From contig NZ_JACHMN010000003.1 in the NCBI RefSeq assembly GCF_014204945.1, positions 2,108,001-2,172,000 on the forward strand: a DNA stretch of 64,000 nucleotides, written 5' to 3'. Every line of letters begins with the position of its first letter. Position 1 is the first letter of the stretch. Position numbers and translations under genes: made by a program. This document shows positions 1 to 64,000 of this stretch, piece by piece. Below the pieces are notes generated by a model that made no database searches, was not told where the DNA came from, and was given only the letters and a program-made list of their open reading frames with translations. This DNA is from Allocatelliglobosispora scoriae. GTDB lineage: Bacteria > Actinomycetota > Actinomycetes > Mycobacteriales > Micromonosporaceae.

Positions 1-540
1 GGCACGATCGTCCCGACGACCTGGCTGACGGCCCAGCGCTTGGCGAGGTCCGACCGGGTGAGCACGGTGACCGCGGGGTCGGCCGGCACGATCTTGATCT
101 TCAGGACCCGCTTGCCGACCGTCTGCCCCTTGCGGAGCTGGTACTCGACGAAGTAGAGGTACGAGAAGATCATGACGACGCCGATGATGGCGAGCTCGAT
201 CAGCAGGAAGATCCAGATCGATGCGAAGGGCATCGCCGGGTCGTAGGTCGAGCCGTAGGTGTTGGCGTTCGCCTCGAACTCCTGGAAGAAGTAGATCATC
301 CAGATGATGAGCGCCGGAATGGCGACGACCATGGAGATCGCCCCGACGATGAGGCCGTCGAGCATGTAGGCGCCGAGGCGGTACCAGAAGTCGGCGAGCG
401 GCGCACCGTTGGGCGCGGCCGGCACGAGGCGGACCTGCATCGGCGGCGCACCGTAGGGCGCACCCGGCCCGTACTGCTGCTGCGGGGGCGGTGTCCAGCC
501 ACCGGGGATAGGGCTGGGCGGTTGCTGGGGTGTCGTCATG
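1..540 (-). CDS. RDD family membrane protein (3' end cut off by window)
   Basis: The visible 180 codons begin with a Pro/Gln/Tyr/Gly-rich cytosolic tail of about 40 residues. An RDD domain follows, with the family start FWYRLGAYMLDGLIVG, two hydrophobic helices (about 57-80 and 105-135) and the motif GKRVLKIKIV. RDD proteins are small multi-helix membrane proteins of mostly unknown function, and some have been linked to transport. The start is set by GAGGA 8-12 nt upstream of the ATG. The gene is divergent from the C25 peptidase. The C-terminus lies outside the window. Confidence 0.85.
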
Positions 541-674
541 GTCGACATCCTCGCACTGCCGTGCACGTCGTGCAGCCCCAGCGTGGCAGCCTGGGACCGC
601 CGAGGGGCCGACCCGATCCTGCGCGGGGGCGGTCCGCTTTCTGTCACAGGCTCGGCAGGGGTTGCGGGGGTGCC

Positions 675-680
675 TACGGT
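675..680 (+). promoter_or_regulatory. -10 hexamer TACGGT, N7, ATG (leaderless layout)
   Basis: TACGGT lies 7 nt before the ATG at 688. No Shine-Dalgarno sequence fits that start, so the mRNA probably begins at or next to the start codon. This supports 688 over an in-frame start at 538 that would collide with the divergent RDD gene. Confidence 0.55.
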
Positions 681-687
681 GTGGGGC

Positions 688-3681
688 ATGAGCATCAGCC
701 GACACGAGGGCAACCAGGTCGACGTCGCCCTGACCTACTCGCCGAAGGACGTGGTGATCAAATCCACGCCCTATGGCGCACTGATCACACTGGACGGCGC
801 CGCGGGCGTCGGCGAGCCCGGGGACCCGGCGCTGCCCAGGGCCGTCGTCCGCGTCGCGCTGCCCGAGGGGGCCATCGCCGTCAGCGCCACCGCCGAGGTG
901 ATCGAGACACGGCAGCTCTCCAAGGAGCCGGTTCTGCTCGCACCCGTCCAGCCGCTGCGGGCCGGGATCAAGGAGTCGCTGCGGCGTACCCGGCTCGGTG
1001 GTGAGCGCGAGGCGGCGCCCGTACCCGCGATCGTCCTTCCGAACCTGGAGCGCTACGCGCGGCTGATGGCCGAGCCGCGACCCGTCGCGCGCCTGCTCGC
1101 GGTCGGTGACGGGCAGGCACCGGTGGCGACCGTGGAGATCAACCCGCTCGCTCTCGACGAGGCCGGCCACCTGATCCTGCACGAGCAGATCACCGTGACG
1201 ATCGGCTACCGGTTGCAGGACGAGGTGACCCGGGCGCAGAAGTGGCGCGACGTGACGCAGGGCCGGTTCACCTCGGCCACGCAGGCCGCCGACCACTTCA
1301 ACCTGCTGCGCAACCTCGTGCTCAACCCCGACGACGTGGTCCGCGTGCCGCCGTGGCTCGACGAGATCGTCGTCATCCGCAACGCGGAGTACCTCGTCAT
1401 CACCGACCGGCACTACTGGAACGCCGAGACGATCACGGCGGTCGCGTCGATCGCCGACGGCGACCCGGTCGCCGAGTTCGAGCGGCTCGCCGCCTGGAAG
1501 CGGGCCCGTGGCCTCAGCGCCCGGGTCGTCACGGTCACCGACATCGTCGGCGGTCACTACGGCGACTTCCGCACCGGCGCCCGGGACCTGCCCGAGGTGA
1601 TCCGCAACTTCGTCAAGCACGCGCGGCGCTCCTGGGGCACCCGGTGGCTGCTGCTCGGCGGCGACACCGAGATCGTGCCGACCCGCATCGCCGACGGCGG
1701 CTTCCTCGCCGAGGTCACCCCCGGGTCGGCGAACCCGCCCGCCGCGGGCGGCTCGCACTGGGCCGGGACCGAGCTGCACATCAACACCACCGGGATGGCG
1801 ATCTGGTGGGGCGCGGACAGCGAGAACACGCTGATCCGCCCCGACACCGGCCTCGTCGTACCCTACGACCCGACCGGCACCGCGGCGCTGGGCTGGCACT
1901 TCACCACCGACAACAGCTACGCCACCGCCTGCGGCTACCCGACCGACTTCGTGGTGGCGAAGGGCAGCGCCGCCCAGCTCAACACGACGCTGCGCTTCCT
2001 CTACCACTGGAACAAGATCCCGACCGACTTCTACTACGCGAGCCTCATCGGCACCGGCTACGGGGTGAGCGGGCGGCACGACTGGGACTTCCGCGGCAAC
2101 GGCGTCTACGGCGAGCACGGTGTCGCCGACGTGGACGACCCCGACGTGATCACCTGGCAGGCGCACGTCAGCGTCGGCCGGGCACCCGTCAACGGCGCGA
2201 TGCAGGCGCGGACCTTCGTCACGAAGGTGCTCACCTACGAGCAGATGCCGCAGGCGGCGCTGCCGTTCGGGCCGTCCTACGAGCGGGGCATGGTCGTCGT
2301 CGGGGACAGCTGGGGCGGCCGGATCGGCGTGTGGCCCGCGACGATGAGCGCGCTCGGCGAGAACCAGTATGTCCACCCGGCCCGCGCCGACCACAGCGTC
2401 ATCCAGCTCACCGCCGCCGAGATCCCGATCAGCTACCACCTCTTCGCCCAGGTGGCCGATAACGACCTGCGGCAGATCCCCTACGACGCGGCGGTCCGCT
2501 CGGGCGGGCGGGGCTGGCACTACTGCCTCAGCGCCACGGACGTGACGCCGTCGACGCGTACCTTCGACTTCGGCCCGGGGATGCGCTTCCGCCTGCCGGT
2601 GCCCAGCGGGTTCATCGCCGTCTACAGCGACCGCGCCGAGGAGCTCACCCCGACGCTCTACATCCTCGACGAGCCGGTCGCCGACGGCAGCATGCTCGAC
2701 CAGGAGCAGGTCGTCGACATCGCCCGCGCGTCCCTGCACGGCATCACCACGATCGACCGCCTCTACACCGACGAGGTCGACCTGCCCGCGGGCCGCCCGG
2801 CCGGTGCCCGCCACCTCCACCGGGCCAGCCTCACCGAGGCGCTCAACAAGGCGCCGCACCTGGTCAGCCTCTCCGGACACGGCAGCATGGACGGCGTCGC
2901 CTACCTCGACGGGGCGATGGCGAGCACGCTCAGCAACGGCCTGCCGGGCTTCATCGCCTATGCCGACTCGTGCCTCACCGGCGCCTTCGAGTGGGGCGAG
3001 GCGATGAGCGAGCAGCTGCTCACCAACCCGGACGGCGGCGCGGTCGCCTACATCGGCAACAGCCGCTTCTCCTGGATCGGGGTCGGCGACGACTTCCAGC
3101 GCCTCTTCTGGCAGCGCCTGAGCACCACCCGCAACCTGGGGCTGCTCGCCGACAGCCGGTGCGAGCTGGTGCACACGGCCGGGCTGCACCCGACCAACAC
3201 CAAGTGGGTGGTGCTCAGCCTCAACCTGCTCGGCGACCCCGAGATGCCGATCTGGACCCGGGCGCCGCGCAAGGTGCGCATCCCCCGTACCATCCCGGTG
3301 ATCAAGGAATGGGAGTGGCCGATCCGCGACGACCTGCGCCGCCTGGTCCCCGACGCGGTGCTCACGATCATCGCGCACGGCCAGACGGTCAACGTCCGGG
3401 CCGACGCGGGCGGCATCGTCCGGATCGACACGTCGACGCTGGTGGCGCCAGGTGCGACCGTCGAGGTCGAGGTGATCGTGACGGCGCCGGGCCACGCGCC
3501 GGACCGCGGCCACGTGACGCTCGTCGGCGCCGCGCCGTCGTCGCCGGTCAGCCTCCTGGCCGGGTACGCCGACAACGCCTACGCCGACGACCAGCCCACG
3601 TCGATCCTCGGCATCCCCGCGTCCCAGTCGGGCATCGACCCGGCAAACCTGACCCGCGACTTCCGCTTCGTCGCCGAGTAA
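688..3681 (+). CDS. Peptidase C25 (gingipain-like) family protein
   Basis: 997 residues. The N-terminal part resembles the C25 propeptide region and the caspase-like catalytic domain follows. The probable dyad is visible: His731 in SLSGHGSMDG and Cys762 in YADSCLTGAFEWG. A beta-rich C-terminal tail follows (about residues 860-997). C25 enzymes are cysteine endopeptidases, best known as secreted gingipains. Oddly, no signal peptide is visible at this start. The gene stands alone; its 3' end is overlapped antisense by the GNAT reading frame. The family is clear; substrate and location are not. Confidence 0.82.
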   Translation: MSISRHEGNQVDVALTYSPKDVVIKSTPYGALITLDGAAGVGEPGDPALPRAVVRVALPEGAIAVSATAEVIETRQLSKEPVLLAPVQPLRAGIKESLRRTRLGGEREAAPVPAIVLPNLERYARLMAEPRPVARLLAVGDGQAPVATVEINPLALDEAGHLILHEQITVTIGYRLQDEVTRAQKWRDVTQGRFTSATQAADHFNLLRNLVLNPDDVVRVPPWLDEIVVIRNAEYLVITDRHYWNAETITAVASIADGDPVAEFERLAAWKRARGLSARVVTVTDIVGGHYGDFRTGARDLPEVIRNFVKHARRSWGTRWLLLGGDTEIVPTRIADGGFLAEVTPGSANPPAAGGSHWAGTELHINTTGMAIWWGADSENTLIRPDTGLVVPYDPTGTAALGWHFTTDNSYATACGYPTDFVVAKGSAAQLNTTLRFLYHWNKIPTDFYYASLIGTGYGVSGRHDWDFRGNGVYGEHGVADVDDPDVITWQAHVSVGRAPVNGAMQARTFVTKVLTYEQMPQAALPFGPSYERGMVVVGDSWGGRIGVWPATMSALGENQYVHPARADHSVIQLTAAEIPISYHLFAQVADNDLRQIPYDAAVRSGGRGWHYCLSATDVTPSTRTFDFGPGMRFRLPVPSGFIAVYSDRAEELTPTLYILDEPVADGSMLDQEQVVDIARASLHGITTIDRLYTDEVDLPAGRPAGARHLHRASLTEALNKAPHLVSLSGHGSMDGVAYLDGAMASTLSNGLPGFIAYADSCLTGAFEWGEAMSEQLLTNPDGGAVAYIGNSRFSWIGVGDDFQRLFWQRLSTTRNLGLLADSRCELVHTAGLHPTNTKWVVLSLNLLGDPEMPIWTRAPRKVRIPRTIPVIKEWEWPIRDDLRRLVPDAVLTIIAHGQTVNVRADAGGIVRIDTSTLVAPGATVEVEVIVTAPGHAPDRGHVTLVGAAPSSPVSLLAGYADNAYADDQPTSILGIPASQSGIDPANLTRDFRFVAE

Positions 3682-4319
3682 CCTCGCCCGCCCACACCCC
3701 GAAAATTCGCGTTGATCAAGGGAAGACTCGCCGCATATCGGACACCCCGGATGGTGAGTCTTCCCTTGATCAACGCGAATTTTCGGGGGTTACCGCGAGG
3801 GCTGGGGGGAGAGGTCCTCGCTAGGAGGTCCATGAGGAGGCCGTCGTGCCAGCCCTTGCCGTCGGTGTCCCGCTCGTATTGGCGCAGGATGCCGACGGGG
3901 CGGAAGCCGACCCTCGTGTAGCAGGCGATCGCCGCCGCGTTGTCGGCGGACGGATCGATGACGAGGCGGTGGAAGCCGCGCTCGGCGATGAGGTGGCGCG
4001 CCAGCGTACGCACGGCGTCGGTGCCGAGGCCGCGGCCGTGCACCGCCGGGTCGAGATAGATGTCGATGCTGGCGTGGCGGTAGATCGGATCTTCCTCGGC
4101 GCCCCACTGGATCGCACCGACCACCGTGCCCCCGTGCTCGACGACGAGCGTCGCGAGCTCCGGGTCGACGAGGTCCTCGGCGAGCTCGGCGGGCAGGTCG
4201 CCATCGGTGTGCCAGTGCGCCAGCACCGCCGGTGTCGCCCGGATCTCGGCCAGCCGGGGGATGTCGGCGGTGGTGGCGGGCCGGAGCAGGACGGTGTCCC
4301 CGGTCAATGTCGCAGTCAT
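3579..4319 (-). CDS. GNAT family N-acetyltransferase with element-encoded tail
   Basis: 246 residues. The N-terminal 170 or so form a complete GNAT domain: LLRPATTADIPRL at the start, the acetyl-CoA loop around HGRGLGTDAVR, and ACYTRVGFRPVG near the end. It resembles AAC(6')-type acetyltransferases, but the substrate is unknown. The family normally ends near this point. Here the frame stays open through palindromic element A (3698-3787) and stops inside the antisense 3' end of the C25 gene, adding about 75 residues of low-complexity tail. The element probably inserted at or just before the original stop. The start ATG lies 3 nt before the stop of marR-side DNA, so the two may be cotranscribed. 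Confidence 0.8.
   Translation of the reverse strand: MTATLTGDTVLLRPATTADIPRLAEIRATPAVLAHWHTDGDLPAELAEDLVDPELATLVVEHGGTVVGAIQWGAEEDPIYRHASIDIYLDPAVHGRGLGTDAVRTLARHLIAERGFHRLVIDPSADNAAAIACYTRVGFRPVGILRQYERDTDGKGWHDGLLMDLLARTSPPSPRGNPRKFALIKGRLTIRGVRYAASLPLINANFRGVGGRGYSATKRKSRVRFAGSMPDWDAGMPRIDVGWSSA
3698..3787. repeat. Palindromic element family A, copy 1
   Basis: Perfect 32-bp inverted arms (3698-3729 and 3756-3787, beginning CCCGAAAATTCG) enclose a 26-nt centre. A second copy at 7524-7612 has nearly the same arms, and its centre is the reverse complement of this one with a single mismatch. Conservation of the centre and the opposite orientation point to a dispersed element. It sits between convergent genes and could also act as a bidirectional terminator. 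Confidence 0.85.
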
Positions 4320-4321
4320 GG

Positions 4322-4792
4322 TCACACGGTAGGCCGGGCACCCGCTTCCCCGGCGAGGATTTTCCGGCAAAGAACGCCGAGCTGGTGGGCCTCGGCACTG
4401 GTGAGCGGGTCGAAGATCCGGCGCCGGACCTCCTCGACGTGGCCGGGTGCGGACTCGACCAGGGCGGCCAGACCCGCATCGGTGAGGACGGCGATGTTGC
4501 CGCGCTTGTCGGTGGGGCACGGGTCGCGCCGCACCCAGCCGCGCTCCTCCAGCCGGGCGACGGCGTGCGACAGCCGGCTCTGCGAGTAATTGTTGATCGA
4601 GGCGAGCTCGCTCATCCGCAGCGCGCGGCCGTCGGCCTCGGAGAGCATCGCGAGAATCATGTAGTACGCGTGGGGCATCTCGGAGTCGCGCTGCAACTGC
4701 TTGTCGAGCGACTCCTCGACCAGCCCGATCGTGGCGATGAGCGCGCGCCACGTCGCCTGTTCGTCGTCGTCGAGCCACCGGGGTGAAGCCAT
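4322..4792 (-). CDS. MarR family transcriptional regulator
   Basis: 156 residues with the winged-helix DNA-binding region SMxELASINNYSQSRLSHAVARLEERGWVRR-like (about residues 55-90) and the wing CPTDKRGNIAVLTDAG. MarR proteins are dimeric, usually ligand-responsive repressors. The start at 4792 is supported by a TACACT hexamer 6 nt upstream. The gene lies directly upstream of the GNAT gene on the same strand, so it may regulate itself and the acetyltransferase. Confidence 0.85.
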   Translation of the reverse strand: MASPRWLDDDEQATWRALIATIGLVEESLDKQLQRDSEMPHAYYMILAMLSEADGRALRMSELASINNYSQSRLSHAVARLEERGWVRRDPCPTDKRGNIAVLTDAGLAALVESAPGHVEEVRRRIFDPLTSAEAHQLGVLCRKILAGEAGARPTV

Positions 4793-4798
4793 ACCCCC

Positions 4799-4825
4799 AG
4801 TGTACCGCGATAGTTGAGCGCTCAA
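4799..4825 (-). promoter_or_regulatory. marR promoter with palindromic operator
   Basis: On the minus strand TACACT (4799-4804) is followed by 6 nt and the marR ATG. A perfect 12-bp palindrome TTGAGCGCTCAA (4814-4825) lies 9 nt upstream of the hexamer and overlaps a possible -35. Its size and position suit a MarR autoregulatory operator. Confidence 0.6.
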
Positions 4826-5013
4826 GTGACTATGTATCTCCCGCGAGCCCGCCGACCGGGTGGGTCCGGCGAGCTGAGGGACTGTTCCTGGTGCTGGCGG
4901 GCCCCGGGGGCGACGGTGGCGTTCGGCGCGGTGTATCGAGTGGCGTAACCATATATCCACTCCGCGTGCCTCTGGTGATCTGGGTCACGCCGATGTTACT
5001 GTGCCGTAGCGAT

Positions 5014-5030
5014 ATTAACCCATCGTTAAT
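5014..5030. promoter_or_regulatory. Inverted repeat ATTAAC-N5-GTTAAT, possible operator
   Basis: The only AT-rich perfect dyad in the 345-nt gap between marR and the SGNH hydrolase (4793-5138), about 110 nt before the hydrolase start. Apart from this dyad and the marR control region, I see nothing else in the gap. A role in controlling the hydrolase is inference. Confidence 0.4.
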
Positions 5031-5138
5031 CATCGCTTTCCGCGATGCGTTGAGCAGCTCTAACGGGCTTCGTCGGCGCATGCGCGGATCCACATCGTCC
5101 CCCGCTCCCACGTCCCCCACACGAAGGATGGACACACT

Positions 5139-5972
5139 ATGCGGTACGCGCGAACGTCCCTCGCGCTCGTCGGCGGCCTGGTTGCCGCGCTGCTGCTGGC
5201 GGGCGCGCCGGCAGCAGCGGCGGATCCGGGTCCGCCGCCGAGTTCCATGGCGAGCCTGGGTGACTCGATCACCCGCGGCTTCAACGCCTGCGGCTGGTAC
5301 TCCGACTGCGTGTCGAGGTCCTGGAGCACCGGCGACTACTCGTCGATCAACAGCCAGTACCTGCGGATCCGGGCGAAGAACTCGGCGATCAACGGCAAGA
5401 ACTACAACGACGCCCGGTCCGGTGCCAAGGCCGCGGACATGCCCGGCCAGGCCGCGACCGCGGTCGGCCAGGGCGCCGGATACGTGACGATCCTCATCGG
5501 CGCCAACGACGCGTGCACCAGCAGCGAGGCGTCGATGACGTCGGTGGCGGCCTACCGCGCCTCCATCGACTCGGCACTGTCGACGATCAAGAACGGGCTG
5601 CCGAACGCCAAGGTGTTCCTCGCCTCGGTGCCCAACGTCAAGCGGTTGTGGGAGGTCGGCAAGGTCTCCTCGTCCGCCCGCTCGGCGTGGTCGCTCTTCG
5701 GCATCTGCCAGTCCCTGCTCGCCAACCCCACCTCGACCGCCCAGGCCGATGTGGACCGGCGCAACCGGGTCCAGCAGCGGGTCGCCGACTTCAACGGCCA
5801 GCTCGCCCAGGCGTGCGCGGCCTACGGCGCCAACTGCGACTTCGACGACAACGCGGTCTTCAACTACCCGTTCGCGTTGAACCAGATCTCCACCTGGGAC
5901 TACTTCCACCCCAACAACGCGGGGCAGACGGTCCTGGCGAGCGTCACCTACGCGGCCGGCTTCGGCTGGTAA
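5139..5972 (+). CDS. Secreted SGNH/GDSL-family hydrolase
   Basis: 277 residues. A typical signal peptide (RYAR, then a long Leu/Ala/Val core) ends near AAA-D around residue 28. SGNH blocks are present: block I SLGDSITRG with the nucleophile Ser, block III IGAND, and block V DYFHPNNAGQ with the catalytic Asp and His. These are secreted esterases or lipases acting on lipids or acylated polysaccharides; the substrate is unknown. The start is supported by GAAGGA about 10 nt upstream. Four Cys in the mature part fit disulfides. A strong hairpin follows. Confidence 0.88.
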   Translation: MRYARTSLALVGGLVAALLLAGAPAAAADPGPPPSSMASLGDSITRGFNACGWYSDCVSRSWSTGDYSSINSQYLRIRAKNSAINGKNYNDARSGAKAADMPGQAATAVGQGAGYVTILIGANDACTSSEASMTSVAAYRASIDSALSTIKNGLPNAKVFLASVPNVKRLWEVGKVSSSARSAWSLFGICQSLLANPTSTAQADVDRRNRVQQRVADFNGQLAQACAAYGANCDFDDNAVFNYPFALNQISTWDYFHPNNAGQTVLASVTYAAGFGW

Positions 5973-5991
5973 CACCTCCTCCACGGATGCC

Positions 5992-6020
5992 GTGGCCGGG
6001 ACGGTCTCCGTCCCGGCCAC
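5992..6020 (+). terminator. Hairpin terminator after the SGNH hydrolase
   Basis: A perfect 13-bp GC-rich stem (5992-6004 with 6008-6020) with a TCT loop begins 20 nt after the stop codon. It has no T-tract, as is common for actinomycete terminators. Confidence 0.7.
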
Positions 6021-6076
6021 ATCGACGTCTGTTGACATCTTTGTTTCGCGGGTGTTTCCTGTTGTCACGAACCGAA

Positions 6077-6088
6077 GAGAGCGCTCTC
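6077..6088. promoter_or_regulatory. CebR/CelR-like operator GAGAGCGCTCTC
   Basis: A perfect 12-bp palindrome sharing the core GAGCGCTC with the known CebR/CelR site TGGGAGCGCTCCCA. It lies about 70 nt before the GH16 gene, just downstream of a possible TTGACA (6032) promoter. It suggests control by a LacI-family sugar-responsive repressor. No such repressor gene is in the window. Confidence 0.6.
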
Positions 6089-6158
6089 GCGGAATACCGG
6101 CAGCGTGATCGTGAGCCGTGGACGCGCTCCATCACCCTCTTCGAGGAGGCAACGGCGC

Positions 6159-7523
6159 ATGAGACTCCGCTCCCGCGTACTGCCGATCGCCCTTGCTCTG
6201 ACCGTGACCGGCGTCGTCGCCGTGACCGTCAGCGCGAACGCCGCGGTCCCGTCGACGCCCACCGGCTGGACCCTCGCCTTCAGCGACGACTTCACCGGCG
6301 CGAACAACACCCTCCCCTCCGGTGCCAACTGGATCATCGACACGGGTACGAGCTACCCCGGCGGCCCGGCCAACTGGGGCACCGGTGAGGTGCAGAGCTT
6401 CACCAACAGCACCAGCAACCTCAAGCAGGACGGCGCGGGCAACCTCGTCATCACGCCGATCAAGAACGGCAGCTCCTGGACCTCGGCCCGGATCGAGACC
6501 CAGCGCACCAACTTCACCGCACCCGCCGGCGGCATCCTGCGCATCGAGGGCCGCATCCAGATGCCGAACGTCACCGGTGCCGCGGCGGCCGGCTACTGGC
6601 CCGCGTTCTGGGCGCTGGGAGCGCCCTATCGGGGCAACTACTGGAACTGGCCCGGTATCGGCGAGTTCGACATCATGGAGAACGTCAACGGCATCAACGC
6701 CGTCTGGGGCGTGCTGCACTGCGGCGTCAACCCCGGCGGACCCTGCAACGAGACGACCGGCATCGGCGCCAACCGGGCCTGCCCCGGCACGACCTGCCAG
6801 GCCGGATTCCACACCTACCGCTTCGAGTGGGACCGCAGCAACGAGAGCGCCCAGCAGCTGCGGTGGTATGTGGACGGAACGCTCTTCCACACCGTGAACC
6901 AGTCGCAGGTCGGCTCCTACTGGGGCCAGATGACGAGCCACGCGGGCTACTTCATCCTGCTCAACGTCTCGATGGGTGGAGCGTTCCCGAACGCGCTCGC
7001 CGGCGGCGCCACGCCGACCGGGAGCACGGTCTCCGGCGTACCCATGAAGGTTGATTATGTGGCGGTCTGGACCAAGGGCGCGGGGACGCCGCCGAGCAGC
7101 CCGCCGCCGAGCAGCCCGCCGCCGGGCGGCAACCGCGACGCCTACACCGCGATCCAGGCCGAGAGCTACAACGGCAACAACGGCGTGGTCAACTCCGGGA
7201 CCTACATCTCGGCGTTGCGCAACGGTGACTGGGCCCGCTTCGACGGCGTCAACTTCGGCTCCACCAGCCCGAAGGACTTCGTGGCCCGGGTCGCGTCGGG
7301 TGCCGCCGGCGGAGTCAGTGGATTGATCGAGGTACGCATCGACAGCGCCACCGCGACCCCCATCGGCTCCTTCGCCGTGGCCAACACCGGCGGCTGGACG
7401 ACCTGGCGGGACGTCCCCGGCAACGTCGCGGCGGTGACCGGCACCCACGCCGTCTACCTGACCTTCACCAGCGGCCAGCCGTCCGACTTCGTGAACGTCG
7501 ACCAGTTCCTCTTCCGCCACTAG
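6159..7523 (+). CDS. Secreted GH16 endo-beta-glucanase with C-terminal CBM6
   Basis: 454 residues: a signal peptide (about 1-29, cut after ANA), a GH16 domain (about 30-300), a Pro/Ser linker, and a family 6-like carbohydrate-binding module (about 335-454, starting YTAIQAESY). The catalytic motif GEFDIMENV gives the ExDxxE nucleophile and acid/base residues, as in laminarinases. Likely role: hydrolysis of beta-1,3- or mixed-linked glucans outside the cell, perhaps fungal or algal. The start at 6159 has GAGGAGG 9 nt upstream, which beats the in-frame ATG at 6105. A CebR-like box lies upstream. Confidence 0.9.
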   Translation: MRLRSRVLPIALALTVTGVVAVTVSANAAVPSTPTGWTLAFSDDFTGANNTLPSGANWIIDTGTSYPGGPANWGTGEVQSFTNSTSNLKQDGAGNLVITPIKNGSSWTSARIETQRTNFTAPAGGILRIEGRIQMPNVTGAAAAGYWPAFWALGAPYRGNYWNWPGIGEFDIMENVNGINAVWGVLHCGVNPGGPCNETTGIGANRACPGTTCQAGFHTYRFEWDRSNESAQQLRWYVDGTLFHTVNQSQVGSYWGQMTSHAGYFILLNVSMGGAFPNALAGGATPTGSTVSGVPMKVDYVAVWTKGAGTPPSSPPPSSPPPGGNRDAYTAIQAESYNGNNGVVNSGTYISALRNGDWARFDGVNFGSTSPKDFVARVASGAAGGVSGLIEVRIDSATATPIGSFAVANTGGWTTWRDVPGNVAAVTGTHAVYLTFTSGQPSDFVNVDQFLFRH

Positions 7524-7612
7524 CCCGCAAATTCGCGTTGATCAAGGGAAGACTCACCATCCGGGGTGCCCGATATGCGGCGAGTCTTCCCTTGATCAAC
7601 GCGAATATCGGG
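7524..7612. repeat. Palindromic element family A, copy 2
   Basis: It begins on the base after the GH16 stop codon. The inner arms (7531-7555 and 7582-7606) are perfect 25-bp inverted repeats; the outer bases carry two mismatches. The 26-nt centre is the reverse complement of the copy 1 centre (3730-3755) apart from one base. It lies between convergent genes. Confidence 0.85.
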
Positions 7613-7637
7613 GCGGGGCGGGGGGCGGGGTGGGGGG

Positions 7638-8378
7638 TCAGAGGGCGAGGAGGGTTGCTGCCGCCGCCGTCGCGACGGCGGCGTAGGCGGCTATCGCGGC
7701 GCGGACCGCTTGGACGCGGCGGGGCTCGGTCCAGCGGGTGCGGATCAGCCACGCCAGCAGCGGCAGGACCAGGACGGCGTGCATCGTCACCGCGTGGACC
7801 GGCTTCAACGTGCCCAGCGCCGCATAGGCGGCCTGCTGGTTCTCGCCGAAGACGGTGCGTACGCCGTTGAAGATCATCACTGCGCCGGTGAGCAGGGAGA
7901 CGTCCAGGATGAGCAGCCCCGCCCGCACCGCCAGCCGCATGCTCGGCGCGACGGTGGGGTGGGGCCGCAGCGACACCACCGTCAGCGCCGCGATCACGGC
8001 GATCAGCACGAACCCGCCACCGGCGAGCACCCGGGCGATCATCGAGTCCGTCGCCGTCTCGAAGTTGATGTGCGACGGCACCCCGCGCCAGGCCTGCACG
8101 CTGATCAGGCCGACCTCCACCACACTCGCCCCGGCGAGCAGCCCGAGCAGCCACCCCCGGCCGCGGTCACCCAGCGGCAGGAAGGAGGCGACCCACGCGA
8201 TCGTGATCAGCGTCAGCCCGAAGGAGACGCCGAAGGTGGCCGGCTTGCGCAGCGAGACCGGCCCGGACCAGGAGCCGCCGGTCACCACCAGCACCACCGC
8301 GTGGGCCAGCCCGGCCGCGATCAGGCCGAGGCCGAGCAGGTAGCAGAGTCGTTCGACGGGGCGCACAGTCATCCCCAC
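7638..8378 (-). CDS. Integral membrane protein of unknown function
   Basis: 246 residues with about seven predicted helices. Conserved-looking loops include SGPVSLRKPATFG after helix 1 and VPSHINFETA in the middle. Histidines in several helices leave open a cofactor or redox role, but nothing visible proves one. An alternative start is the ATG at 8372. The gene is convergent with the GH16 gene across element A. I do not recognise a characterised family. Confidence 0.75.
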   Translation of the reverse strand: MGMTVRPVERLCYLLGLGLIAAGLAHAVVLVVTGGSWSGPVSLRKPATFGVSFGLTLITIAWVASFLPLGDRGRGWLLGLLAGASVVEVGLISVQAWRGVPSHINFETATDSMIARVLAGGGFVLIAVIAALTVVSLRPHPTVAPSMRLAVRAGLLILDVSLLTGAVMIFNGVRTVFGENQQAAYAALGTLKPVHAVTMHAVLVLPLLAWLIRTRWTEPRRVQAVRAAIAAYAAVATAAAATLLAL

Positions 8379-8452
8379 AGGGTGCCGGTCGGGGGTGCCC
8401 CGGTCGTCGTCCCGGTGGCGGCACTCCGACTACGCCCGGGGGAGTAGGCGGC

Positions 8453-8923
8453 TCAGTAGCCGTACGGGGAGGGCGTGGGGTCGATGAGGCCGGCCATCCC
8501 GGCGGTGCCGCAGATGCCGACCATGAAGACCCCGTAGCAGAGGCAGATCGCCACCGACAGGCCGGTGAAGACGTAGCCCAGGATGAGCCCGGCGGTGGCG
8601 AGGCCGTCGCCGCTCTCGCCGGAGACCTTGATCTGGTTCTTCGCCATGTGGCCGAAGACGATCGCCAGCGGGGAGAAGATGAAGGCGAAGACGATCGCCA
8701 GGATCGCCATCGTGTTCGTCGGCGGCGCCACGACATACTGCGGGCCGTAGGGCTGCGAGCCGTACGGCTGCTGACCATAGGGCTGCTCAGCGCCGTAGGG
8801 TGGCGGCGGGCCGTAGGGCTGGGGCTGGCCATAGGGCCCCGGGCCCTGGTAGGGCTGCTGCTGATAGGGGTCGGGCGGGAGCTGCGGCTGTTCGCCGGGG
8901 TTCCCGGGCGGCAGGTCGGTCAT
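8453..8923 (-). CDS. DUF4190 domain membrane protein
   Basis: 156 residues. The first 65 are a low-complexity Pro/Gln/Tyr/Gly tail with repeated PYG units. Two transmembrane helices with the DUF4190 pattern follow (MAILAIVFAFIFSPLAIVFGH, then GLATAGLILGYV). These proteins are common in actinomycetes and lack an assigned function. GAGGAG lies about 8 nt before the ATG. The tail resembles that of the RDD protein at the left edge. Confidence 0.85.
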   Translation of the reverse strand: MTDLPPGNPGEQPQLPPDPYQQQPYQGPGPYGQPQPYGPPPPYGAEQPYGQQPYGSQPYGPQYVVAPPTNTMAILAIVFAFIFSPLAIVFGHMAKNQIKVSGESGDGLATAGLILGYVFTGLSVAICLCYGVFMVGICGTAGMAGLIDPTPSPYGY

Positions 8924-9016
8924 ACGGGCTCCTCTTCAGCAGGTACGCCCGAAGGCTACTGCATCGGCGCTCGTCCCGGGTGGGTACAGTGGCAGGCCCC
9001 TCGACCAGGAGAAACA

Positions 9017-9625
9017 GTGACTGAGCCCCTGCCCGCCGGCCCCGGCTGGCACCCCGCGCCGAGCCCCGTCCGCGGCGGGAGCGCACTGCGTCCGGGTCGG
9101 CGCCACCGGGACGGCGAGGGCTGGTCGAACCGCACGATGGCCGCCGGCGCGCTCATCCCGCCCGCCGACCTGGCCCTGTCGCCGTCGACCCCGCCGCGGT
9201 CGTCGGCGGCTCGCAACGCGCTGGCGCTCGCGATGTTCCTGCCCGCCGTCGGCGCGGGCTACGGCGTCCACCGGGGCGTGGCGTGGCTCACCGGCCTCGA
9301 CCGGGCCGGGTACGCCGCCACCGCCCTGTTCGTCGCCGGGCTCGTCGCCTGGCTGGCCCCGAAGGTCTCCTACCGCCGACGGGACGCCGTCTGGGTCGCC
9401 GCCGTCCCGTACTCCGCCCTCTACCTCGGCTGGCGGTTCGCCCGTCGGCTCGCCTACCTGCCGCACCGGGACTGGCCGCCCCGCGACGACGAGGCACCGG
9501 GGTGGATCCAGGTCAGCCACCCGACCGAGCCGGGTGCCCTGCTCTATGTGCAAGCCTGCGACACCGCTCCCGCCGCTCAACTGGTAGGAATGCAGGATGA
9601 GCGACGTCGTCGAGCTGTGCCGTGA
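9017..9625 (+). CDS. Hypothetical membrane protein
   Basis: 202 residues from a GTG with AGGAGA 5 nt upstream. The N-terminus GPGWHPAPS and a following DGEGWSNRT loosely resemble a degenerate DUF2510 tryptophan motif. Two hydrophobic helices lie in the middle (about 62-105). The 3' end overlaps the M20 peptidase gene by 29 nt in another frame, so the two genes are probably cotranscribed. Function unknown. Confidence 0.65.
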   Translation: MTEPLPAGPGWHPAPSPVRGGSALRPGRRHRDGEGWSNRTMAAGALIPPADLALSPSTPPRSSAARNALALAMFLPAVGAGYGVHRGVAWLTGLDRAGYAATALFVAGLVAWLAPKVSYRRRDAVWVAAVPYSALYLGWRFARRLAYLPHRDWPPRDDEAPGWIQVSHPTEPGALLYVQACDTAPAAQLVGMQDERRRRAVP

Positions 9626-10889
9626 CCTGATCCGCATCGACTCCACCAACACCGGTGACCTGGCCACGAGTGCCGGGGAACGGGCCGCCGCCGAATACGT
9701 GGCCGGCGTGCTCGGCGAGGCCGGGCTCGAACCGGCGGTGCTGGAGACGGCGAAGGGGCGTACCAATCTGGTGGCCCGGATTCCCGGCCGGGACAGCTCG
9801 CGCGGCGCGCTGCTGGTCCACGGCCACCTCGATGTCGTGCCCGCCGACGCGAGCGAGTGGTCCGTGCACCCGTTCTCCGGCGAGCTGCGCGACGGCTACG
9901 TCTGGGGCCGCGGCGCCGTCGACATGAAGGACTTCGACGCCATGATGCTCGCCACGGTGAAGCAGTGGCACCGCGAGGGCTACGTCCCGCCGCGCGACAT
10001 CGTGCTCGCCTTCACCGCCGACGAGGAGGCGGGCGGCGACTACGGCGCCCACTACCTGGTCCGCGACCACCCGGAGCTCTTCGACGGCTGCACCGAGGCG
10101 ATCGGCGAGGTCGGCGGCTTCTCCGTCTCCATCGGCGGTGACCTGCGTCTCTACCTGATCCAGACGGCCGAGAAGGGCATCGACTGGCTGCGGCTGCACG
10201 CCACCGGCCGCCCCGGGCACGGCTCGATGATCAACGACGACAACGCCGTCACCGCGCTCTGCGAGGCGGTCGCCCGGCTCGGCCGCCACCGGTTCCCGCT
10301 GGAGGTGACGCCGACGACCAAGGCGTTCCTGGAGCACATCTCGGAGATCCTCGGCATCGAGCTCGACCTGGAGAACCCGGAGGCCGCGGTCGCCAAGCTC
10401 GGCCCGATCGCCTCCCTGGTCGGCGCCACCCTGCGCAACACGGCCAACCCGTCGCGGCTCGCCGCGGGCTACAAGGACAACGTCATCCCCGGCCGGGCCA
10501 GCGCCACCATCGACTGCCGCACGCTGCCGGGCTTCGAGGAGACCTTCCGCGAGCAGCTCCGCGCGGTCATCGGCGACGGTCTGGAGATCGAGACCGTGCA
10601 CCACCAGGAGGCGCTGGAGACCACCTTCGACGGTCCGCTCGTCGACGCGATGGCCGCGGCGCTGCGTGCCGAGGACGCCGGTGCGCGCCCCGTTCCCTAC
10701 ATGCTCTCGGGCGGCACCGACGCGAAGGCTTTCGCGACGCTCGGCATGCGCTGCTTCGGTTTCTCGCCGCTGAAGCTCCCCGCCGACCTCAACTTCGCCG
10801 CACTCTTCCATGGCATTGACGAGCGGGTGCCGGTCGAGGGACTAGAGTTCGGCGTGCGGGTGCTCGACCGGCTGCTCCGTAACAGCTGA
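9597..10889 (+). CDS. M20/M25/M40 family metallopeptidase
   Basis: 430 residues. M20 motifs are intact: HGHLDVVP (His77, Asp79), GRGAVDMKD (bridging Asp109), TADEEAGG (catalytic and metal Glu near 145) and a late FHGIDERVP with the last metal His. These cytosolic dizinc enzymes hydrolyse dipeptides or N-acyl amino acids; the substrate cannot be read from sequence. The dimerisation insert (about 185-320) is present and the length is normal. It starts inside the previous gene. Confidence 0.9.
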   Translation: MSDVVELCRDLIRIDSTNTGDLATSAGERAAAEYVAGVLGEAGLEPAVLETAKGRTNLVARIPGRDSSRGALLVHGHLDVVPADASEWSVHPFSGELRDGYVWGRGAVDMKDFDAMMLATVKQWHREGYVPPRDIVLAFTADEEAGGDYGAHYLVRDHPELFDGCTEAIGEVGGFSVSIGGDLRLYLIQTAEKGIDWLRLHATGRPGHGSMINDDNAVTALCEAVARLGRHRFPLEVTPTTKAFLEHISEILGIELDLENPEAAVAKLGPIASLVGATLRNTANPSRLAAGYKDNVIPGRASATIDCRTLPGFEETFREQLRAVIGDGLEIETVHHQEALETTFDGPLVDAMAAALRAEDAGARPVPYMLSGGTDAKAFATLGMRCFGFSPLKLPADLNFAALFHGIDERVPVEGLEFGVRVLDRLLRNS

Positions 10890-10930
10890 CGTCTCGCCCG
10901 AATCTCGAACACGTCCGAAGGGGACCACTC

Positions 10931-11575
10931 ATGAGCTACACCGACGCACAGGTCGACGCCGCACTGGAGGCGGTCGTGAGCGCGCTGCGCACGCACCTCA
11001 CCGCGGTCCGCGCTGCCGGTGGCAAGATCGATGACGACGATGTGTGGCGCAGCTACGTCGCGCTCAACAACGCCTCGGTCGCCTACGATGACCACCTGCT
11101 CGATGTCTACGGCGAGGTCACGCCGTGGCAGGTCGACCCGATCGACCCGGAGAAGGCCGATCAGTTCTTCGATTCCTCCGCCGAGGACTCCGACGACCCG
11201 CACACCAAGGTGATCTCGGTCCGGCAGCGCCGCGACTACAAGATCCCCAGCGTCTCCGCGCTGCTCAAGGCCGGTCAGGAAGCCCGCGACGCGATCATGG
11301 AGGAGGGCGAGAGCCCCGACCCGGTCGAGACCATCAGCGAGGCCCTGATCGAGCTGCTGCAGTCCGGTGACGGATCGCTCGCCGCCCTCGACATCCCGGA
11401 GCTCGAGCCGCTCGACGGCATCGTCACGGTCGCCGAGGTCGAGAGCGCGCTGGACCCCGAGGCCTACGAGGAGACCGACGCCGACGGCCCGTTCTCGCTC
11501 GGCAGCACCGACCGCCTCATCGGCCGCATGGACGAGCACCTGCACCTCGAGGACCACGAGGGTCACGAGCACTGA
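10931..11575 (+). CDS. Acidic protein of unknown function
   Basis: 214 residues, strongly acidic, with many Asp/Glu and a His-rich end (DEHLHLEDHEGHEH) that could bind metal. No membrane segment or signal peptide is visible. GAAGGGGA lies about 8 nt before the ATG. It starts 41 nt after the M20 peptidase, so it may share that transcript. I do not recognise the family beyond an impression that it is restricted to actinomycetes. Confidence 0.7.
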   Translation: MSYTDAQVDAALEAVVSALRTHLTAVRAAGGKIDDDDVWRSYVALNNASVAYDDHLLDVYGEVTPWQVDPIDPEKADQFFDSSAEDSDDPHTKVISVRQRRDYKIPSVSALLKAGQEARDAIMEEGESPDPVETISEALIELLQSGDGSLAALDIPELEPLDGIVTVAEVESALDPEAYEETDADGPFSLGSTDRLIGRMDEHLHLEDHEGHEH

Positions 11576-11607
11576 GTCATGGCGTCACCTCCGGTGACGC
11601 TGGCGGT

Positions 11608-11660
11608 GTCCCTCGGGACCCGGTCGTTCGCGATCCTTCTGCTCCTTCGGAGCAGCAGAA
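11608..11660. terminator. Hairpin cluster between convergent genes
   Basis: Two hairpins follow the acidic protein: GTCCC-TC-GGGAC (11608-11619) and a TTCTGCT / AGCAGAA stem (11637-11660). The downstream gene is convergent, so this is probably a bidirectional terminator. Confidence 0.5.
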
Positions 11661-11700
11661 TCCCGAACACCGGCGGGACACCGCGACGTGGGCGCGGCCC

Positions 11701-11745
11701 TTGTCGGTCGCGCCCCTTGTCGGTCGCGGCCCTTGTCGGTCGGCC
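11701..11745. repeat. 16-nt tandem repeat, about 2.8 units
   Basis: Units TTGTCGGTCGCGCCCC (11701), TTGTCGGTCGCGGCCC (11717) and a partial TTGTCGGTCGGCC (11733) run head to tail in the gap 11576-11785. The repeat at 18557-18604 has the same period and a similar TCGCGCCCC end. Confidence 0.75.
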
Positions 11746-11785
11746 TTTTCTTCAACCTTTCGATTGTTACGCCTTGCGGGGCTCT

Positions 11786-11974
11786 CTAGGTCGAAAGGCC
11801 TGGCAGCGGGGCTCGTTGGGGGCGGCGGAGGAGGACCTGCCGGGTGCCGTCCTTGAGCAGGCGGACCCGGGCGAGCTCCCAGCCCGCGAACTCGGCCTGG
11901 ATCGCCAGCCGCACCGCGGCGGTCACCCTGTCGACATCCGGTGGTATCCGCAGCGGTGCGTATTCGTAGTCCAT
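11786..11974 (-). CDS. DUF5703 family small protein
   Basis: 62 residues beginning MDYEYAPLRIPPDVDR and containing AIQAEFAGWELARVRL and RQVLLRR. This matches my memory of the short actinomycete DUF5703 family (YEYxPLR start, GWELAR centre). No function is known. The gene starts 51 nt after the aldo/keto reductase on the same strand and may be cotranscribed. Confidence 0.75.
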   Translation of the reverse strand: MDYEYAPLRIPPDVDRVTAAVRLAIQAEFAGWELARVRLLKDGTRQVLLRRPQRAPLPGLST

Positions 11975-12024
11975 GTCGATAATGGTGCTCCCGACGGGCG
12001 ACGTTTTCCAGAGTGTCTCGCCTC

Positions 12025-12978
12025 TTACGTGACGGATTCTGCCGATACGTCGTCCAGGGCTCGACTGATCTCCGGTGGCAGATCGATCCCCTCGACCGGG
12101 AGCGCCTCCATGAGCTGATCGAGCGTCCGGGCGCCGATGACGGGGGCGGTCACGCCCGGCCGATCGCGTACCCAGGCGAGCGCGACCAGCCCCGGGCTCA
12201 CGCCGAGGCCGCTCGCGGCGGTCATCACCGACTCGACGATCGCCGAGCAGCGCGGGTCCAGATAGGCGAGGACGAACCGGTCGAAGGTGCGCGACGCGGC
12301 CCGGGAGTCGGCCGGACGGCCATGGCGGTATTTGCCGGTCAGGACGCCGCGCCCCAGGGGCGACCAGGGGAGCACCCCGATCCCCATCGCCGCGCACGCG
12401 GGCAGCACCTCGCGTTCGATGCCCCGCTCCAGCAGCGAATACTCCACGCCGGTGGCGATGATGGGTGCCCGCTGCGGCCAGGCCGACTGCCAGGTCGCCG
12501 CCCGGGCCATCTGCCAGCCGGTGAGGTTGGCGACCCCGGCGTAGCGGGCCTTGCCGGTGGCGACGGCGTGGTCGAGGGCGGAGAGGGTCTCCTCCATCGG
12601 CGTATCGGGGTCGTAGCCGTGCACCTGCCACAGGTCGACGTAATCGGTGCCGAGGCGGCGCAGGGTGACGTCGAGGCTGCGCAGCAGGTGGCCCCGGGAC
12701 GCGTCGTGACGGCGGCTGCCCCGGGCCCGTACGCCGGCCTTGGCGACGATGATGAGGTCCTCGCGGGCGACCATCGCGTCGAGTAGGGTTCCCAGGACTG
12801 CTTCGGCCTCGCCGTCGGCGTAGACATCGGCGGTGTCGATCAGCGTGCCGCCGGCGTCGACAAAGGACTTCAGCTGCGCGCCCGCGTCGTCGGGGTCGGT
12901 ATCCTGACCCCACGTCATGGTGCCCAGGCCCAGCCGTGAGACCGCCAGTCCGCTTCGGCCGAGCGGTCGCTGCTGCAT
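12025..12978 (-). CDS. Aldo/keto reductase
   Basis: 317 residues forming an NADPH-dependent TIM barrel. Visible motifs: GTLIDTADVYADG (Asp and Tyr of the tetrad), the catalytic Lys in IVAKAGVRARG, and VDLWQVHGYDPDTPMEET with the His. The C-terminal RDRPGVTAPVIGARTLDQL binds the cofactor. The substrate is probably a carbonyl compound but is undefined. The start is backed by TATCGT 6 nt upstream. It is divergent from the F420-type enzyme across a long palindrome. Confidence 0.88.
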   Translation of the reverse strand: MQQRPLGRSGLAVSRLGLGTMTWGQDTDPDDAGAQLKSFVDAGGTLIDTADVYADGEAEAVLGTLLDAMVAREDLIIVAKAGVRARGSRRHDASRGHLLRSLDVTLRRLGTDYVDLWQVHGYDPDTPMEETLSALDHAVATGKARYAGVANLTGWQMARAATWQSAWPQRAPIIATGVEYSLLERGIEREVLPACAAMGIGVLPWSPLGRGVLTGKYRHGRPADSRAASRTFDRFVLAYLDPRCSAIVESVMTAASGLGVSPGLVALAWVRDRPGVTAPVIGARTLDQLMEALPVEGIDLPPEISRALDDVSAESVT

Positions 12979-12984
12979 GCCTGA

Positions 12985-12990
12985 ACGATA
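12985..12990 (-). promoter_or_regulatory. -10 hexamer TATCGT, N6, ATG (leaderless layout)
   Basis: On the minus strand TATCGT is followed by 6 nt and the ATG of the aldo/keto reductase at 12978. Confidence 0.55.
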
Positions 12991-13059
12991 TTCTTCGTCG
13001 GCGTGTCGCGAAAAGCGTCCGTGTGTCGTGATCTTGACTGCTGTTTGGTTGCGCTTCGG

Positions 13060-13133
13060 GGTTTCCGGGGCGGATCGACCCGCTCTGGGCGGTCAGGCGT
13101 GATCACGACGCGGGTCGATCCGCCCCGGAAACC
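13060..13133. repeat. Long palindrome between divergent genes
   Basis: Perfect 24-bp arms (13060-13083 and 13110-13133) begin GGTTTCCGGGGCGG and enclose 26 nt. A smaller inverted pair (GTCGTGATC at 13026, GATCACGAC at 13101) overlaps it. It lies in the 260-nt gap between two divergent starts, so it is not an ordinary terminator. The rest of this gap holds the two promoters only. Confidence 0.8.
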
Positions 13134-13238
13134 CTGTCCCGGTGCAGGTGGCAGGAGTCCTACCGGTGGGTAACACCGCAGCACGGTTGCCCGGTAGGGT
13201 GGAACCACTCTTGTTGCGTGGTGATTGGTGGCTTTGTT

Positions 13239-14300
13239 ATGAAGCTTGGGCTGAATCTTGGGTACCAGACTGCTTGGACTTCTCCTGGGGACCACCTTTT
13301 GCTGGCGCAGGAGGCCGATCGGCTGGGGTACTCGGTGGTGTGGGCGGCTGAGGCCTATGGATCCGATTCGCCGTCGATCCTCGCCTGGATCGCCGGGCAG
13401 ACGTCGCGGATCGACGTGGGGTCCGCGGTCATGCAGATCCCGGCCCGTACTCCGGCCGCCACGGCGATGACTGCGGCGACCATCGATGCCTGCTCGGGCG
13501 GGCGGTTTCGGCTGGGGCTGGGGGTGTCGGGGCCGCAGGTGTCGGAGGGCTGGCACGGGGTCCGGTTCGCCAAGCCGCTGGCGCGGACGCGGGAGTTCGT
13601 GGAGATCGTGAAGCTGGCGATCGGGCGGCAGACCGTGGAGTTCCACGGCGAGCACTACGAACTGCCGCTGCCCGGCGGACCGGGGAAGGCGCTGCGGTTG
13701 AGCTTCCACCCTCCGCGGGAGCACATCCCGATCTACCTCGCCGCCGTCGGACCCAAGAATCTGGAGCTCGCCGGGGAGATCGCGGACGGCTGGCTGGCGA
13801 TCTTCTACTCGCCGGAGTACGCGTCGGAGTCCCTCGCCACGATCGCCAAGGGGCGGGGGAAGGCGGGGCTGACCCTCGACGGGTTCGACGTGGTGCCGAG
13901 CGTGCCGGTGGTGATCGGCGACGACGTCGAGATGTGCGCCGAGCTGGTGCGGCACTACGCGGCGCTCTACATCGGCGGGATGGGCAGCCGGGAGAAGAAC
14001 TTCTACAACGAACTGGCCGTCCGGATGGGCTACGGCGAAGCCGCGGCGAAGATCCAGGAGCTCTACCTCGCCAAGCGGCGCGAGGAGGCGGCGGCGGCCG
14101 TACCCATGGACTTCATCGACCAGACCAGCCTGCTGGGGCCGAAGGAGCGGGTCGCGGCGAGGCTGCGCGACTTCGCGTCGGCGGGGGTGACTACGCTCTG
14201 CGTGTCGCTCTTCGCGCCGGACCCCGAGTCGGGTGCGCAGACGCTGCGGGACGTGGCGGACGCACTGACCCTGTCCGGGGTCGGCGACCTAGGGGAGTAG
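13239..14300 (+). CDS. LLM class F420-dependent oxidoreductase, Rv3520c type
   Basis: 353 residues of the luciferase-like TIM barrel. Strong similarity to the Rv3520c subfamily as I recall it: MKLGLNLGY start, AEAYGSDSPSILAW, GLGVSGPQVSEGWHG, FAKPLARTREFVEIV, and GGMGSREKNFY. Such enzymes use reduced F420 for hydride transfer; the substrate is unknown. I chose the ATG at 13239 over a GTG/ATG 21 nt upstream because family members begin MKLG. It runs 7 nt ahead of uppP and may be cotranscribed. Confidence 0.87.
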   Translation: MKLGLNLGYQTAWTSPGDHLLLAQEADRLGYSVVWAAEAYGSDSPSILAWIAGQTSRIDVGSAVMQIPARTPAATAMTAATIDACSGGRFRLGLGVSGPQVSEGWHGVRFAKPLARTREFVEIVKLAIGRQTVEFHGEHYELPLPGGPGKALRLSFHPPREHIPIYLAAVGPKNLELAGEIADGWLAIFYSPEYASESLATIAKGRGKAGLTLDGFDVVPSVPVVIGDDVEMCAELVRHYAALYIGGMGSREKNFYNELAVRMGYGEAAAKIQELYLAKRREEAAAAVPMDFIDQTSLLGPKERVAARLRDFASAGVTTLCVSLFAPDPESGAQTLRDVADALTLSGVGDLGE

Positions 14301-14307
14301 GTAGTAC

Positions 14308-15138
14308 GTGGAGATCTCGATCTGGCAGGCCATCGTGCTGGGCATCGTGGAGGGCATCACCGAGTTCCTCCCGATCTCCTCCACCGGCCACCTCACCATC
14401 GTCGAGGAGCTGATGGGCCTGTCGATCGAGGACTCCGGTGTCACCGCCTTCACCGCGGTGATCCAGGTGGGTGCGATCGCCGCCGTGCTCATCTACTTCG
14501 CCAAGGACATCGGGCGGCTCGCCGCGGCCTGGTTCAAGGGCCTCTTCTCCGCGCAGGCCCGGCAGAACCACGACTACCGCTTCGCGTGGTATGTCATCGC
14601 GGGCTCGATGCCGATCGCCCTGGTCGGCTTCGCCGCCAAGGACTTCATCACCGGGCCGCTGCGCAGCCTGTGGGTCGTCGCCGCCGGTCTGATCATCTGG
14701 AGCGGCGCGATGGCCTTCGCCGACCACGCCGCCACCCAGCTCAAGGACGAGAAGGCGCTCACGCTCAAGGATTCGCTGATCATCGGCTTCGCCCAGTGTC
14801 TGGCCCTGGTCCCCGGCGTCTCCCGGTCCGGCGCCACGATCACCACCGGTCTGCTGCGCGACTTCAACCGGGTCACCGCGACCCGGCTCTCCTTCTTCCT
14901 CGGCATCCCGGCGCTGACCGCCGCGGGCATCTACGAGCTGCCCGACGCGCTGAAGTCCGACTCCGTCTCGATGAGCTCGCTCGCTGTCGGCACCGTCGTC
15001 AGCTTCGTCGTCGCATACGCCTCCATCGCATGGCTGCTGAAGTTCGTCGCCAACCACACCCTGAAGGTGTTCATCTGGTACAGGGTGATCCTCGGCGTGG
15101 CGATCATCGGGTTCCTGCTCTGGGGTCCACAGGCCTGA
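14308..15138 (+). CDS. uppP: Undecaprenyl-diphosphatase UppP/BacA
   Basis: 276 residues with 7-8 membrane helices. Both signature motifs are present: EGITEFLPISSTGH (residues 15-28) and PGVSRSGATITTG (about 170-182). It dephosphorylates undecaprenyl pyrophosphate at the membrane and so recycles the lipid carrier for peptidoglycan and other wall polymers; higher dosage gives bacitracin resistance in other bacteria. It starts at a GTG, 7 nt after the F420-type gene and 13 nt before the phosphatase gene, suggesting one operon. Confidence 0.95.
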   Translation: MEISIWQAIVLGIVEGITEFLPISSTGHLTIVEELMGLSIEDSGVTAFTAVIQVGAIAAVLIYFAKDIGRLAAAWFKGLFSAQARQNHDYRFAWYVIAGSMPIALVGFAAKDFITGPLRSLWVVAAGLIIWSGAMAFADHAATQLKDEKALTLKDSLIIGFAQCLALVPGVSRSGATITTGLLRDFNRVTATRLSFFLGIPALTAAGIYELPDALKSDSVSMSSLAVGTVVSFVVAYASIAWLLKFVANHTLKVFIWYRVILGVAIIGFLLWGPQA

Positions 15139-15151
15139 GAGGCTGACCACG

Positions 15152-15784
15152 ATGGGCACCGTCATTCTGCTGCGCCACGGGCGTACCACCGCTAATGCCG
15201 CCGGGATCCTCGCCGGTGACACGCCGGCGGAGCTCGACGACCGCGGCCGCGCGCAAGCCGCCGCGGCGGGCGAGCGCCTCGCCGACCTGCCGCTCGCGGC
15301 GGTCGTGACCAGCCCGCTGCTGCGCTGCCGGCAGACCCTGGAGTTGGCGTTGCCGCAGGCCACGCCGGAGGTCGAGGCCGACCTGACCGAGTGCGGCTAT
15401 GGCGATTGGACCGGCCGATCGCTCAAGGAGCTGGCCGAGGATCCGCTGTGGACGACGGTCCAGCAGCACGCCTCCGCCGTCACCTTCCCCGGCGGCGAGT
15501 CGATGTCGGCGATGTCGGCCCGTGCCGTCAACGCCGTGCGCCGCCACGACGCGGCGCTCGGCCCGGACGCGGTCTGGCTCGCCTGCTCCCACGGCGACAT
15601 CATCAAGGCGATCGTCGCCGACGCGCTCGGCCTGCACCTCGACCAGTTCCAGCGGATCAACGTCGAGCCGGCCTCACTGACGTTGATCCGATACACGCCG
15701 CAGCGGCCCTACCTGCTGCGCCTGAACGACCTGGGCGGGGACCTGAAACCCCTCGTCACCCCGACCGTCGGCGGAGCCGCCTGA
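15152..15784 (+). CDS. Histidine phosphatase, MSMEG_4193 type
   Basis: 210 residues of the phosphoglycerate-mutase/histidine phosphatase fold. The phosphate pocket is visible: LLRHGRTTANA (nucleophile His9), SPLLRCRQT, and ACSHGDIIKAI with the second His. The length and the neighbours (DUF3090, SCO1664-like, mshC) fit the actinomycete MSMEG_4193 family. The substrate is unknown. It is the second or third gene of the forward run that starts with uppP. Confidence 0.87.
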   Translation: MGTVILLRHGRTTANAAGILAGDTPAELDDRGRAQAAAAGERLADLPLAAVVTSPLLRCRQTLELALPQATPEVEADLTECGYGDWTGRSLKELAEDPLWTTVQQHASAVTFPGGESMSAMSARAVNAVRRHDAALGPDAVWLACSHGDIIKAIVADALGLHLDQFQRINVEPASLTLIRYTPQRPYLLRLNDLGGDLKPLVTPTVGGAA

Positions 15785-15860
15785 TACGCCTGGAGTGCGC
15801 CCTCAGCGAAGCTGCGCAACGCTGAACCACCGGTCCTACTGATGGGCCCGATTGAGGAGA

Positions 15861-15866
15861 TAGGGT
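15861..15866 (+). promoter_or_regulatory. -10 hexamer TAGGGT, N6, ATG (leaderless layout)
   Basis: TAGGGT is followed by 6 nt and the ATG of the DUF3090 gene at 15873, giving it its own start in addition to possible read-through. Confidence 0.6.
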
Positions 15867-15872
15867 TTCGGT

Positions 15873-16436
15873 ATGACACATCAGGTGTTCGCCTTCGAGC
15901 CGCCCGAACGGTTCGTCGCCGGCACCGTCGGCCCGCCGGGAGAGCGGGCGTTCTTCCTCCAGGCGCGCGGCGGCGGCAGGCTCGTCACGGTCGCCCTGGA
16001 GAAAGTGCAGGTCGCGCTCCTCGCCGAGAAGCTGGAGGAGCTGCTGACCGAGGCTCACCGGCGCTTCGACATGCCGATGCCCGGCACCGAGGTGAGCGAC
16101 CCCGACAACGAGCCGCTGGACGCACCCGTGGACGAGGAGTTCCGGGTCGGCACGCTCGGGCTGGCATACGACGTCGACAGTGAAACCGTGATCATCGAGG
16201 CGATCGCCGTCAACGAGGCGGAGCCCGACACCGAGCCCGACGACAGCCTCGACGAAGAGGTCGACGAGGACCTCGACCGGCTCCGGGTCCGGCTCACCCC
16301 GGGCGAGGTGCGGGCCTTCATCGCCCGGGCCCGTCGCCTGCTCTCGGCCGGTCGCCCGCCGTGCCCGCTCTGCGGGCAGCCCCTGGACCCGGCCGGACAC
16401 CTGTGTCCGCGTCACAACGGTTACCACCGCAGGTGA
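15873..16436 (+). CDS. DUF3090 family protein
   Basis: 187 residues. The N-terminal beta-rich part (FEPPERFVAGTVGPPGERAFFLQA) and the acidic middle match DUF3090. A C-terminal zinc-ribbon-like stretch, CPLCGQPLDPAGHLCPR, supplies three Cys and a His. Function is unknown, but the gene keeps company with the SCO1664-like protein and mshC in actinomycetes. Its TGA overlaps the GTG of the next gene by 4 nt (GTGA), so translation is probably coupled. Confidence 0.9.
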   Translation: MTHQVFAFEPPERFVAGTVGPPGERAFFLQARGGGRLVTVALEKVQVALLAEKLEELLTEAHRRFDMPMPGTEVSDPDNEPLDAPVDEEFRVGTLGLAYDVDSETVIIEAIAVNEAEPDTEPDDSLDEEVDEDLDRLRVRLTPGEVRAFIARARRLLSAGRPPCPLCGQPLDPAGHLCPRHNGYHRR

Positions 16437-17224
16437 ACCCGCTGCAGGCCACCGCCGCCATCGAGCTCCTGCGCCGGGGCGAGATGGAGATCGAGGGTCG
16501 CCTCGTCGACGCCTCCAACGCGACCCTGCGGGTCGAGCTCACCCTCGACGGCGAGACCGCCCGCGCGGTCTACAAGCCGATCCGGGGCGAGCGCCCGCTG
16601 TGGGACTTCCCGCCGGGGCCCGGCCCCGGCGGCAACCTCGCCGGTCGCGAGGTCGCGGCCTACGAGGTGAGCGCCGCCGCCGGTTGGGGGCTGGTGCCGC
16701 CGACGATCCTGCGCGACGGCCCGCTCGGCCCCGGCTCGGTGCAGCTGTGGCTCGACGACCTCGCCGAGGAGCAGCTCGTCGACTGGGTCCCGGCCGGATC
16801 GATGCCGTCGGACTGGTGCACCATCGCCGCGGCGCAGGACGAGGACGGCGCCTCCTACCTGCTGGCTCACGCCGACGATCCCCGCCTCGCCACGCTCGCC
16901 CTCTTCGACGCGCTGATCAACAATGCCGACCGCAAGGGCGCCCACGTGCTGCTCGCGGCCGACGGGCACCTCGCCGGGATCGACCACGGCGTCTGCTTCC
17001 ACGCCGAGCCGAAGCTGCGGACGGTGCTGTGGGGGTTCGCGGGCCGACCCATCCCCGCCGAGCTCGCCGAGCGCCTCGACACGCTCGACCCGGGCTCGCT
17101 CGCCGAGCACCTCACCCCGGCCGAGCTGACCGCGCTGATCCGTCGGCGGGACCGGCTGCGCGAGATCGGCCGCTACCCGCAGCCGCCGAGCGATCGCCAC
17201 ATCATCCCGTGGCCACCGATCTGA
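16433..17224 (+). CDS. SCO1664-family protein, PI3/4-kinase-like fold
   Basis: 263 residues from a GTG that overlaps the DUF3090 stop. The sequence recalls a degenerate phosphatidylinositol 3/4-kinase or HipA-like core: a Lys in RAVYKPIRGE, FDALINNADRKGAHVLL resembling the catalytic N-x-D-R-K loop, and GIDHGVCFH resembling the metal-binding aspartate segment. Whether it is an active kinase is unknown. It lies 33 nt before mshC. The fold call is inference; the family call rests on neighbourhood and sequence pattern. Confidence 0.8.
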   Translation: MNPLQATAAIELLRRGEMEIEGRLVDASNATLRVELTLDGETARAVYKPIRGERPLWDFPPGPGPGGNLAGREVAAYEVSAAAGWGLVPPTILRDGPLGPGSVQLWLDDLAEEQLVDWVPAGSMPSDWCTIAAAQDEDGASYLLAHADDPRLATLALFDALINNADRKGAHVLLAADGHLAGIDHGVCFHAEPKLRTVLWGFAGRPIPAELAERLDTLDPGSLAEHLTPAELTALIRRRDRLREIGRYPQPPSDRHIIPWPPI

Positions 17225-17244
17225 CGTTCGATCACGCCGCCGGA

Positions 17245-17250
17245 TACTCT
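17245..17250 (+). promoter_or_regulatory. -10-like TACTCT, N7, ATG, with Shine-Dalgarno
   Basis: TACTCT lies 7 nt before the mshC ATG at 17258. A CGGAGG is also present in the spacer, close to the start, so both leaderless and leadered use are possible. Confidence 0.4.
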
Positions 17251-17257
17251 CGGAGGC

Positions 17258-18496
17258 ATGGAAACGTGGTCCGGACATGACATCCCCCGCCTACCCGGTG
17301 CTGGCCAGCAGCTCTACCTCTACGACTCGGCGCGGCAGAGCACGCATCCGAGCGCGCCACGGGGACCGGCCGGGATGTACGTGTGCGGCATCACCCCTTA
17401 CGATGCGACCCACCTCGGCCACGCCGCCACCATGATCACGTTTGACCTCATCAACCGGATGTGGCGCGACGCCGGGCAGGAGGTCCTCTACGTGCAGAAC
17501 GTCACCGACATCGACGACCCGCTGCTGGAGCGCGCCGCTCGCGACAACGAGGACTGGATCGTGCTCGCGATGCGCGAGACCGCGCTGTTCCGCGAGGACA
17601 TGGAGGCGCTGCGGATCATCCCGCCGGCCCACTACGTCGGCGCGGTGGAATCGATCCCGCAGATCGTCGAGAAGATCGCCGAGCTGCTCGAACGCGGCGC
17701 CGCCTACCGGCTGGAGGACGGCACCGGCGATGTCTACTTCGACATCGCGTCGGCGCCCGCCTTCGGCTACGAGTCCAACCTCTCCCGCGAGCAGATGCTG
17801 GTCTACTTCGCGGAGCGCGGCGGCGACCCGACCCGGGCCGGCAAGCGCGACCGCCTCGACCCGCTGCTCTGGCGCGGCATCCGACCCGACGAGCCGAGCT
17901 GGGACGGCGGTGCCCTCGGCCCCGGCCGCCCCGGCTGGCACATCGAGTGCTCCGTCATCGCCCAGCTCCTCATCGGCGACACGATCGACGTCCAGGGCGG
18001 CGGCAACGACCTGCTCTTCCCGCACCACGAGTGCTCCGCCGCGCACGCCGAGGTCCTCACCGGCCGCTCGCCGTTCGCCGCGCACTACGTCCACGCGGGC
18101 ATGATCGGGCTGCACGGCGAGAAGATGAGCAAGTCCAAGGGCAACCTCGTCTTCGTCTCCCGGCTGCGCGCCGACCACACCGACCCCGGTGCGATGCGCC
18201 TGGGCCTGATGGGCGACCACTACCGCGCCGACCGCCAGTGGACCGACGAGGTGCTCAAGGCCGCGGAGCAGCGCCTGGCCAAGTGGCGCCTCGCCGCCGC
18301 GTGCGCCACCGGGCCGTCGGGCGCCGATCTCCTCGCGGGGGTACGCGCCGCGCTCGCCAACGACCTCGACACCCCCCGGGCGATCTCCCTCGTCGACACC
18401 TGGGCGGAGGACGCACTCGCGGGCAGCGGCACGGACCCGGCGTCCCCGGCCCTGATGGCGACCACGGTCGACGCACTGCTCGGCATCAAGCTCTAG
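17258..18496 (+). CDS. mshC: Cysteine:glucosaminyl-inositol ligase MshC (mycothiol synthesis)
   Basis: 412 residues related to class I cysteinyl-tRNA synthetase. It uses ATP to join Cys to GlcN-Ins, the third enzymatic step of mycothiol synthesis in the cytosol. Visible: zinc-ligand Cys43 in [16 protein letters not shown] with the HIGH-like HLGH, the further Zn-site residues in WHIECSVIA and [12 protein letters not shown], and KMSKS at 289-293. The length fits MshC and lacks the anticodon-binding tail of CysS. It ends in hairpin-rich DNA facing arfB. Confidence 0.95.
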
Positions 18497-18514
18497 CCGT
18501 CTGCGCAGCCCCAC

Positions 18515-18547
18515 GATCGCCGCAACTCTTCAAGAGTTGCGGCGATC
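18515..18547. repeat. Palindromic element family B (AACTCTT core), simple copy
   Basis: A 33-nt palindrome with 16-bp arms (GATCGCCGCAACTCTT and its complement) around one base, 18 nt after the mshC stop. It can act as a terminator. The same arm recurs at 18679, 19212, 31393, 40702 and 56238, and in altered form at 49242. Confidence 0.85.
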
Positions 18548-18556
18548 TCGGGTGCG

Positions 18557-18604
18557 GTCACGTTCGCGCCCCGTCACGCTCGCGCCCCGTCCCGCTTGCG
18601 CCCC
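18557..18604. repeat. 16-nt tandem repeat, three units
   Basis: Units GTCACGTTCGCGCCCC, GTCACGCTCGCGCCCC and GTCCCGCTTGCGCCCC run head to tail and lead straight into the left arm of the next palindrome, which also begins GTCACG. Confidence 0.8.
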
Positions 18605-18673
18605 GTCACGTTTTGCAGCAAAGCGTGGCCATGTCGCGCCACGAGGCCACGCTTTGCTGCAAAACGTGACGGG
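18602..18673. repeat. Palindromic element family C (TTTTGCAGCAAAGC core), copy 1
   Basis: Perfect 29-bp arms (18602-18630 and 18645-18673) around a 14-nt loop. Related copies are at 49127-49194 and, diverged and inverted, at 20616-20676. Confidence 0.85.
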
Positions 18674-18678
18674 CGATA

Positions 18679-18710
18679 GGACCAACTCTTCAAGAGTTGC
18701 GGCGATCTTG
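18679..18710. repeat. Element family B half-copy, left of arfB
   Basis: 32 nt from GGACCAACTCTT to GCGGCGATCTTG, ending 4 nt before the arfB stop codon. It is the inverted partner of 19212-19243 on the other side of arfB. Confidence 0.8.
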
Positions 18711-18713
18711 GGG

Positions 18714-19139
18714 TCAGTCGTCGCCTGCGCGGCGGTGGCGCTTGATGTCGCTGCGGCGCTTCTTCGCCGAGATGCGGCGCTCGACCGAGCCGCGGGACGG
18801 CCGGGTGGGGCGGCGCGGTGCCGCCGGTGGTGCGATCGCGTCGGCGACCAGGGCGATCAGCCGCGCCTCGGCGGCCTCGCGGTTGCGCAGCTGGGCGCGG
18901 TGCTCGGAGGCCGCGATGGTGATCGTGCCGTCGACGAGGCGACCGGCCAGCCGCTCCATCGCCCGGGCGTGCAGGGCCGGGGTGAGCGCGGCGGACGCGG
19001 CGAGGTTCCAGGAGAGCTCGACCCGGGAGTCGGCGGTGTTGACCCCCTGGCCGCCCGGTCCGCCCGACCGGGAGAAGCGCAGGCTCAGCTCGGCCTCGGG
19101 GATCCCCACACCGGGCCGGATCGTCAGCGGTCCCGGCAC
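18714..19139 (-). CDS. arfB: Peptidyl-tRNA hydrolase ArfB (ICT1/YaeJ family)
   Basis: 141 residues. It carries the release-factor GGQ loop (SGGPGGQGVNTADSRVEL, about residues 25-42) and a basic tail (RRISAKKRRSDIKRHRR). In E. coli ArfB the tail enters the empty mRNA channel and the GGQ hydrolyses peptidyl-tRNA on stalled ribosomes. The start is a GTG; no strong ribosome site is seen. The gene is convergent with mshC and is bracketed by inverted family B half-elements. Confidence 0.9.
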   Translation of the reverse strand: MPGPLTIRPGVGIPEAELSLRFSRSGGPGGQGVNTADSRVELSWNLAASAALTPALHARAMERLAGRLVDGTITIAASEHRAQLRNREAAEARLIALVADAIAPPAAPRRPTRPSRGSVERRISAKKRRSDIKRHRRAGDD

Positions 19140-19211
19140 GCCGCACCTGCGCTCGTCACGCGCTCAGGCTACGCCAGAGCGATCTTGCCCGCCCAGGTCG
19201 GTGGTTCGCCC

Positions 19212-19243
19212 AAGATCGCCGCAACTCTTCAAGAGTTGGTCCG
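19212..19243. repeat. Element family B half-copy, right of arfB
   Basis: 32 nt from CAAGATCGCCGC to GTTGGTCC. It is the reverse complement of 18679-18710 apart from the central base. In the full copy at 56238-56315 the same two halves are 8 nt apart. Confidence 0.8.
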
Positions 19244-19272
19244 ATGAGAGGCGGCGCGGCACCGCCACCGGC

Positions 19273-19557
19273 TCACCGGGGGCGGGGCGACGGGCGGCGG
19301 GACGGAACGCGGGGAGCGGCCACCCGGGGCGCGGGTTGGCGCGGTGCGGGCGATTCGGCCATTGCACGGGCACGGCGGCGGTAGAGCAGCGTCGTCGCAC
19401 CGGCGAGGAAGACGCAGAGTGCACCGACGACGACGAGACCGGCGCCGCCGGTGCCCTGGACGATCGCGGTCACGAAGACCGCCAGCGTCAGGGTCAGCAG
19501 TCCCAGGCAGATCACGGCGCCGACGGTGGTCGCGACAGTGGAGGGGCGAGGGCTCAT
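19273..19557 (-). CDS. Small membrane protein with basic tail
   Basis: 94 residues: a short N-terminus (MSPRPSTVATT), two hydrophobic helices (about 10-55) separated by a short turn, and a C-terminal tail rich in Arg, Pro and Ala. No family recognised. The start was chosen for length and hydrophobicity; an in-frame ATG 30 nt upstream is possible. Confidence 0.6.
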   Translation of the reverse strand: MSPRPSTVATTVGAVICLGLLTLTLAVFVTAIVQGTGGAGLVVVGALCVFLAGATTLLYRRRARAMAESPAPRQPAPRVAAPRVPSRRPSPRPR

Positions 19558-19663
19558 CAGCCCATCTTCACCCGGAAAGGGGCGCATCGGGCGCAACCCA
19601 GCGTGTCGCGGACCCGACAGATCACTTTCGGCGGCCGAATGCGCCCAGCTCACGGGGTGTGGA

Positions 19664-20497
19664 TCAGGTCGACGGACCGGGGTCGATGTCGATGAGCGGG
19701 TCCACGTCCGGGCGTGGCTCGGGGATCTTGTACTCCTCGGTGAGCGCCGTCATCGGCCCAGGCCAGGTGGCCTCCGCGACCTCGATCGGGCGGTGCTCGG
19801 CGTCGAACGCCACGTGCAGCAGGTGCAGCACCGGCGTGTCGGCGCGGATCTGCAGCACCTCCGCCTCGTCGCGGGTGGGCAGCCGGGCGGTCACCTGGTC
19901 GGTCGCCGAGACGTAGCGTCGGCCGGTCACCTCCTCCACCTCCTGGTAGAGCGGCCGGCCGAACGCCTCGAACCGCTCCACCGACGAACCGCGGATGTCG
20001 GCCGGGCGGAACCAGGACGCGCCGACCTCCACGGGCGACTCCTGCGTACGCACGATGTGCCGACGGCACAGCAGGGGAGTGCCGTCGACGACGCCGAACG
20101 CATCGGTGATCTCCGACGGCGCGGGTTCCGTGCTGACCGAGACGAGGTGCTGGCGGTAGCGGGCGGCGAGATCCGCGTGGTAGCCCCGGTGCGTGCCGTA
20201 GCGGCCCCGGGAGAGCCGGTTGAGGCGCCGCCGGGTGCCCCGGACATAGGTGCCCGAGCCCGGCTTCGTGATCAGCAGGCCCTCGAGCCGGAGCTGGTCC
20301 ACGGTGCGCTGGATCGTCTGCTTGGCGACACCGAACATCGTCGCCATCGCCGGGATGCTGGGCAGCCGCTCGCCCGCCGCCCAGTCGCCGCGCCGGATCC
20401 TGGCTCGCAGGTTGGTCGCGATCTGGCGGTGGGGGGACTCCGCCGCGCCCGGGTTCACCCCGGTCGAGGTCTCCGCGTCACGTAGAGGCATGAACAT
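19664..20497 (-). CDS. GntR family regulator with UTRA domain
   Basis: 277 residues. The N-terminal GntR winged helix (about 23-90) shows HRQIATNLRARIRRGDW, LPSIPAMATMFGVAKQTIQRTVDQLRLEGLL and PGSGTYV. The C-terminal half is a UTRA ligand-binding domain (about 115-260), as in the HutC subfamily, with PLLCRRHIV and EVAEATWP. The ligand is unknown. A CCTAG-N4-CTAGG dyad lies 27-40 nt upstream. The first ATG or the ATG two codons later could be the start. No obvious target operon adjoins it. Confidence 0.88.
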   Translation of the reverse strand: MFMPLRDAETSTGVNPGAAESPHRQIATNLRARIRRGDWAAGERLPSIPAMATMFGVAKQTIQRTVDQLRLEGLLITKPGSGTYVRGTRRRLNRLSRGRYGTHRGYHADLAARYRQHLVSVSTEPAPSEITDAFGVVDGTPLLCRRHIVRTQESPVEVGASWFRPADIRGSSVERFEAFGRPLYQEVEEVTGRRYVSATDQVTARLPTRDEAEVLQIRADTPVLHLLHVAFDAEHRPIEVAEATWPGPMTALTEEYKIPEPRPDVDPLIDIDPGPST

Positions 20498-20523
20498 GAG
20501 TATGCGTGCCCCGATGTCCGAAA

Positions 20524-20537
20524 CCTAGCTTCCTAGG
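20524..20537. promoter_or_regulatory. Dyad CCTAG-CTTC-CTAGG, likely GntR operator
   Basis: Perfect 5-bp arms with a 4-nt spacer, upstream of the gntR start, in the usual position for autoregulation by a GntR protein. The assignment is inference from position and symmetry. Confidence 0.5.
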
Positions 20538-20615
20538 CCGACCTACGCGGTGTGTCGCGCCCGAGCCCTACCGCGCCACCCGCCCGACGTGTCCTTTTCC
20601 GCACCGGTCAGCGGC

Positions 20616-20676
20616 CGTCTCGTTTCGCGGCAAAGCATGGCCTCGCCCCGCGAAATGGCACGCTTCGCCGCAGACG
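20616..20676. repeat. Diverged copy of palindromic element family C
   Basis: 61 nt aligning with the reverse complement of 18602-18673. Both the arms (CGTTTCGCGGCAAAGC against CGTTTTGCAGCAAAGC) and the loop (GCCTCG...CGCGA..ATGG) are recognisable with many substitutions. It is about 50 nt past the PAC2 stop. The rest of the gap 20498-20724 holds only the gntR control region. Confidence 0.65.
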
Positions 20677-20724
20677 CAACCAGGGCCCGCTGCCGAAGCA
20701 ACGAGCCCTGTGTTGGAAATCCGA

Positions 20725-21588
20725 CTAGAAGATGGAGGCGCTGCCGCCGCCACCCCGGCGGCGCAGGTACTTCTCGAACTCGCTGGCGATCTCGTCGCCG
20801 CTCAACGGCTGAATCCCCGAGTCGCCGGCCCGCTCCTCCAGCTCGCGGAGGTATTCGCCCAGCTCGGCGTCCTGCTCGCCGGCCGCGCGGACCTTCTCCT
20901 CCCACTCGGCCGACTCCTCGGCCAGGTCACCCACGGGTACGGCGAGGTCGAGGACCTCCTCCACCCGGTGCAGCAGGGCGAGCGTCGCCTTCGGGCAGGG
21001 CGGGTTGTTGGCGTAGTGCGGCACGTGCACCCAGAAGGAGAGTGAGTCGAAGTCGGCCCGCTGGGCGGCGTCGTGCAGCACCCCCACGATGCCCGTGGGC
21101 CCGTCGTAGCGGGTCGGGGTGAGCCGGAACCGCTCGATCACCTCGGAGCCGTTGGCGCTCCCGCTGATCGGCAGCGGCCTGCTGTAGGGGACGTCGGCGA
21201 GCAGGGCGCCCAGCAGCACGACCCGGCTCACCTCCAGGCTGTGGCAGAGCTCCAGGATGTCGGAGCAGAAGCCCCGCCAGCGCATATTCGGCTCGATGCC
21301 CCGGATGAGCACGACATCGCGCTCGGCGCCGGGCGGCGAGGCGACCAGAAAACGTGTCGTCGGCCACTCGATGCGGCGGGTGTCGCCGTCGACGAGGCTG
21401 ATCATGGGTCGGGTCACCTGGAAGTCGTAGTAGTCCTCCGGGTCGATGGCGGCCACCTGCTTGGCATCCCAGACCTGCTCGAGGTGGTCGAGGGTCGAGG
21501 ACGCGGCGTCAGCGGCGTCGTTCCAGCCCTCAAAGGCCGCGATCGCCACGGGGGAACGGAGAACGGGCAGTCCGTCGAACTCACTCAC
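20725..21588 (-). CDS. PAC2 family protein (proteasome assembly chaperone-like)
   Basis: 287 residues with the PAC2 pattern AIAAFEGWNDAADAASSTLDHL at the start, DYYDFQVTRP, LIRGIEPNMRW and WVHVPHYANNPPCPKATLALL. In eukaryotes PAC2 helps 20S assembly; the actinomycete proteins have no settled role. The C-terminus is acidic and ends in a Gly-rich RRRGGGGSASIF. It starts at a GTG with TAGGCT 6 nt upstream and is divergent from metH. Confidence 0.9.
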   Translation of the reverse strand: MSEFDGLPVLRSPVAIAAFEGWNDAADAASSTLDHLEQVWDAKQVAAIDPEDYYDFQVTRPMISLVDGDTRRIEWPTTRFLVASPPGAERDVVLIRGIEPNMRWRGFCSDILELCHSLEVSRVVLLGALLADVPYSRPLPISGSANGSEVIERFRLTPTRYDGPTGIVGVLHDAAQRADFDSLSFWVHVPHYANNPPCPKATLALLHRVEEVLDLAVPVGDLAEESAEWEEKVRAAGEQDAELGEYLRELEERAGDSGIQPLSGDEIASEFEKYLRRRGGGGSASIF

Positions 21589-21594
21589 ACCGAC

Positions 21595-21600
21595 AGCCTA
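21595..21600 (-). promoter_or_regulatory. -10 hexamer TAGGCT, N6, GTG (leaderless layout)
   Basis: On the minus strand TAGGCT is followed by 6 nt and the GTG of the PAC2 gene at 21588. The same hexamer and spacing precede metH and the gene at 33265. Confidence 0.65.
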
Positions 21601-21745
21601 CGTTGGTCCGCGTAAGACGCCCGGCGCTCGGCGACCGTGGCGCGTCGCCGCCGTCCGTTCCGACCCCGGTGGCCCGAACGGTTATCGGCACTCATCATCC
21701 GGGACGTGCCCCTACCGCAGTAAGCGAGCTCGGAGCTCAGTCAAT

Positions 21746-21751
21746 TAGGCT
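21746..21751 (+). promoter_or_regulatory. -10 hexamer TAGGCT, N6, GTG (leaderless layout)
   Basis: TAGGCT is followed by GGGAGG and the metH GTG at 21758. The GGGAGG touches the start codon, too close to serve as a Shine-Dalgarno site. No B12 riboswitch can fit between promoter and start. Confidence 0.65.
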
Positions 21752-21757
21752 GGGAGG

Positions 21758-24700
21758 GTGACGAACGCTTTTCTTGCCGCCCTGCGTGACCGCATTCTCA
21801 TCGCCGACGGTGCCATGGGCACGATGCTTCAGGCCGCCGACCCCACGATGGACGACTTCGCGGGCTACGAGGGCTGCAACGAGGTCCTCAACGTCACCCG
21901 CCCCGACATCGTCAGTTCGGTCCACGACGCGTACTTCGCGGCGGGTTCGGACTGCGTCGAGACCAACACGTTCGGCGCCAATCTCGCCGCGCTCGGCGAG
22001 TACGAGATCGCCGACAAGATCTATGAATACTCCAAGGCGGGTGCGGCGATCGCCAAGGAGGTCGCGCACGGCTACTCGACCGCCGACCGGCGGCGGTTCG
22101 TGATCGGCTCGGTCGGCCCGGGAACGAAGCTGCCGACGCTGGGGCACATGCCGTACGCGAAGCTGCGCGACGCGTACCAGATCAACTCGGCGGGTCTGAT
22201 CGACGGCGGTGCCGACGCGATCCTCGTCGAGACCTGCCAGGACCTGCTGCAGACCAAGGCCGCCGTCATCGGTGCCAAGCGGGCCATCGCGGCGAGCGGG
22301 CTGGAGATCGCCCTCGTCTGCCAGGTGACCGTCGAGACGACCGGCACGATGCTGCTGGGCAGTGAGATCGGTGCGGCGCTGACGGCACTGGAGCCGCTCG
22401 GCATCGACCTGCTCGGCATGAACTGCGCCACGGGACCGGCGGAGATGTCGGAGCACCTGCGCTACCTGTCCAAGCACGGCCGCGTACCCATCAGCGTCAT
22501 GCCCAACGCCGGCCTGCCGCAGCTGACCGCGGACGGCGCCCACTATCCGCTGACCCCCGCGGAGCTGGCGGAGGCGCTGGACCGGTTCGTCAAGGAGTAC
22601 GGCGCGCAGCTGATCGGCGGCTGCTGCGGCACCACCCCGGAGCACATCCGCCAGGTCGTCGAGAAGCTGCACGGCGCCACCCCGACGGTGCGGCAGCCGG
22701 AGCGCGAGCCCGGCATCGCGTCGCTCTACCACCACGTGCCGTTCCAGCAGGACGCCAGCGTGCTGATGGTGGGGGAGCGGACCAACGCCAACGGTTCCAA
22801 GGCGTTCCGGGAGGCGATGCTCGGCGGTGACTACAACGCGTGCATCGAGATCGCCCGCGACCAGGCCCGCGACGGCTCCCACCTGCTCGACCTCTGCATC
22901 GACTACGTCGGCCGCGACGGCGCCGACGACATGCGCGAACTCGCCGGGCGCTTCGCCACCGCCTCGACGCTGCCGATCATGCTGGACTCGACCGAGCCCA
23001 ACGTCATCGAGGCCGGCCTGGAGATGCTCGGCGGCCGGTCGATCGTCAACTCGGTGAACTACGAGGACGGCGACGGCCCCACCTCGCGCTTCGCCCGGAT
23101 GATGCCCCTGGTCAAGGAGCACGGCGCGGCCGTGGTCGCGCTCACCATCGACGAGGAGGGCCAGGCCCGCACCGCCGAGTGGAAGGTGCGGGTCGCGACC
23201 CGGCTCATCGAGGACCTGACCGGCAACTGGGGCATGCGGATCGAGGACATCCTCGTCGACTGCCTGACCTTCCCGATCGCCACCGGCCAGGAGGAGACCC
23301 GCCGCGACGGCATCGAGACGATCGAGGCGATCAAGGAGATCACCCGGCTGCACCCCGGCATCAACTTCACGCTGGGCGTCTCCAACATCTCCTTCGGCCT
23401 CAACCCGGCCGCACGGCAGGTGCTCAACTCGGTCTTCCTCAACGAGTGCGTCGAGGCCGGTCTGACCAGCGCCATCGTGCACGCGAGCAAGATCCTGCCG
23501 ATGGCCCGGATCCCCGAGGAGCAGCGCACCGTCGCCCTCGACATGGTCTACGACCGCCGCGAATACGATGCGGACGGCCAGGTCACCTACGACCCGCTGA
23601 CCCGCTTCCTCGACCTCTTCGAGGGCGTCGACGTCGCGTCGGCGCGGGCCTCCCGGGCCGAGGAGCTGATGCAGCTCCCGCTCGACGAGCGGCTGGCCCG
23701 GCGCATCGTCGACGGCGAGCGCAACGGCCTCGAGGCCGACCTCGACACCGCGCTCACCCAGCGCAGCGCCCTGTCGATCATCAACGACATCCTGCTGGAG
23801 GGCATGAAGACGGTCGGCGACCTCTTCGGCTCCGGCCAGATGCAGCTCCCGTTCGTGCTCCAGTCGGCCGAGGTGATGAAGACCGCGGTCGCCTACCTGG
23901 AGCCGCACATGGAGCGGGCCGAGGGCGAGGGCAAGGGCACGATCGTGCTCGCCACGGTCAAGGGCGACGTGCACGACATCGGCAAGAACCTCGTCGACAT
24001 CATCCTGAGCAACAACGGCTACACGGTCGTCAACATCGGCATCAAGCAGCCGATCAACGCGATCCTCGACGCCGCCGAGGAGCACCGCGCCGACGCGATC
24101 GGCATGTCCGGCCTGCTGGTGAAGAGCACCGTCATCATGAAGGAGAATCTGGCCGAGATGCTGGCCCGCGGCCTGCACAGCCGGTTCCCGGTGATGCTCG
24201 GCGGCGCCGCGCTGACCCGCTCCTTCGTCGAGGACGACCTGCGCGACCTCTTCGAGGGCGGCGAGGTGCACTACGCCCGCGACGCCTTCGAGGGCCTCGC
24301 TCTGATGGACAAGGTGATGACCGCCAAGCGCGGCGGGGTCGCGGTCGTCGACGAGGAGCGCGAGGCGAAGCTCGCCGAGCGCCGGGCCCGTCGGGAGAAG
24401 CACCGCGCGCAGGTCACGGCCGATCTCCCCGATCTCTATGACGCGACGGTACGCAGTGATGTCGCCCTCGATGTCGAGGTCCCGACGCCGTCCTTCCTCG
24501 GCAGCCGGGTCGTCAAGGGCCTGGTCCTCAGCGACTACGCGTCGATGCTGGACGAGCGGGCTCTCTTCCTCGGCCAGTGGGGCCTCAAGGGGGCCAGGGC
24601 AGGCCAGGGCCCGTCCTATGAGGAGCTGGTGGAGACCGAGGGCCGTCCCCGGCTGCGTTACTGGCTCGACCGGCTCGCCTCCGAGCAGGTGCTGGAGTCG

Positions 24701-25288
24701 GCGGTGGTCTACGGGTTCTTCCAGGCGTACTCGGAGGGCAATGACCTGGTCGTGCTGCACGACGGCGGCCAGGAGACCCGGTTCACCTTCCCGCGGCAGC
24801 GGCAGGAGCGGCGGCTGTGCCTGGCCGACTTCTTCAAGCCGAAGGAGTCCGGCGAGCTCGACGTCGTGGGGATGCAGCTGGTGACGGTCGGGCACCCGGT
24901 CAGCGAATATGCCAACAAGCTCTTCGCGGCGAACGCCTACCGGGATTACCTGGAGGTGCACGGGCTCTCCGTGCAGTTGACCGAGGCGCTCGCGGAGTAC
25001 TGGCACCAGCGCGTCCGCCGGGAGCTGGCGCTGGCCAACGGCCGGACCGTGGCGTCGGACGACCCGACGGACCTGGCGGGGATCCTGAAGAACGACTACC
25101 GCGGCTGCCGGTACGCGTTCGGCTACCCGGCCTGCCCGGAGCTGGAGGACCGCGCCAAGATCGTGTCGCTGCTGGACGCGGGGCGGATCGGCGTGGAGCT
25201 GTCCGAGGAGTTCCAGCTGCACCCGGAGCAGGCGACGGACGCGATCATCGTCCACCACCCGGAGGCGAACTACTTCAACGCGAAGTAG
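21758..25288 (+). CDS. metH: Cobalamin-dependent methionine synthase MetH
   Basis: 1176 residues with all four MetH modules. The homocysteine domain (1-320) has GAMGTMLQ and the zinc-ligand pair in IGGCCGTTPEHI. The methyltetrahydrofolate domain (about 335-610) starts VGERTNANGSKAF. The B12 domain (about 640-870) has GDVHDIGKN with the cobalt-ligand His. The reactivation domain (about 890-1176) has YPACPELEDR near the end. It methylates homocysteine from 5-methyl-THF in the cytosol. It stands alone and ends at a strong hairpin. Confidence 0.97.
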   Translation: MTNAFLAALRDRILIADGAMGTMLQAADPTMDDFAGYEGCNEVLNVTRPDIVSSVHDAYFAAGSDCVETNTFGANLAALGEYEIADKIYEYSKAGAAIAKEVAHGYSTADRRRFVIGSVGPGTKLPTLGHMPYAKLRDAYQINSAGLIDGGADAILVETCQDLLQTKAAVIGAKRAIAASGLEIALVCQVTVETTGTMLLGSEIGAALTALEPLGIDLLGMNCATGPAEMSEHLRYLSKHGRVPISVMPNAGLPQLTADGAHYPLTPAELAEALDRFVKEYGAQLIGGCCGTTPEHIRQVVEKLHGATPTVRQPEREPGIASLYHHVPFQQDASVLMVGERTNANGSKAFREAMLGGDYNACIEIARDQARDGSHLLDLCIDYVGRDGADDMRELAGRFATASTLPIMLDSTEPNVIEAGLEMLGGRSIVNSVNYEDGDGPTSRFARMMPLVKEHGAAVVALTIDEEGQARTAEWKVRVATRLIEDLTGNWGMRIEDILVDCLTFPIATGQEETRRDGIETIEAIKEITRLHPGINFTLGVSNISFGLNPAARQVLNSVFLNECVEAGLTSAIVHASKILPMARIPEEQRTVALDMVYDRREYDADGQVTYDPLTRFLDLFEGVDVASARASRAEELMQLPLDERLARRIVDGERNGLEADLDTALTQRSALSIINDILLEGMKTVGDLFGSGQMQLPFVLQSAEVMKTAVAYLEPHMERAEGEGKGTIVLATVKGDVHDIGKNLVDIILSNNGYTVVNIGIKQPINAILDAAEEHRADAIGMSGLLVKSTVIMKENLAEMLARGLHSRFPVMLGGAALTRSFVEDDLRDLFEGGEVHYARDAFEGLALMDKVMTAKRGGVAVVDEEREAKLAERRARREKHRAQVTADLPDLYDATVRSDVALDVEVPTPSFLGSRVVKGLVLSDYASMLDERALFLGQWGLKGARAGQGPSYEELVETEGRPRLRYWLDRLASEQVLESAVVYGFFQAYSEGNDLVVLHDGGQETRFTFPRQRQERRLCLADFFKPKESGELDVVGMQLVTVGHPVSEYANKLFAANAYRDYLEVHGLSVQLTEALAEYWHQRVRRELALANGRTVASDDPTDLAGILKNDYRGCRYAFGYPACPELEDRAKIVSLLDAGRIGVELSEEFQLHPEQATDAIIVHHPEANYFNAK

Positions 25289-25309
25289 GAGTTGGACTCG
25301 TACCGAAAA

Positions 25310-25339
25310 GAACGCCGTCAAGAAATCTTGACGGCGTTC
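25310..25339 (+). terminator. metH hairpin terminator
   Basis: A perfect 14-bp stem (25310-25323 with 25326-25339, GAACGCCGTCAAGA) begins 22 nt after the metH stop. The next gene is convergent, so it may serve both directions. Confidence 0.75.
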
Positions 25340-25367
25340 TCGGTCAGTGTTGCCCGTGTCGAATCGG

Positions 25368-25565
25368 CTAGGCGGCGCGCTGCTGCGGCTCCCACGGCTT
25401 CGGGATGGCCTCCAGGCGGGTGAGGTGCTCACGGTGCCGACGAGCGCTTACCTCGTCCCCGGCAGCCACGGCCTCGGACAGCCAGCCCTGGATCATCGCC
25501 ACGAACTCCTCGTGATCGCGGCGCTCGATCTCGCGCAGTGCCGCGAAGTGCTCCTCAACGGTCAT
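25368..25565 (-). CDS. Small charged helical protein
   Basis: 65 residues, largely helical and highly charged (EEHFAALREIERRDHEEF, RRHREHLTRLEAIPKP). No family recognised. Its ATG overlaps the TGA of the upstream 60-residue gene by 4 nt (ATGA), so the two are translationally coupled. Base composition here is less GC-rich than in neighbouring genes, which may indicate an accessory origin. Confidence 0.65.
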   Translation of the reverse strand: MTVEEHFAALREIERRDHEEFVAMIQGWLSEAVAAGDEVSARRHREHLTRLEAIPKPWEPQQRAA

Positions 25566-25744
25566 GCCGCCTGTCCTCCTCCCAGCCGCTCATCCAAGCG
25601 ACCTAGCTCATACCGAGTATCCTCTAGCTGGCGGCGATAGAACGCCAGCCCCTCTTCATACTGGCTGATGAAACCGCGCGCCCGCTCAACTGCCGCAGTC
25701 AGCTTCATCCTCTGGAACTCGTCCTTGATGTGCTCATCGTCCAC
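25562..25744 (-). CDS. Small coiled-coil protein
   Basis: 60 residues from a GTG with GAGGTGA about 5 nt upstream. Nearly all of it is predicted helix with heptad-like hydrophobics (AAVERARGFISQYEEGLAFYRRQLEDTRYELGRLDERL). No family recognised. It is coupled to the 65-residue gene downstream. The upstream gap to the TIR-TPR gene (25745-25922) is AT-richer and contains a possible promoter (ACTATAGG on the minus strand). Confidence 0.65.
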   Translation of the reverse strand: MDDEHIKDEFQRMKLTAAVERARGFISQYEEGLAFYRRQLEDTRYELGRLDERLGGGQAA

Positions 25745-25922
25745 GATCTCACCTCTTCCACCAGCTACCTATAGTTGTCATGCAATGTATATCCACGATG
25801 GACGGCGCGGCAATCCGGAGGTGCGGTCTCGTGGCACCGCTGCCGACGGCAGGACCGCCCAGCGAAAATCGTGCAAGAACGCGTTGTGAGCCGGCCCGGG
25901 CAGCATCCCGGCGGCAACGCGA

Positions 25923-27248
25923 TCACGCGAATCGTTCCACCCAGCGCTCGCTCTGCAGCGTGCTGTCGTGCTCCGGGCCGAATGCCATGCTCCGGTCGGT
26001 GGCGACCGCGCGCATCAATCGCAGTCCCTCCGCCCGATCGCCGGCCAGCCCGACGTTCACGGCGAGCAGGTGCCGGGAGTCCAATGTGTAGGCGTGCGCC
26101 GCCCCGAGCGCCCGGGTGGAGTCCGCCACGAGGTCCCGTAGCAGCGTGACCGCCTGGGCCCGGTCGCCGCTCTCCCCGACGTGGTGGGCATGGCCGTACC
26201 GCGCTTCCAGCGCGCTGCGGTGATCGGCGCCGAGCACGCGGCTGTAGTCGTCGGCGAGCTCCCGCAGCAGCCGGGCGGCCTCGGCGTGATCACCGCTCCC
26301 GCCGACGTTCTGGGCGAGGGCGTAGCGGGACCGGAGAGTGGCGTGGTGATCGGCCCCCAGGACCCGGGTCCGGTCGGCGATCACGCCGCGCAGCAGCCGG
26401 ATCGCCTCGGCCCGGTCGCCGGTGGACCCGATGTCGGCGGCGAGGGCGTGGCGGGACGACAGGGTCCTGCTGTGGTCGGCGCCGAGGACCCGGGTCTGGT
26501 CGGCGACGACGCCTCGGAGCAGGCGCGCGGATTCGGCCGGGTCGCCGCCGTTGCGGATCTGCACCGCGAGCAGGGAGCGCGAGCTGAGCGTGAGGACATG
26601 GTCGGCGCCGAGGACCCGGGTCCGGTCGGCGACCACGTCCGCGAGGAGCTCGATCGCGCCGGCCCGGTCGCCGAGCCTGCCGATGGTGAAGGCGAGCTGG
26701 TGCCGCGCGAGCAGGGTGTCCGGGTGGTCGGCGCCCAGCGTCCGGGTCGAGTCGTCGACGAGCCGCCGGTAGAGTCCCGCCGCCTCGGCGTAGGCGCCTC
26801 GATCGAGGGACTTGTGTGCCTCCCGGTGCCGGGTCCTCAGCCGGTCGACCTCGGGGCTCTCCACCGGTGGTGCCTGGTGTGCGCGGAGCCGGTCGAGGAA
26901 GGCGGCCGAGGGCATCCGCCCGCCGGTCACCGCCTCGAACTGGACCGTGCTGAGCCGGAAGAAGACATCGCCGCTGAGCAGCAGCGGCAGGATCGGCCGC
27001 CGCATCAGGGCGGCCCGGTTGATCTCCAGGGCGATCCACTCCGACTCCTCGGCCTGCGGAGTCATGACGACGACGAAGGCGGCGCAGGTGTCGATCTGCT
27101 CGCGGATGACGCGCTCCCACCGGGCGCCGGTGATGATGTCGCGGTCGAACCAGGTCGGGATCCCGGCCGCGATCAGGTGGTCCGCCAGCTGGTGCACGTA
27201 GACCGAGTCGCTGGCGTGGCTGTAGCTGAGGAACACGTGGCCCGTCAC
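25923..27248 (-). CDS. TIR domain protein with seven TPR-like repeats
   Basis: 441 residues. Residues 1-130 are a TIR domain: VFLSYSHASDS, the loop PTWFDRD, and SEWIALEINRA, in which Glu75 is the expected NADase catalytic residue. From about 185 seven 42-residue TPR units follow, each marked by a GADHxxTLxxRxxLA-like signature. TIR proteins with repeat sensors act in bacterial immunity by destroying NAD+ or making signals when triggered. That role here is inference. A TAACGT hexamer 7 nt upstream sets the GTG start. The 219-residue gene lies 10 nt upstream on the same strand. Confidence 0.85.
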   Translation of the reverse strand: MTGHVFLSYSHASDSVYVHQLADHLIAAGIPTWFDRDIITGARWERVIREQIDTCAAFVVVMTPQAEESEWIALEINRAALMRRPILPLLLSGDVFFRLSTVQFEAVTGGRMPSAAFLDRLRAHQAPPVESPEVDRLRTRHREAHKSLDRGAYAEAAGLYRRLVDDSTRTLGADHPDTLLARHQLAFTIGRLGDRAGAIELLADVVADRTRVLGADHVLTLSSRSLLAVQIRNGGDPAESARLLRGVVADQTRVLGADHSRTLSSRHALAADIGSTGDRAEAIRLLRGVIADRTRVLGADHHATLRSRYALAQNVGGSGDHAEAARLLRELADDYSRVLGADHRSALEARYGHAHHVGESGDRAQAVTLLRDLVADSTRALGAAHAYTLDSRHLLAVNVGLAGDRAEGLRLMRAVATDRSMAFGPEHDSTLQSERWVERFA

Positions 27249-27255
27249 GCCCGGC

Positions 27256-27261
27256 ACGTTA
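27256..27261 (-). promoter_or_regulatory. -10 hexamer TAACGT, N7, GTG (leaderless layout)
   Basis: On the minus strand TAACGT is followed by 7 nt and the GTG of the TIR-TPR gene at 27248. It begins inside the stop region of the upstream gene, so the TIR gene may have its own transcript. Confidence 0.5.
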
Positions 27262-27918
27262 CCTGACGGCTGTCGATCCCCCCGGATGGCTGAGGGCCGC
27301 GGCGGCAGGCGACGCGGCGGCGGCCAGCATTGCCAGCCGCAGCAGGTCCCGGTCGCGTTTGTGGGCCACGCTGTCGTCCCGGTGGCGGCCGGGACGACGC
27401 AGCCGTTCCTGCAGCTCGGCGATGCTGTCGAGCAGCGACCGCTGCTGCTCCGGCGTGAGCGAGCCGTCCGACGCGAGGGCCGCCGCCGCGCAGGTGAGCA
27501 CGGCGGCGCCGGTCCGGTCGGGCGTTTTCGGGTCGGGTACGAAGGGGCGGTGCCACGATCCGAGGGCGTGCAGTGCGGCCTGCTGCGGTGCGCCGTACCA
27601 GTGGTCGGGGGTGTGATCCGGGTTGCGGTCACCCGGGCGGGGACTGCGCCGGCCCTGGCGTTTCGCCTGCCGCCGCGTCTCGGCGTAGGCGCGCACGTCG
27701 GCCTGCCAGGCCCGCCTGCTCACGATCAGGATCTCCAGCGCGCGCAGCAGGGCGGCCTCATCGCGCTGGTAGGGCCCGGCGACGTCGGCGAGGAACGCCA
27801 GCGTCGCGTGGAATCCGATCGGCCGGTAGAGCTGTACGCAGCAGCGAAGAGCCGCGACCCGCCACGCGTGCGGGAGCGAGGGGTCACGCACCTTCCGGGC
27901 GAAGCAGCCGAAGCTCAC
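27259..27918 (-). CDS. Unknown protein next to the TIR-TPR gene
   Basis: 219 residues, basic and Arg/Ala-rich, with Cys, Trp and His spread through the first half (CFARKVRDPSLPHAWRVAALRCCVQLY) and a His-containing centre (DHWYGAPQQAALHALGSWH). No signal peptide or membrane helix is evident. I do not recognise the family. The start is a GTG with TAACCT 6 nt upstream. The close spacing to the TIR-TPR gene (10 nt) suggests a functional pair. Confidence 0.65.
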   Translation of the reverse strand: MSFGCFARKVRDPSLPHAWRVAALRCCVQLYRPIGFHATLAFLADVAGPYQRDEAALLRALEILIVSRRAWQADVRAYAETRRQAKRQGRRSPRPGDRNPDHTPDHWYGAPQQAALHALGSWHRPFVPDPKTPDRTGAAVLTCAAAALASDGSLTPEQQRSLLDSIAELQERLRRPGRHRDDSVAHKRDRDLLRLAMLAAAASPAAAALSHPGGSTAVR

Positions 27919-27924
27919 CGGGGC

Positions 27925-27930
27925 AGGTTA
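27925..27930 (-). promoter_or_regulatory. -10 hexamer TAACCT, N6, GTG (leaderless layout)
   Basis: On the minus strand TAACCT is followed by 6 nt and the GTG at 27918. It lies in the 19-nt gap after the F420-type gene, and marks the break between the pyrimidine operon and the TIR pair. Confidence 0.55.
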
Positions 27931-27937
27931 ACCGCTC

Positions 27938-28936
27938 TCATCGCAGCGCGGGGATCACCGTGTGCCCGTACACGTCGAGGGTGTGGTCCTTGTCGTCGTG
28001 CTGGAGGTAGACGGCGAACTGGTCGACGCCGATGTCGCGGAGCGCGGTCAGCTTCTCGACGTGGGCGGCGGCCGGCCCGAGGACGCAGAACCGGTCCACG
28101 ATCTCGTCGGGGACGAACTCGGCGTGCGTGTTGCCCGCCCGTCCGTGCTCGGTGTAGTCGTAGCCCTGCCGGCCCTTGATGTAGTCGCTCAGCGCCTTCG
28201 GTACGGCACCGGACGAGTCGCCGTAGCGGGCGACGATGTCGGCGATGTGGTTGCCGACCATGCCGCCGAACCAGCGGGTCTGGTCGCGCTGGTGCTCGAG
28301 GTCGTCGCCGACGTAGGCGGGCGCGGCGACACAGAACTTCACCGACGCCGGGTCCCGCCCGGCTTCGGCTGCGGCGCGGCGAACCGCCGTGATCATCCAC
28401 TCGGCGATGTCGAGGTCGGCGAGCTGCAGGATGAACCCGTCGGCCACCTCGCCGGTGAGCTTGAGCGCCTTGGGGCCGTAGGCGGCGACCCAGACATCGA
28501 GCCGGGAGTCGGCGACCCAGGGGAACCGCAGCGTGTTGCCCCGGTAGGTGATCTCGCGGCCGTTGGCGAGCTCGCGGATCACCTCGACCGACTCGCGCAG
28601 CTCGGCGAGCCCGACGGGGGGCAGGCCGAGCGTACGCAGAGCGGAGTCGCCGCGGCCGATGCCGCAGATGGTGCGGTTGCCGAACAGCTCGTTGAGGGTG
28701 GCGTAGGTGCTGGCGGTGACGGTGAGGTCCCGGGTACCGGGGTTGGTCACCATCGGGCCGACGATGACGCGTTCGGTGTGGGCGAGGATCTGGCTGTAGA
28801 TGACGTACGGCTCCTGCCACAGCAGGTGCGAGTCGAACGACCAGACGTGGCTGAACCCGGCCGCCTCGGCCCGCTGGGCGTACTCGACGATCTGCTTGGC
28901 GGGCGGGTCGAGCTGGAAGACGACGCCGATGTCCAT
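27938..28936 (-). CDS. F420-type LLM oxidoreductase of the pyrimidine-catabolism cluster (TIGR03842-like)
   Basis: 332 residues of the luciferase-like fold: MDIGVVFQLDPPAKQIVEYA, SFDSHLLWQEPYVIYSQIL, VGPMVTNPGTRDLTVTAS and GIGRGDSALRTLG. This matches the subfamily seen beside dihydropyrimidinase genes in actinomycetes. It starts 15 nt after dihydropyrimidinase, so the two are cotranscribed. It may reduce the pyrimidine ring or oxidise a related intermediate with F420. That step is inference. Confidence 0.85.
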   Translation of the reverse strand: MDIGVVFQLDPPAKQIVEYAQRAEAAGFSHVWSFDSHLLWQEPYVIYSQILAHTERVIVGPMVTNPGTRDLTVTASTYATLNELFGNRTICGIGRGDSALRTLGLPPVGLAELRESVEVIRELANGREITYRGNTLRFPWVADSRLDVWVAAYGPKALKLTGEVADGFILQLADLDIAEWMITAVRRAAAEAGRDPASVKFCVAAPAYVGDDLEHQRDQTRWFGGMVGNHIADIVARYGDSSGAVPKALSDYIKGRQGYDYTEHGRAGNTHAEFVPDEIVDRFCVLGPAAAHVEKLTALRDIGVDQFAVYLQHDDKDHTLDVYGHTVIPALR

Positions 28937-28951
28937 TCCAGATCCCCTTTC

Positions 28952-30358
28952 TCAGACCAGGTAGGTGGACAGGCCGCGGGGCAGGTAGCGGCCGTGGCCC
29001 TTGCGGCCGTGGTATTCGCCGCCGCTGACGACGACGGTGCCGCGGGAGATGACGGTGTCGACCTTCCCGGCGATCTCGTAGCCCTCGTAGGCGGAGTGGT
29101 CCATGTTCATGTGGTGGGTCTCGACGCTGATCCGGGTCCGCCCGGCGGGGTCGTAGAGCACGATGTCGGCGTCGGAGCCCGGCGCGATGACGCCCTTGCG
29201 GGGGTAGAGGCCGAACATCCGGGCCGGGGTGGTGGCGATCGTCTCGACCCAGCGCTCCAGCGACAGCTGCCCGTCGACGACACCCTGATAGAGCAGGTCG
29301 ACGCGGTGCTCGACGCCGCCGATCCCGTTGGGGATCTTGGAGAAGTCGCCGAGGCCGAGCTCCTTCTGGTCCTTGAAGCAGAAGGGGCAGTGGTCGGTGG
29401 AGACGATCGCGAGGTCGTTGCTGCGCAGCCCGCGCCACAGGTCGCGCTGGTGCGGCTCGTGCCTGCTGCGCAGCGGAGTGGAGCAGACCCACTTGGCGCC
29501 CTCGAAGCCGGGCGCGCCGAGCTGGTCCTCCAGGGTCAGGTAGAGGTACTGCGGGCAGGTCTCGGCGAAGACGTTGCGCCCGGCGTCGCGAGCTTCCGCG
29601 ACGGCCGCGAGCGCCTCCGACGCCGACAGGTGCACGATGTAGAGCGGGGTGTCCTGCGCGACCTTGGCGAGGGAGATGGCGCGCCGGGTCGCCTCGGCCT
29701 CCAGCTCCGCCGGGCGGGTGATGCCGTGGTAGATCGGGTCGGTCTCGCCGCGCGCGAGCGCCTGCTGGACGAGGACGTCGATGGCGATGCCGTTCTCGGC
29801 GTGCATCATGATCATCGAGCCGTTGTCGCGGGCCTTCTGCATCGCTCGCAGGATCTGGCCGTCGTCGCTGTAGAAGACGCCGGGATAGGCCATGAAGAGC
29901 TTGAAGCTGCTGATCCCCTCGGACTCGACGAGCGCGTCCATCGCCGTGAGCGACTCGTCGTCGACGCCACCGATGATCATGTGGAAGCCGTAGTCGACGT
30001 GGCACTCGCCGTCGGCCTTCGCGTGCCAGGCGGCGAGCCCCTCGTGCACGTTCTCCCCGGTGCGCTGCACGGCGAAGTCGATGATCGTGGTGGTGCCGCC
30101 GAACGCCGCCGCCTTCGTGCCGGTGTCGAAGGTGTCGGAGGCGAAGGTGCCGCCGAAGGGCAGCTCCATGTGCGTGTGCGCGTCGATGCCGCCGGGGATG
30201 ACATACTTCCCGGTCGCGTCGATGACCTGCGCGTCGGCGATCTCGGGGGCGCGGCCGGGTGCGAAGAGCGCGGTGATCGTCTCGCCCTCGACGAGCACGT
30301 CGGCGGGGTAGGGTCCGGTGCTCGTGACAACGATTCCACCGGTGATGAGTATGGTCAC
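28952..30358 (-). CDS. Dihydropyrimidinase / D-hydantoinase
   Basis: 468 residues of the amidohydrolase barrel. Metal ligands are visible: GGIDAHTHMELP (His61, His63), the carboxylated Lys153 in SFKLFMAYPG, His in MMHAENG, HLSASEAL, and Asp in STDHCPFC. It opens dihydrouracil or dihydrothymine rings (or 5-substituted hydantoins) to N-carbamoyl-beta-amino acids, the second step of reductive pyrimidine catabolism. It lies 23 nt after the nitrilase-type gene. Confidence 0.93.
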   Translation of the reverse strand: MTILITGGIVVTSTGPYPADVLVEGETITALFAPGRAPEIADAQVIDATGKYVIPGGIDAHTHMELPFGGTFASDTFDTGTKAAAFGGTTTIIDFAVQRTGENVHEGLAAWHAKADGECHVDYGFHMIIGGVDDESLTAMDALVESEGISSFKLFMAYPGVFYSDDGQILRAMQKARDNGSMIMMHAENGIAIDVLVQQALARGETDPIYHGITRPAELEAEATRRAISLAKVAQDTPLYIVHLSASEALAAVAEARDAGRNVFAETCPQYLYLTLEDQLGAPGFEGAKWVCSTPLRSRHEPHQRDLWRGLRSNDLAIVSTDHCPFCFKDQKELGLGDFSKIPNGIGGVEHRVDLLYQGVVDGQLSLERWVETIATTPARMFGLYPRKGVIAPGSDADIVLYDPAGRTRISVETHHMNMDHSAYEGYEIAGKVDTVISRGTVVVSGGEYHGRKGHGRYLPRGLSTYLV

Positions 30359-30381
30359 GGTGCTCCCTCTGCGGTGGGCGG

Positions 30382-31221
30382 TCAGGCCTGGGTCAGCGGT
30401 CCGTAGGCGTCGGGCCGGCGGTCGCGGTAGAACGCCCAGCGGTCCCGCACCTCGGCGAGCAGGTCAAGATCAAGATCACGAACAACGAGCTCCGCCTGGT
30501 ACGCGTCCGCGGGCTCGCCGACGAACTTGCCCTCCGGGTCGACGAAGTAGCTCGTGCCGTAGAAGTCGTCGTCGCCCAGGTCCTCGATGCCGACCCGGTT
30601 GATGGCGCCGATGAAATACTCGTTGGCGACCGCCGAGGCGGGCTGCTCCAGCTTCCACAGGTAGGACGAGAGCCCCCGGCTCGTCGCCGACGGGTTGAAC
30701 ACGATCTGCGCACCGGCGAGCCCCAGCGCCCGCCAGCCCTCCGGGAAGTGCCGGTCATAGCAGATGTAGACGCCGATCCGCCCCACCGCGGTGTCGAAGA
30801 CCGGGTAGCCGAGGTTGCCCGGCCGGAAGTAGAACTTCTCCCAGAAGCCCTTCACCTGCGGGATGTGCGTCTTGCGGTATTTCCCCAGGTAGCTGCCGTC
30901 CGCGTCGACGACGGCAGCGGTGTTGTAGAGGACGCCGGGCTGCTCCTGCTCGTACATCGGGAGGATCATCACCATGCCGAGCTCCGCGGCGAGAGCCTGG
31001 AACCGCTCGGTGGTGGGCCCCGGAACCGACTCCGCGTAGGAGTAGAACTGCGGGTCCTGCACCTGGCAGAAGTAGGGGCCGTAGAACAGCTCCTGGAAGC
31101 AGATCACCTTCGCGCCCTGCGCGGCGGCCTGGCGTGCGTACTCCTCGTGGGCTTTGATCATGGACTCTTTGTCGCCGGTCCACGTGGTCTGGACCAGGGC
31201 GGCGCGGATGCTGTTCGTCAC
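30382..31221 (-). CDS. Nitrilase-superfamily beta-ureidopropionase (N-carbamoyl amidase)
   Basis: 279 residues with the Glu-Lys-Cys triad of the nitrilase fold: Glu44 in CFQELFYGPYF, Lys117 in KYRKTHIP and Cys154 in YICYDRHFPEGWR. Position before dihydropyrimidinase points to hydrolysis of N-carbamoyl-beta-alanine to beta-alanine, CO2 and ammonia; N-carbamoylputrescine amidase is the main alternative. It is first in the operon. A GAGGAGG site lies about 9 nt before the GTG. The upstream DNA to 31392 is AT-richer and probably holds the operon promoter. Confidence 0.9.
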   Translation of the reverse strand: MTNSIRAALVQTTWTGDKESMIKAHEEYARQAAAQGAKVICFQELFYGPYFCQVQDPQFYSYAESVPGPTTERFQALAAELGMVMILPMYEQEQPGVLYNTAAVVDADGSYLGKYRKTHIPQVKGFWEKFYFRPGNLGYPVFDTAVGRIGVYICYDRHFPEGWRALGLAGAQIVFNPSATSRGLSSYLWKLEQPASAVANEYFIGAINRVGIEDLGDDDFYGTSYFVDPEGKFVGEPADAYQAELVVRDLDLDLLAEVRDRWAFYRDRRPDAYGPLTQA

Positions 31222-31392
31222 CGGTGCTCGCCTCCTCGTTTTTCCTGCTCAGCGGTTCGTTCCAGATAACCATCAGGAGCGGTCCGAAGGGCGCAGGGAC
31301 AGGCTGATAACAGAACATTAATGAGGTGAGTCGAGTGAGACAACGATTCACGGAATCTGCAGTCATCAATGATCAACCCCCCGTGAGCACGA

Positions 31393-31458
31393 AGATCGCC
31401 GCAACTCTTGAAGAGTCGGTGCTTTAAAGCACCGACTCTTCAAGAGTTGCGGCGATCT
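31393..31458. repeat. Palindromic element family B, perfect 66-bp copy
   Basis: Every base pairs: AGATCGCCGCAACTCTTG at the left end, GGTGCTTTAAAGCACC at the centre. It lies 21 nt past the DUF1684 stop codon. Confidence 0.88.
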
Positions 31459-31479
31459 CGGCTGTTGCGGGCGGGGCGG

Positions 31480-32058
31480 TCAGCGGTGGTGGTAGGCGAG
31501 CTCCCCGGCCCGGATCGGCGCGGCGACCGTGTTCTCCGCCGGGGCGAGCGGGCACGCCCACCGGTCGTCGTAGGCACAGCTCGGGTTGTATCCGTAATTG
31601 AAGTCCAGCCGCACCCGGTCGCCGTCGAGCACCGTCACGCCCCGGCCGAAGGTGCCCTTCGCGGTGTCGGTGAGGTAGCGACCGCCGCCGTAGGTCTCGT
31701 TGCCGCAGGTGCCGTCGCGGAACGGCAGGAAGAGCCCGCCGGCGTAGGCGTTGATCCACCACAGGGTCAGCGGGCCCCACGGCGTGGGCGCGATGGCGAC
31801 CCGCCGGTAGCGCACCACCCCGTCCGGCCCGCCGGTGTCGATGCTGGTCTCGCCGTCGGCCGGAACCAGTGCGACCTCCACGATCGCGTCCGTGCTCGCC
31901 GGGAAGTAGGACGGCCCCCGCGAACCGGGCGGCACCGGCGACTGGGGGTGGGTGGCGAAGAGCTCGTCACGGGCCGTACGGAATCCGTCGAGATCGACGG
32001 GGGAGAGGTAGAGCCGGGCAACCTGCTCACGCCAGTCGGCGAGATCGAGTGCGTCCAC
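31480..32058 (-). CDS. DUF1684 family protein
   Basis: 192 residues. The C-terminal DUF1684 signature is intact: FNYGYNPSCAYDDRWACPLAPAEN followed by IRAGELAYH. The family has no proven reaction. No signal peptide or membrane helix is seen. It starts at a GTG with TACGGT 6 nt upstream, facing away from the ADP-ribosylglycohydrolase across a long palindrome. Confidence 0.9.
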   Translation of the reverse strand: MDALDLADWREQVARLYLSPVDLDGFRTARDELFATHPQSPVPPGSRGPSYFPASTDAIVEVALVPADGETSIDTGGPDGVVRYRRVAIAPTPWGPLTLWWINAYAGGLFLPFRDGTCGNETYGGGRYLTDTAKGTFGRGVTVLDGDRVRLDFNYGYNPSCAYDDRWACPLAPAENTVAAPIRAGELAYHHR

Positions 32059-32064
32059 CAGGCC

Positions 32065-32070
32065 ACCGTA
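32065..32070 (-). promoter_or_regulatory. -10 hexamer TACGGT, N6, GTG (leaderless layout)
   Basis: On the minus strand TACGGT is followed by 6 nt and the DUF1684 GTG at 32058. Confidence 0.6.
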
Positions 32071-32090
32071 ACCCGTCCCCCCTCCTGAAT

Positions 32091-32197
32091 TTTAATGCTG
32101 GACACGCCGGCAAAAGTGCAACAAAAGTCAGGATCACGTTGCGTGAGAAGTCGATCCTGACTTTGGTTGCACTTTTGCCGGCGTGTCCAGCATTAAA
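32091..32197. repeat. 45-bp-arm palindrome between two divergent promoters
   Basis: Arms 32091-32135 and 32153-32197 (beginning TTTAATGCTGGACACG) pair with one mismatch around 17 nt. It fills the space between the DUF1684 and ADP-ribosylglycohydrolase -10 hexamers, so both -35 regions probably fall in or beside its arms. Confidence 0.85.
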
Positions 32198-32205
32198 GTT
32201 CAGGT

Positions 32206-32211
32206 TAGGGT
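32206..32211 (+). promoter_or_regulatory. -10 hexamer TAGGGT, N6, GTG (leaderless layout)
   Basis: TAGGGT is followed by 6 nt and the GTG at 32218. It starts 9 nt after the palindrome ends. Confidence 0.65.
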
Positions 32212-32217
32212 CGGCGG

Positions 32218-33231
32218 GTGACTCAAGCGGTGGTACGGCGGGCCAGCGGATCCATGTTCGGGCTGGCGTACGGGGATGCGCTCGGCAAGCCGACGGAGTT
32301 CCTGCGCTACGAGGAGATCCTCGACCGTTACGGCGTCGGCGGGCCCCAGGAGCTCGACGGCGACCCGGCCCTCGTCACCGACGACACCCAGATGGGGCTC
32401 GCCGTCGCCGATGCGCTGCTCAGCGCGCTGGAAGAGCGACCGCTGACACCGCAGCGGCTCGAACCGCGGACCCGGGGCAGGTTCCTGCACTGGGCGGCGT
32501 CCGACGAGAACAACCGGGCACCCGGGATGACCTGCATGCGCGCCATCGGGCGGCTCGGCGACGGCCGACCGTGGGTGCTCGCCACCGAGCAGGGGTCCAA
32601 GGGGTGCGGCGCCAACATGCGGGTCACCCCGGTGGGGCTGGTACCGGGGCTCTCCGGCGCGGAACGGGCGGGCGCGGCACAGCTCCAGGCAGCCATGACG
32701 CACGGGCACCCGACGGCGCTGGCGGCGAGCGAGCTCACGGCGTACACGGTGCATCTGCTCGTGAACGGGCTGGCGCCCCGGGAGCTGCCGCGCGCGTTGC
32801 GCGAGCGCTGCCGCGAGCAGCGCGAGGTCTACCGGGGCGACTGGCTCGGCGACCTGTGGCAGCGGCCGGGGGAGACGAGCGAGGCGTCGTTCATCGCGCG
32901 CGGCTGGGACGAGTGCCTGGGCGTGCTGGACCGGCTCGACGCGGCGCTGGCGGCCCCCGACCGGACCGCCGACCCGTGCCTGGCGACCGGGGCGGGCTGG
33001 ATCGCCGAGGAGGCGTTCGCGACCGCGCTGCACTGCTTCCTGCTCTTCGAGTCCGAGCCGGTGGCGATGCTGGGGCGGGCGGCGGCGACCTCGGGTGACT
33101 CGGACTCGATCGCGTGCCTGGCGGGCGCGTTCGCCGGAGCCGCCCACGGCATGGGCGCGTGGCCGGCCGAGTGGGCGGAGCGCATCGAGTACGCCGCCGA
33201 GCTCGACCGGATCGGCCGCGCCTGGGACTGA
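32218..33231 (+). CDS. ADP-ribosylglycohydrolase family protein
   Basis: 337 residues. The dimagnesium site of this all-helical family is visible: GLAYGDALGKPTEF, VTDDTQMGLAVADALL (residues about 53-68) and GDSDSIACLAGAFAGAAHG (about 293-311). These enzymes remove ADP-ribose from proteins (DraG type) or nucleic acids, or act on related metabolites. The target is unknown. The next gene begins 34 nt later on the same strand. Confidence 0.9.
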   Translation: MTQAVVRRASGSMFGLAYGDALGKPTEFLRYEEILDRYGVGGPQELDGDPALVTDDTQMGLAVADALLSALEERPLTPQRLEPRTRGRFLHWAASDENNRAPGMTCMRAIGRLGDGRPWVLATEQGSKGCGANMRVTPVGLVPGLSGAERAGAAQLQAAMTHGHPTALAASELTAYTVHLLVNGLAPRELPRALRERCREQREVYRGDWLGDLWQRPGETSEASFIARGWDECLGVLDRLDAALAAPDRTADPCLATGAGWIAEEAFATALHCFLLFESEPVAMLGRAAATSGDSDSIACLAGAFAGAAHGMGAWPAEWAERIEYAAELDRIGRAWD

Positions 33232-33252
33232 GCCGGTGTCGGTGGGTGGCGT

Positions 33253-33258
33253 TAGGCT
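33253..33258 (+). promoter_or_regulatory. -10 hexamer TAGGCT, N6, GTG (leaderless layout)
   Basis: TAGGCT is followed by 6 nt and the GTG at 33265, identical in hexamer and spacing to metH and PAC2. Confidence 0.65.
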
Positions 33259-33264
33259 GCGCGG

Positions 33265-34023
33265 GTGGCTGCAGATGACGACCTTGAGCTGGCCCGGGCA
33301 CGCGGGAGGCGCTGGCTGCCCGCGCGCCGCCTGGCGTCGGTGACGGCCGCCTCCCGGTTCATCGAGAGCGTGGGGTTCGCCCTGCTCTTCCCCGCCGCGG
33401 GCGTCGTCGCGCCGTCGCTCTACGAGGCGGTCGCCGGTCCCGACGCGGTCGCCTGGTCCGGCGGCATGGGCGAGGCCGAGTCGACCTGCTGGACGTGGAA
33501 GGACGCGCTGCCGCTCGCCGGGGCGGCCTGGTCGGGCAAGTTCCTCTTCCGCCGGGCGTCGCTGCTCTCCCCGTCCGTGCTCAACCTGCTCTACCCGGGC
33601 GACGGCGACCTCGACGACCACCGCCGCTGCGACCTCGGCCGCGAGGCGCACCGGATCGCCGACGCGCTGCTCACCGGGCCGCTGCCGTCGTCGGTGCTGC
33701 GCGAGCTCGTCGGCGACCGCAACCGCTACGACCGGGCCATCACGGAGCTGCACCGCCAGCTGCTCGTCACCGCCGCCGGTGTGCACGAGCAGCGCAGCGG
33801 GTGGCCGGCCACCGTCATCGACCTCACGGCCCGCCGCTTCGAGGTCGGCGGTGGTGCCGACCGCGTCGAGGCCGCCGGCGTCTTCGTGGGTACGGTGCTG
33901 GCGGCTCGACCGGCACAGCTCGCCCGAGCCTTCGGCTGGGATGCCGGATCGGCGCGGGCGGCGCTGGACGCTCTCGTGGCGGCGGATCGAGCCCGCCTGA
34001 CCGACGGCGTCTACCGGATCTAG
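33265..34023 (+). CDS. Possible AlkZ/YcaQ-related winged-helix protein
   Basis: 252 residues. STCWTWKDALPLAGAAWSGKFLFRR and the later helical segments resemble, as far as memory allows, proteins annotated as AlkZ-related (relatives of the crosslink-repair glycosylase YcaQ), but the protein is shorter and I cannot confirm catalytic residues. The C-terminal 50 residues look like a small winged helix (LARAFGWDAGSARAALDALVAADRARL). Its stop overlaps the SDR stop on the other strand (shared CTAG). Confidence 0.6.
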   Translation: MAADDDLELARARGRRWLPARRLASVTAASRFIESVGFALLFPAAGVVAPSLYEAVAGPDAVAWSGGMGEAESTCWTWKDALPLAGAAWSGKFLFRRASLLSPSVLNLLYPGDGDLDDHRRCDLGREAHRIADALLTGPLPSSVLRELVGDRNRYDRAITELHRQLLVTAAGVHEQRSGWPATVIDLTARRFEVGGGADRVEAAGVFVGTVLAARPAQLARAFGWDAGSARAALDALVAADRARLTDGVYRI

Positions 34024-34811
34024 GAGGTGCTCGCGACGCGCGGTGCCGGAGCGGGGATGACGAGCATGGCCGGGGTGCCGTCGCGGTTGAGCGTCGGCGG
34101 GATCGCCGGGAAGTCATAGCGGGTCGGCGGCTGCCCGGCGACGAGGGCCCAGGCCTCGCCACTGCGCCCGCCGTGCGCGGCACTGTCGACCGTCGCGGCG
34201 ATGTCATCGGGAGTGAGCAGCGGAAACTGCTGGTCCTCCAGGAAATGCCGGGTCGTGCCGAGCATCGGTGTGTCGACAAAGGCCGGACAGATCGCGTTGA
34301 TGGTGATGCCGTGTTGACTCAGCGGGATCGCCATCGCCCGCACATAGCCGAGCACCGCGCTCTTGGTGAGGGTGTAGACGGGGTTGCTCTGCTCGGGGGC
34401 GAGCGCCGCCAGCGAGCAGGCCACCACGATGGCGCCGCCACCGGCCATGAGCGCGGGTGTGGCTGCCTCGATGCCGAAGACCACGCTGTCGACGTTGACC
34501 GCGACGGTCCGGCGGTAGCCGACGGGGTCCAGCGGCGTGTGGGCGGGCTGACCGGAGTTGATGCCGACGGTGAGCGCGGCGAGGTCGAGCCGGCCGTGGC
34601 GTTCGACGGCGTGGGCGAAGAGCGCGCGGTTCTGCTCGAAGTCGCTGGCGTCGGAGGTGACCGCCGTGCCGCCGATCTCGTCGGCGAGTGCCCGCGCGGC
34701 GTCACCGTTGAGATCCGCCACGACGACGGTGTATCCCCGGCTGCTCAACCTGCGCGAGATGGCCGCGCCGATCGCACCGGCACCGCCCGTCACCACTGCC
34801 ACACGATTCAT
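34020..34811 (-). CDS. SDR family oxidoreductase
   Basis: 263 residues of classical short-chain dehydrogenase type: VTGGAGAIGAAI cofactor loop, VADLNGD (Asp favouring NAD), catalytic Ser in VACSLAALAP and the YTLTK Tyr-x3-Lys pair, then INAICPAFVDTPM. The substrate is unknown. A C-terminal Pro-rich extension follows the core. It is convergent with the gene at 33265, the two stop codons sharing CTAG. Confidence 0.9.
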   Translation of the reverse strand: MNRVAVVTGGAGAIGAAISRRLSSRGYTVVVADLNGDAARALADEIGGTAVTSDASDFEQNRALFAHAVERHGRLDLAALTVGINSGQPAHTPLDPVGYRRTVAVNVDSVVFGIEAATPALMAGGGAIVVACSLAALAPEQSNPVYTLTKSAVLGYVRAMAIPLSQHGITINAICPAFVDTPMLGTTRHFLEDQQFPLLTPDDIAATVDSAAHGGRSGEAWALVAGQPPTRYDFPAIPPTLNRDGTPAMLVIPAPAPRVASTS

Positions 34812-34857
34812 TGATCATTCATACAGTCGGATCGGTGGATCCACAACGACCGCGAGA

Positions 34858-35352
34858 TTACGGTCGGAGAACATCATCGATGAAGGCGGAGAGCCTCGCC
34901 GTCAGCTCCGTTCCCCGCTGCGCGATCGCCGCCGACGGGTCGGGCATGGCCCGGGTCGGCTGCAGCTCCGCCCGCAGATTGGCGGAGCAGGCGAGGTCGG
35001 CGCAGATGTAGGTGCCGACCGTGTTGCCGTTGCGCCCGGCGGCACCGGGGCGGCGGGCGGTGAACAGCGACACGTTGTCGGCGGTGACGACACACCGGCA
35101 GAGGAAGCACATCGCCGCCCGGCGCTGCGACATCTTCGACTCCGCGGCCTTGAGGAGCAGGCCGACCGGGGCGTCGCCGTCCCAGCCGACGACGTAGCCG
35201 CGCTGCGGGATCTTCGGGTCGCGCCAGCCCAGCATCTCCAGCTCGGCCCAGTCGAAGTCGCCGAAGCCCTTCGGCAGGGTCATCGCGTTCGCCTCGCCCC
35301 TGGTGCTGTTGGTGAGGCTGCGTCGCAGCTCCGGCTCGGTGAGGGGTCGCAT
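34858..35352 (-). CDS. FBP-type zinc-finger protein (EF-G-binding-like)
   Basis: 164 residues. The C-terminal treble-clef finger is clear: CFLCRCVVTADNVSLF, then GTYICADLACSAN, supplying the CxxC...CxxxxC ligands. This domain occurs in FusB/FusC-type proteins that bind EF-G and release it from stalled ribosomes, giving fusidic acid tolerance. Actinomycete members are little studied. The ATG at 35352 has TATCGT 7 nt upstream. Confidence 0.82.
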   Translation of the reverse strand: MRPLTEPELRRSLTNSTRGEANAMTLPKGFGDFDWAELEMLGWRDPKIPQRGYVVGWDGDAPVGLLLKAAESKMSQRRAAMCFLCRCVVTADNVSLFTARRPGAAGRNGNTVGTYICADLACSANLRAELQPTRAMPDPSAAIAQRGTELTARLSAFIDDVLRP

Positions 35353-35359
35353 GATCACG

Positions 35360-35365
35360 ACGATA
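35360..35365 (-). promoter_or_regulatory. -10 hexamer TATCGT, N7, ATG (leaderless layout)
   Basis: On the minus strand TATCGT is followed by 7 nt and the ATG of the FBP protein at 35352, in the short gap after the WD40-KAP gene. Confidence 0.55.
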
Positions 35366-35393
35366 CCCACCCCACCTGCTCGGCTCGACCGAA

Positions 35394-38300
35394 TTACAGG
35401 TAGCGGACGGCGATCGACGCGAACACCTCCGAGTCGGTGCCCGGCCGCCGGAACAGGTTGCGCAGCCCCTGGATCGCGGTGTCGCGCGGGTCGAGCCCGG
35501 CCGACTCGATCGTCTCCGACCAGCGGTCGTCGTCGCCGCACGCGTCGAGCAGCTCCGCCAGGATCGTGCGCCGCGCCGCCACCTCCTCGCCCCGATGCGC
35601 GCCGAGCGCGTCGAGCAGCCACGGCCAGCGCACCATCAGCTCCACGAACCGGGCCATCTCGATGCTGTGCTTCTCGATCGCGCTGAGGCTGCTGCTGAGG
35701 TAGCCGGTGCGGTAGTCGAGGACCATGTAGAAGCGCCACAGGTTGATGAAGGCCTTGGTCTGGCGGGGGTTGCGGGCCGGCAGGGTGAGCACGGCGGTGC
35801 GCAGCGCCAGGCGTACCGGCGGGAGTTTTTCGAGTCTCTCGGCGAGCTGGACCCCGGCGGCGCCGTCGCCGCCGACGTCGAGATCGAGCTCCCCGTCGGC
35901 GAGCCGCGCGGCCTTGCGCTCGGCGCGCGTGGCCGGTTTCGGCGGGGTGGAGACCGGGCTGGGGCTGATCGGCGGCGCGGTCGTCGGCGGGTGGTGGCCG
36001 TTGGTGGAGTCGAGCAGCCGGTCGAGGTAGGTCGAGATCGCCTGGTCGCGGACGCGCGGCAGCCGGATCGGCAGGTCCAGGATCTTCTCCATGAACCGCC
36101 AGCCGGTGTGCTGCAGGTGGCCGAAGCTCGACGGGTCGTCGTTGGCGCGCCGACGGATCGAGTCATAGACCGTCTCCAGCTGCGCCGCGACGGTCGCCGG
36201 GTCGAGGGCGATGACGAAGTGGCACGGCCCGAAGGCCTTGTTGAGGAAGAGGTTGACCGCCTCGACGGTGTCGGCGACGATCGGCGGCCCGCAGCGGTCG
36301 AGGTCGTCGATGAGGATGACGACGGGCGAGCGCCGGGTGGCGAGGTCGAGCACCTCGCCCACGTCGTGCTGGAGCATGTAGAGGTAGCCGCGCTGGCCCG
36401 ACTCCATCGGGTCGCGGGTCGCCTTCCACTCGCTGTCGCCGTGGTGCGCCGCGGAGACGCCGTGCGCGGTGGGCCGGTTGAGCACGCCGGGCGCCATCCA
36501 GCTGCGCACCTTGCTGAAGCTCGACATGGTGATGTTGGCGAGAAATCCCAGCACCGTCAGGATGATCACGGCGGAGGAACCGATCAGCGCGGTCAGGTCC
36601 AGCGTCCGGACGGCGGTGACCGCCATCGCCGAGACCGCGACGACCACGATGACCGTGGCGATGAGAGCCACGACCATTCCCAGGAGGGTACGCGGGATGT
36701 AGCTGGCCAGGATCCGTTTGCGCATCGATGCGGGGTCGGTGCGGCGCAGGTTGAGGTCGAACCAGAGCCGCTCGCGCTGCGGTGCCGGGAGCCGGTCGGT
36801 GATGCCGGTCAGGATCTCCCGGGTGAGGCCGGCCCAGACCTGCTCGGGTGTCTCGTACATCCAGGGGTTGAACCAGATCGTGATCGCCGACGGCGCCGTC
36901 AGATCGGTGCGGGGGCGCATCTCGTAGCCCAGGGACTGCTTGCCCGGCGGCTTCTGCACCTGCCGCCACGCCCACGCCCGGGTCAGCCGGGTGCGGACCG
37001 GTCCGCCCCAGAGCCGGCGCCGGATCCGGCCGGGGATGTCCTTGCCGATGGGGACGAGCTCGTGGGTGTGCTCGGCGAGGTCGCCCTGGCCCTGCGCGTG
37101 GTCGGGATCGGCGCCCGCCGTCGGGTCGAGCCGGTAGCGCAGCTGCCGCAGCACGCTGGACTTGCCCTGGCCCCACGGCGCGTGCACGCCGATCACGACG
37201 GGCGGCTTCGTGCTCGACGACATCAGCACGTCGTGGATCGTCTCGACGAGCTCGGCCCGCGACAGCGAGTCGATGTCGGTCGGCTGGTCCTGCAGCAGGA
37301 TCGACGCGGGGTGGACCTCGGCACCGATGGAGCCGCCGGACCGCAGCAGGCTGCCGGTGGCGATCGGCCAGATCCGGACCAGGCCGTCGTCGTTGGCGGC
37401 GAAGACCGCCGGGACGTTGATGGTCCCGCCGCTGCTCAGCGGGGCGAATCCGACCTCGGCGATGCCCATCGAGCGCACGGTCGAGTTGCCGCAGCGGGCC
37501 GGTTTGCCCACGAGGGCGCCGTCGATCTGCCAGACCAGGATCTGGCCGTCGTCGCAGCCGCCGAAGATCAGCACGTCGTCGCCGATGCGGGCGGCGGCGA
37601 GCGCCGATACCTGCGTACTGGAGTGGGTGTAGCGGAAGCTCGACGTGATCGCGCCCGCGACCGGGTCGATGATGTCGATGACGCAGGTCTCGCCGTGCGG
37701 GCGGGCGGTGATGACGAGGTGGCGGTTGCCGTCGAAGACCTCGCAGGCGGCCGAGACCTGGATGGTGGAGACGGTGTGCAGCGTCGTCGAGGCGAGGGCG
37801 GAGATGACCCGGACACCCCGGTTGGAGGCGACCGTGAGCAGGGTGTCCTCGCCCGCCGGGGTCGCCACGATCGCGTTGACGGCGCCCGCGTCGGCGGCGA
37901 GGATCGTGGGTCCGCCGCTGGTGAGCGGGCACATCCGGACCGTGCCGTCGGCGCTGCCGCTGGCGGCGTACTGGGTGCCGCGCATCAGGAAGGTGGTGAG
38001 CGCCCACACCTCGCCCTGGTGGCCCAGCGGCAGCTCGCGGCGCAGGTCCCCGGTGAGCGGGTCCCAGTCGATCACCCGCCGGTCGGCGCCGCCGCTGATC
38101 AGGTGCGGGTCCAGGGCGTTGCCCGCCGAGGCGAGCGAGCGCACGGTGCTGATGTGTCCGTGCATGTCGATCACCGGCGCGGTCGAGCCGGCATCGGGGC
38201 CCAGGACGTGCACCATCTGGTCCACCCCGGCGCACGCGATGTAGGCGCCGTCCGGGGTGACGCCGGACGCGGCGACCCAGGCGGTGCCGTTGGCGCGGTA

Positions 38301-39278
38301 GAGGTCCCGGCCGGTCCGGTCGCTGATCGCGTCGGTCCGCAGCTGGGTCACCTCGACACCGCCGTGCATGTCGCCGGAGGCGATCACCATGCCGCCGTCG
38401 GCGGTGACGGCGGACGCCAGCGACCACGCCTCGCCGAGGTGCTGCACGAGCGGCCGCATCGGCTTCTCGGTCGAGCCGTCGAACCGCCACAGGGCCACGG
38501 CACCGTTGGCGGCCGCGGTGACGAGCATCGGCACTTCGCCGTCGTTGATGCTGCTCAGGCGGCGTACGGTGGCGCCGACGGTGAGGGTGCGGGCCAGCAG
38601 CAGTCCGTTGCCCTGGATCGGCCGCCACATCCGCACCGTGCCGTCGGCGGAGCCGCTCGCCACGGCGTAGTCCGAGCCGGGGCCGTCGATGGCGATGAGC
38701 GACCAGATCTGCCCGGTGTGCGCCCGGGTCTGCCGGGATGTCGGGCCGTCGCCGGGGTCGCCGAGGTCCCACACCGCGAGCGACTCGTCGCTGTATGCGC
38801 AGGCGAGCCACTGCGAGTCGAACGCCCGGTAGATGCAGAGCTTGTAGCCGCGGGCCGTGCCGAGACCCGCCGACTGGGGAAGCTGCGTGACCCGCCCGGC
38901 GGCGGTCCAGATCGCGACGCCGCCGTCGTGGATCGCCGCGACGTCGTTGGTCCCGTCGTCGTGCAGGACGATGCCCAGGTCGGAGACCTCGCCATTGCCG
39001 ACGTCGACGGTGGTGACCGGTTCGCCCGTGTCCGGCTCGAAGATCCGGATCCGGCCGTCGGCGCAGCCGACCAGCAGGTGGTCGTTGTCCTCGTCGATGG
39101 GAAGAGCCTCGACAGAGGTCGCGTTGACGGGCAGGCTGATCACGTGCTGGACTTCGCGATTGCGGACCCGCCGCAGCTCCACGCCGTTGCTGCGGGCGAC
39201 CGCGAGGAGCAGCTCACCACGGGTGCGGACGAGCTTCATGTGGGCGGCGGCCCCACCGAGCCTTGCTTCCTCCGGCAT
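35394..39278 (-). CDS. Giant WD40-repeat KAP P-loop NTPase
   Basis: 1294 residues. Residues about 10-640 form many WD40-like blades (recurring SGSADGTVRMW, SGGADRRVIDWDP, GGCDDGQILVWQ). A KAP NTPase domain follows: Walker A VHAPWGQGKSSVL near 697-710, a membrane hairpin near 865-915 (two or three helices), and Walker B VVILIDDLDRC near 985-995. A Pro-rich linker and an acidic helical end complete it. KAP proteins are membrane-anchored, STAND-related NTPases. GGGGAG before the ATG at 39278 sets the start. It stands alone. A sensor role, perhaps in defence, is inference. Confidence 0.88.
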   Translation of the reverse strand: MPEEARLGGAAAHMKLVRTRGELLLAVARSNGVELRRVRNREVQHVISLPVNATSVEALPIDEDNDHLLVGCADGRIRIFEPDTGEPVTTVDVGNGEVSDLGIVLHDDGTNDVAAIHDGGVAIWTAAGRVTQLPQSAGLGTARGYKLCIYRAFDSQWLACAYSDESLAVWDLGDPGDGPTSRQTRAHTGQIWSLIAIDGPGSDYAVASGSADGTVRMWRPIQGNGLLLARTLTVGATVRRLSSINDGEVPMLVTAAANGAVALWRFDGSTEKPMRPLVQHLGEAWSLASAVTADGGMVIASGDMHGGVEVTQLRTDAISDRTGRDLYRANGTAWVAASGVTPDGAYIACAGVDQMVHVLGPDAGSTAPVIDMHGHISTVRSLASAGNALDPHLISGGADRRVIDWDPLTGDLRRELPLGHQGEVWALTTFLMRGTQYAASGSADGTVRMCPLTSGGPTILAADAGAVNAIVATPAGEDTLLTVASNRGVRVISALASTTLHTVSTIQVSAACEVFDGNRHLVITARPHGETCVIDIIDPVAGAITSSFRYTHSSTQVSALAAARIGDDVLIFGGCDDGQILVWQIDGALVGKPARCGNSTVRSMGIAEVGFAPLSSGGTINVPAVFAANDDGLVRIWPIATGSLLRSGGSIGAEVHPASILLQDQPTDIDSLSRAELVETIHDVLMSSSTKPPVVIGVHAPWGQGKSSVLRQLRYRLDPTAGADPDHAQGQGDLAEHTHELVPIGKDIPGRIRRRLWGGPVRTRLTRAWAWRQVQKPPGKQSLGYEMRPRTDLTAPSAITIWFNPWMYETPEQVWAGLTREILTGITDRLPAPQRERLWFDLNLRRTDPASMRKRILASYIPRTLLGMVVALIATVIVVVAVSAMAVTAVRTLDLTALIGSSAVIILTVLGFLANITMSSFSKVRSWMAPGVLNRPTAHGVSAAHHGDSEWKATRDPMESGQRGYLYMLQHDVGEVLDLATRRSPVVILIDDLDRCGPPIVADTVEAVNLFLNKAFGPCHFVIALDPATVAAQLETVYDSIRRRANDDPSSFGHLQHTGWRFMEKILDLPIRLPRVRDQAISTYLDRLLDSTNGHHPPTTAPPISPSPVSTPPKPATRAERKAARLADGELDLDVGGDGAAGVQLAERLEKLPPVRLALRTAVLTLPARNPRQTKAFINLWRFYMVLDYRTGYLSSSLSAIEKHSIEMARFVELMVRWPWLLDALGAHRGEEVAARRTILAELLDACGDDDRWSETIESAGLDPRDTAIQGLRNLFRRPGTDSEVFASIAVRYL

Positions 39279-39429
39279 GCGCTCTCCCCGTGATCCATGG
39301 TGTGTGGCACAGCTGCGGTACGTTCTGGCGAAGCAATACGTGAATATCATGTCCTATTAGTGCGATGAGTGTCCGATTGGCGACGGTGAGGTTAAGGCGT
39401 ATCCCTCATCGGGACGAGGTGTTGGGTAA

Positions 39430-40695
39430 GTGAAGGTCAAGACGACAACCGCACGACGGCGCCGCAAGGTGGACATTGTGGACGAAGCACCCTCGGTGGC
39501 GGAGCCGCCGCCGCTGTTCCGGCGCGTGCTCGCCAGGCTGGAGTTCCTGGACTGGCTCGCCATCGGCCTGCTGGTCGCGGGCGGGCTCGCCGTCGCCACG
39601 GGGGCGCTGCCCACCAGCGTCTCCTCGGTGACGCTGGAGCGGATCGCGCCGCTGCTCGCCTTCCTCGCCGCCGTCATCGTGCTCGCGGAGCTCACCGCGC
39701 AGGCCGAGGTCTTCGACGTCATCGCCAGCCGGATCACCATCTGGGCCGGCGGCAGCAACGTCGTGCTCTTCGGCCTGTGCCTGGGATTCGCCGCGCTCAC
39801 CACGATCTTCCTCAACCTGGACACGACGGCGGTGCTGCTGACGCCGGTGATGCTGGCGACGGCCTATCGCGCCGGGGTGGACCGGCTGCCGCTGGCGATG
39901 ACGACCGTGTGGCTCGCCAACACCGCGAGCCTGCTGCTGCCCGTCTCCAACCTGACCAACCTGCTCGCCGCCGACCGGATCGGCCTGCGCCCGCTGGAGT
40001 TCGCGGCCCGGATGGCGCTGCCGCAGGTCGCGGCGCTCGTCGTCGTCGCCGTCTGCCTGTGGGTCTTCTACTGGCGGCACAACGCCAAGCGCTACACGCC
40101 GCCCGCCCCGCACACGCCGAGCCACCGCAACCTCTTCATCGTGGCCTCGATCAGCTGCCTCGTCTTCATCGTCGGCATCCTGGTCGGCTGGGCGATCTGG
40201 GCCATCGCCGCCGTCTGCGCGGCCGTGCTCGTCGTCGCGTTCGCCGTCTGGGACCGCACACACCTGCGGTGGAGCCTGATCCCGTGGCGGCTGCTCGCCT
40301 TCGTGACCGGGCTCTTCCTCGTCGTCGACACGATCTTCGAGTGGGGCCTGTCGCACGTGATGACGGCGCTCATCGGCACCGATCCCGGCGCATCCGGGGT
40401 GTGGCGGGCCGCGACCACCGGCGGGGTGCTCTCCAACCTGCTCAACAACCTGCCGACCTATCTCACCGGCGAGCACGTCATCCCGGTTGCCAACGGCGAT
40501 CAGCTCTTCGGGCTGCTCATCGGCACCAACGTCGGTCCGCTGATCACGCCGTGGGCGTCGCTGGCGACCCTGCTCTGGCTGGAGCGCTGCCGCTCCGCCG
40601 GTGTCGAGATCAAGTGGGGCCGCTTCCTGGCCACGGGCGCCATCACCGCCGTGGCTGTCCTGGTCGCGAGCATCGCCAGCCTGCTCTACCTCTAG
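39430..40695 (+). CDS. ArsB/NhaD/SLC13-type ion transporter
   Basis: 421 residues with about 11 membrane helices. The Ion Transporter superfamily hallmarks are present: LTTIFLNLDTTAVLLTPVML in the first half and LSNLLNNLPTYL plus GTNVGPLITPWASLATLLWL in the second. This is closest in feel to ArsB/arsenite or Na+/H+ antiporters; the substrate is unknown. The N-terminal 35 residues are basic and Pro-rich. A GTG start is used here; GTG codons about 40-50 nt downstream are alternatives. Confidence 0.85.
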   Translation: MKVKTTTARRRRKVDIVDEAPSVAEPPPLFRRVLARLEFLDWLAIGLLVAGGLAVATGALPTSVSSVTLERIAPLLAFLAAVIVLAELTAQAEVFDVIASRITIWAGGSNVVLFGLCLGFAALTTIFLNLDTTAVLLTPVMLATAYRAGVDRLPLAMTTVWLANTASLLLPVSNLTNLLAADRIGLRPLEFAARMALPQVAALVVVAVCLWVFYWRHNAKRYTPPAPHTPSHRNLFIVASISCLVFIVGILVGWAIWAIAAVCAAVLVVAFAVWDRTHLRWSLIPWRLLAFVTGLFLVVDTIFEWGLSHVMTALIGTDPGASGVWRAATTGGVLSNLLNNLPTYLTGEHVIPVANGDQLFGLLIGTNVGPLITPWASLATLLWLERCRSAGVEIKWGRFLATGAITAVAVLVASIASLLYL

Positions 40696-40701
40696 CCACC
40701 G

Positions 40702-40788
40702 CTCAAGATCGTCGCAACTCTTCAAGAGTTGTGCTTAAGGCCTGGCGGCCTGAAGCAACAACTCTTGAAGAGTTGCGACGATCTTGAG
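40702..40788. repeat. Palindromic element family B, 87-bp copy
   Basis: Arms begin CTCAAGATCGTCGCAACTC and pair over about 40 bp with two or three mismatches near the centre (GGCCTGGCGGCC). It starts 7 nt after the transporter stop and ends on the base before the PIN stop codon, between convergent genes. Confidence 0.85.
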
Positions 40789-41175
40789 TCAGAGGTCGAG
40801 GATGTCGTCGTCGGGGAGTTCGCGGCGGGCCTCGTCGCCGAGGTAGGTGGCGAGCACCGCGTGGTACTTCCCCGCCTCCGCGACCGCGTGCGCCAGGCCC
40901 TGTTCGATCGAGGCCGCGGCGACCGCGAGCACGTCGTCGGCGAGCAGCGGCAGCAGGATCGTCGGCCCGTCGGGCGTGGTGGCGAGCTCGATGAGCCGAC
41001 CGCGGTCACCGCCCCGGCTCTGCCGCACGGCGGCGACGAGGCACAACGCCGGTACGCCGGTGACGTCACCGTCCTCCGCCACGGTGGCGATCAGCTCGCC
41101 CACGGCGACGGACCGCAGATCGGCGGCGGCGTAGGCGAGCAGCGCGGACGTGTCGAGGATCAGCCGGACGCTCAC
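40789..41175 (-). CDS. PIN-like domain protein, putative toxin
   Basis: 128 residues. The first PIN motif RLILDTSALLAY is clear (Asp8). Later acidic positions are less so: VGELI near 27, and GKYHAVLATYLGDEARRELPDDD at the end, where a normal PIN protein has a D-x-x-x-A-x-x-A helix. It may be an unusual or inactive RNase. The GTG start overlaps the ribbon-helix-helix gene stop by 4 nt (GTGA), the typical antitoxin-toxin layout. The stop abuts palindrome B. Confidence 0.72.
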   Translation of the reverse strand: MSVRLILDTSALLAYAAADLRSVAVGELIATVAEDGDVTGVPALCLVAAVRQSRGGDRGRLIELATTPDGPTILLPLLADDVLAVAAASIEQGLAHAVAEAGKYHAVLATYLGDEARRELPDDDILDL

Positions 41176-41405
41176 GCGGCTTCGGCGCGGGCCCGGCGGC
41201 GGGCCTCGAGGTCGAGCAGGCGCGTCTTGGCGGCGGCGACGCCCTGGTCGGTGACCGGGATGCCGTGGCGGCTGAGCATGTCGCGGGTGGTGTCGCGGCG
41301 GCGGCGGAGCTTGATCGCCTCGGCGATGTAGGCCGACGCGTTCTCCACGTGATCGAGGTGCTCGGCGACATCGTCGGGGAGACTGATGCTCAACTTCCTG
41401 GTCAT
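41172..41405 (-). CDS. Ribbon-helix-helix (CopG/Arc-type) antitoxin-like protein
   Basis: 77 residues. The N-terminal RKLSISLPDDVAEHLDHVENASAYIAEAI is a typical ribbon-helix-helix DNA-binding segment. The C-terminal half is a charged helix ending RRRARAEAA, fit to bind a toxin. A TACACT hexamer 7 nt before the ATG and an adjacent GACCGGTC palindrome suggest autoregulation. It is coupled to the PIN-like gene. Confidence 0.82.
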   Translation of the reverse strand: MTRKLSISLPDDVAEHLDHVENASAYIAEAIKLRRRRDTTRDMLSRHGIPVTDQGVAAAKTRLLDLEARRRARAEAA

Positions 41406-41412
41406 ACCGGGG

Positions 41413-41426
41413 AGTGTAGACCGGTC
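41413..41426 (-). promoter_or_regulatory. Antitoxin promoter TACACT-N7-ATG with GACCGGTC dyad
   Basis: On the minus strand the hexamer (41413-41418) is followed by 7 nt and the ATG at 41405. The 8-bp palindrome GACCGGTC (41419-41426) abuts its upstream edge, a good place for a ribbon-helix-helix operator. Confidence 0.55.
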
Positions 41427-41483
41427 GCATAAGATCATCAAAGGGCCTTCCGTGAATTGCCTGCTCAGCCGACGTGTCGCTCA

Positions 41484-41489
41484 TAAGGT
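41484..41489 (+). promoter_or_regulatory. -10 hexamer TAAGGT, N6, ATG (leaderless layout)
   Basis: TAAGGT is followed by 6 nt and the ATG at 41496. Confidence 0.6.
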
Positions 41490-41495
41490 GGCGGG

Positions 41496-42890
41496 ATGAG
41501 CGCGAACACGGGGTTGCCGGGTCGACTGGGATCCGTCGTCATGGACGGTGAACTCCCACGCCGGGAGGAGATCGCCACGATCTTCGACGAGCTGGACTAC
41601 CAGCTCGCCACGCAGGCGTACCTCTGGGCGCTGCCGCTCGTCTCCTACGCGCAGTGGAGCGCGGTGCACCGGGACACCTTCGGGGCGGGGCCGGGCGACC
41701 TGGTCCACTACTCCGGGTACGCCGACCGGCTGGGGATCATCACGGCGAACGCGACCACGCCGTACATCCTGAACTTCTTCGACCTCGCCGAGACCGGGCC
41801 GCTCGTGATCGAGCTGCCCGCCGGGCCGACCGCGGGCGGGGTCTCCGACTTCTGGCAGCGCGAGTTCGGCGTGCTCGGCGAGATGGGTCCCGACCGGGGC
41901 GAGGGCGGCAAGCACCTGATCGTGCCGCCGGGTGAGCAGCCGCCCGCCGACATCGCGGGCTACCACGTGCTCACCTCGACCGGGATGAACATCATGTTCG
42001 GCTTCCGGACGCTGGATCCCGATCCGGCCAGGTCGAAGGCGCTCGTCGACGGCGTGCGCATCTATCCCTACGCGCGGCGCGACGACCCGCCGCCGACCCG
42101 GATCGTCGCGCCGGACGGCAAGCGGTGGTCGGGCGGCCAGCCCCGGGGCATCGACTACTGGGCCAGGCTGCACGAGATCTACCAGTCGGAGATCGTCGAC
42201 GAGCGGGACCGGTTCCACCTCGCGATGCTGCACCAGCTCGGCATCGAGAAGGGCAGGCCCTTCGCGCCCGACGAGCGGCTCACCTGCATCCTCACCGAGG
42301 CCTCGGCGGCGGGGGAGCTGATCGCCCAGGCCAACAGCTTCGCCAAGCGGTTCCCGGGTGCCCGATGGTGGCCGGACCGGAGCTGGGACCACGTGCTGCA
42401 GCTGGAGAACTCCGCCCAGCGCGCGGAGCACTACGACGAGCTGCTGGAGCGGGCGGCCTGGTTCTACGAGGCGGTGACCTTCTCGGCGGCGATGAACAGC
42501 CAGACGCCCGGGCTGGGCCAGGCCTACCTGGGCGCCTATACCGACGCCGCCGGGGCGTGGCTCGACGGCGGCAGGGACTACACCCTGCACGTCCCCGCCG
42601 ATCCGCCGGCGAAGAACTTCTGGTCGATCACCGTCTATGACGCGGCGACCCGGTGCCTCATCGACAACCCGCAGGCGCGAGGCGATCGCGGCTCCCGGGA
42701 CGCGGAGCTGCTGCGCAACGACGACGGCTCGGTCGATCTGCACTTCGGGCCGCAGGCCCCGGCGGGGCGGGAGGCCAACTGGGTGCAGACGCTGCCGGGG
42801 AAGCACTGGTTCAGCTATTTCCGCCTCTACGGTCCGCTGGAGCCCTACTTCGAGAAGAGCTGGAAGCTCGGCGACATCACCGCGGTATGA
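41496..42890 (+). CDS. DUF1254/DUF1214 domain protein
   Basis: 464 residues. The N-terminal DUF1254 part (about 30-165) includes QAYLWALPLVSYAQW and the aromatic-rich region after it. The C-terminal DUF1214 part (about 340-460) includes NFWSITVYDAATRCLIDN, LHFGPQAP and KHWFSYFRLYGPLEPYF. No catalytic function is established. No signal peptide is visible, although many relatives are exported. It is followed by the ohrR operon on the same strand. Confidence 0.9.
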   Translation: MSANTGLPGRLGSVVMDGELPRREEIATIFDELDYQLATQAYLWALPLVSYAQWSAVHRDTFGAGPGDLVHYSGYADRLGIITANATTPYILNFFDLAETGPLVIELPAGPTAGGVSDFWQREFGVLGEMGPDRGEGGKHLIVPPGEQPPADIAGYHVLTSTGMNIMFGFRTLDPDPARSKALVDGVRIYPYARRDDPPPTRIVAPDGKRWSGGQPRGIDYWARLHEIYQSEIVDERDRFHLAMLHQLGIEKGRPFAPDERLTCILTEASAAGELIAQANSFAKRFPGARWWPDRSWDHVLQLENSAQRAEHYDELLERAAWFYEAVTFSAAMNSQTPGLGQAYLGAYTDAAGAWLDGGRDYTLHVPADPPAKNFWSITVYDAATRCLIDNPQARGDRGSRDAELLRNDDGSVDLHFGPQAPAGREANWVQTLPGKHWFSYFRLYGPLEPYFEKSWKLGDITAV

Positions 42891-42920
42891 GACCTGGTTC
42901 ACCGGCCAGATCGGTTGTGC

Positions 42921-42932
42921 ACAATTCAATTG
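42921..42932. promoter_or_regulatory. OhrR box upstream of ohrR-ohr
   Basis: ACAATTCAATTG contains the inverted repeat CAATT-C-AATTG and closely matches the known OhrR operator pattern TACAATT-AATTGTA. It lies 15-26 nt before the ohrR start. Confidence 0.75.
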
Positions 42933-42946
42933 GATGCAACCATCGA

Positions 42947-43390
42947 GTGGTGGATGACGAACTGAAGCTGCGCCACCAGGTGTGCTTCGCGCTCTATGCG
43001 GCCTCCCGGGCGGTCACCGCCCGCTACCGGCCCATCCTCGACCGGCTCGGCCTGACCTACCCGCAGTATGCGGCGCTGCTCGTGCTCTGGGAGCACGGCG
43101 ACACCAGCGTCAAGGAGCTCGGCTCCGCGCTCATGCTCGACTCCGGCACCCTGTCTCCGCTGCTCAAGCGGCTGGAGGCGGCGGGGTTCGTGACCCGCAC
43201 CCGCAGCAGCGCCGACGAGCGCTCCGTCGTCGTCGGGCTCACCGACGCCGGGCGCGGCCTGAAGGCGCAGGCGGTCGGCGTACCGGGCGAATTGGCCCAC
43301 GCGACCGGCCTCGCGCCGACCGACCTCGCCGCACTCCGCGACACCCTGGCCGCCCTCACCGCGGCCCTGACCGAAGGGAAAGACCTGTGA
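42947..43390 (+). CDS. ohrR: Organic-peroxide sensor OhrR (MarR family)
   Basis: 147 residues. The reactive Cys is visible near the start (LKLRHQVCFALYAASRAV, Cys13), as in OhrR: peroxide oxidation of this Cys releases the repressor from DNA. The winged helix (about 55-95) includes LMLDSGTLSPLLKRLEAAGFVTR and SADERSVVVGLT. Either of two adjacent GTG codons (42947, 42950) may be the start. Its stop overlaps the ohr GTG by 4 nt, and an OhrR box precedes it. Confidence 0.9.
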   Translation: MVDDELKLRHQVCFALYAASRAVTARYRPILDRLGLTYPQYAALLVLWEHGDTSVKELGSALMLDSGTLSPLLKRLEAAGFVTRTRSSADERSVVVGLTDAGRGLKAQAVGVPGELAHATGLAPTDLAALRDTLAALTAALTEGKDL

Positions 43391-43803
43391 AGATCTTCTA
43401 CACCGCCTCCGCCACCGCGACCGGCGACGGCCGCGACGGCAAGGTCCGCTCGTCCGACGGCAACATCGACCTGGCCCTCGCCGTCCCCACCGAGATGGGC
43501 GGCGCCGGTGGTGCGACCAACCCGGAGCAGCTCTTCGCCTCGGGCTACGCGGCCTGCTTCCACTCGGCGCTGCGCCGCGTCGCGCAGACGGCCAAGGCCG
43601 ATGTGGAGGGTTCGCAGGTCACCGCCGAGGTCGGCATCGGTGCGTCCGGCGGCGGCGCCTTCGGCCTCGCCGTGACCCTGCGCGTCGCGCTGCCCGGCGT
43701 CGACGCCGACACCGCGGCCGCGCTGATGGCGCGGGCCCACGAGGTCTGCCCCTACTCCAACGCCACCCGCGGCAACATCGATGTCCACCTTCAGCTTGTC
43801 TGA
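43387..43803 (+). CDS. ohr: Organic hydroperoxide resistance protein Ohr
   Basis: 138 residues, the full length of the OsmC/Ohr family. Both redox Cys are present: Cys57 in FASGYAACFHSAL (peroxidatic) and Cys121 in HEVCPYSNATRGN (resolving). Ohr is a cytosolic thiol peroxidase that reduces fatty-acid and other organic hydroperoxides using lipoylated partners. It is translationally coupled to ohrR and probably shares the transcript with the reductase that follows 13 nt later. Confidence 0.95.
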   Translation: MKIFYTASATATGDGRDGKVRSSDGNIDLALAVPTEMGGAGGATNPEQLFASGYAACFHSALRRVAQTAKADVEGSQVTAEVGIGASGGGAFGLAVTLRVALPGVDADTAAALMARAHEVCPYSNATRGNIDVHLQLV

Positions 43804-43816
43804 CCTGGGAGCGACC

Positions 43817-44815
43817 GTGACGAAGACCCGTGAGATCCACCTCGCCGCCCGCCCGAACGGCGCGCCGACCCCCGACGACTTCGCCCTCGTCGAGGTCGAC
43901 CTGCCGCAGCTCGGCCCCGGCCAGGTGCTGCTGCGCAACCTGGTGATGTCGGTCGATCCCTATATGCGCGGCCGGATGAACGACGTGAAGTCCTACGTCC
44001 CGCCGTTCCAGCTCGACGCGGTCCTCGACGGCGGTGCGATCGGCGAGGTCGTCGAGTCGCACCACCCCTCGCTCGTCCCCGGCGACGTGGTCCTGCACGG
44101 CCTCGGCTGGCGCGACCACGCGATCACCGAAGCCGCCCGGGTCCGCAAGGTCGACCCGTCCCTGGGTGCCTCGTCCTACCTGGGCGCGCTCGGCATGCCG
44201 GGGCTCACCGCCTATGTCGGCCTGCTCGACATCGCCGCGATGAAGCCGGGCGACACCGTCTTCATCTCCGGCGCCGCGGGTGCCGTCGGCAGCCTCGCCG
44301 GACAGATCGCCAAGCAGCGCGGTGCCGCGCGCGTCATCGGCAGCGCCGGCTCCGCGGCGAAGGTGGAGCGGCTCACCGGCACGCTCGGCTTCGACGCCGC
44401 GTTCAACTACAAGGACGCGCCGGTACGCGACCAGCTGCGCACCGCCGCACCCGACGGCATCGACGTCTACTTCGACAATGTCGGGGGAGACCACCTGGAG
44501 GCGGCGATCTCCGCCCTCAACGTCAACGGCCGGGTGGCTCTCTGCGGCGCCGTCGCGCAGTACAACGCGACCGACGCGACCCCCGGTCCGCGCAACCTGG
44601 CGCTCGCCGTCGGCAAGCGGCTGACGCTGCGGGGCTTCATCGTCAGCGACCACAATGGACGGATGGGCGACTTCCTCGCCGAGATGGCGCCGTGGCTCGC
44701 CTCGGGTGCGGTGCGCTTCGACGAGACCGTCGTGGAGGGCCTGGAGAACGCGCCGTCGGCCCTGATCGGGCTGCTCAACGGTGAGAACACCGGCAAGATG
44801 ATCGTCCGCCTCTGA
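43817..44815 (+). CDS. NADP-dependent MDR oxidoreductase (PTGR/CurA-like)
   Basis: 332 residues of the zinc-free medium-chain reductase type: SVDPYMRGRMND near the N-terminus, FISGAAGAVGSLAGQIAKQRGA for cofactor binding, and YFDNVGGDHLEAAISALN. Relatives reduce alpha,beta-unsaturated carbonyls such as lipid-peroxidation products. GGAG 5 nt before the GTG sets the start; an in-frame ATG inside ohr is less likely. Being in the ohr operon, it may clear aldehydes formed from lipid peroxides; that link is inference. Confidence 0.88.
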   Translation: MTKTREIHLAARPNGAPTPDDFALVEVDLPQLGPGQVLLRNLVMSVDPYMRGRMNDVKSYVPPFQLDAVLDGGAIGEVVESHHPSLVPGDVVLHGLGWRDHAITEAARVRKVDPSLGASSYLGALGMPGLTAYVGLLDIAAMKPGDTVFISGAAGAVGSLAGQIAKQRGAARVIGSAGSAAKVERLTGTLGFDAAFNYKDAPVRDQLRTAAPDGIDVYFDNVGGDHLEAAISALNVNGRVALCGAVAQYNATDATPGPRNLALAVGKRLTLRGFIVSDHNGRMGDFLAEMAPWLASGAVRFDETVVEGLENAPSALIGLLNGENTGKMIVRL

Positions 44816-44924
44816 TCCTTCGCCGTTCACCGATCGGCCGCGACTCCGCTTCCCGGGGCCGCGGCCGATCGGCGTCGACGGCCACGGTCGTGATCTCGGC
44901 CACGGCGTCCACCGGAGGGTGGCG

Positions 44925-45668
44925 GTGGCCAGGCATGATCGGTCCGTGACGCTCGCCGCGGTGCTCTTCGACATGGACGGAACCCTGGTCAACTCCGAGC
45001 CGCTCTGGGAGGAGACCCTCCACGAGCTAGCCGCGGAGTACGGCGGGACGCTCAGCGACGCCGCCCGCTTCTCGATGGTCGGCACCGACATGGTGACCTC
45101 GATGACGATCCTGCACGCCGACCTCGGGCAGCCGTGGCGCGACATCGCCGCCAGCGGACTGCGCATCACCGAGCTCACCGAGCGCCTCTTCGCCCGCGGC
45201 CTGCCGTGGCGGCCCGGGGCACGGGAGCTGCTCGCCGAGTGCCGGGCCGCCGGGCTGCCGCTGGCGCTGGTCACCTCCACCGAGCGCCGCCTGGTCGAGG
45301 TGGCGCTGGAGACGCTCGGCCGGGACACCTTCGCGGTCGTGGTCTGCGGCGACGAGGTGGGCGGCCACACGAAGCCGCATCCGGCGCCCTACCTGCGCGC
45401 GGCGGAACTGCTCGGGGTCGACGTCACCCGCTGCGTGGCGATCGAGGACTCACCGGCGGGGGTGCGCAGCGCGGTGGCGGCGGGGGCGGCGGTTCTCGGC
45501 GTACCCGGCGATGTGGTCTTGGCTCCGGAGCTGGGCGCGACGCTCGCGCCCAGCTTGACCGGCGTCGATCTGGCGTTTCTACGCCGACTTCTGGCAGAGG
45601 ATCTCGCCGTGCAGGATGGTGAACCAGCCGTCCTCGGCGGTCGACCACGCCCGCCAGCCCTCGGATAA
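44925..45668 (+). CDS. HAD superfamily phosphatase (beta-phosphoglucomutase-like)
   Basis: About 247 residues. HAD motifs: FDMDGTLVNSEPLW (nucleophile Asp and acid/base Asp), LVTSTERR (Thr/Ser motif II), KPHPAPYL (Lys) and AIEDSPAGV (metal Asp). The alpha-helical cap between them is of the C1 type seen in beta-phosphoglucomutase-like enzymes. The substrate is unknown. GGAGG at 44914 favours the GTG at 44925; a GTG at 44946 is the main alternative. The 3' end overlaps the convergent methyltransferase by 90 bp. Confidence 0.87.
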   Translation: MARHDRSVTLAAVLFDMDGTLVNSEPLWEETLHELAAEYGGTLSDAARFSMVGTDMVTSMTILHADLGQPWRDIAASGLRITELTERLFARGLPWRPGARELLAECRAAGLPLALVTSTERRLVEVALETLGRDTFAVVVCGDEVGGHTKPHPAPYLRAAELLGVDVTRCVAIEDSPAGVRSAVAAGAAVLGVPGDVVLAPELGATLAPSLTGVDLAFLRRLLAEDLAVQDGEPAVLGGRPRPPALG

Positions 45669-46382
45669 CCGCGCCAGGTCCGCCTCGCTCGCCTCGCCCG
45701 CGCTCAGGGCCTGACGGGCCATGTCGGAGTGCACGATGCGGTCCGCCCACATGCCGCCCCACCAGGTCCGGGTCTCGTCGTCGGCGTAACACCACGTCGA
45801 CGCGGTCGCCTCGACCTCGGTGAAGCCCGCCGCCCGCGCCCAGGAGAGCAGCCGCCGCCCGGCGTCGGGCTCGCCGCCGTTGGACCGGGCGATGCGCTGG
45901 TAGAGCGCCATCCACTCGTCGAGCTCGGGCAGCTGCGGGAACCAGGCGAACGCGGCGTAGTCGCTGTCGCGGGCCGCGACGATCCCGCCGGGCTTGACGA
46001 CGCGCCGCATCTCGCGCAGCGCCCGGACCGGGTCCGCGACGTGCTGGAGCACCTGATGGGCGTGGACGACGTCGAAGGTGTCGTCGGGGAAGTCGAGCGC
46101 GTGCACGTCGGCGACGGCGAAGTCGACCGTCTCGACACCGTGCTTCGCGGCCTCGGCGCGGGTGAGCGCGAGCGCCTCCTCGGTCACCTCGGCGGCGGTG
46201 ACCCGGCCCGGCGCGACCAGCGCGGCGAGGTCCAGGGTGATCGTGCCCGGCCCGCAGCCGACATCCAGCAGCGACAGGCCCGGCTTCAGCGACGGCAGGA
46301 GGTAGGCGGCGGAGTTGGCCGCGGTCCGCCAGCGGTGGGACCTCAGGACCGACTCGTGGTGTCCATGCGTATAGCGCGTCAT
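45579..46382 (-). CDS. SAM-dependent class I methyltransferase
   Basis: 267 residues. The SAM pocket is plain: LLDVGCGPGTITLDLA (motif I), VTAAEVTEEAL, VADVHALDFPDDTFDVVHAHQVLQHVADP and the VVKPGGIVAARD post-motif. The length and a Trp-rich C-terminal cap suit the UbiE/Methyltransf_11 type; the acceptor is unknown. A TAGCGT hexamer lies 8 nt before the ATG in an AT-rich upstream region. It overlaps the HAD gene at the 3' end. Confidence 0.88.
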   Translation of the reverse strand: MTRYTHGHHESVLRSHRWRTAANSAAYLLPSLKPGLSLLDVGCGPGTITLDLAALVAPGRVTAAEVTEEALALTRAEAAKHGVETVDFAVADVHALDFPDDTFDVVHAHQVLQHVADPVRALREMRRVVKPGGIVAARDSDYAAFAWFPQLPELDEWMALYQRIARSNGGEPDAGRRLLSWARAAGFTEVEATASTWCYADDETRTWWGGMWADRIVHSDMARQALSAGEASEADLARLSEGWRAWSTAEDGWFTILHGEILCQKSA

Positions 46383-46456
46383 GAGCTGGAACGCTATCAG
46401 CGCTTCTCGTATCGTAGGAAAATTGTATCGAATAATGAGACACCGTTGGGCGCGAA

Positions 46457-46482
46457 AAAGGGGGGACCCGGATCCCCCCTTT
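46457..46482 (-). terminator. Intrinsic terminator with T-tract after the DUF899 gene
   Basis: On the minus strand a 10-bp stem (AAAGGGGGGA with TCCCCCCTTT) with a 6-nt loop is followed by further T residues (TTTTT run), 11 nt past the DUF899 stop. This is the most classical Rho-independent terminator in the window. Confidence 0.8.
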
Positions 46483-46493
46483 GTGGAACGCGG

Positions 46494-47306
46494 TCAGCTG
46501 TGGCAGTTGCAGCCGCCGCCGCTGTCGTGCGAGTGGGCCTCGCCGACGAGGGTGAGGGTCTTCGGCGCGGTCGCCGGTGCCGGGTAGTCCGGCGCGGCCG
46601 GGTACTTGTCGTGGTGCAGGAACCGGCCGATCTCGGTGCCCTGCTCCTGGCGGCCCAGCGGCGTCAGGTCCAGCAGGTGGTAGGTGCCCAGCGGCATCTC
46701 CGGCCCGCGCCCATAGGTCGAGTAGGTGTGCAGCACCGCGTCGCCGTCGCGGGTGAAGACGCTGATGCCGTGCTGCTCGCCGGCCTCGTGGTAGAAGAAG
46801 CCCTTCGCCTGCAGCGTCGCGAGGTCCTGGTAGTTGTAGTTGACCGGGGTGACCGCGGGGTCCATCGTCACGCCGAAGTCGTAGTTGAACGACGTGCCGT
46901 AGGACGACAGCCACGGGAAGTCCCAGCCCATCCGGGCCTTGAACGCCTGGATCTTCGCGAACGGCGCGCGGGAGACCGCCACCAGCGAGGTGTCGCGCTG
47001 GTGCAGGTGGCCCAGCGGAGCCAGGTGGTCCACGAAGAACGAGCAGCTGGTGCAGCCCTCTTCCCAGGCCGGGTCGAACATGAAGTGGTAGATGATGAGC
47101 TGGCTGCGCCCCGCGAAGAGGTCGATCAGCCGGGTGTCGCCGTTCGGGCCGTCGAAGACATAGTCCGTCTCGACCTTCACCGCCGGCAGTTCGCGGCGAG
47201 CGGCGTTCAGCTCGTCGCGCAGGCGGGTGAGCTCCTTCTCCTTCTCCAGTAGGTCGAGCCGAGCGGCGAGCCACTCTTCCCGGGACACAACGGCGGTGTT
47301 CTCCAT
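46494..47306 (-). CDS. DUF899 family thioredoxin-like protein
   Basis: 270 residues. Family features: EEWLAARLDLLEKEKELTRLRDEL near the start, the thioredoxin-like strand with EEGCTSCSFFVDHL (CxxC), and GISVFTRDGDAVLHTYSTYGRG. The C-terminus ends GGGCNCHS, a possible metal site. No reaction is established. GAAGGAG 6-7 nt before the ATG at 47306 sets the start over an upstream ATG. Confidence 0.9.
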   Translation of the reverse strand: MENTAVVSREEWLAARLDLLEKEKELTRLRDELNAARRELPAVKVETDYVFDGPNGDTRLIDLFAGRSQLIIYHFMFDPAWEEGCTSCSFFVDHLAPLGHLHQRDTSLVAVSRAPFAKIQAFKARMGWDFPWLSSYGTSFNYDFGVTMDPAVTPVNYNYQDLATLQAKGFFYHEAGEQHGISVFTRDGDAVLHTYSTYGRGPEMPLGTYHLLDLTPLGRQEQGTEIGRFLHHDKYPAAPDYPAPATAPKTLTLVGEAHSHDSGGGCNCHS

Positions 47307-47398
47307 GTCGCACTCCTTCTTCAAACGGGCTGCGACATAGATGCTAATCGACTTATGGTCATTGGTCAGTATCTAATTTTAAACTCACCGCTGACCTG

Positions 47399-48232
47399 CT
47401 ATTTCTTGCCCAACGCCTCGGCGAGGAGATCCAGGAACGCCGGACCTGGCCGCTCCGGCTCCAGGATCAGGTCATCGATGCCGAGCCCGTCGAAGGCGGC
47501 GATCGCGGCGGCGAGCGACTCCGGGTCGGTCTGGTCGGCGAGCATCCCGACGGTGACCCGCAGCGACGAGTGCTCCCGGCCCGCCGCGTCCAGGGCGGCA
47601 CGCAGGTTGCCGAGGCGCTCGTGCAGCCGCTCGTCCGGCGCCCGGTGCCAGGCCGTGTTCCAGGCGTCGGCGTCGCGGGCCACGAGCCCGAGCATCCGGG
47701 GGCCCTGCCCGGCGATGAGCAGCGGGATCCGCCTGGTCGGCGCCGGCAGCAGGATCGCGCCGTCGACCTCGTGGAAGCGGCCCTTCACCGTCACCTCGTC
47801 GCCGCGCAGCAGCCCGGAGATGATCTCCAGCGCCTCGGCGAACCGGGTCCCGCGGTGATCGGTGGGGAAGCCGAAGTCGGTGTACTCCCGGTCGTACCAC
47901 CCCGCGCCGATGCCGAGCGTGATCCGGCCGCCGCTGATCTCGTCGGCGGTCACCGCCATCTTCGCCAGCAGTCCCGGGCTGCGGAACGAGACGCAGGTGA
48001 CGAGCTGCCCCAGCTCCACCCGGGTCGTCACGGCGGCGAGCGCGCTCTGCAGCGTCCAGGCCTCGTACATCGGCTCGGGCGGGTCGGCCTTGGCGTAGAG
48101 GTGGTCGAAGAGCCAGATCGAGTCGACCCCGACGCCCTCGGCGTGCTGGGCGAGGTCGCGGATCGCGGGCCACCCCGGCATCTCCCTGGCCGGGCCGGAC
48201 TTGAAGATCGGGATCGTCACACCGATGCGCAT
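47399..48232 (-). CDS. LLM class F420-type oxidoreductase
   Basis: 277 residues of the luciferase-like barrel: MRIGVTIPIFKSG, SIWLFDHLYAKADPPEPMYEAWT, TCVSFRSPGLLAKMA and LGIGAGWYDREYTDFGFP. These features fit F420-dependent members; the substrate is unknown. The ATG at 48232 has TAGCGT 7 nt upstream, which favours it over an ATG 9 nt earlier. It is the third such enzyme in the window and is not closely similar to the other two. Confidence 0.87.
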   Translation of the reverse strand: MRIGVTIPIFKSGPAREMPGWPAIRDLAQHAEGVGVDSIWLFDHLYAKADPPEPMYEAWTLQSALAAVTTRVELGQLVTCVSFRSPGLLAKMAVTADEISGGRITLGIGAGWYDREYTDFGFPTDHRGTRFAEALEIISGLLRGDEVTVKGRFHEVDGAILLPAPTRRIPLLIAGQGPRMLGLVARDADAWNTAWHRAPDERLHERLGNLRAALDAAGREHSSLRVTVGMLADQTDPESLAAAIAAFDGLGIDDLILEPERPGPAFLDLLAEALGKK

Positions 48233-48239
48233 GGGGTGC

Positions 48240-48245
48240 ACGCTA
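48240..48245 (-). promoter_or_regulatory. -10 hexamer TAGCGT, N7, ATG (leaderless layout)
   Basis: On the minus strand TAGCGT is followed by 7 nt and the ATG at 48232. It lies just before the stop of the next gene upstream. Confidence 0.55.
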
Positions 48246-48250
48246 GCGCC

Positions 48251-49099
48251 TCAGTCTGACACTCGCAGTCCGCGGGCCACCTCGGTCGCGGTGAGCTTGC
48301 CCGACACGTTCTCGGGATCACCGGCGGCGAGCTCGGAGCGGGCGATGGCGGCGTACACCTCGGCGAAGCCCTCGAAGAGCGACCCGGACAGGCCTGCGGC
48401 GGCCTGCGCCGACGCGATCTCGCGCATCTCCGCGACGTAGCGGTGCGCTTTCGTCGCGGCCCGCGCCACGTCGGGCGGCGTGCCGAACTCGCCGCCGAGA
48501 TCGGCCATGACGGTATCGAGCACGCCGTAGTGCTCCGCCGACGCCATCGCCTGCGCGAGCAGCCCCATCAGTCCCTTGTAGACCGACGCGGTCGACATCT
48601 TCACCGCGCTCGCGGCTCCGGCGGGCCCGGCGACGACGATCGGGGTGACATCGCGCCAGCTCAGCGCCGCGACCTCGGTGGCGCGGGGGCCGGAGAGGTA
48701 GATCCGCGCACCCGGCTTGACCAGCGGCGGCGGCCCGGAGATCGAACCGTCCACCAGGTCCAGCCCGGCTTCGGCGAGGATGCCGACCAGGTCGGCGACG
48801 GTCGCGGGGGAGGTGGCGTTGAGGTCGGCGATGAGCGGCCGGGCGCCGGTGGCGGTCGCGGCCACCGCGATGCTCCGGGCCGCGTCGCGCGCCGCGCCCG
48901 GCGGCGTCACGACCAGCACGACCTCCGCGCGTTCGAGCACGTCGGCGAGGTGCGGCAGCACGGTGATCCCGGCTTCCCCGACCAATCCGGCGGTACGCCG
49001 GGAGCGCCCCGCCAGCGACGTCGCCACCTCATGCCCGCCCCGGCGCAGCACGGCGCCGAGACTGGACCCCATGTGCCCGGCCCCCACCAACCCGATCAT
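48251..49099 (-). CDS. NAD(P)-binding 6-phosphogluconate dehydrogenase-like protein with DUF1932
   Basis: 282 residues. The N-terminal Rossmann fold has IGLVGAGHMGSSLGAVL and VLVVTPPGAARD. The C-terminal half (about 170-270) has the helical DUF1932-type domain with the catalytic-type Lys in AVKMSTASVYKGLMGLLAQ. Relatives are beta-hydroxyacid dehydrogenases; the substrate is unknown. The third of three nearby ATGs is chosen because TATGAT lies 7 nt before it and takes in the two earlier ATGs. Confidence 0.82.
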   Translation of the reverse strand: MIGLVGAGHMGSSLGAVLRRGGHEVATSLAGRSRRTAGLVGEAGITVLPHLADVLERAEVVLVVTPPGAARDAARSIAVAATATGARPLIADLNATSPATVADLVGILAEAGLDLVDGSISGPPPLVKPGARIYLSGPRATEVAALSWRDVTPIVVAGPAGAASAVKMSTASVYKGLMGLLAQAMASAEHYGVLDTVMADLGGEFGTPPDVARAATKAHRYVAEMREIASAQAAAGLSGSLFEGFAEVYAAIARSELAAGDPENVSGKLTATEVARGLRVSD

Positions 49100-49106
49100 G
49101 CCCGCC

Positions 49107-49112
49107 ATCATA
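49107..49112 (-). promoter_or_regulatory. -10 hexamer TATGAT, N7, ATG (leaderless layout)
   Basis: On the minus strand TATGAT, the best -10 in the window, is followed by 7 nt and the ATG at 49099. The matching -35 would fall at the edge of palindrome C (49127-49194). Confidence 0.6.
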
Positions 49113-49126
49113 GGCCCGCCGCCCGT

Positions 49127-49194
49127 CGTCACGTTTTGCAGCAAAGCGTGCCCATTTCCCGCGGCGAGGCCACGCTTTGCTGCAAAGCGTGACG
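49127..49194. repeat. Palindromic element family C, copy 2
   Basis: 24-bp arms (49127-49150 and 49171-49194, CGTCACGTTTTGCAGC...) with one mismatch and a 20-nt loop. The loop also resembles that of copy 1 (GAGGCCACG at its end). It is adjacent to a degenerate family B copy. Confidence 0.82.
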
Positions 49195-49213
49195 GGTCGT
49201 GGCGGTCAACGCT

Positions 49214-49280
49214 GCGGCGATCTTGCATGCCTGACCAGGTCCAAGATCGCCGCAACCCGTGAAGAGTCGCGGCGATCTTG
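49214..49280. repeat. Degenerate family B element, three arm ends
   Basis: GCGGCGATCTTG (49214), CAAGATCGCCGC (49242) and GCGGCGATCTTG (49269). The last two form a 12-bp stem around AACCCGTGAAGAGTC, a decayed AACTCTT core. It lies 18 nt past the stop of the ABC permease. Confidence 0.75.
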
Positions 49281-49298
49281 GCTGCCCCCACCGGAACG

Positions 49299-51860
49299 CT
49301 AGTCGTGGGCGATGGCGCCCAGGACGTTGATGCGGGCGGCGCGGATCGACGGGACCACGCCCGCGATCACGCCGATCACTGCTGCCAGGCCGACATACAC
49401 GCCCAGCTGGTCCCAGGGCAGGGCGAAGGTGCTGAACCCGTCGTCCTTGAAGGCCCGCACCGCCGCCGCGCCGAGTCCGATGCCGACACCCATGCCGAGC
49501 AGCGCGCCGAAGACCGAGATCAGCACCGCCTCGGCCGTGATCATGCCGGTACTCTGCAGCCGGCTCAGACCGACCGCCCGGAGCAGGCCCAGCTCCCGGG
49601 TCCGCTCCAGCACCGACAGGGCCAGGGTGTTCATGATGCCCAGCGCCGCGATGAGGATCGCCAGCGACAGCAGGATCTGCACCATGCTCAGCATCGTGCC
49701 GATGTCGCCGGTCTCCTGCTGGATCATGCCGGCCCGGTCGACCGCGGTCACCTCGGGCGAGTCGACGAGCAGCTGCTTGACGAGCGGCAGCGTCTGCGCC
49801 ACGGTGGCACCGGGCAGCAGCGTCAGGTACGCCTCCCGCGGCTGAGCGGTGTCGAAGGAGCTGCGCGCCGCCGACGGCAGCAGGTAGCCGTTGACGTACT
49901 CGGTCGCGGTGTAGACCCCGGCCACGGTGTAGGTGACGGGCTCGCCGCGTGTGGTGACGACGGTGATGGGAGATCCGACGTGCACCCCGGCTGCCGTGGC
50001 GGTCCGGTCGTCGACGAACGCCTGCTTCTCGCCGAGCGCGTCGAGGCTGCCCTCGGTCACGGCCAGGTCGAAGACCGTCTTCAACGCGGCGACGTCGCTG
50101 ATCGCGGCGAGGCCCTCCCGCTCCCCATCGACCTCGCCGCCGCCGTACCAGACGCCGAGGACCTGGCCGATGCCCGGCACCGTCTTCGCCTTCTCCAGGA
50201 CCGCCGCGTCGAAGGTAGGTGGCAGCGGACCGTTCTGGTCGCCGCCGATGTAGAGCTGGGCGTGGACCGTGTCCTCGGTGGTCTTGGTGAAGCTCACCGT
50301 CGCCGACTCCAGCACGACCCCGACGCTGGTGACGAGCGCTACGCCGATCATGAGCGCCGCGGCGGTGATGCCGGTACGCCGGGGGTTGCGTCCCGCGTTG
50401 CGCCGGCCGAGCTTGCCCGGCAGCCAGGTGCCGGTGAGCCGCCCGAGCGCCGCCACGACCGGACGGCTGATCAGCGGCGTGAGCAGCGCGACGCCGAGGA
50501 AGGTGGCGAGCGCGCCGCCGAGCACCGCCCAGAGCGTGTCGTCGCCGAACTTCCCGGCGAACCCGATGCCGAGCACCGTTCCGCCGGCCGCCATGACCAC
50601 GGCACCGGCGATCGAGATCTTGGTGAGCGGCCGGTCCGGGGTCGCCACCTCCTGCAGGGCCGCCATCGGCGGGATCCGCGACGCCCGCAGCGCCGGCATC
50701 ACCGCCGCCGCCATGGTGACGACGAGCCCCACGGCGAAGGAGCTGATCACGGCGCTCAGCGGCAGGTTGACTCCGGCGAGCTCGAGCCCGTCGGCGCCGT
50801 ACTCGCCGAAGAGGTAGGCCATGAGCCGACCGACGCCGAAGCCGGCGGCGAGCCCGAGCACCGATGCGATCAGGCCGATCGCGACGGCCTCGGTGAGCAC
50901 GGACCCGATCATCTGGCGGCGGCTGGCGCCGACCGCCCGCATCAGCGCGAGCTCTTTGGTTCGCTGCGCGACGACGATCGAGAAGGTGTTGAGGATGAGG
51001 AACGTGCCGACGAACAGCGCCACCCCGGCGAAGCCGAGCAGCACGTTGTTGAAGATGTCGAGCACCGAGGCGAAAGCCGCAGCCGCCTCGGCGCCCAGCT
51101 CCTCGCCGGTCTTGACGGAGTATTTCGGGCCGAGCTTCGCCGCGATCGCGTCCCGCAGCGCCGCCGGAGTGGTCCCGTCGGCGGCGGTGACCGTGATCGA
51201 GGTATAGACGCCCTGCTCACCGAGCATCAGCTTCTGCGCGACGGGCTCGGTGAAGGAGACCGACTGGCTGCCGCCGAGGGTGTCGCGGCCACCGCTGTAG
51301 CCGTAGATCCCGACGAGCGTGAAGACCTGCTTCGGCTCGCGGGTCAGCACGCCGACCTGGTCACCGACCTTGATCCCGGCCTTCGCCGCGAGGTCGGCGT
51401 TGACCGCGATCTCGTTGTCGGCGGTCGGCCCGCGACCTTCCCGCAGCTTGACCAGCTCGTTCTCGCCGGTCCAGGACTCGCCGATGCGCGGCGGGCCGAA
51501 GGAGTTGACGACCTTGCCGTCGGAGCCGATGACGCGGGCGCCGTCGGCTCCGACCTCACCGACCGCCTTGGCGACGCCGGGGACCGACGTGACCTCGGCG
51601 AGGGTGCTCATCGGGATGGAGCGCTGGCCCACCATGCCGCCCTCCTCGTCGTCGGGACCGCCGGCGCTCTGACCGGCCGCGCCGACCTGGACGTCGACCG
51701 TGGAGTAGATGCCCCGGAAGAGGTCGTCGAAGGAGCGGCTGAGGGTGTCGGTGAGCACGAACGAACCGGAGACGAACATGACGCCGAGCACCACGGCGAG
51801 CGCGGAGAGGGTCAGGCGCAGCTTGCGGGCGAGCAGGCTCTTGAGGGTGGCGCGCAGCAT
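49299..51860 (-). CDS. ABC transporter permease, FtsX/MacB type (exporter 1)
   Basis: 853 residues with two FtsX-MacB modules. A first helix follows MLRATLKSLLARKLRLTLSALAVVLG. A large extracytoplasmic domain (about 45-255) leads to three helices; a central pair of helices and a second periplasmic-type domain (about 490-720) lead to the final three helices. Conserved turns LNTFSIVVAQRTKELALMRAVGASRRQM and MNTLALSVLERTRELGLLRAVGLSRLQ mark the modules. It probably exports lipids, peptides or drugs. Its ATG overlaps the ATPase stop by 1 nt. Confidence 0.9.
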   Translation of the reverse strand: MLRATLKSLLARKLRLTLSALAVVLGVMFVSGSFVLTDTLSRSFDDLFRGIYSTVDVQVGAAGQSAGGPDDEEGGMVGQRSIPMSTLAEVTSVPGVAKAVGEVGADGARVIGSDGKVVNSFGPPRIGESWTGENELVKLREGRGPTADNEIAVNADLAAKAGIKVGDQVGVLTREPKQVFTLVGIYGYSGGRDTLGGSQSVSFTEPVAQKLMLGEQGVYTSITVTAADGTTPAALRDAIAAKLGPKYSVKTGEELGAEAAAAFASVLDIFNNVLLGFAGVALFVGTFLILNTFSIVVAQRTKELALMRAVGASRRQMIGSVLTEAVAIGLIASVLGLAAGFGVGRLMAYLFGEYGADGLELAGVNLPLSAVISSFAVGLVVTMAAAVMPALRASRIPPMAALQEVATPDRPLTKISIAGAVVMAAGGTVLGIGFAGKFGDDTLWAVLGGALATFLGVALLTPLISRPVVAALGRLTGTWLPGKLGRRNAGRNPRRTGITAAALMIGVALVTSVGVVLESATVSFTKTTEDTVHAQLYIGGDQNGPLPPTFDAAVLEKAKTVPGIGQVLGVWYGGGEVDGEREGLAAISDVAALKTVFDLAVTEGSLDALGEKQAFVDDRTATAAGVHVGSPITVVTTRGEPVTYTVAGVYTATEYVNGYLLPSAARSSFDTAQPREAYLTLLPGATVAQTLPLVKQLLVDSPEVTAVDRAGMIQQETGDIGTMLSMVQILLSLAILIAALGIMNTLALSVLERTRELGLLRAVGLSRLQSTGMITAEAVLISVFGALLGMGVGIGLGAAAVRAFKDDGFSTFALPWDQLGVYVGLAAVIGVIAGVVPSIRAARINVLGAIAHD

Positions 51861-52645
51861 CACTGCTCCCCGGAGATGCGCTTGATCGTGTCGAGCACGC
51901 CGGAGGCGGTCGGGCTGGTCAGCTCGTCGACGATCTGGCCGTCGGCGAGGAAGATGACCCGGTCGGCGTAGCTCGCCGCGTTGGGGTCGTGGGTGACCAT
52001 GACGATCGTCTGGCCGAACTCGCGTACGGACTGCTGGAGGAACTTCAGCACCTCGGCGCCCGACTTGGAGTCGAGGTTGCCGGTCGGCTCGTCGGCGAAG
52101 ATGACCTCGGGGCGGCTGACCAGTGCCCGGGCGCAGGCGACGCGCTGCTGCTGGCCGCCGGAGAGCTGCGACGGCCGGTGACCGAGCCGGTCGCGCAGGC
52201 CGACGGTGTCGATCACGGTGTCCCACCACTGCGGGTCGGGCTTGCGTCCGGCGATGGCGAGCGGGAGCAGGATGTTCTCCTCGGCCGTCAGCGTGGGCAG
52301 CAGGTTGAACTGCTGGAAGATGAAGCCGACCTGCTCGCGGCGGAGTTTGGTCAGGCCCTTGTCGCCGAGTCCGGTGAGCTTCGTTGCTCCGATGTGGACG
52401 TCGCCGCGGGTGACGCTGTCGAGCCCGGCGAGGCAGTGCATCAGGGTGGACTTGCCGGACCCCGATGCGCCCATGATCGCCGTGAAGCGACCGCGTTCCA
52501 GCTCGACGCTGACCCCGCGCAAGGCGATGACCTGGGCCTCGCCGGAGCCGTAGACCTTCCATACGTCGACGGCGCGGGCAGCTGCGGTGGCCCTGGTGGC
52601 GGCGGCCTGGGGTGCGAGTGACGGTGCAGTCGTCACGGGTGTCAC
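51860..52645 (-). CDS. ABC transporter ATPase, MacB/LolD type (exporter 1)
   Basis: 261 residues. Walker A GASGSGKSTLMHCLAGLD, Q-loop FQQFNLLPTL, signature LSGGQQQRVACARALVSRP, Walker B VIFADEPTGNLDS and H-loop MVTHDPN are intact. It powers the permease encoded directly downstream. It is very like the ATPase at 56353 (shared DPQWWDTVIDTVGLRDRLG). A GTG start with AAGGA nearby. An N-terminal Ala/Thr-rich lead of about 25 residues precedes the domain. Confidence 0.92.
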   Translation of the reverse strand: MTPVTTAPSLAPQAAATRATAAARAVDVWKVYGSGEAQVIALRGVSVELERGRFTAIMGASGSGKSTLMHCLAGLDSVTRGDVHIGATKLTGLGDKGLTKLRREQVGFIFQQFNLLPTLTAEENILLPLAIAGRKPDPQWWDTVIDTVGLRDRLGHRPSQLSGGQQQRVACARALVSRPEVIFADEPTGNLDSKSGAEVLKFLQQSVREFGQTIVMVTHDPNAASYADRVIFLADGQIVDELTSPTASGVLDTIKRISGEQ

Positions 52646-52667
52646 CGGTCCTTCACGAAGTGGTGGT

Positions 52668-52694
52668 CCTGCCGAGCGGGAATCGTTCGGCAGG
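52668..52694. promoter_or_regulatory. Palindrome before exporter 1, possible operator or hairpin
   Basis: CCTGCCGA (52668-52675) and TCGGCAGG (52687-52694) pair around 11 nt, 23 nt before the ATPase start. It could be an operator of the exporter 1 operon or an end signal for exporter 2. I see nothing else in the 52646-52815 gap. Confidence 0.35.
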
Positions 52695-52815
52695 CCCTCA
52701 CATCGTGCGATTCAGTGCACCCCAGAAGCATCGGGAAAGCACCCCGAGCTATCCACGAGGAGGCGCCTCAGGGTTGCCCCTGACTGCTAATGCGGCAGAT
52801 CCACACCCTCCACCG

Positions 52816-55356
52816 CTACTCGTACGCGATGGCGTCCAGCACGTTGAGCCGCGATGCCCTGATCGCGGGCAGGATCGCCGCGATCACGCCGGTCACGATC
52901 GCCAGGATCAGGGTGATCAGCAGATAGCCCCACGGCACCGTCAGCTTGAGGAAGTCCGTGTCCAGGATCTTGATCAGGGCGAGCCCGATGAAGGCGCCCA
53001 GCACCACCCCGAGAAGCGCGCCGAAGACCGAGATGAGGACGGACTCGACCGTCACCATCCACGAGGTCTGCCCCCGGGACAGGCCGATCGCCCGGATGAG
53101 CCCGATCTCCCGGGTCCGCTCGTAGATCGACAGCAGCAGCGTGTTGATGACGCCGAGCACCGCCACCAGGATCGCGAGCCCCAGCAGCACCCAGATGATC
53201 GCCAGCAGCACGTTGAGGAAGGTGGTGATCTGGCTGAGCTGCTCCTCCTGGCTGGTCACCGTGAGCTCCGGGTTGTCGGCGAAGAGCTTCTCCAGCTGCG
53301 CCTTCACGTCGTCGACGCTCGCACCGTCGGCGACCTCGACATAGGCCTGCTGCGCCACCGGCGAGCTGAACCCGGCCGCGTCGTCGGGGTTGAGCAGCGG
53401 CGATCCCTGGACCACCGTGTTGGGCTGGAGGATCGCGACGACCTTCTCGGTCTGCGGCCCGCCGCGGGCGGTGATGATGTCGACCGTGCCGCCGACCGTG
53501 GCGTCGAGCCGCTTCGCGGTGTCGGAGTCGAGGATGATCTCGCCCTTGGTGAGCGGCCGGATCGTGCCCGACTGCGGCTTGAGGGTGAAGAGCTCCTGCA
53601 TCGCGACGGGGTCGCCGGAGAGGATCTGGGCATCGGCGCCGCCGACCTTCGCCACGTCGGCGCGGACGGCTGCCGCCTGGCGTACCCCCGGGATTGCTCT
53701 GATCTGGGTTTGGAGGGCGGGATCGAAGCCGGCGGTGAAGCCGCCCGAGAAGCCGCCGGAGACGATGAGCTGGGCCTTGACGTCGCTGGTGAACGCCTCG
53801 GTGAGCCCGGCCTTCGCCGACCAGGCGAAGATGCCGGCCGCCGTCGCCAGGGTCACGCCGATCATGAGCGCGGCGGCGGTGATCGCCGTCCGCCGGGGAT
53901 TGCGCCCGGTGTTGCGGGCGCCGAGCCGGCCGGCGACGCTGCCGCTGAAGACCGCGCCGAGCGCCCGCGTGATCGGCCGGGTGAGCAGCGGAGCGAGCAT
54001 GACCGCGCCGATGAAGGCGAGCAGCGCGCCGCCGCCGACGCTGAGCCACAGCTGCCCGTCGATCGCCTTGGTCATCTTGAGGACGAGCAGGAGCACGCCG
54101 AGCGCGAAGAGCACCCCGCCGATGATGCTCATCGTGCGCAGCGACTTGTCCGGCGTCGACGCCTCGCGCATCGCCGCGATCGGCGGGACCTGCGCGGCGC
54201 GCAGTGCCGGGACCAGGGCGGCGACCACGGTGAAGAAGGTGCCCACGAGCAGCGTCACGATCACGACATAGGGCTTGATCACGACGCCGCTGACCGGCAG
54301 ATCGGTGTTGGCGAAGCTCTGCAGGAGCTGCTTGAGCAGGTAGCCCAGGCCGATGCCGATGATCAGGCCGATCAGCGACGAGGCGAGCCCGAGCAGCAGC
54401 GATTCGGCGAGCACCGCCCGGTTGACCTGGCCCTTGGAGGCGCCGAAGGAGCGGTAGAGCGCCAGTTCCCGGGTCCGCTGCGCCACCAGCATCGAGAACG
54501 TGTTGAAGATGAGGAACGCGCCGGTGATCATGCCGATGACGGCGAAGACGGTCAGCGCGGTCTTGAGGATGTCGGTGAAGCCGCTCGTCGCGCTGGCCTG
54601 GTCCTTGGCGGCCTCGTCGCCGGTCTTCACGTCGTAGTCGGGTCCGGCGACGGCGACGACCCGCTGCTTGAGCTGGTCCGGGCTGACCCCGTCGGCGGCG
54701 GTGAGGTCCACGCTGGTGTAGACGTCGGGCTTGCCGAGCATCAGCTTCTGCGCCGTCGGCATCGTGAACGCCACCGAGGTCTCACCGGCGAGGCTGTCGC
54801 GGTCGCCCTCGTACCCGAAGATCCCGACGAGCGTGAACGACTGCCGGGGCTCCAGGGTGATCACGTCGACGGTGTCGCCGACGACGAAGCCGGTCGTCTT
54901 GGCGAGGTTCGCCGAGATGGCGATCTGCGACGGTGTGGTGGGCGCGGCACCTTGGCGGATCTGGGCCAGCCCGCCGTCGGTCCAGCCGATGCCGAACCGT
55001 GGCGCGCCGGTCGTCGGCACGACCTTGCCCTTCTTGTCGATCACCCGGGCGCCGTCGGAGTTGACCTGCGGGGTCGATGTCCGCACGCCGTCGACCTTGC
55101 CGACGGCGTCGGCGACCGACTGCGGCACGAAGGTGCTGATGACGTTGGTGCTGTCGGCGGCGGCGTTCTGCTTCGCGGTGACCTGCACGTCGATGTTCTG
55201 GTTGATCGTGGTGAACAGGTTGCTGAAGCCGGCCGCGATCGTGTCGCCGCCGACGAACGCCGCCGACATGAACATGGTGCCGAGCACGATCGCGAGCGAG
55301 GAGAGCAGCAGGCGCAGCTTGTGCGACAGGAGCCCGCGCAGCATCGCCCTAAACAT
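52816..55356 (-). CDS. ABC transporter permease, FtsX/MacB type (exporter 2)
   Basis: 846 residues, same two-module layout as the permease at 49299 but clearly diverged. The conserved turns read FNTFSMLVAQRTRELALYRSFGASKGQV and INTLLLSIYERTREIGLIRAIGLSRGQT. The large extracytoplasmic regions (about 45-260 and 480-700) are where substrate or partner binding would lie. The ATG at 55356 overlaps the ATPase by 8 nt; an ATG at 55344 is an alternative that matches the first permease start better (MLRGLLSHKLRL). Confidence 0.9.
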   Translation of the reverse strand: MFRAMLRGLLSHKLRLLLSSLAIVLGTMFMSAAFVGGDTIAAGFSNLFTTINQNIDVQVTAKQNAAADSTNVISTFVPQSVADAVGKVDGVRTSTPQVNSDGARVIDKKGKVVPTTGAPRFGIGWTDGGLAQIRQGAAPTTPSQIAISANLAKTTGFVVGDTVDVITLEPRQSFTLVGIFGYEGDRDSLAGETSVAFTMPTAQKLMLGKPDVYTSVDLTAADGVSPDQLKQRVVAVAGPDYDVKTGDEAAKDQASATSGFTDILKTALTVFAVIGMITGAFLIFNTFSMLVAQRTRELALYRSFGASKGQVNRAVLAESLLLGLASSLIGLIIGIGLGYLLKQLLQSFANTDLPVSGVVIKPYVVIVTLLVGTFFTVVAALVPALRAAQVPPIAAMREASTPDKSLRTMSIIGGVLFALGVLLLVLKMTKAIDGQLWLSVGGGALLAFIGAVMLAPLLTRPITRALGAVFSGSVAGRLGARNTGRNPRRTAITAAALMIGVTLATAAGIFAWSAKAGLTEAFTSDVKAQLIVSGGFSGGFTAGFDPALQTQIRAIPGVRQAAAVRADVAKVGGADAQILSGDPVAMQELFTLKPQSGTIRPLTKGEIILDSDTAKRLDATVGGTVDIITARGGPQTEKVVAILQPNTVVQGSPLLNPDDAAGFSSPVAQQAYVEVADGASVDDVKAQLEKLFADNPELTVTSQEEQLSQITTFLNVLLAIIWVLLGLAILVAVLGVINTLLLSIYERTREIGLIRAIGLSRGQTSWMVTVESVLISVFGALLGVVLGAFIGLALIKILDTDFLKLTVPWGYLLITLILAIVTGVIAAILPAIRASRLNVLDAIAYE

Positions 55357-56158
55357 CGGCGCCGCCGTTCTCGGCGGCGCGGTCGGCGGCCTCGGCCTGG
55401 ATCCGGTCCATGTTGCGCATCTTGTCCAGCACCGCGTCGGGGGTCGGTCCGGTGAGCTCGTCGACGATCTGCCCATCGGCGAGGAAGACGACCCGGTCGG
55501 CGTAGCTCGCCGCAGCCGGATCGTGGGTGACCATCACGATCGTCTGGCCGAACTCGCGTACCGAGCGCTGCAGGAACTTCAGTACCTCGGTGCTGGAGCG
55601 GGAGTCCAGGTTGCCGGTCGGCTCGTCGGCGAAGATCACTTCCGGGCGGCTGACGAGGGCCCGGGCGCAGGCGACGCGCTGCTGCTGGCCGCCGGAGAGC
55701 TCGGTCGGGCGGTGCTGGAGGCGGTCGCGCAGGCCGACCGTGTCGAGCACGATGTCGTACCACTCCTTGTCCGGCTTGCGTCCCGCGATCGCGAGCGGCA
55801 GCAGGATGTTCTCGTCGGCGGTGAGGGTGGGCAGCAGGTTGAACTGCTGGAAGATGAACCCGATCTTCTCCCGGCGCAGCTTCGTCAGGCCCGCGTCGCC
55901 GAGCCCGGTCACGACGGTGTCGCCGATGGAGACCTGGCCGGCGCTGACGGTGTCGAGCCCGGCGAGGCAGTGCATCAGGGTCGATTTCCCCGACCCGGAC
56001 GGTCCCATGATCGCCGTATAGCGCCCGCGTTGGAAATCCGCGCTCACCCCGCGCAACGCGTGGACCTGCGCTTCTCCGGTCCCGTAGACCTTCCAGACCT
56101 CGCTGGCCCGGGCCGCCACTTCCGGCATGGTCGTGCTCTGCGTCATAGAGCCGATCAT
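55349..56158 (-). CDS. ABC transporter ATPase, MacB/LolD type (exporter 2)
   Basis: 269 residues. Walker A GPSGSGKSTLMHCLAGLD, signature LSGGQQQRVACARALVSRP, Walker B VIFADEPTGNLDS and MVTHDPA are intact. It differs from the other two paralogues in the region after the Q-loop (KEWYDIVLDTVGLRDRLQHRPTE). It is coupled to the permease at 52816. The start may instead be the ATG at 56146; no clear ribosome site decides. Confidence 0.92.
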   Translation of the reverse strand: MIGSMTQSTTMPEVAARASEVWKVYGTGEAQVHALRGVSADFQRGRYTAIMGPSGSGKSTLMHCLAGLDTVSAGQVSIGDTVVTGLGDAGLTKLRREKIGFIFQQFNLLPTLTADENILLPLAIAGRKPDKEWYDIVLDTVGLRDRLQHRPTELSGGQQQRVACARALVSRPEVIFADEPTGNLDSRSSTEVLKFLQRSVREFGQTIVMVTHDPAAASYADRVVFLADGQIVDELTGPTPDAVLDKMRNMDRIQAEAADRAAENGGADV

Positions 56159-56237
56159 GCCCCAGCGAGCTCCCAGACCAGGGCAAAAAAGACAATTCCT
56201 AGTTGGTACGCGACCGAGCCGCCTCTGCCGAACGCCT

Positions 56238-56315
56238 CAAGATCGCCGCAACTCTTGAAGAGTTGGTCCTAACGGGGTTCTTAGGACCAACTCTTCAAGA
56301 GTTGCGGCGATCTTG
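56238..56315. repeat. Palindromic element family B, perfect 35-bp arms
   Basis: Arms 56238-56272 and 56281-56315 (CAAGATCGCCGCAACTCTTG...GGTCCTAA) pair without mismatch around CGGGGTTC. It lies 38 nt past the stop of the orphan ATPase and upstream of exporter 2. The rest of the 56159-56352 gap holds no other clear signal. Confidence 0.88.
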
Positions 56316-56352
56316 GGTCGCGGTGATCTCGAGTGTGGTGGCCCTGATTCGG

Positions 56353-57105
56353 CTAGTGGTCGCCGGAGATGCGCTTGATGGTGTCGAGGACCGTGTCGGC
56401 GGTGGGTTCGCGCAGCTCGTCGACGATCTGGCCGTCGGCGAGGAAGATCACCCGGTCGGCGTAGCTCGCCGCGTTGGGATCGTGGGTGACCATGACGATC
56501 GTCTGGCCGAAGTCGCGGACCGAATCGCGCAGGAACCCCAGCACCTCGGCGCCCGCCCTGGAGTCGAGGTTGCCGGTCGGCTCATCGGCGAAGATCACCT
56601 GCGGGCGGCTGACCAGTGCCCGGGCGCACGCCACCCGCTGCTGCTGGCCGCCGGAGAGCTGCGACGGCCGGTGACCCAGCCGGTCGCGGAGCCCGACGGT
56701 GTCGATCACGGTGTCCCACCACTGCGGGTCGGGCTTGCGTCCGGCGATGGCGAGCGGCAGCGCGATGTTCTCCTCGGCCGTCAGCGTGGGCAGCAGGTTG
56801 AACTGCTGGAAGATGAAGCCGACCTGGTGGCGGCGCAGGCGGGTCAGCCCGGCGTCGCCGAGCCCGGTGACCCGGGTGTCGCCGATGTGGACCTCGCCGC
56901 GCGTGACCGTGTCGAGCCCGGCGAGGCAGTGCATCAGCGTCGACTTGCCCGACCCCGACGGCCCCATGATGGCGGTGAACCGCGCCCGCTCCAGCTTGAC
57001 GCTGACCCCGCGCAGGGCGATCACCTCGGCCTCGCCGGAGCCGAAGACCTTCCACACGTCGGTGGTCCGGGCGGCGATGACGGTCTCGGTCGACGTAGCG
57101 GTCAC
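56353..57105 (-). CDS. Orphan ABC transporter ATPase, MacB/LolD type
   Basis: 250 residues with all ABC motifs intact (GPSGSGKST, LSGGQQQRVACARALVSRP, VIFADEPTGNLDS, MVTHDPN). It is closest to the ATPase of exporter 1 and ends with nearly the same TIKRISG tail. No permease adjoins it; the next gene on the strand is exporter 2 with its own ATPase. It may serve a permease elsewhere or one of the neighbours, or be left over from a duplication. TATCGT lies 7 nt before the GTG. Confidence 0.9.
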   Translation of the reverse strand: MTATSTETVIAARTTDVWKVFGSGEAEVIALRGVSVKLERARFTAIMGPSGSGKSTLMHCLAGLDTVTRGEVHIGDTRVTGLGDAGLTRLRRHQVGFIFQQFNLLPTLTAEENIALPLAIAGRKPDPQWWDTVIDTVGLRDRLGHRPSQLSGGQQQRVACARALVSRPQVIFADEPTGNLDSRAGAEVLGFLRDSVRDFGQTIVMVTHDPNAASYADRVIFLADGQIVDELREPTADTVLDTIKRISGDH

Positions 57106-57112
57106 GGCGCCG

Positions 57113-57118
57113 ACGATA
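57113..57118 (-). promoter_or_regulatory. -10 hexamer TATCGT, N7, GTG (leaderless layout)
   Basis: On the minus strand TATCGT is followed by 7 nt and the GTG of the orphan ATPase at 57105. Confidence 0.55.
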
Positions 57119-57126
57119 GCTCAGTC

Positions 57127-57972
57127 CTATGGCTCCGTGCGGGCCGCCAGCTTCATCGTGCGGGCGTCCACAGCCGAGCCGTCGGCCTGCACCGGATAGG
57201 GCGGGGGAGTGCCGCCGAAGGCCGGGCAGAGGGCCTGATGGGCGCACCAGCCGCAGAGCTTGCTCGGCTTGGGCTGGAACTCCTGCGCCGCCTTCGCCGT
57301 CTCGATCGCCCGCCACAGCGCGATGAGGGTCTTCTCGAAGCGCTCCAGCTCCTCGGCGTCGGGGGTGTAGTCGCAGATCTCGGCATCCTTGAGGTAGAGC
57401 AACCGCAGCACCCGGGGCACCACACCCCGCGTGCGCCAGAGCACGAGGGCGTAGAACTTGAGCTGGAACAGCGCCCGCGCCTCGAAGGCCTCGCGGGGCG
57501 CACCACCGGTCTTGTAGTCGACCACCCGGAGGTCGCCACCCGGCGACACGTCGAGACGGTCGATGTAACCCCGGATCAGGAGCTGGTCGTCGAGGACCGC
57601 CTCGATCAGCGTCTCCCGCTCGGCGGGCTCCAGCCGACGCGGATCCTCCACAGTGAAGTATCCGCCGAGCAGGTCGCGAGTGGTCAGGATGAACGAGTCG
57701 TCGACCACGAGGCTGCCGAGCTCGGGCTGCTCCTCGACGAGCGCCTCCCAGGCGGGGGTCACCATCTCCTGCGCCGCCTCGGGTGTGCGCCGCTGCGCCG
57801 GGATGTCGAAGAGCCGCTCCAGCACCGCGTGGACCAGCGTGCCGCGCGCCTGCTCGGGCGTGGGCTGCTCGGGAATGCGGTCGATGCTGCGCAGCCGATA
57901 GAGCAATGGGCACGTTTTGAAATCGGCCGCACGCGAGGGCGACAGGGTCGGCAGGGGGCGCGGCTCACTCAT
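57127..57972 (-). CDS. RecB-like PD-(D/E)XK nuclease with iron-sulfur cysteines
   Basis: 281 residues. The nuclease core has GTLVHAVLERLF (His), IRGYIDRLDV (Asp) and LRVVDYKTGG (Asp and Lys of the PD-D/E-x-K site, about residues 134-160). Four Cys, one in FKTCPLLYR (about 20) and three in LCGWCAHQALC (about 245-255), match the Fe-S cluster arrangement of AddB/Cas4-type nucleases. Likely role: DNA end processing. TACCCT lies 6 nt before the ATG. Divergent from the M50 protease gene. Confidence 0.9.
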   Translation of the reverse strand: MSEPRPLPTLSPSRAADFKTCPLLYRLRSIDRIPEQPTPEQARGTLVHAVLERLFDIPAQRRTPEAAQEMVTPAWEALVEEQPELGSLVVDDSFILTTRDLLGGYFTVEDPRRLEPAERETLIEAVLDDQLLIRGYIDRLDVSPGGDLRVVDYKTGGAPREAFEARALFQLKFYALVLWRTRGVVPRVLRLLYLKDAEICDYTPDAEELERFEKTLIALWRAIETAKAAQEFQPKPSKLCGWCAHQALCPAFGGTPPPYPVQADGSAVDARTMKLAARTEP

Positions 57973-57978
57973 GGCCAC

Positions 57979-57984
57979 AGGGTA
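57979..57984 (-). promoter_or_regulatory. -10 hexamer TACCCT, N6, ATG (leaderless layout)
   Basis: On the minus strand TACCCT is followed by 6 nt and the ATG of the nuclease at 57972. Confidence 0.6.
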
Positions 57985-58022
57985 GATGAGTCGTACGACG
58001 AAACCCCGGAGCGCCGAGTGCG

Positions 58023-58028
58023 TAGCAT
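58023..58028 (+). promoter_or_regulatory. -10 hexamer TAGCAT, N7, ATG (leaderless layout)
   Basis: TAGCAT is followed by 7 nt and the ATG of the M50 protease at 58036. The two divergent promoters of this 63-nt gap are about 40 nt apart. Confidence 0.55.
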
Positions 58029-58035
58029 GGCGGCG

Positions 58036-59166
58036 ATGGAGACGGAACAGAAGGTTTCCCGCCCCGGCGTCGCGCTCGGACGGTTGTTTGGCTTCCCCCT
58101 GAGCCTGAGCCCCTCGTGGTTCATCATGGCGGCCCTGATCATGCTGAGCTGGGTGCCCGTCGTGCAGCGCCGCTTCGACGTCCCGGTCACCGCCGCGTTC
58201 GCCGTCGCGGCCGGCCTTGTCCTCTCCTTCTTCCTGTCCGTCCTGCTGCACGAGCTCGGCCACGCCTTCGTGGCCCGCCGCTACGGCGTCGGTGTGCGCG
58301 GCATCACCCTCGACTTCCTCGGCGGATACACCGAGATGGATCGGGAGGCGCCCCGGCCGGGCGTGGAGGTGGCCTACTCGCTGGCGGGTCCGGCCGTCTC
58401 CTTCATCCTGGGGCTCGGCCTCGGCGCCGCCTGGCTCGTCACCCCGAGCGGCAGCATCACCGGCCTCGTCGTCGGCCAGCTCGCCTTCAGCAACCTGCTC
58501 GTCGCCGTCTACAACTCGCTGCCGGGCCTGCCGCTCGACGGCGGCCGGGCGCTGCGGGCGATCGTCTGGGCGTCCAGCGGCAACCAGCACACCGGCACGA
58601 TCGTGGCGGGCTGGGCCGGCCGGGTCGTCGCCATCGGCACGGTGCTCGCCGCGTTCTTCATGTACCAGGTGCTCGGTTGGTCGCTCACCTGGCTCCTCGT
58701 CGCCGGCCTCATCGCGCTCAGCCTGTGGCAGGGCGCGAGCGCCGCGATGGCGTACGCGAAGATCGCCTATCGCTATCCGCTGATCGACCCGGTACGCCTC
58801 GCCCGGCCGCTCTATGTCGTCCCGTCGGGCACCTCGCTCGCCGAGGCGTCCCGCCGGGCCGGGGTCGACGGCCGCTCCGCCGCCGCGCTCGGCGTCGCCG
58901 ACAGCTCCGGCAAGCTCGTCGCGATCGTGCTCGCCGACGCCGCAGCGGCCGTTCCGGAGCAGCGCAGGCCCTGGGTGTCGGTGGAGACGGTCGCCAGATC
59001 GGTCGAGGGGATGCCGGTGATCGCCTCGGCGCTGCGGGGCGAAGAGGTGATCAACGCCGTCCGGGCGGACCCGGCCGAGGAGTTCCTCGTGACCACGGGG
59101 GAAGATGTGGTCGGCGTGCTGCGCCTCGCCGATCTCGTCCACCTGTTGGACCCACGCGCAAAGTGA
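58036..59166 (+). CDS. M50 family site-2-type metalloprotease
   Basis: 376 residues with about six membrane helices. The zinc motif HELGH is in VLLHELGHAFVARRYGV (about residues 70-85); the third ligand lies in NSLPGLPLDGGRALRA (about 160-175). The C-terminal 110 residues are soluble and look like a weak CBS-pair domain. Site-2 proteases cut membrane-bound anti-sigma factors or regulators; the target is unknown. Its stop overlaps the TrmI GTG by 4 nt, so translation is coupled. Confidence 0.9.
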   Translation: METEQKVSRPGVALGRLFGFPLSLSPSWFIMAALIMLSWVPVVQRRFDVPVTAAFAVAAGLVLSFFLSVLLHELGHAFVARRYGVGVRGITLDFLGGYTEMDREAPRPGVEVAYSLAGPAVSFILGLGLGAAWLVTPSGSITGLVVGQLAFSNLLVAVYNSLPGLPLDGGRALRAIVWASSGNQHTGTIVAGWAGRVVAIGTVLAAFFMYQVLGWSLTWLLVAGLIALSLWQGASAAMAYAKIAYRYPLIDPVRLARPLYVVPSGTSLAEASRRAGVDGRSAAALGVADSSGKLVAIVLADAAAAVPEQRRPWVSVETVARSVEGMPVIASALRGEEVINAVRADPAEEFLVTTGEDVVGVLRLADLVHLLDPRAK

Positions 59167-60116
59167 GCAATTCAGTGACTGTTGAGACGACCTACCCTGC
59201 CCGCCGCGGTGCGTTCGCCCCCGGCGATCGGGTCCAGCTGACCGACCCCAAGGGGCGGATGCACACGATTGTCCTGGAACATGGCAAATCGTTCCACACG
59301 CACAAGGGAATCCTGGATCATGATTCTATGATCGGATTGCCCGACGGCAGCGTGGTGAACTCCAGCGGCGGCACGGCCTACCTGGCCCTGCGGCCCCTGC
59401 TCGCCGACTACGTGCTCTCGATGCCGCGCGGCGCCCAGGTCATCTACCCCAAGGACTCGGCGCAGATCGTCTCCATGGGCGACATCTTCCCCGGTGCGAA
59501 GGTGCTGGAGGCCGGTGTCGGCTCCGGCGCGCTCACCTGCTCGCTGCTGCGCGCGGTCGGCGAGCGCGGCGAGGTGCACTCGTTCGAGCTGCGCGAGGAG
59601 TTCGCAGCGGTCGCCCGCAAGAACGTCGCCGCCTTCTTCGGCAACGAGATGCCCAACTGGCACCTCACCATCGGCGACGTCGCCGACAACGGCACCGAGG
59701 GCTTCGACCGGATCATCCTGGACATGCTCTCGCCGCAGGACGCGCTCGACATGGTCGCCAAGTCGCTGCTGCCCGGCGGGGTCTTCATCGGCTACATCGC
59801 CACCACCACGCAGCTCTCCGACCTCGTCGAGGCGCTGCGCGAATACGGCGGCTTCACCGAACCGCTCGCCTGGGAGACGCTGGTGCGCGACTGGCACGCC
59901 GAGGGCCTCGCGGTCCGTCCCGACCACCGCATGATCGCGCACACGGCGTTCCTGGTGCGGGCACGCAAGCTCGCCCCGGGGGTCACCGCACCGCTGCGGC
60001 GTCGCAAACCCAGTAAGGGCATCGAGGCGTACCAGGCGAAGAAGGCCGTGGCTGCGGCCGGGGCCGCGGCGCTGGCGGCGGCCGAGCCGGTCGAGCTCGC
60101 GGAGATCTCGGAGTGA
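59163..60116 (+). CDS. trmI: tRNA (adenine-58-N1)-methyltransferase TrmI
   Basis: 317 residues. After an N-terminal beta domain (FAPGDRVQLTDPKGRMHTIVL), the SAM domain shows VLEAGVGSGALTCSLLRAVG (motif I), SFELREEF, and DRIILDMLSPQDAL (motif with the LDxxxP active site). It methylates A58 in the T-loop of tRNAs. The C-terminal tail is basic then Ala-rich. GTG start inside the M50 stop; its own stop overlaps the next GTG by 4 nt. Confidence 0.93.
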   Translation: MSNSVTVETTYPARRGAFAPGDRVQLTDPKGRMHTIVLEHGKSFHTHKGILDHDSMIGLPDGSVVNSSGGTAYLALRPLLADYVLSMPRGAQVIYPKDSAQIVSMGDIFPGAKVLEAGVGSGALTCSLLRAVGERGEVHSFELREEFAAVARKNVAAFFGNEMPNWHLTIGDVADNGTEGFDRIILDMLSPQDALDMVAKSLLPGGVFIGYIATTTQLSDLVEALREYGGFTEPLAWETLVRDWHAEGLAVRPDHRMIAHTAFLVRARKLAPGVTAPLRRRKPSKGIEAYQAKKAVAAAGAAALAAAEPVELAEISE

Positions 60117-60652
60117 GCGGCGGCGCGGTCTTCCCGGACTGGTCGCCCTACCGCGACCTGGACGCGGCTGCCCGCGCCTACCTCCGCGACCCCGAGCTGG
60201 CGCTGGATTCACTCGACGGCGCCCTGCGCGGAGCGGAGGTGCTCGGGTTCACGCTGGAGCGCTTCGTCAACGAGTTCAACGGCGTCTGGCAGGAGGTCGT
60301 CGTCTGCGACGGGCAGCGTCTCATCCTGTGGCACGGTGAGGACACCGCGCCCGGTGACGGGCCCGTCGGATCGATGATCTCGTCGCTGCGCGTCGTGCCG
60401 CTCTCGGTCGTCACCGAGGTGGGTTGCCGCCGGCGCCTCACCCGCTCGGCCGCCGGCCAGCCGCGGGTCGACGCGGTCGACGTGTACGCACTGCTGAGCT
60501 CCCTCGACGAGGGCCAGGGCGACACCGGCGGATTCCGCCATGACGCCCTGCGCTTCGGCAAGACGCTCGAGGACGGCGGCGCGGGACAGATCGCCCGGCT
60601 CGAGGAGTTCGCTCTGCTGATCGCCTCGCTGACCGGTCGACCCCTGCTCTAG
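60113..60652 (+). CDS. Unknown protein in the trmI-arc neighbourhood
   Basis: 179 residues, acidic and soluble, starting FPDWSPYRDLDAAARAYLRDP. No signal peptide, membrane helix or catalytic motif seen. It is third in a chain of genes joined by 4-nt GTGA overlaps (M50 protease, TrmI, this gene), so it is made with them. I recognise it only as a gene expected in this neighbourhood in actinomycetes; function unknown. It is convergent with the ferredoxin gene. Confidence 0.8.
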   Translation: MSGGAVFPDWSPYRDLDAAARAYLRDPELALDSLDGALRGAEVLGFTLERFVNEFNGVWQEVVVCDGQRLILWHGEDTAPGDGPVGSMISSLRVVPLSVVTEVGCRRRLTRSAAGQPRVDAVDVYALLSSLDEGQGDTGGFRHDALRFGKTLEDGGAGQIARLEEFALLIASLTGRPLL

Positions 60653-60685
60653 TCCCGGTCGAGGATTATCTCGATCGTGCTCAAT

Positions 60686-60997
60686 TTATGCGGCGATCTC
60701 CGCGCGCAGCGCCTCGCGGTCGTCCTCGGCGAGCGGCGTGGCGTCGCCGTCGGCGCGTCGCAGGTGGATGCACTCGCCCGGGCAGTCCTTGATCGCGTCG
60801 AGCACGTCGAGGCGCAGATGCACCGGGACCGGCACCGTCGCGCCCGTCGCGAGCTGCAGTTCCCCGGCGTCGTTCTTGACGTAGGCGAGCCCGTCGACGT
60901 CGAATTCGAAGACCTCAGGAGCATACTGAGCGCACAAACCATCGCCTGTGCATAGATCTTGATCAACCCAGACGTGAAGCTCGTTGTCGCTCGCCAT
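60686..60997 (-). CDS. Single-cluster ferredoxin, CxxDxxC type
   Basis: 103 residues. WVDQDLCTGDGLCAQYAPEVF and KDCPGECIHL give the pattern CxxDxxC...CP, with Asp where most 4Fe-4S ferredoxins have Cys. This suggests a 3Fe-4S cluster or a 4Fe-4S cluster with Asp ligation, as in actinomycete P450 and pyrococcal ferredoxins. It donates single electrons to a partner not seen here. TACGGT lies 6 nt before the ATG at 60997. Confidence 0.9.
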   Translation of the reverse strand: MASDNELHVWVDQDLCTGDGLCAQYAPEVFEFDVDGLAYVKNDAGELQLATGATVPVPVHLRLDVLDAIKDCPGECIHLRRADGDATPLAEDDREALRAEIAA

Positions 60998-61003
60998 GCC
61001 CCG

Positions 61004-61009
61004 ACCGTA
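61004..61009 (-). promoter_or_regulatory. -10 hexamer TACGGT, N6, ATG (leaderless layout)
   Basis: On the minus strand TACGGT is followed by 6 nt and the ferredoxin ATG at 60997. It lies in the divergent gap to arc. Confidence 0.6.
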
Positions 61010-61122
61010 CCGCACTGCGAGATCACAATTGTTGACGGCCGTGTCGGAGGGGTTTCCTTAGGGCTAGGAGCGGCTAGTGTTAAGGCAACGCACAACCAGC
61101 TCAACCCCCGGGGAGGTGGGAC

Positions 61123-62889
61123 GTGGCACGTAGCGACGACGCGGATGCGCGCGCCGCACGGTGGGAGAAAGAGTCCAACGATCTCTCCGCCCAGGTCGCG
61201 TTCCTTCAAGAGGAGCTCGCCCTACTGCGGCGGAAAGTGTCCGAGAGCCCGCGTCACGTGCGGCAGCTGGAGGAGCGGCTCGCCGCGACTCAGGCACAGC
61301 TGTCACGCCTGACGGAGAACAACGAACGACTGGTCGCGACGCTCAAGGAAGCCCGCGCCCAGATCGTGACGCTCAAGGAAGAGATCGACAGGCTCGCTCA
61401 ACCGCCGAGCGGTTATGGCGTGTTCCTGAGCCGGCACGAAGACGGCACAGTCGACGTCTTCACTGGTGGCCGCAAACTCCGGGTGGCGGTTTCGCCGTCG
61501 CTCGATGTCGATGAGCTGCAGCGTGGGCAGGAAGTCCTGCTCAACGACGCGCTCAACATCGTCGACGCGTTCGGATTCGAGCGCACCGGCGAGGTTGTCA
61601 TGCTCAGGGAGATCCTCGACGGGGGTGACCGCGCGCTGGTCATCTCGCACGCCGACGAGGAGCGCATCGTCTACCTGGCCGAGTCTCTGGCCGGTCAGCC
61701 GCTTCGCGCGGGTGACTCGCTGATGATCGAGCCTCGCTCGGCATACGCCTACGAGCGTATTCCGAAGAGCGAGGTCGAGGAGCTCGTCCTCGAAGAGGTG
61801 CCCGACGTCAACTACGAGGACATCGGTGGCCTCCAGCGGCAGATCGAGCAGATCCGCGACGCGGTGGAGCTGCCGTTCCTGCACGCCGACCTCTTCCGGG
61901 AGCACCAGCTGCGCCCGCCGAAGGGGATCCTGCTCTACGGTCCGCCCGGATGTGGGAAGACGCTCATCGCGAAAGCGGTCGCCAACTCCCTCGCCAAGAA
62001 GATCGCCGAGCTGCGCGGCCAGGAGAAGCACACCAGCTACTTCCTCAACATCAAGGGCCCCGAGCTGCTCAACAAGTTCGTCGGTGAGACCGAGCGGCAC
62101 ATCCGCCTGATCTTCCAGCGCGCTCGTGAGAAGGCCAGCGAGGGCACACCGGTCATCGTGTTCTTCGACGAGATGGACTCGATCTTCCGGACCCGTGGCT
62201 CCGGCGTCTCCTCGGACGTCGAGAACACCATCGTCCCGCAGCTCCTCAGCGAGATCGACGGTGTCGAGGGCCTGGAGAACGTCATCGTCATCGGCGCCTC
62301 CAACCGGGAAGACATGATCGACCCCGCGATCCTGCGGCCGGGCCGGCTCGACGTCAAGATCAAGATCGAGCGCCCGGACGCCGAGTCGGCGAAGGACATC
62401 TTCTCCAAGTACATCCTCACCGGGCTGCCGCTCGCCGCGGACGACCTGGCCGAGCACGGCGAATCCGCCGACGCGACGGTGCACGCCATGATCGACTCGG
62501 TGGTGCTCCGGATGTACTCGGAGACGGAGGAGAACCGGTTCCTGGAGGTCACCTATGCCAACGGTGACAAGGAGGTCCTCTACTTCAAGGACTTCAACTC
62601 CGGTGCCATGATCCAGAACATCGTCGACCGCGGCAAGAAGATGGCGATCAAGGAGTTCCTCTCCTCGGGTCGCAAGGGACTGCGCCTCCAGCACCTCCTC
62701 GACGCCTGCGTCGACGAGTTCCGGGAGAACGAGGACCTGCCCAACACGACCAACCCCGACGACTGGGCGCGGATCTCGGGCAAGAAGGGCGAGCGGATCG
62801 TCTACATCCGCACGCTGGTCTCCGGCGGCAAGGGTGCCGAGGCCGGCCGCTCCATCGAGACCACGACCAACACCGGTCAGTACCTATAG
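61123..62889 (+). CDS. arc: Proteasome-associated AAA ATPase Arc/Mpa
   Basis: 588 residues: an N-terminal coiled coil (about 15-85) that binds Pup, tandem OB folds (about 95-235), and an AAA module with GPPGCGKT (273-280) and [12 protein letters not shown] (Walker B, 345-356). The C-terminus ends GQYL, the Tyr-containing tail that docks into the 20S gate. The hexamer unfolds pupylated proteins for the proteasome. GGGGAGG before the GTG sets the start. A perfect hairpin ends the gene; dop, pup and prcBA are not downstream. Confidence 0.96.
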
Positions 62890-62900
62890 GCGCGACGTGA

Positions 62901-62933
62901 CGAGGGCCGGCACCCGATGGGTGCCGGCCCTCG
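62901..62933 (+). terminator. arc hairpin terminator
   Basis: A perfect 15-bp stem (62901-62915 with 62919-62933, CGAGGGCCGGCACCC) with a GAT loop begins 12 nt after the arc stop. Confidence 0.8.
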
Positions 62934-62961
62934 CCGTGTTCCGGGGCGCGCGTGGTGCGGT

Positions 62962-62988
62962 GCGCGCGGCGCGCGCGGCGCGCGCGGT
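62962..62988. repeat. 9-nt tandem repeat GCGCGCGGC, three units
   Basis: Two exact units and a third with a final T lie in the gap 62934-63093 between arc and the convergent glycosyltransferase gene. The alternating GC run could adopt unusual DNA structure. Nothing else is seen in this gap. Confidence 0.7.
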
Positions 62989-63093
62989 GTGATCGCATTG
63001 TTTCTCGGAAACTGGCCCTACGCGGGCGGGGCGAGGGGCTTATTTCACGGAAAGTGCGCGATCTTGGAGCGCCAGCGGCGTTGGCGGGAGCGG

Positions 63094-64000
63094 TCAGCGG
63101 CGGCGGTTTGCGCCCGCCTGAGCGGGTGCGTCGGTCTCCGCCTCGGCGTCGGGCTCCGCGCCGCGCTGGGACGGCGGGCGGGCCTCGACGGTGTCCTCGC
63201 TGATGAAGTAGGCCGGCCGGGCCTGGAGCGCCTGGAAGATGCGCCCGACATACTCGCCCAGCAATCCCAGGCAGATGAGCTGCACGGCGCCGAAGAGCAG
63301 CACGGCGAGGAAGAGCGAGGTCCAGCCGGGTACGACGGTGCCGTTGGCCCAGGCGATCAGCGTGGTGGCCGTGAGGACCACCGTGGCGCCGACGCCGAAC
63401 GCGCCCAGCCACAGGGCTGCCCGCAGCGGCGCGGCGGTAAAGTTGATCACGCTGTCGGCGGCGAGCCGGATCATCTTGGTGAGCGGGTATTTGGTGCTGC
63501 CCGCCGCCCGCTTCTCGCGGACGTAGCTCACCTCGCCGCTGGGGAAGCCGAGCCACGGCACGAGCAGCCGGTAGACCGGGGTGTGCTCGGGCAGCGAGCG
63601 CAGGGCCTCCACCATCGCGCGGCTGAGCAGCCGGAAGTCGCCGGCACCGTCGGGCATCTTCTTGCCGACGATCTTCCGCATGACCGTGTAGTAGAGCCCG
63701 GCGGTGTTGCGCTTGAAGACGGTGTCGGACTCGCGGTCGCCCCGCACGCCGTAGACGATGTCGAGCTGCCGCGACCGGGCCAGCTCCAGCATCTCCGGAA
63801 TCACCTCCGGCGGGTCCTGCAGGTCCGCGTCGAGGCTGACCACGTAGTCGCCCCGGGACCGGTGCAGACCGGCCGTGAGGGCCGCCTGGTGCCCGCTGTT
63901 GCGCCGCAGCCGCACGAGCCGCAACTCCGGCCAGTTGCGCCGCAGGAGGTGCAGGATCGCCGCCGTGTCGTCGGCGCTGCCGTCGTCGACGGCGACCACC
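63094..64000 (-). CDS. Family 2 glycosyltransferase, dolichyl-phosphate-mannose-synthase-like (5' end cut off by window)
   Basis: About 300 residues are visible. Motifs: VDDGSADDTAAI (nucleotide binding), SLDADLQDPPEVIP (DxD-like metal site), DFRLLSRAMVEAL, and KRAAGSTKYPLTKM. Two C-terminal membrane helices (about 200-270) and an acidic tail follow. Relatives (GtrB, ArnC, DPM1) transfer a sugar to a polyprenyl phosphate at the membrane. About 30-40 N-terminal residues lie outside the window. It faces arc across the hairpin. Confidence 0.9.
   Translation of the reverse strand, partial: VVAVDDGSADDTAAILHLLRRNWPELRLVRLRRNSGHQAALTAGLHRSRGDYVVSLDADLQDPPEVIPEMLELARSRQLDIVYGVRGDRESDTVFKRNTAGLYYTVMRKIVGKKMPDGAGDFRLLSRAMVEALRSLPEHTPVYRLLVPWLGFPSGEVSYVREKRAAGSTKYPLTKMIRLAADSVINFTAAPLRAALWLGAFGVGATVVLTATTLIAWANGTVVPGWTSLFLAVLLFGAVQLICLGLLGEYVGRIFQALQARPAYFISEDTVEARPPSQRGAEPDAEAETDAPAQAGANRRR

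Follow-up and report, generated by a model that had tools for sequence, protein, structure and literature searches.

A WD40-KAP NTPase and its divergently encoded ArsB-like permease in actinobacteria: a candidate membrane-anchored conflict module

The window analysed here, i.e. a stretch of 64,000 nucleotides from the Allocatelliglobosispora scoriae genome, contains a minus-strand open reading frame that runs from 39278 to 35394 and encodes a protein of 1294 residues with WD40 repeats in its N-terminal half and a KAP-type P-loop NTPase in its C-terminal half (hereafter WD40-KAP). A plausible Shine-Dalgarno sequence (GGGGAGAG) is found upstream of the ATG at 39278, which agrees with the original prediction that the gene has its own ribosome-binding start. 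An alternative start at 39350 is also open and would lengthen the protein by 24 residues. The features of the locus, in window coordinates, are as follows:

34858–35370, minus strand: FBP_C gene, ∼24 bp downstream of WD40-KAP and in the same direction
35394–39278, minus strand: WD40-KAP NTPase gene (open reading frame, 1294 aa; orthologues found)
37344–39254, minus strand: WD40 half, ∼14 blades, residues ∼9–645 (Pfam, AlphaFold, tandem-propeller matches)
35397–37292, minus strand: KAP P-loop NTPase half, residues 663–1294 (PF07693; AAA+/RdrA-like fold)
37155–37190, minus strand: Walker A, GVHAPWGQGKSS, residues 697–708 (P-loop residues invariant in the alignment)
36852–36875, minus strand: KAP signature WFNPWMYE, residues 802–809 (alignment and motif position)
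36510–36686, minus strand: two-helix membrane hairpin, residues 865–923 (hydropathy; helices in the model)
36291–36323, minus strand: Walker B, VVILIDDLDRC, residues 986–996 (DD-DRC invariant)
35859–36005, minus strand: variable Pro-rich linker, residues ∼1092–1140 (alignment; pLDDT under 50)
35748–35774, minus strand: conserved C-terminal motif RNPRQTKAF, residues 1169–1177 (near-invariant in the alignment)
39279–39429, intergenic: divergent promoter region of 151 bp between WD40-KAP and the permease gene
39430–40695, plus strand: ArsB/CitMHS-like permease of the ion transporter superfamily, 421 aa, several transmembrane helices (PF03600, E 4e-30; PF02040, E 1e-24)

Numerous WD40/beta-propeller Pfam profiles match residues ∼24–660 of WD40-KAP. 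The AlphaFold model of this half (pLDDT 87) contains ∼54 strands, which corresponds to about 14 blades, and its matches among solved structures include the tandem-propeller proteins Gemin5 and Apaf-1. The modelled fold is consistent with two tandem beta-propellers, presumably the sensor or auto-inhibitory part of the protein. The second half matches KAP_NTPase (PF07693) at residues 675–1180 with 87.2 bits against a cut-off of 20 (E 1.5e-24), and the protein misses the cut-offs of the NACHT and nSTAND Pfam models (best nSTAND_NTPase5, 19.7 bits vs 34). A membrane hairpin is inserted in the KAP core between Walker A and Walker B; its two helices lie at ∼869–887 and 895–913 by hydropathy and at 865–891 and 895–923 in the AlphaFold model. 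The motor motifs and the hairpin are retained in all eight orthologues compared by alignment and hydropathy, so their occurrence is not due to chance. The propeller half is less conserved and diverges faster than the KAP half. The RNPRQTKAF motif is a candidate sensor/arginine region.

The KAP half has a moderate AlphaFold model (pLDDT 66). Among solved structures, its core comes nearest to the ring ATPase RdrA of the RADAR defence system (Z 15.3, 305 residues, rmsd 5.8), with AAA+ proteins of the ORC/Cdc6 type next in rank; a sequence-profile search found no KAP structure among solved structures. The original prediction, which had proposed structure modelling as a means of counting the blades and confirming the KAP core, placed Walker A near residue 700, membrane helices at 865–915 and Walker B near 990, behind a run of WD40 blades. 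Pfam, motif and AlphaFold analyses bear out this order, with the three elements at 697, 865–923 and 986, and modelling gave the ∼14 blades and the RdrA/AAA+-like core described above.

We then compared WD40-KAP with known systems. Tmn is an antiphage KAP NTPase with two transmembrane segments (PMC11846954), and it resembles WD40-KAP by architecture: both are single large proteins with a KAP-family NTPase that carries two membrane helices within the NTPase domain. However, WD40 propellers and a permease, both of which WD40-KAP has, are not mentioned for Tmn as described in PMC11846954, and no Tmn-labelled match for WD40-KAP occurs among the PADLOC matches. KAP has also been noted as a stand-in for the STAND NTPase in counter-invader systems (PMC8195603). 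The best curated match is QatA, the KAP antiphage ATPase of the Qat system, but it covers the KAP half only (E 1.9e-23) and falls below the QatA equivalog cut-off (83 bits vs 600). The Qat partners qatB/C/D were not recognised beside WD40-KAP, whose flanks consist of FBP_C, the permease and other genes, and PADLOC gave no Qat matches. PifA, the KAP NTPase through which the F plasmid excludes phage T7 at the membrane, matches WD40-KAP at the Walker A stretch only (residues 670–721, E 3e-7). No solved fold is closer to the KAP core than that of RdrA, a ring-forming defence ATPase, yet identity is only 10%, and WD40 propellers and a permease partner are not known as parts of RADAR. Apaf-1 and STAND-WD40 proteins likewise combine tandem WD40 propellers with an NTPase that oligomerises. 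In Apaf-1, however, the propellers are C-terminal rather than N-terminal, and these proteins use NB-ARC or NACHT domains where WD40-KAP has KAP plus a membrane hairpin. A sensor-controlled, oligomerising ATPase at the membrane, as originally proposed, is plausible in view of the RdrA-like core and the Tmn precedent, with QatA as the best curated name far under its cut-off.

WD40-KAP orthologues are sparse and patchy. They are present in 10 of 151 genomes of the family and, in a phylum-wide sample, in one of 198 genomes, i.e. the host itself (genome counts rest on samples of 150–250 genomes). A scan of 84,980 species recovered orthologues in Hamadaea (61–65% identity), Catellatospora, Allorhizocola, Antribacter and a Pseudonocardiales MAG, and KAP-only matches in other phyla. 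One Hamadaea genome (G084, L036 8019–9869) encodes a KAP protein of 616 aa that lacks WD40 repeats and is ∼38–41% identical to the KAP half of the window protein. KAP homologues of other phyla have differing N-terminal parts (L018 1756–4269 and L020 8687–11911; by eye peptidoglycan-binding and trypsin-like), which suggests that the front end of KAP proteins has been swapped widely.

Genes were called around 15 loci and all neighbours were compared. The divergent permease adjoins 11 of the 12 orthologues whose neighbourhood was read (the 11 being the closer orthologues, window included), and it is the sole neighbour conserved with WD40-KAP. The pair recurs in seven unrelated contexts from three actinobacterial lineages, including those of Antribacter and the Pseudonocardiales MAG, that have nothing else in common. 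With a conserved divergent permease next door, and other WD40 giants in the same slot in other genera (see below), the view of a standalone gene encoding a self-contained system without a partner has to be given up. The FBP_C gene is not conserved beside the orthologues in the same neighbourhood comparison. In the divergent promoter region no operator motif is conserved outside close relatives, the only ones that can be aligned there, and a conserved operator was rejected on these grounds.

The permease retains the transporter motifs of its superfamily (NLDTTAVLLTPV, NTASLLLPVSNLTN, NNLP and NVGP) and probably works as a transporter within the two-gene module. It lies below the ArsB subfamily cut-off (140.6 bits vs 457), and none of the neighbours scanned was named as an ars gene. 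The distance matrices of permease and KAP are closely correlated (r 0.96, Mantel p 0.0005), as expected for co-inheritance, to which shared species history contributes. The permease is present in 55 of the 151 family genomes.

The wider surroundings were inspected for signs of defence or mobility. The neighbouring genes tested have metabolic or unknown functions, and the sole nearby PADLOC matches, which are TIR-effector-like, belong to a gene ∼8 kb away (25923–27257, minus strand) for a 444-aa protein with a TIR domain and TPR repeats. A defence island, for which the original prediction had suggested a survey of the homologues, was rejected for the window, where the neighbours scanned with PADLOC gave matches for the TIR-TPR gene only, and none was seen in the neighbourhood survey. 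Cargo of a mobile element was rejected as well: WD40-KAP has no relatives in viral contigs, none on plasmids at E 1e-20, and there is no tRNA within the window. By eye, two small overlapping genes at 40789–41405 (minus strand) resemble a PIN toxin and its antitoxin; they have no Pfam or PADLOC match. Elsewhere in its genome the host encodes a second WD40-KAP protein (1267 aa, ∼27% identical; L037 1535–13508, i.e. G000:C2 ∼2061534–2073507). Genes for an uncharacterised 258-aa protein, an Hsp70-like protein, two methyltransferases and a caspase-domain protein are located near it on the same strand, and this neighbourhood is possibly a separate conflict locus.

The history of the pair can be followed beside gltX (gene names by eye). 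In genome G008 (L035), WD40-KAP lies between an SRPBCC gene and gltX without the permease, in the position and orientation expected had an ancestral divergent pair lost its permease. Conversely, six related loci (L073, L077, L078, L082, L091 and L103) contain the permease beside gltX and no KAP gene. In the permease tree, five of these six permeases group together as the sister of the main KAP-linked clade; the tree excludes the sixth, which is split into two ORFs. Such reciprocal loss suggests that the pair is old and has been broken up repeatedly by separate losses. The NTPase persists without the permease at least once (G008), and the majority of permeases in the clade have no NTPase neighbour; the permease evidently works alone.

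Neighbourhoods were also read for 34 loci without WD40-KAP and 20 class-wide loci. In several genera and a second family, the same divergent slot by the permease is occupied by a different giant of 1.6–1.95 kaa, which consists of a phosphoesterase-like domain (often with TIR before it) followed by NA-iREase3, NACHT, pentapeptide repeats and WD40. Hydropathy indicates no transmembrane helix of their own in these NACHT/TIR partners. In the permease tree, a giant WD40 NTPase lies beside 22 of 49 permeases of one clade (support 100/100) and beside none of the 14 outgroup permeases; 21 of the 22 linked pairs are directly adjacent, and in the remaining one (L089) a 302-aa gene lies between. When the permease clade is counted by gene context, 13 of 21 are linked. 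The genomes contain 2–38 WD40-profile matches each, from which we assumed a WD40-neighbour rate of 1%; at this assumed rate the linkage would arise by chance with a probability of ∼2e-21, and the contexts are only roughly independent, yet the margin is large. In genome G007 (L099), a TIR giant that is a homologue of the permease-linked NACHT proteins lies five genes away from the permease instead of adjacent to it. When compared by profile and BLAST, KAP-type propellers show no greater similarity to their counterparts in the permease-linked NACHT giants than to WD40 proteins that have no permease link. Because the scores overlap those of unlinked WD40 proteins, we make no claim of a common propeller ligand for the two types of partner. 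Antiphage activity has been shown by experiment for DS-8, a metallophosphatase-NACHT system, and for the related phosphoesterase system DS-9 (PMC13092281); they share phosphoesterase and NACHT domains with the alternative partner of the permease only, and the window gene has neither.

Taken together, we favour, with moderate confidence, the explanation that WD40-KAP is a membrane-anchored conflict ATPase (i.e. anti-invader or cell-suicide) paired with the permease; it would act in the manner of Tmn, with a build that recalls Apaf-1 or RdrA. Defence or suicide is put first because Tmn is antiphage and KAP replaces STAND NTPases in counter-invader systems. The defence role originally proposed gains from these KAP precedents and from the immune-type domains of the permease-linked giants, and loses from the lack of a defence island; we infer it from domain company. 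In the proposed mechanism, (i) the two cytosolic propellers would hold the ATPase monomeric at rest, as in Apaf-1; (ii) they would bind a trigger, which could be a protein of the phage or else the permease once its state is disturbed; (iii) ATP exchange would then let the KAP cores assemble a ring at the membrane; and (iv) the inserted hairpins would damage or depolarise the membrane, stopping the infected cell. The permease would serve as the membrane anchor or as the monitored partner of the sensor. This role is the most economical because the two module types differ in their output domains, one having the KAP hairpin and the other TIR and/or phosphoesterase, but have the permease, WD40 repeats and an oligomerising NTPase in common. 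On this reading WD40-KAP and the permease would be one functional module, in which the NTPase perhaps guards the permease. A more specific guard–guardee form, which we regard as tentative and rather improbable, holds that giant WD40 NTPases of exchangeable type, either a KAP ring at the membrane or a NACHT receptor with TIR/phosphoesterase, watch an active ArsB-like permease, and that an invader interfering with either the permease or the membrane would free the propeller brake and lead to suicide.

The strongest alternative, which we consider somewhat improbable, is that WD40-KAP is devoted to the permease, as its regulator or assembly ATPase in normal ion or oxyanion physiology, and plays the part that the unrelated ArsA plays for ArsB. 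The tight divergent pairing, the mirrored evolution and the intact transporter motifs would all fit such a role, as would the example of animal KAP proteins (Kidins220), which scaffold membrane proteins. However, the same permease runs without the NTPase in most relatives, it falls below the ArsB cut-offs in neighbourhoods where no ars genes are named among those scanned, and the TIR and phosphoesterase domains of the alternative partner are typical of immunity and needless for such a role. Alternatively, the permease itself could be the effector: the NTPase would sense an invader and open or over-drive the permease, and ion gradients would collapse. We judge this unlikely. Although the permease is the one membrane component found throughout both module types and the NACHT/TIR partners have no transmembrane helix of their own, the partners already carry outputs (membrane hairpin, TIR and phosphoesterase), one WD40-KAP persists without the permease, and the permease occurs alone in most genomes and is therefore not a dedicated toxin. 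Neutral linkage, in which the region upstream of the permease is merely an old or favoured spot for WD40 giants with no functional tie, would suit the common and stable occurrence of lone permeases in other contexts and the reciprocal loss beside gltX, but appears a shade more unlikely still, given a pair kept in seven unrelated KAP contexts that share nothing else and the small chance probability calculated above at the assumed base rate of 1%.

A full-text search found no combination of an ArsB or arsenic transporter with WD40/NACHT in the literature among the matches listed, and on these matches the permease pairing appears to be undocumented. These actinobacteria commonly encode KAP and NACHT ATPases fused to WD40 repeats. 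A fixed permease partner of otherwise unlike giants gives a testable lead to the component that is sensed or that recruits them. If the permease is indeed the guarded protein, the module would exemplify in bacteria the guard strategy of plant immune receptors.
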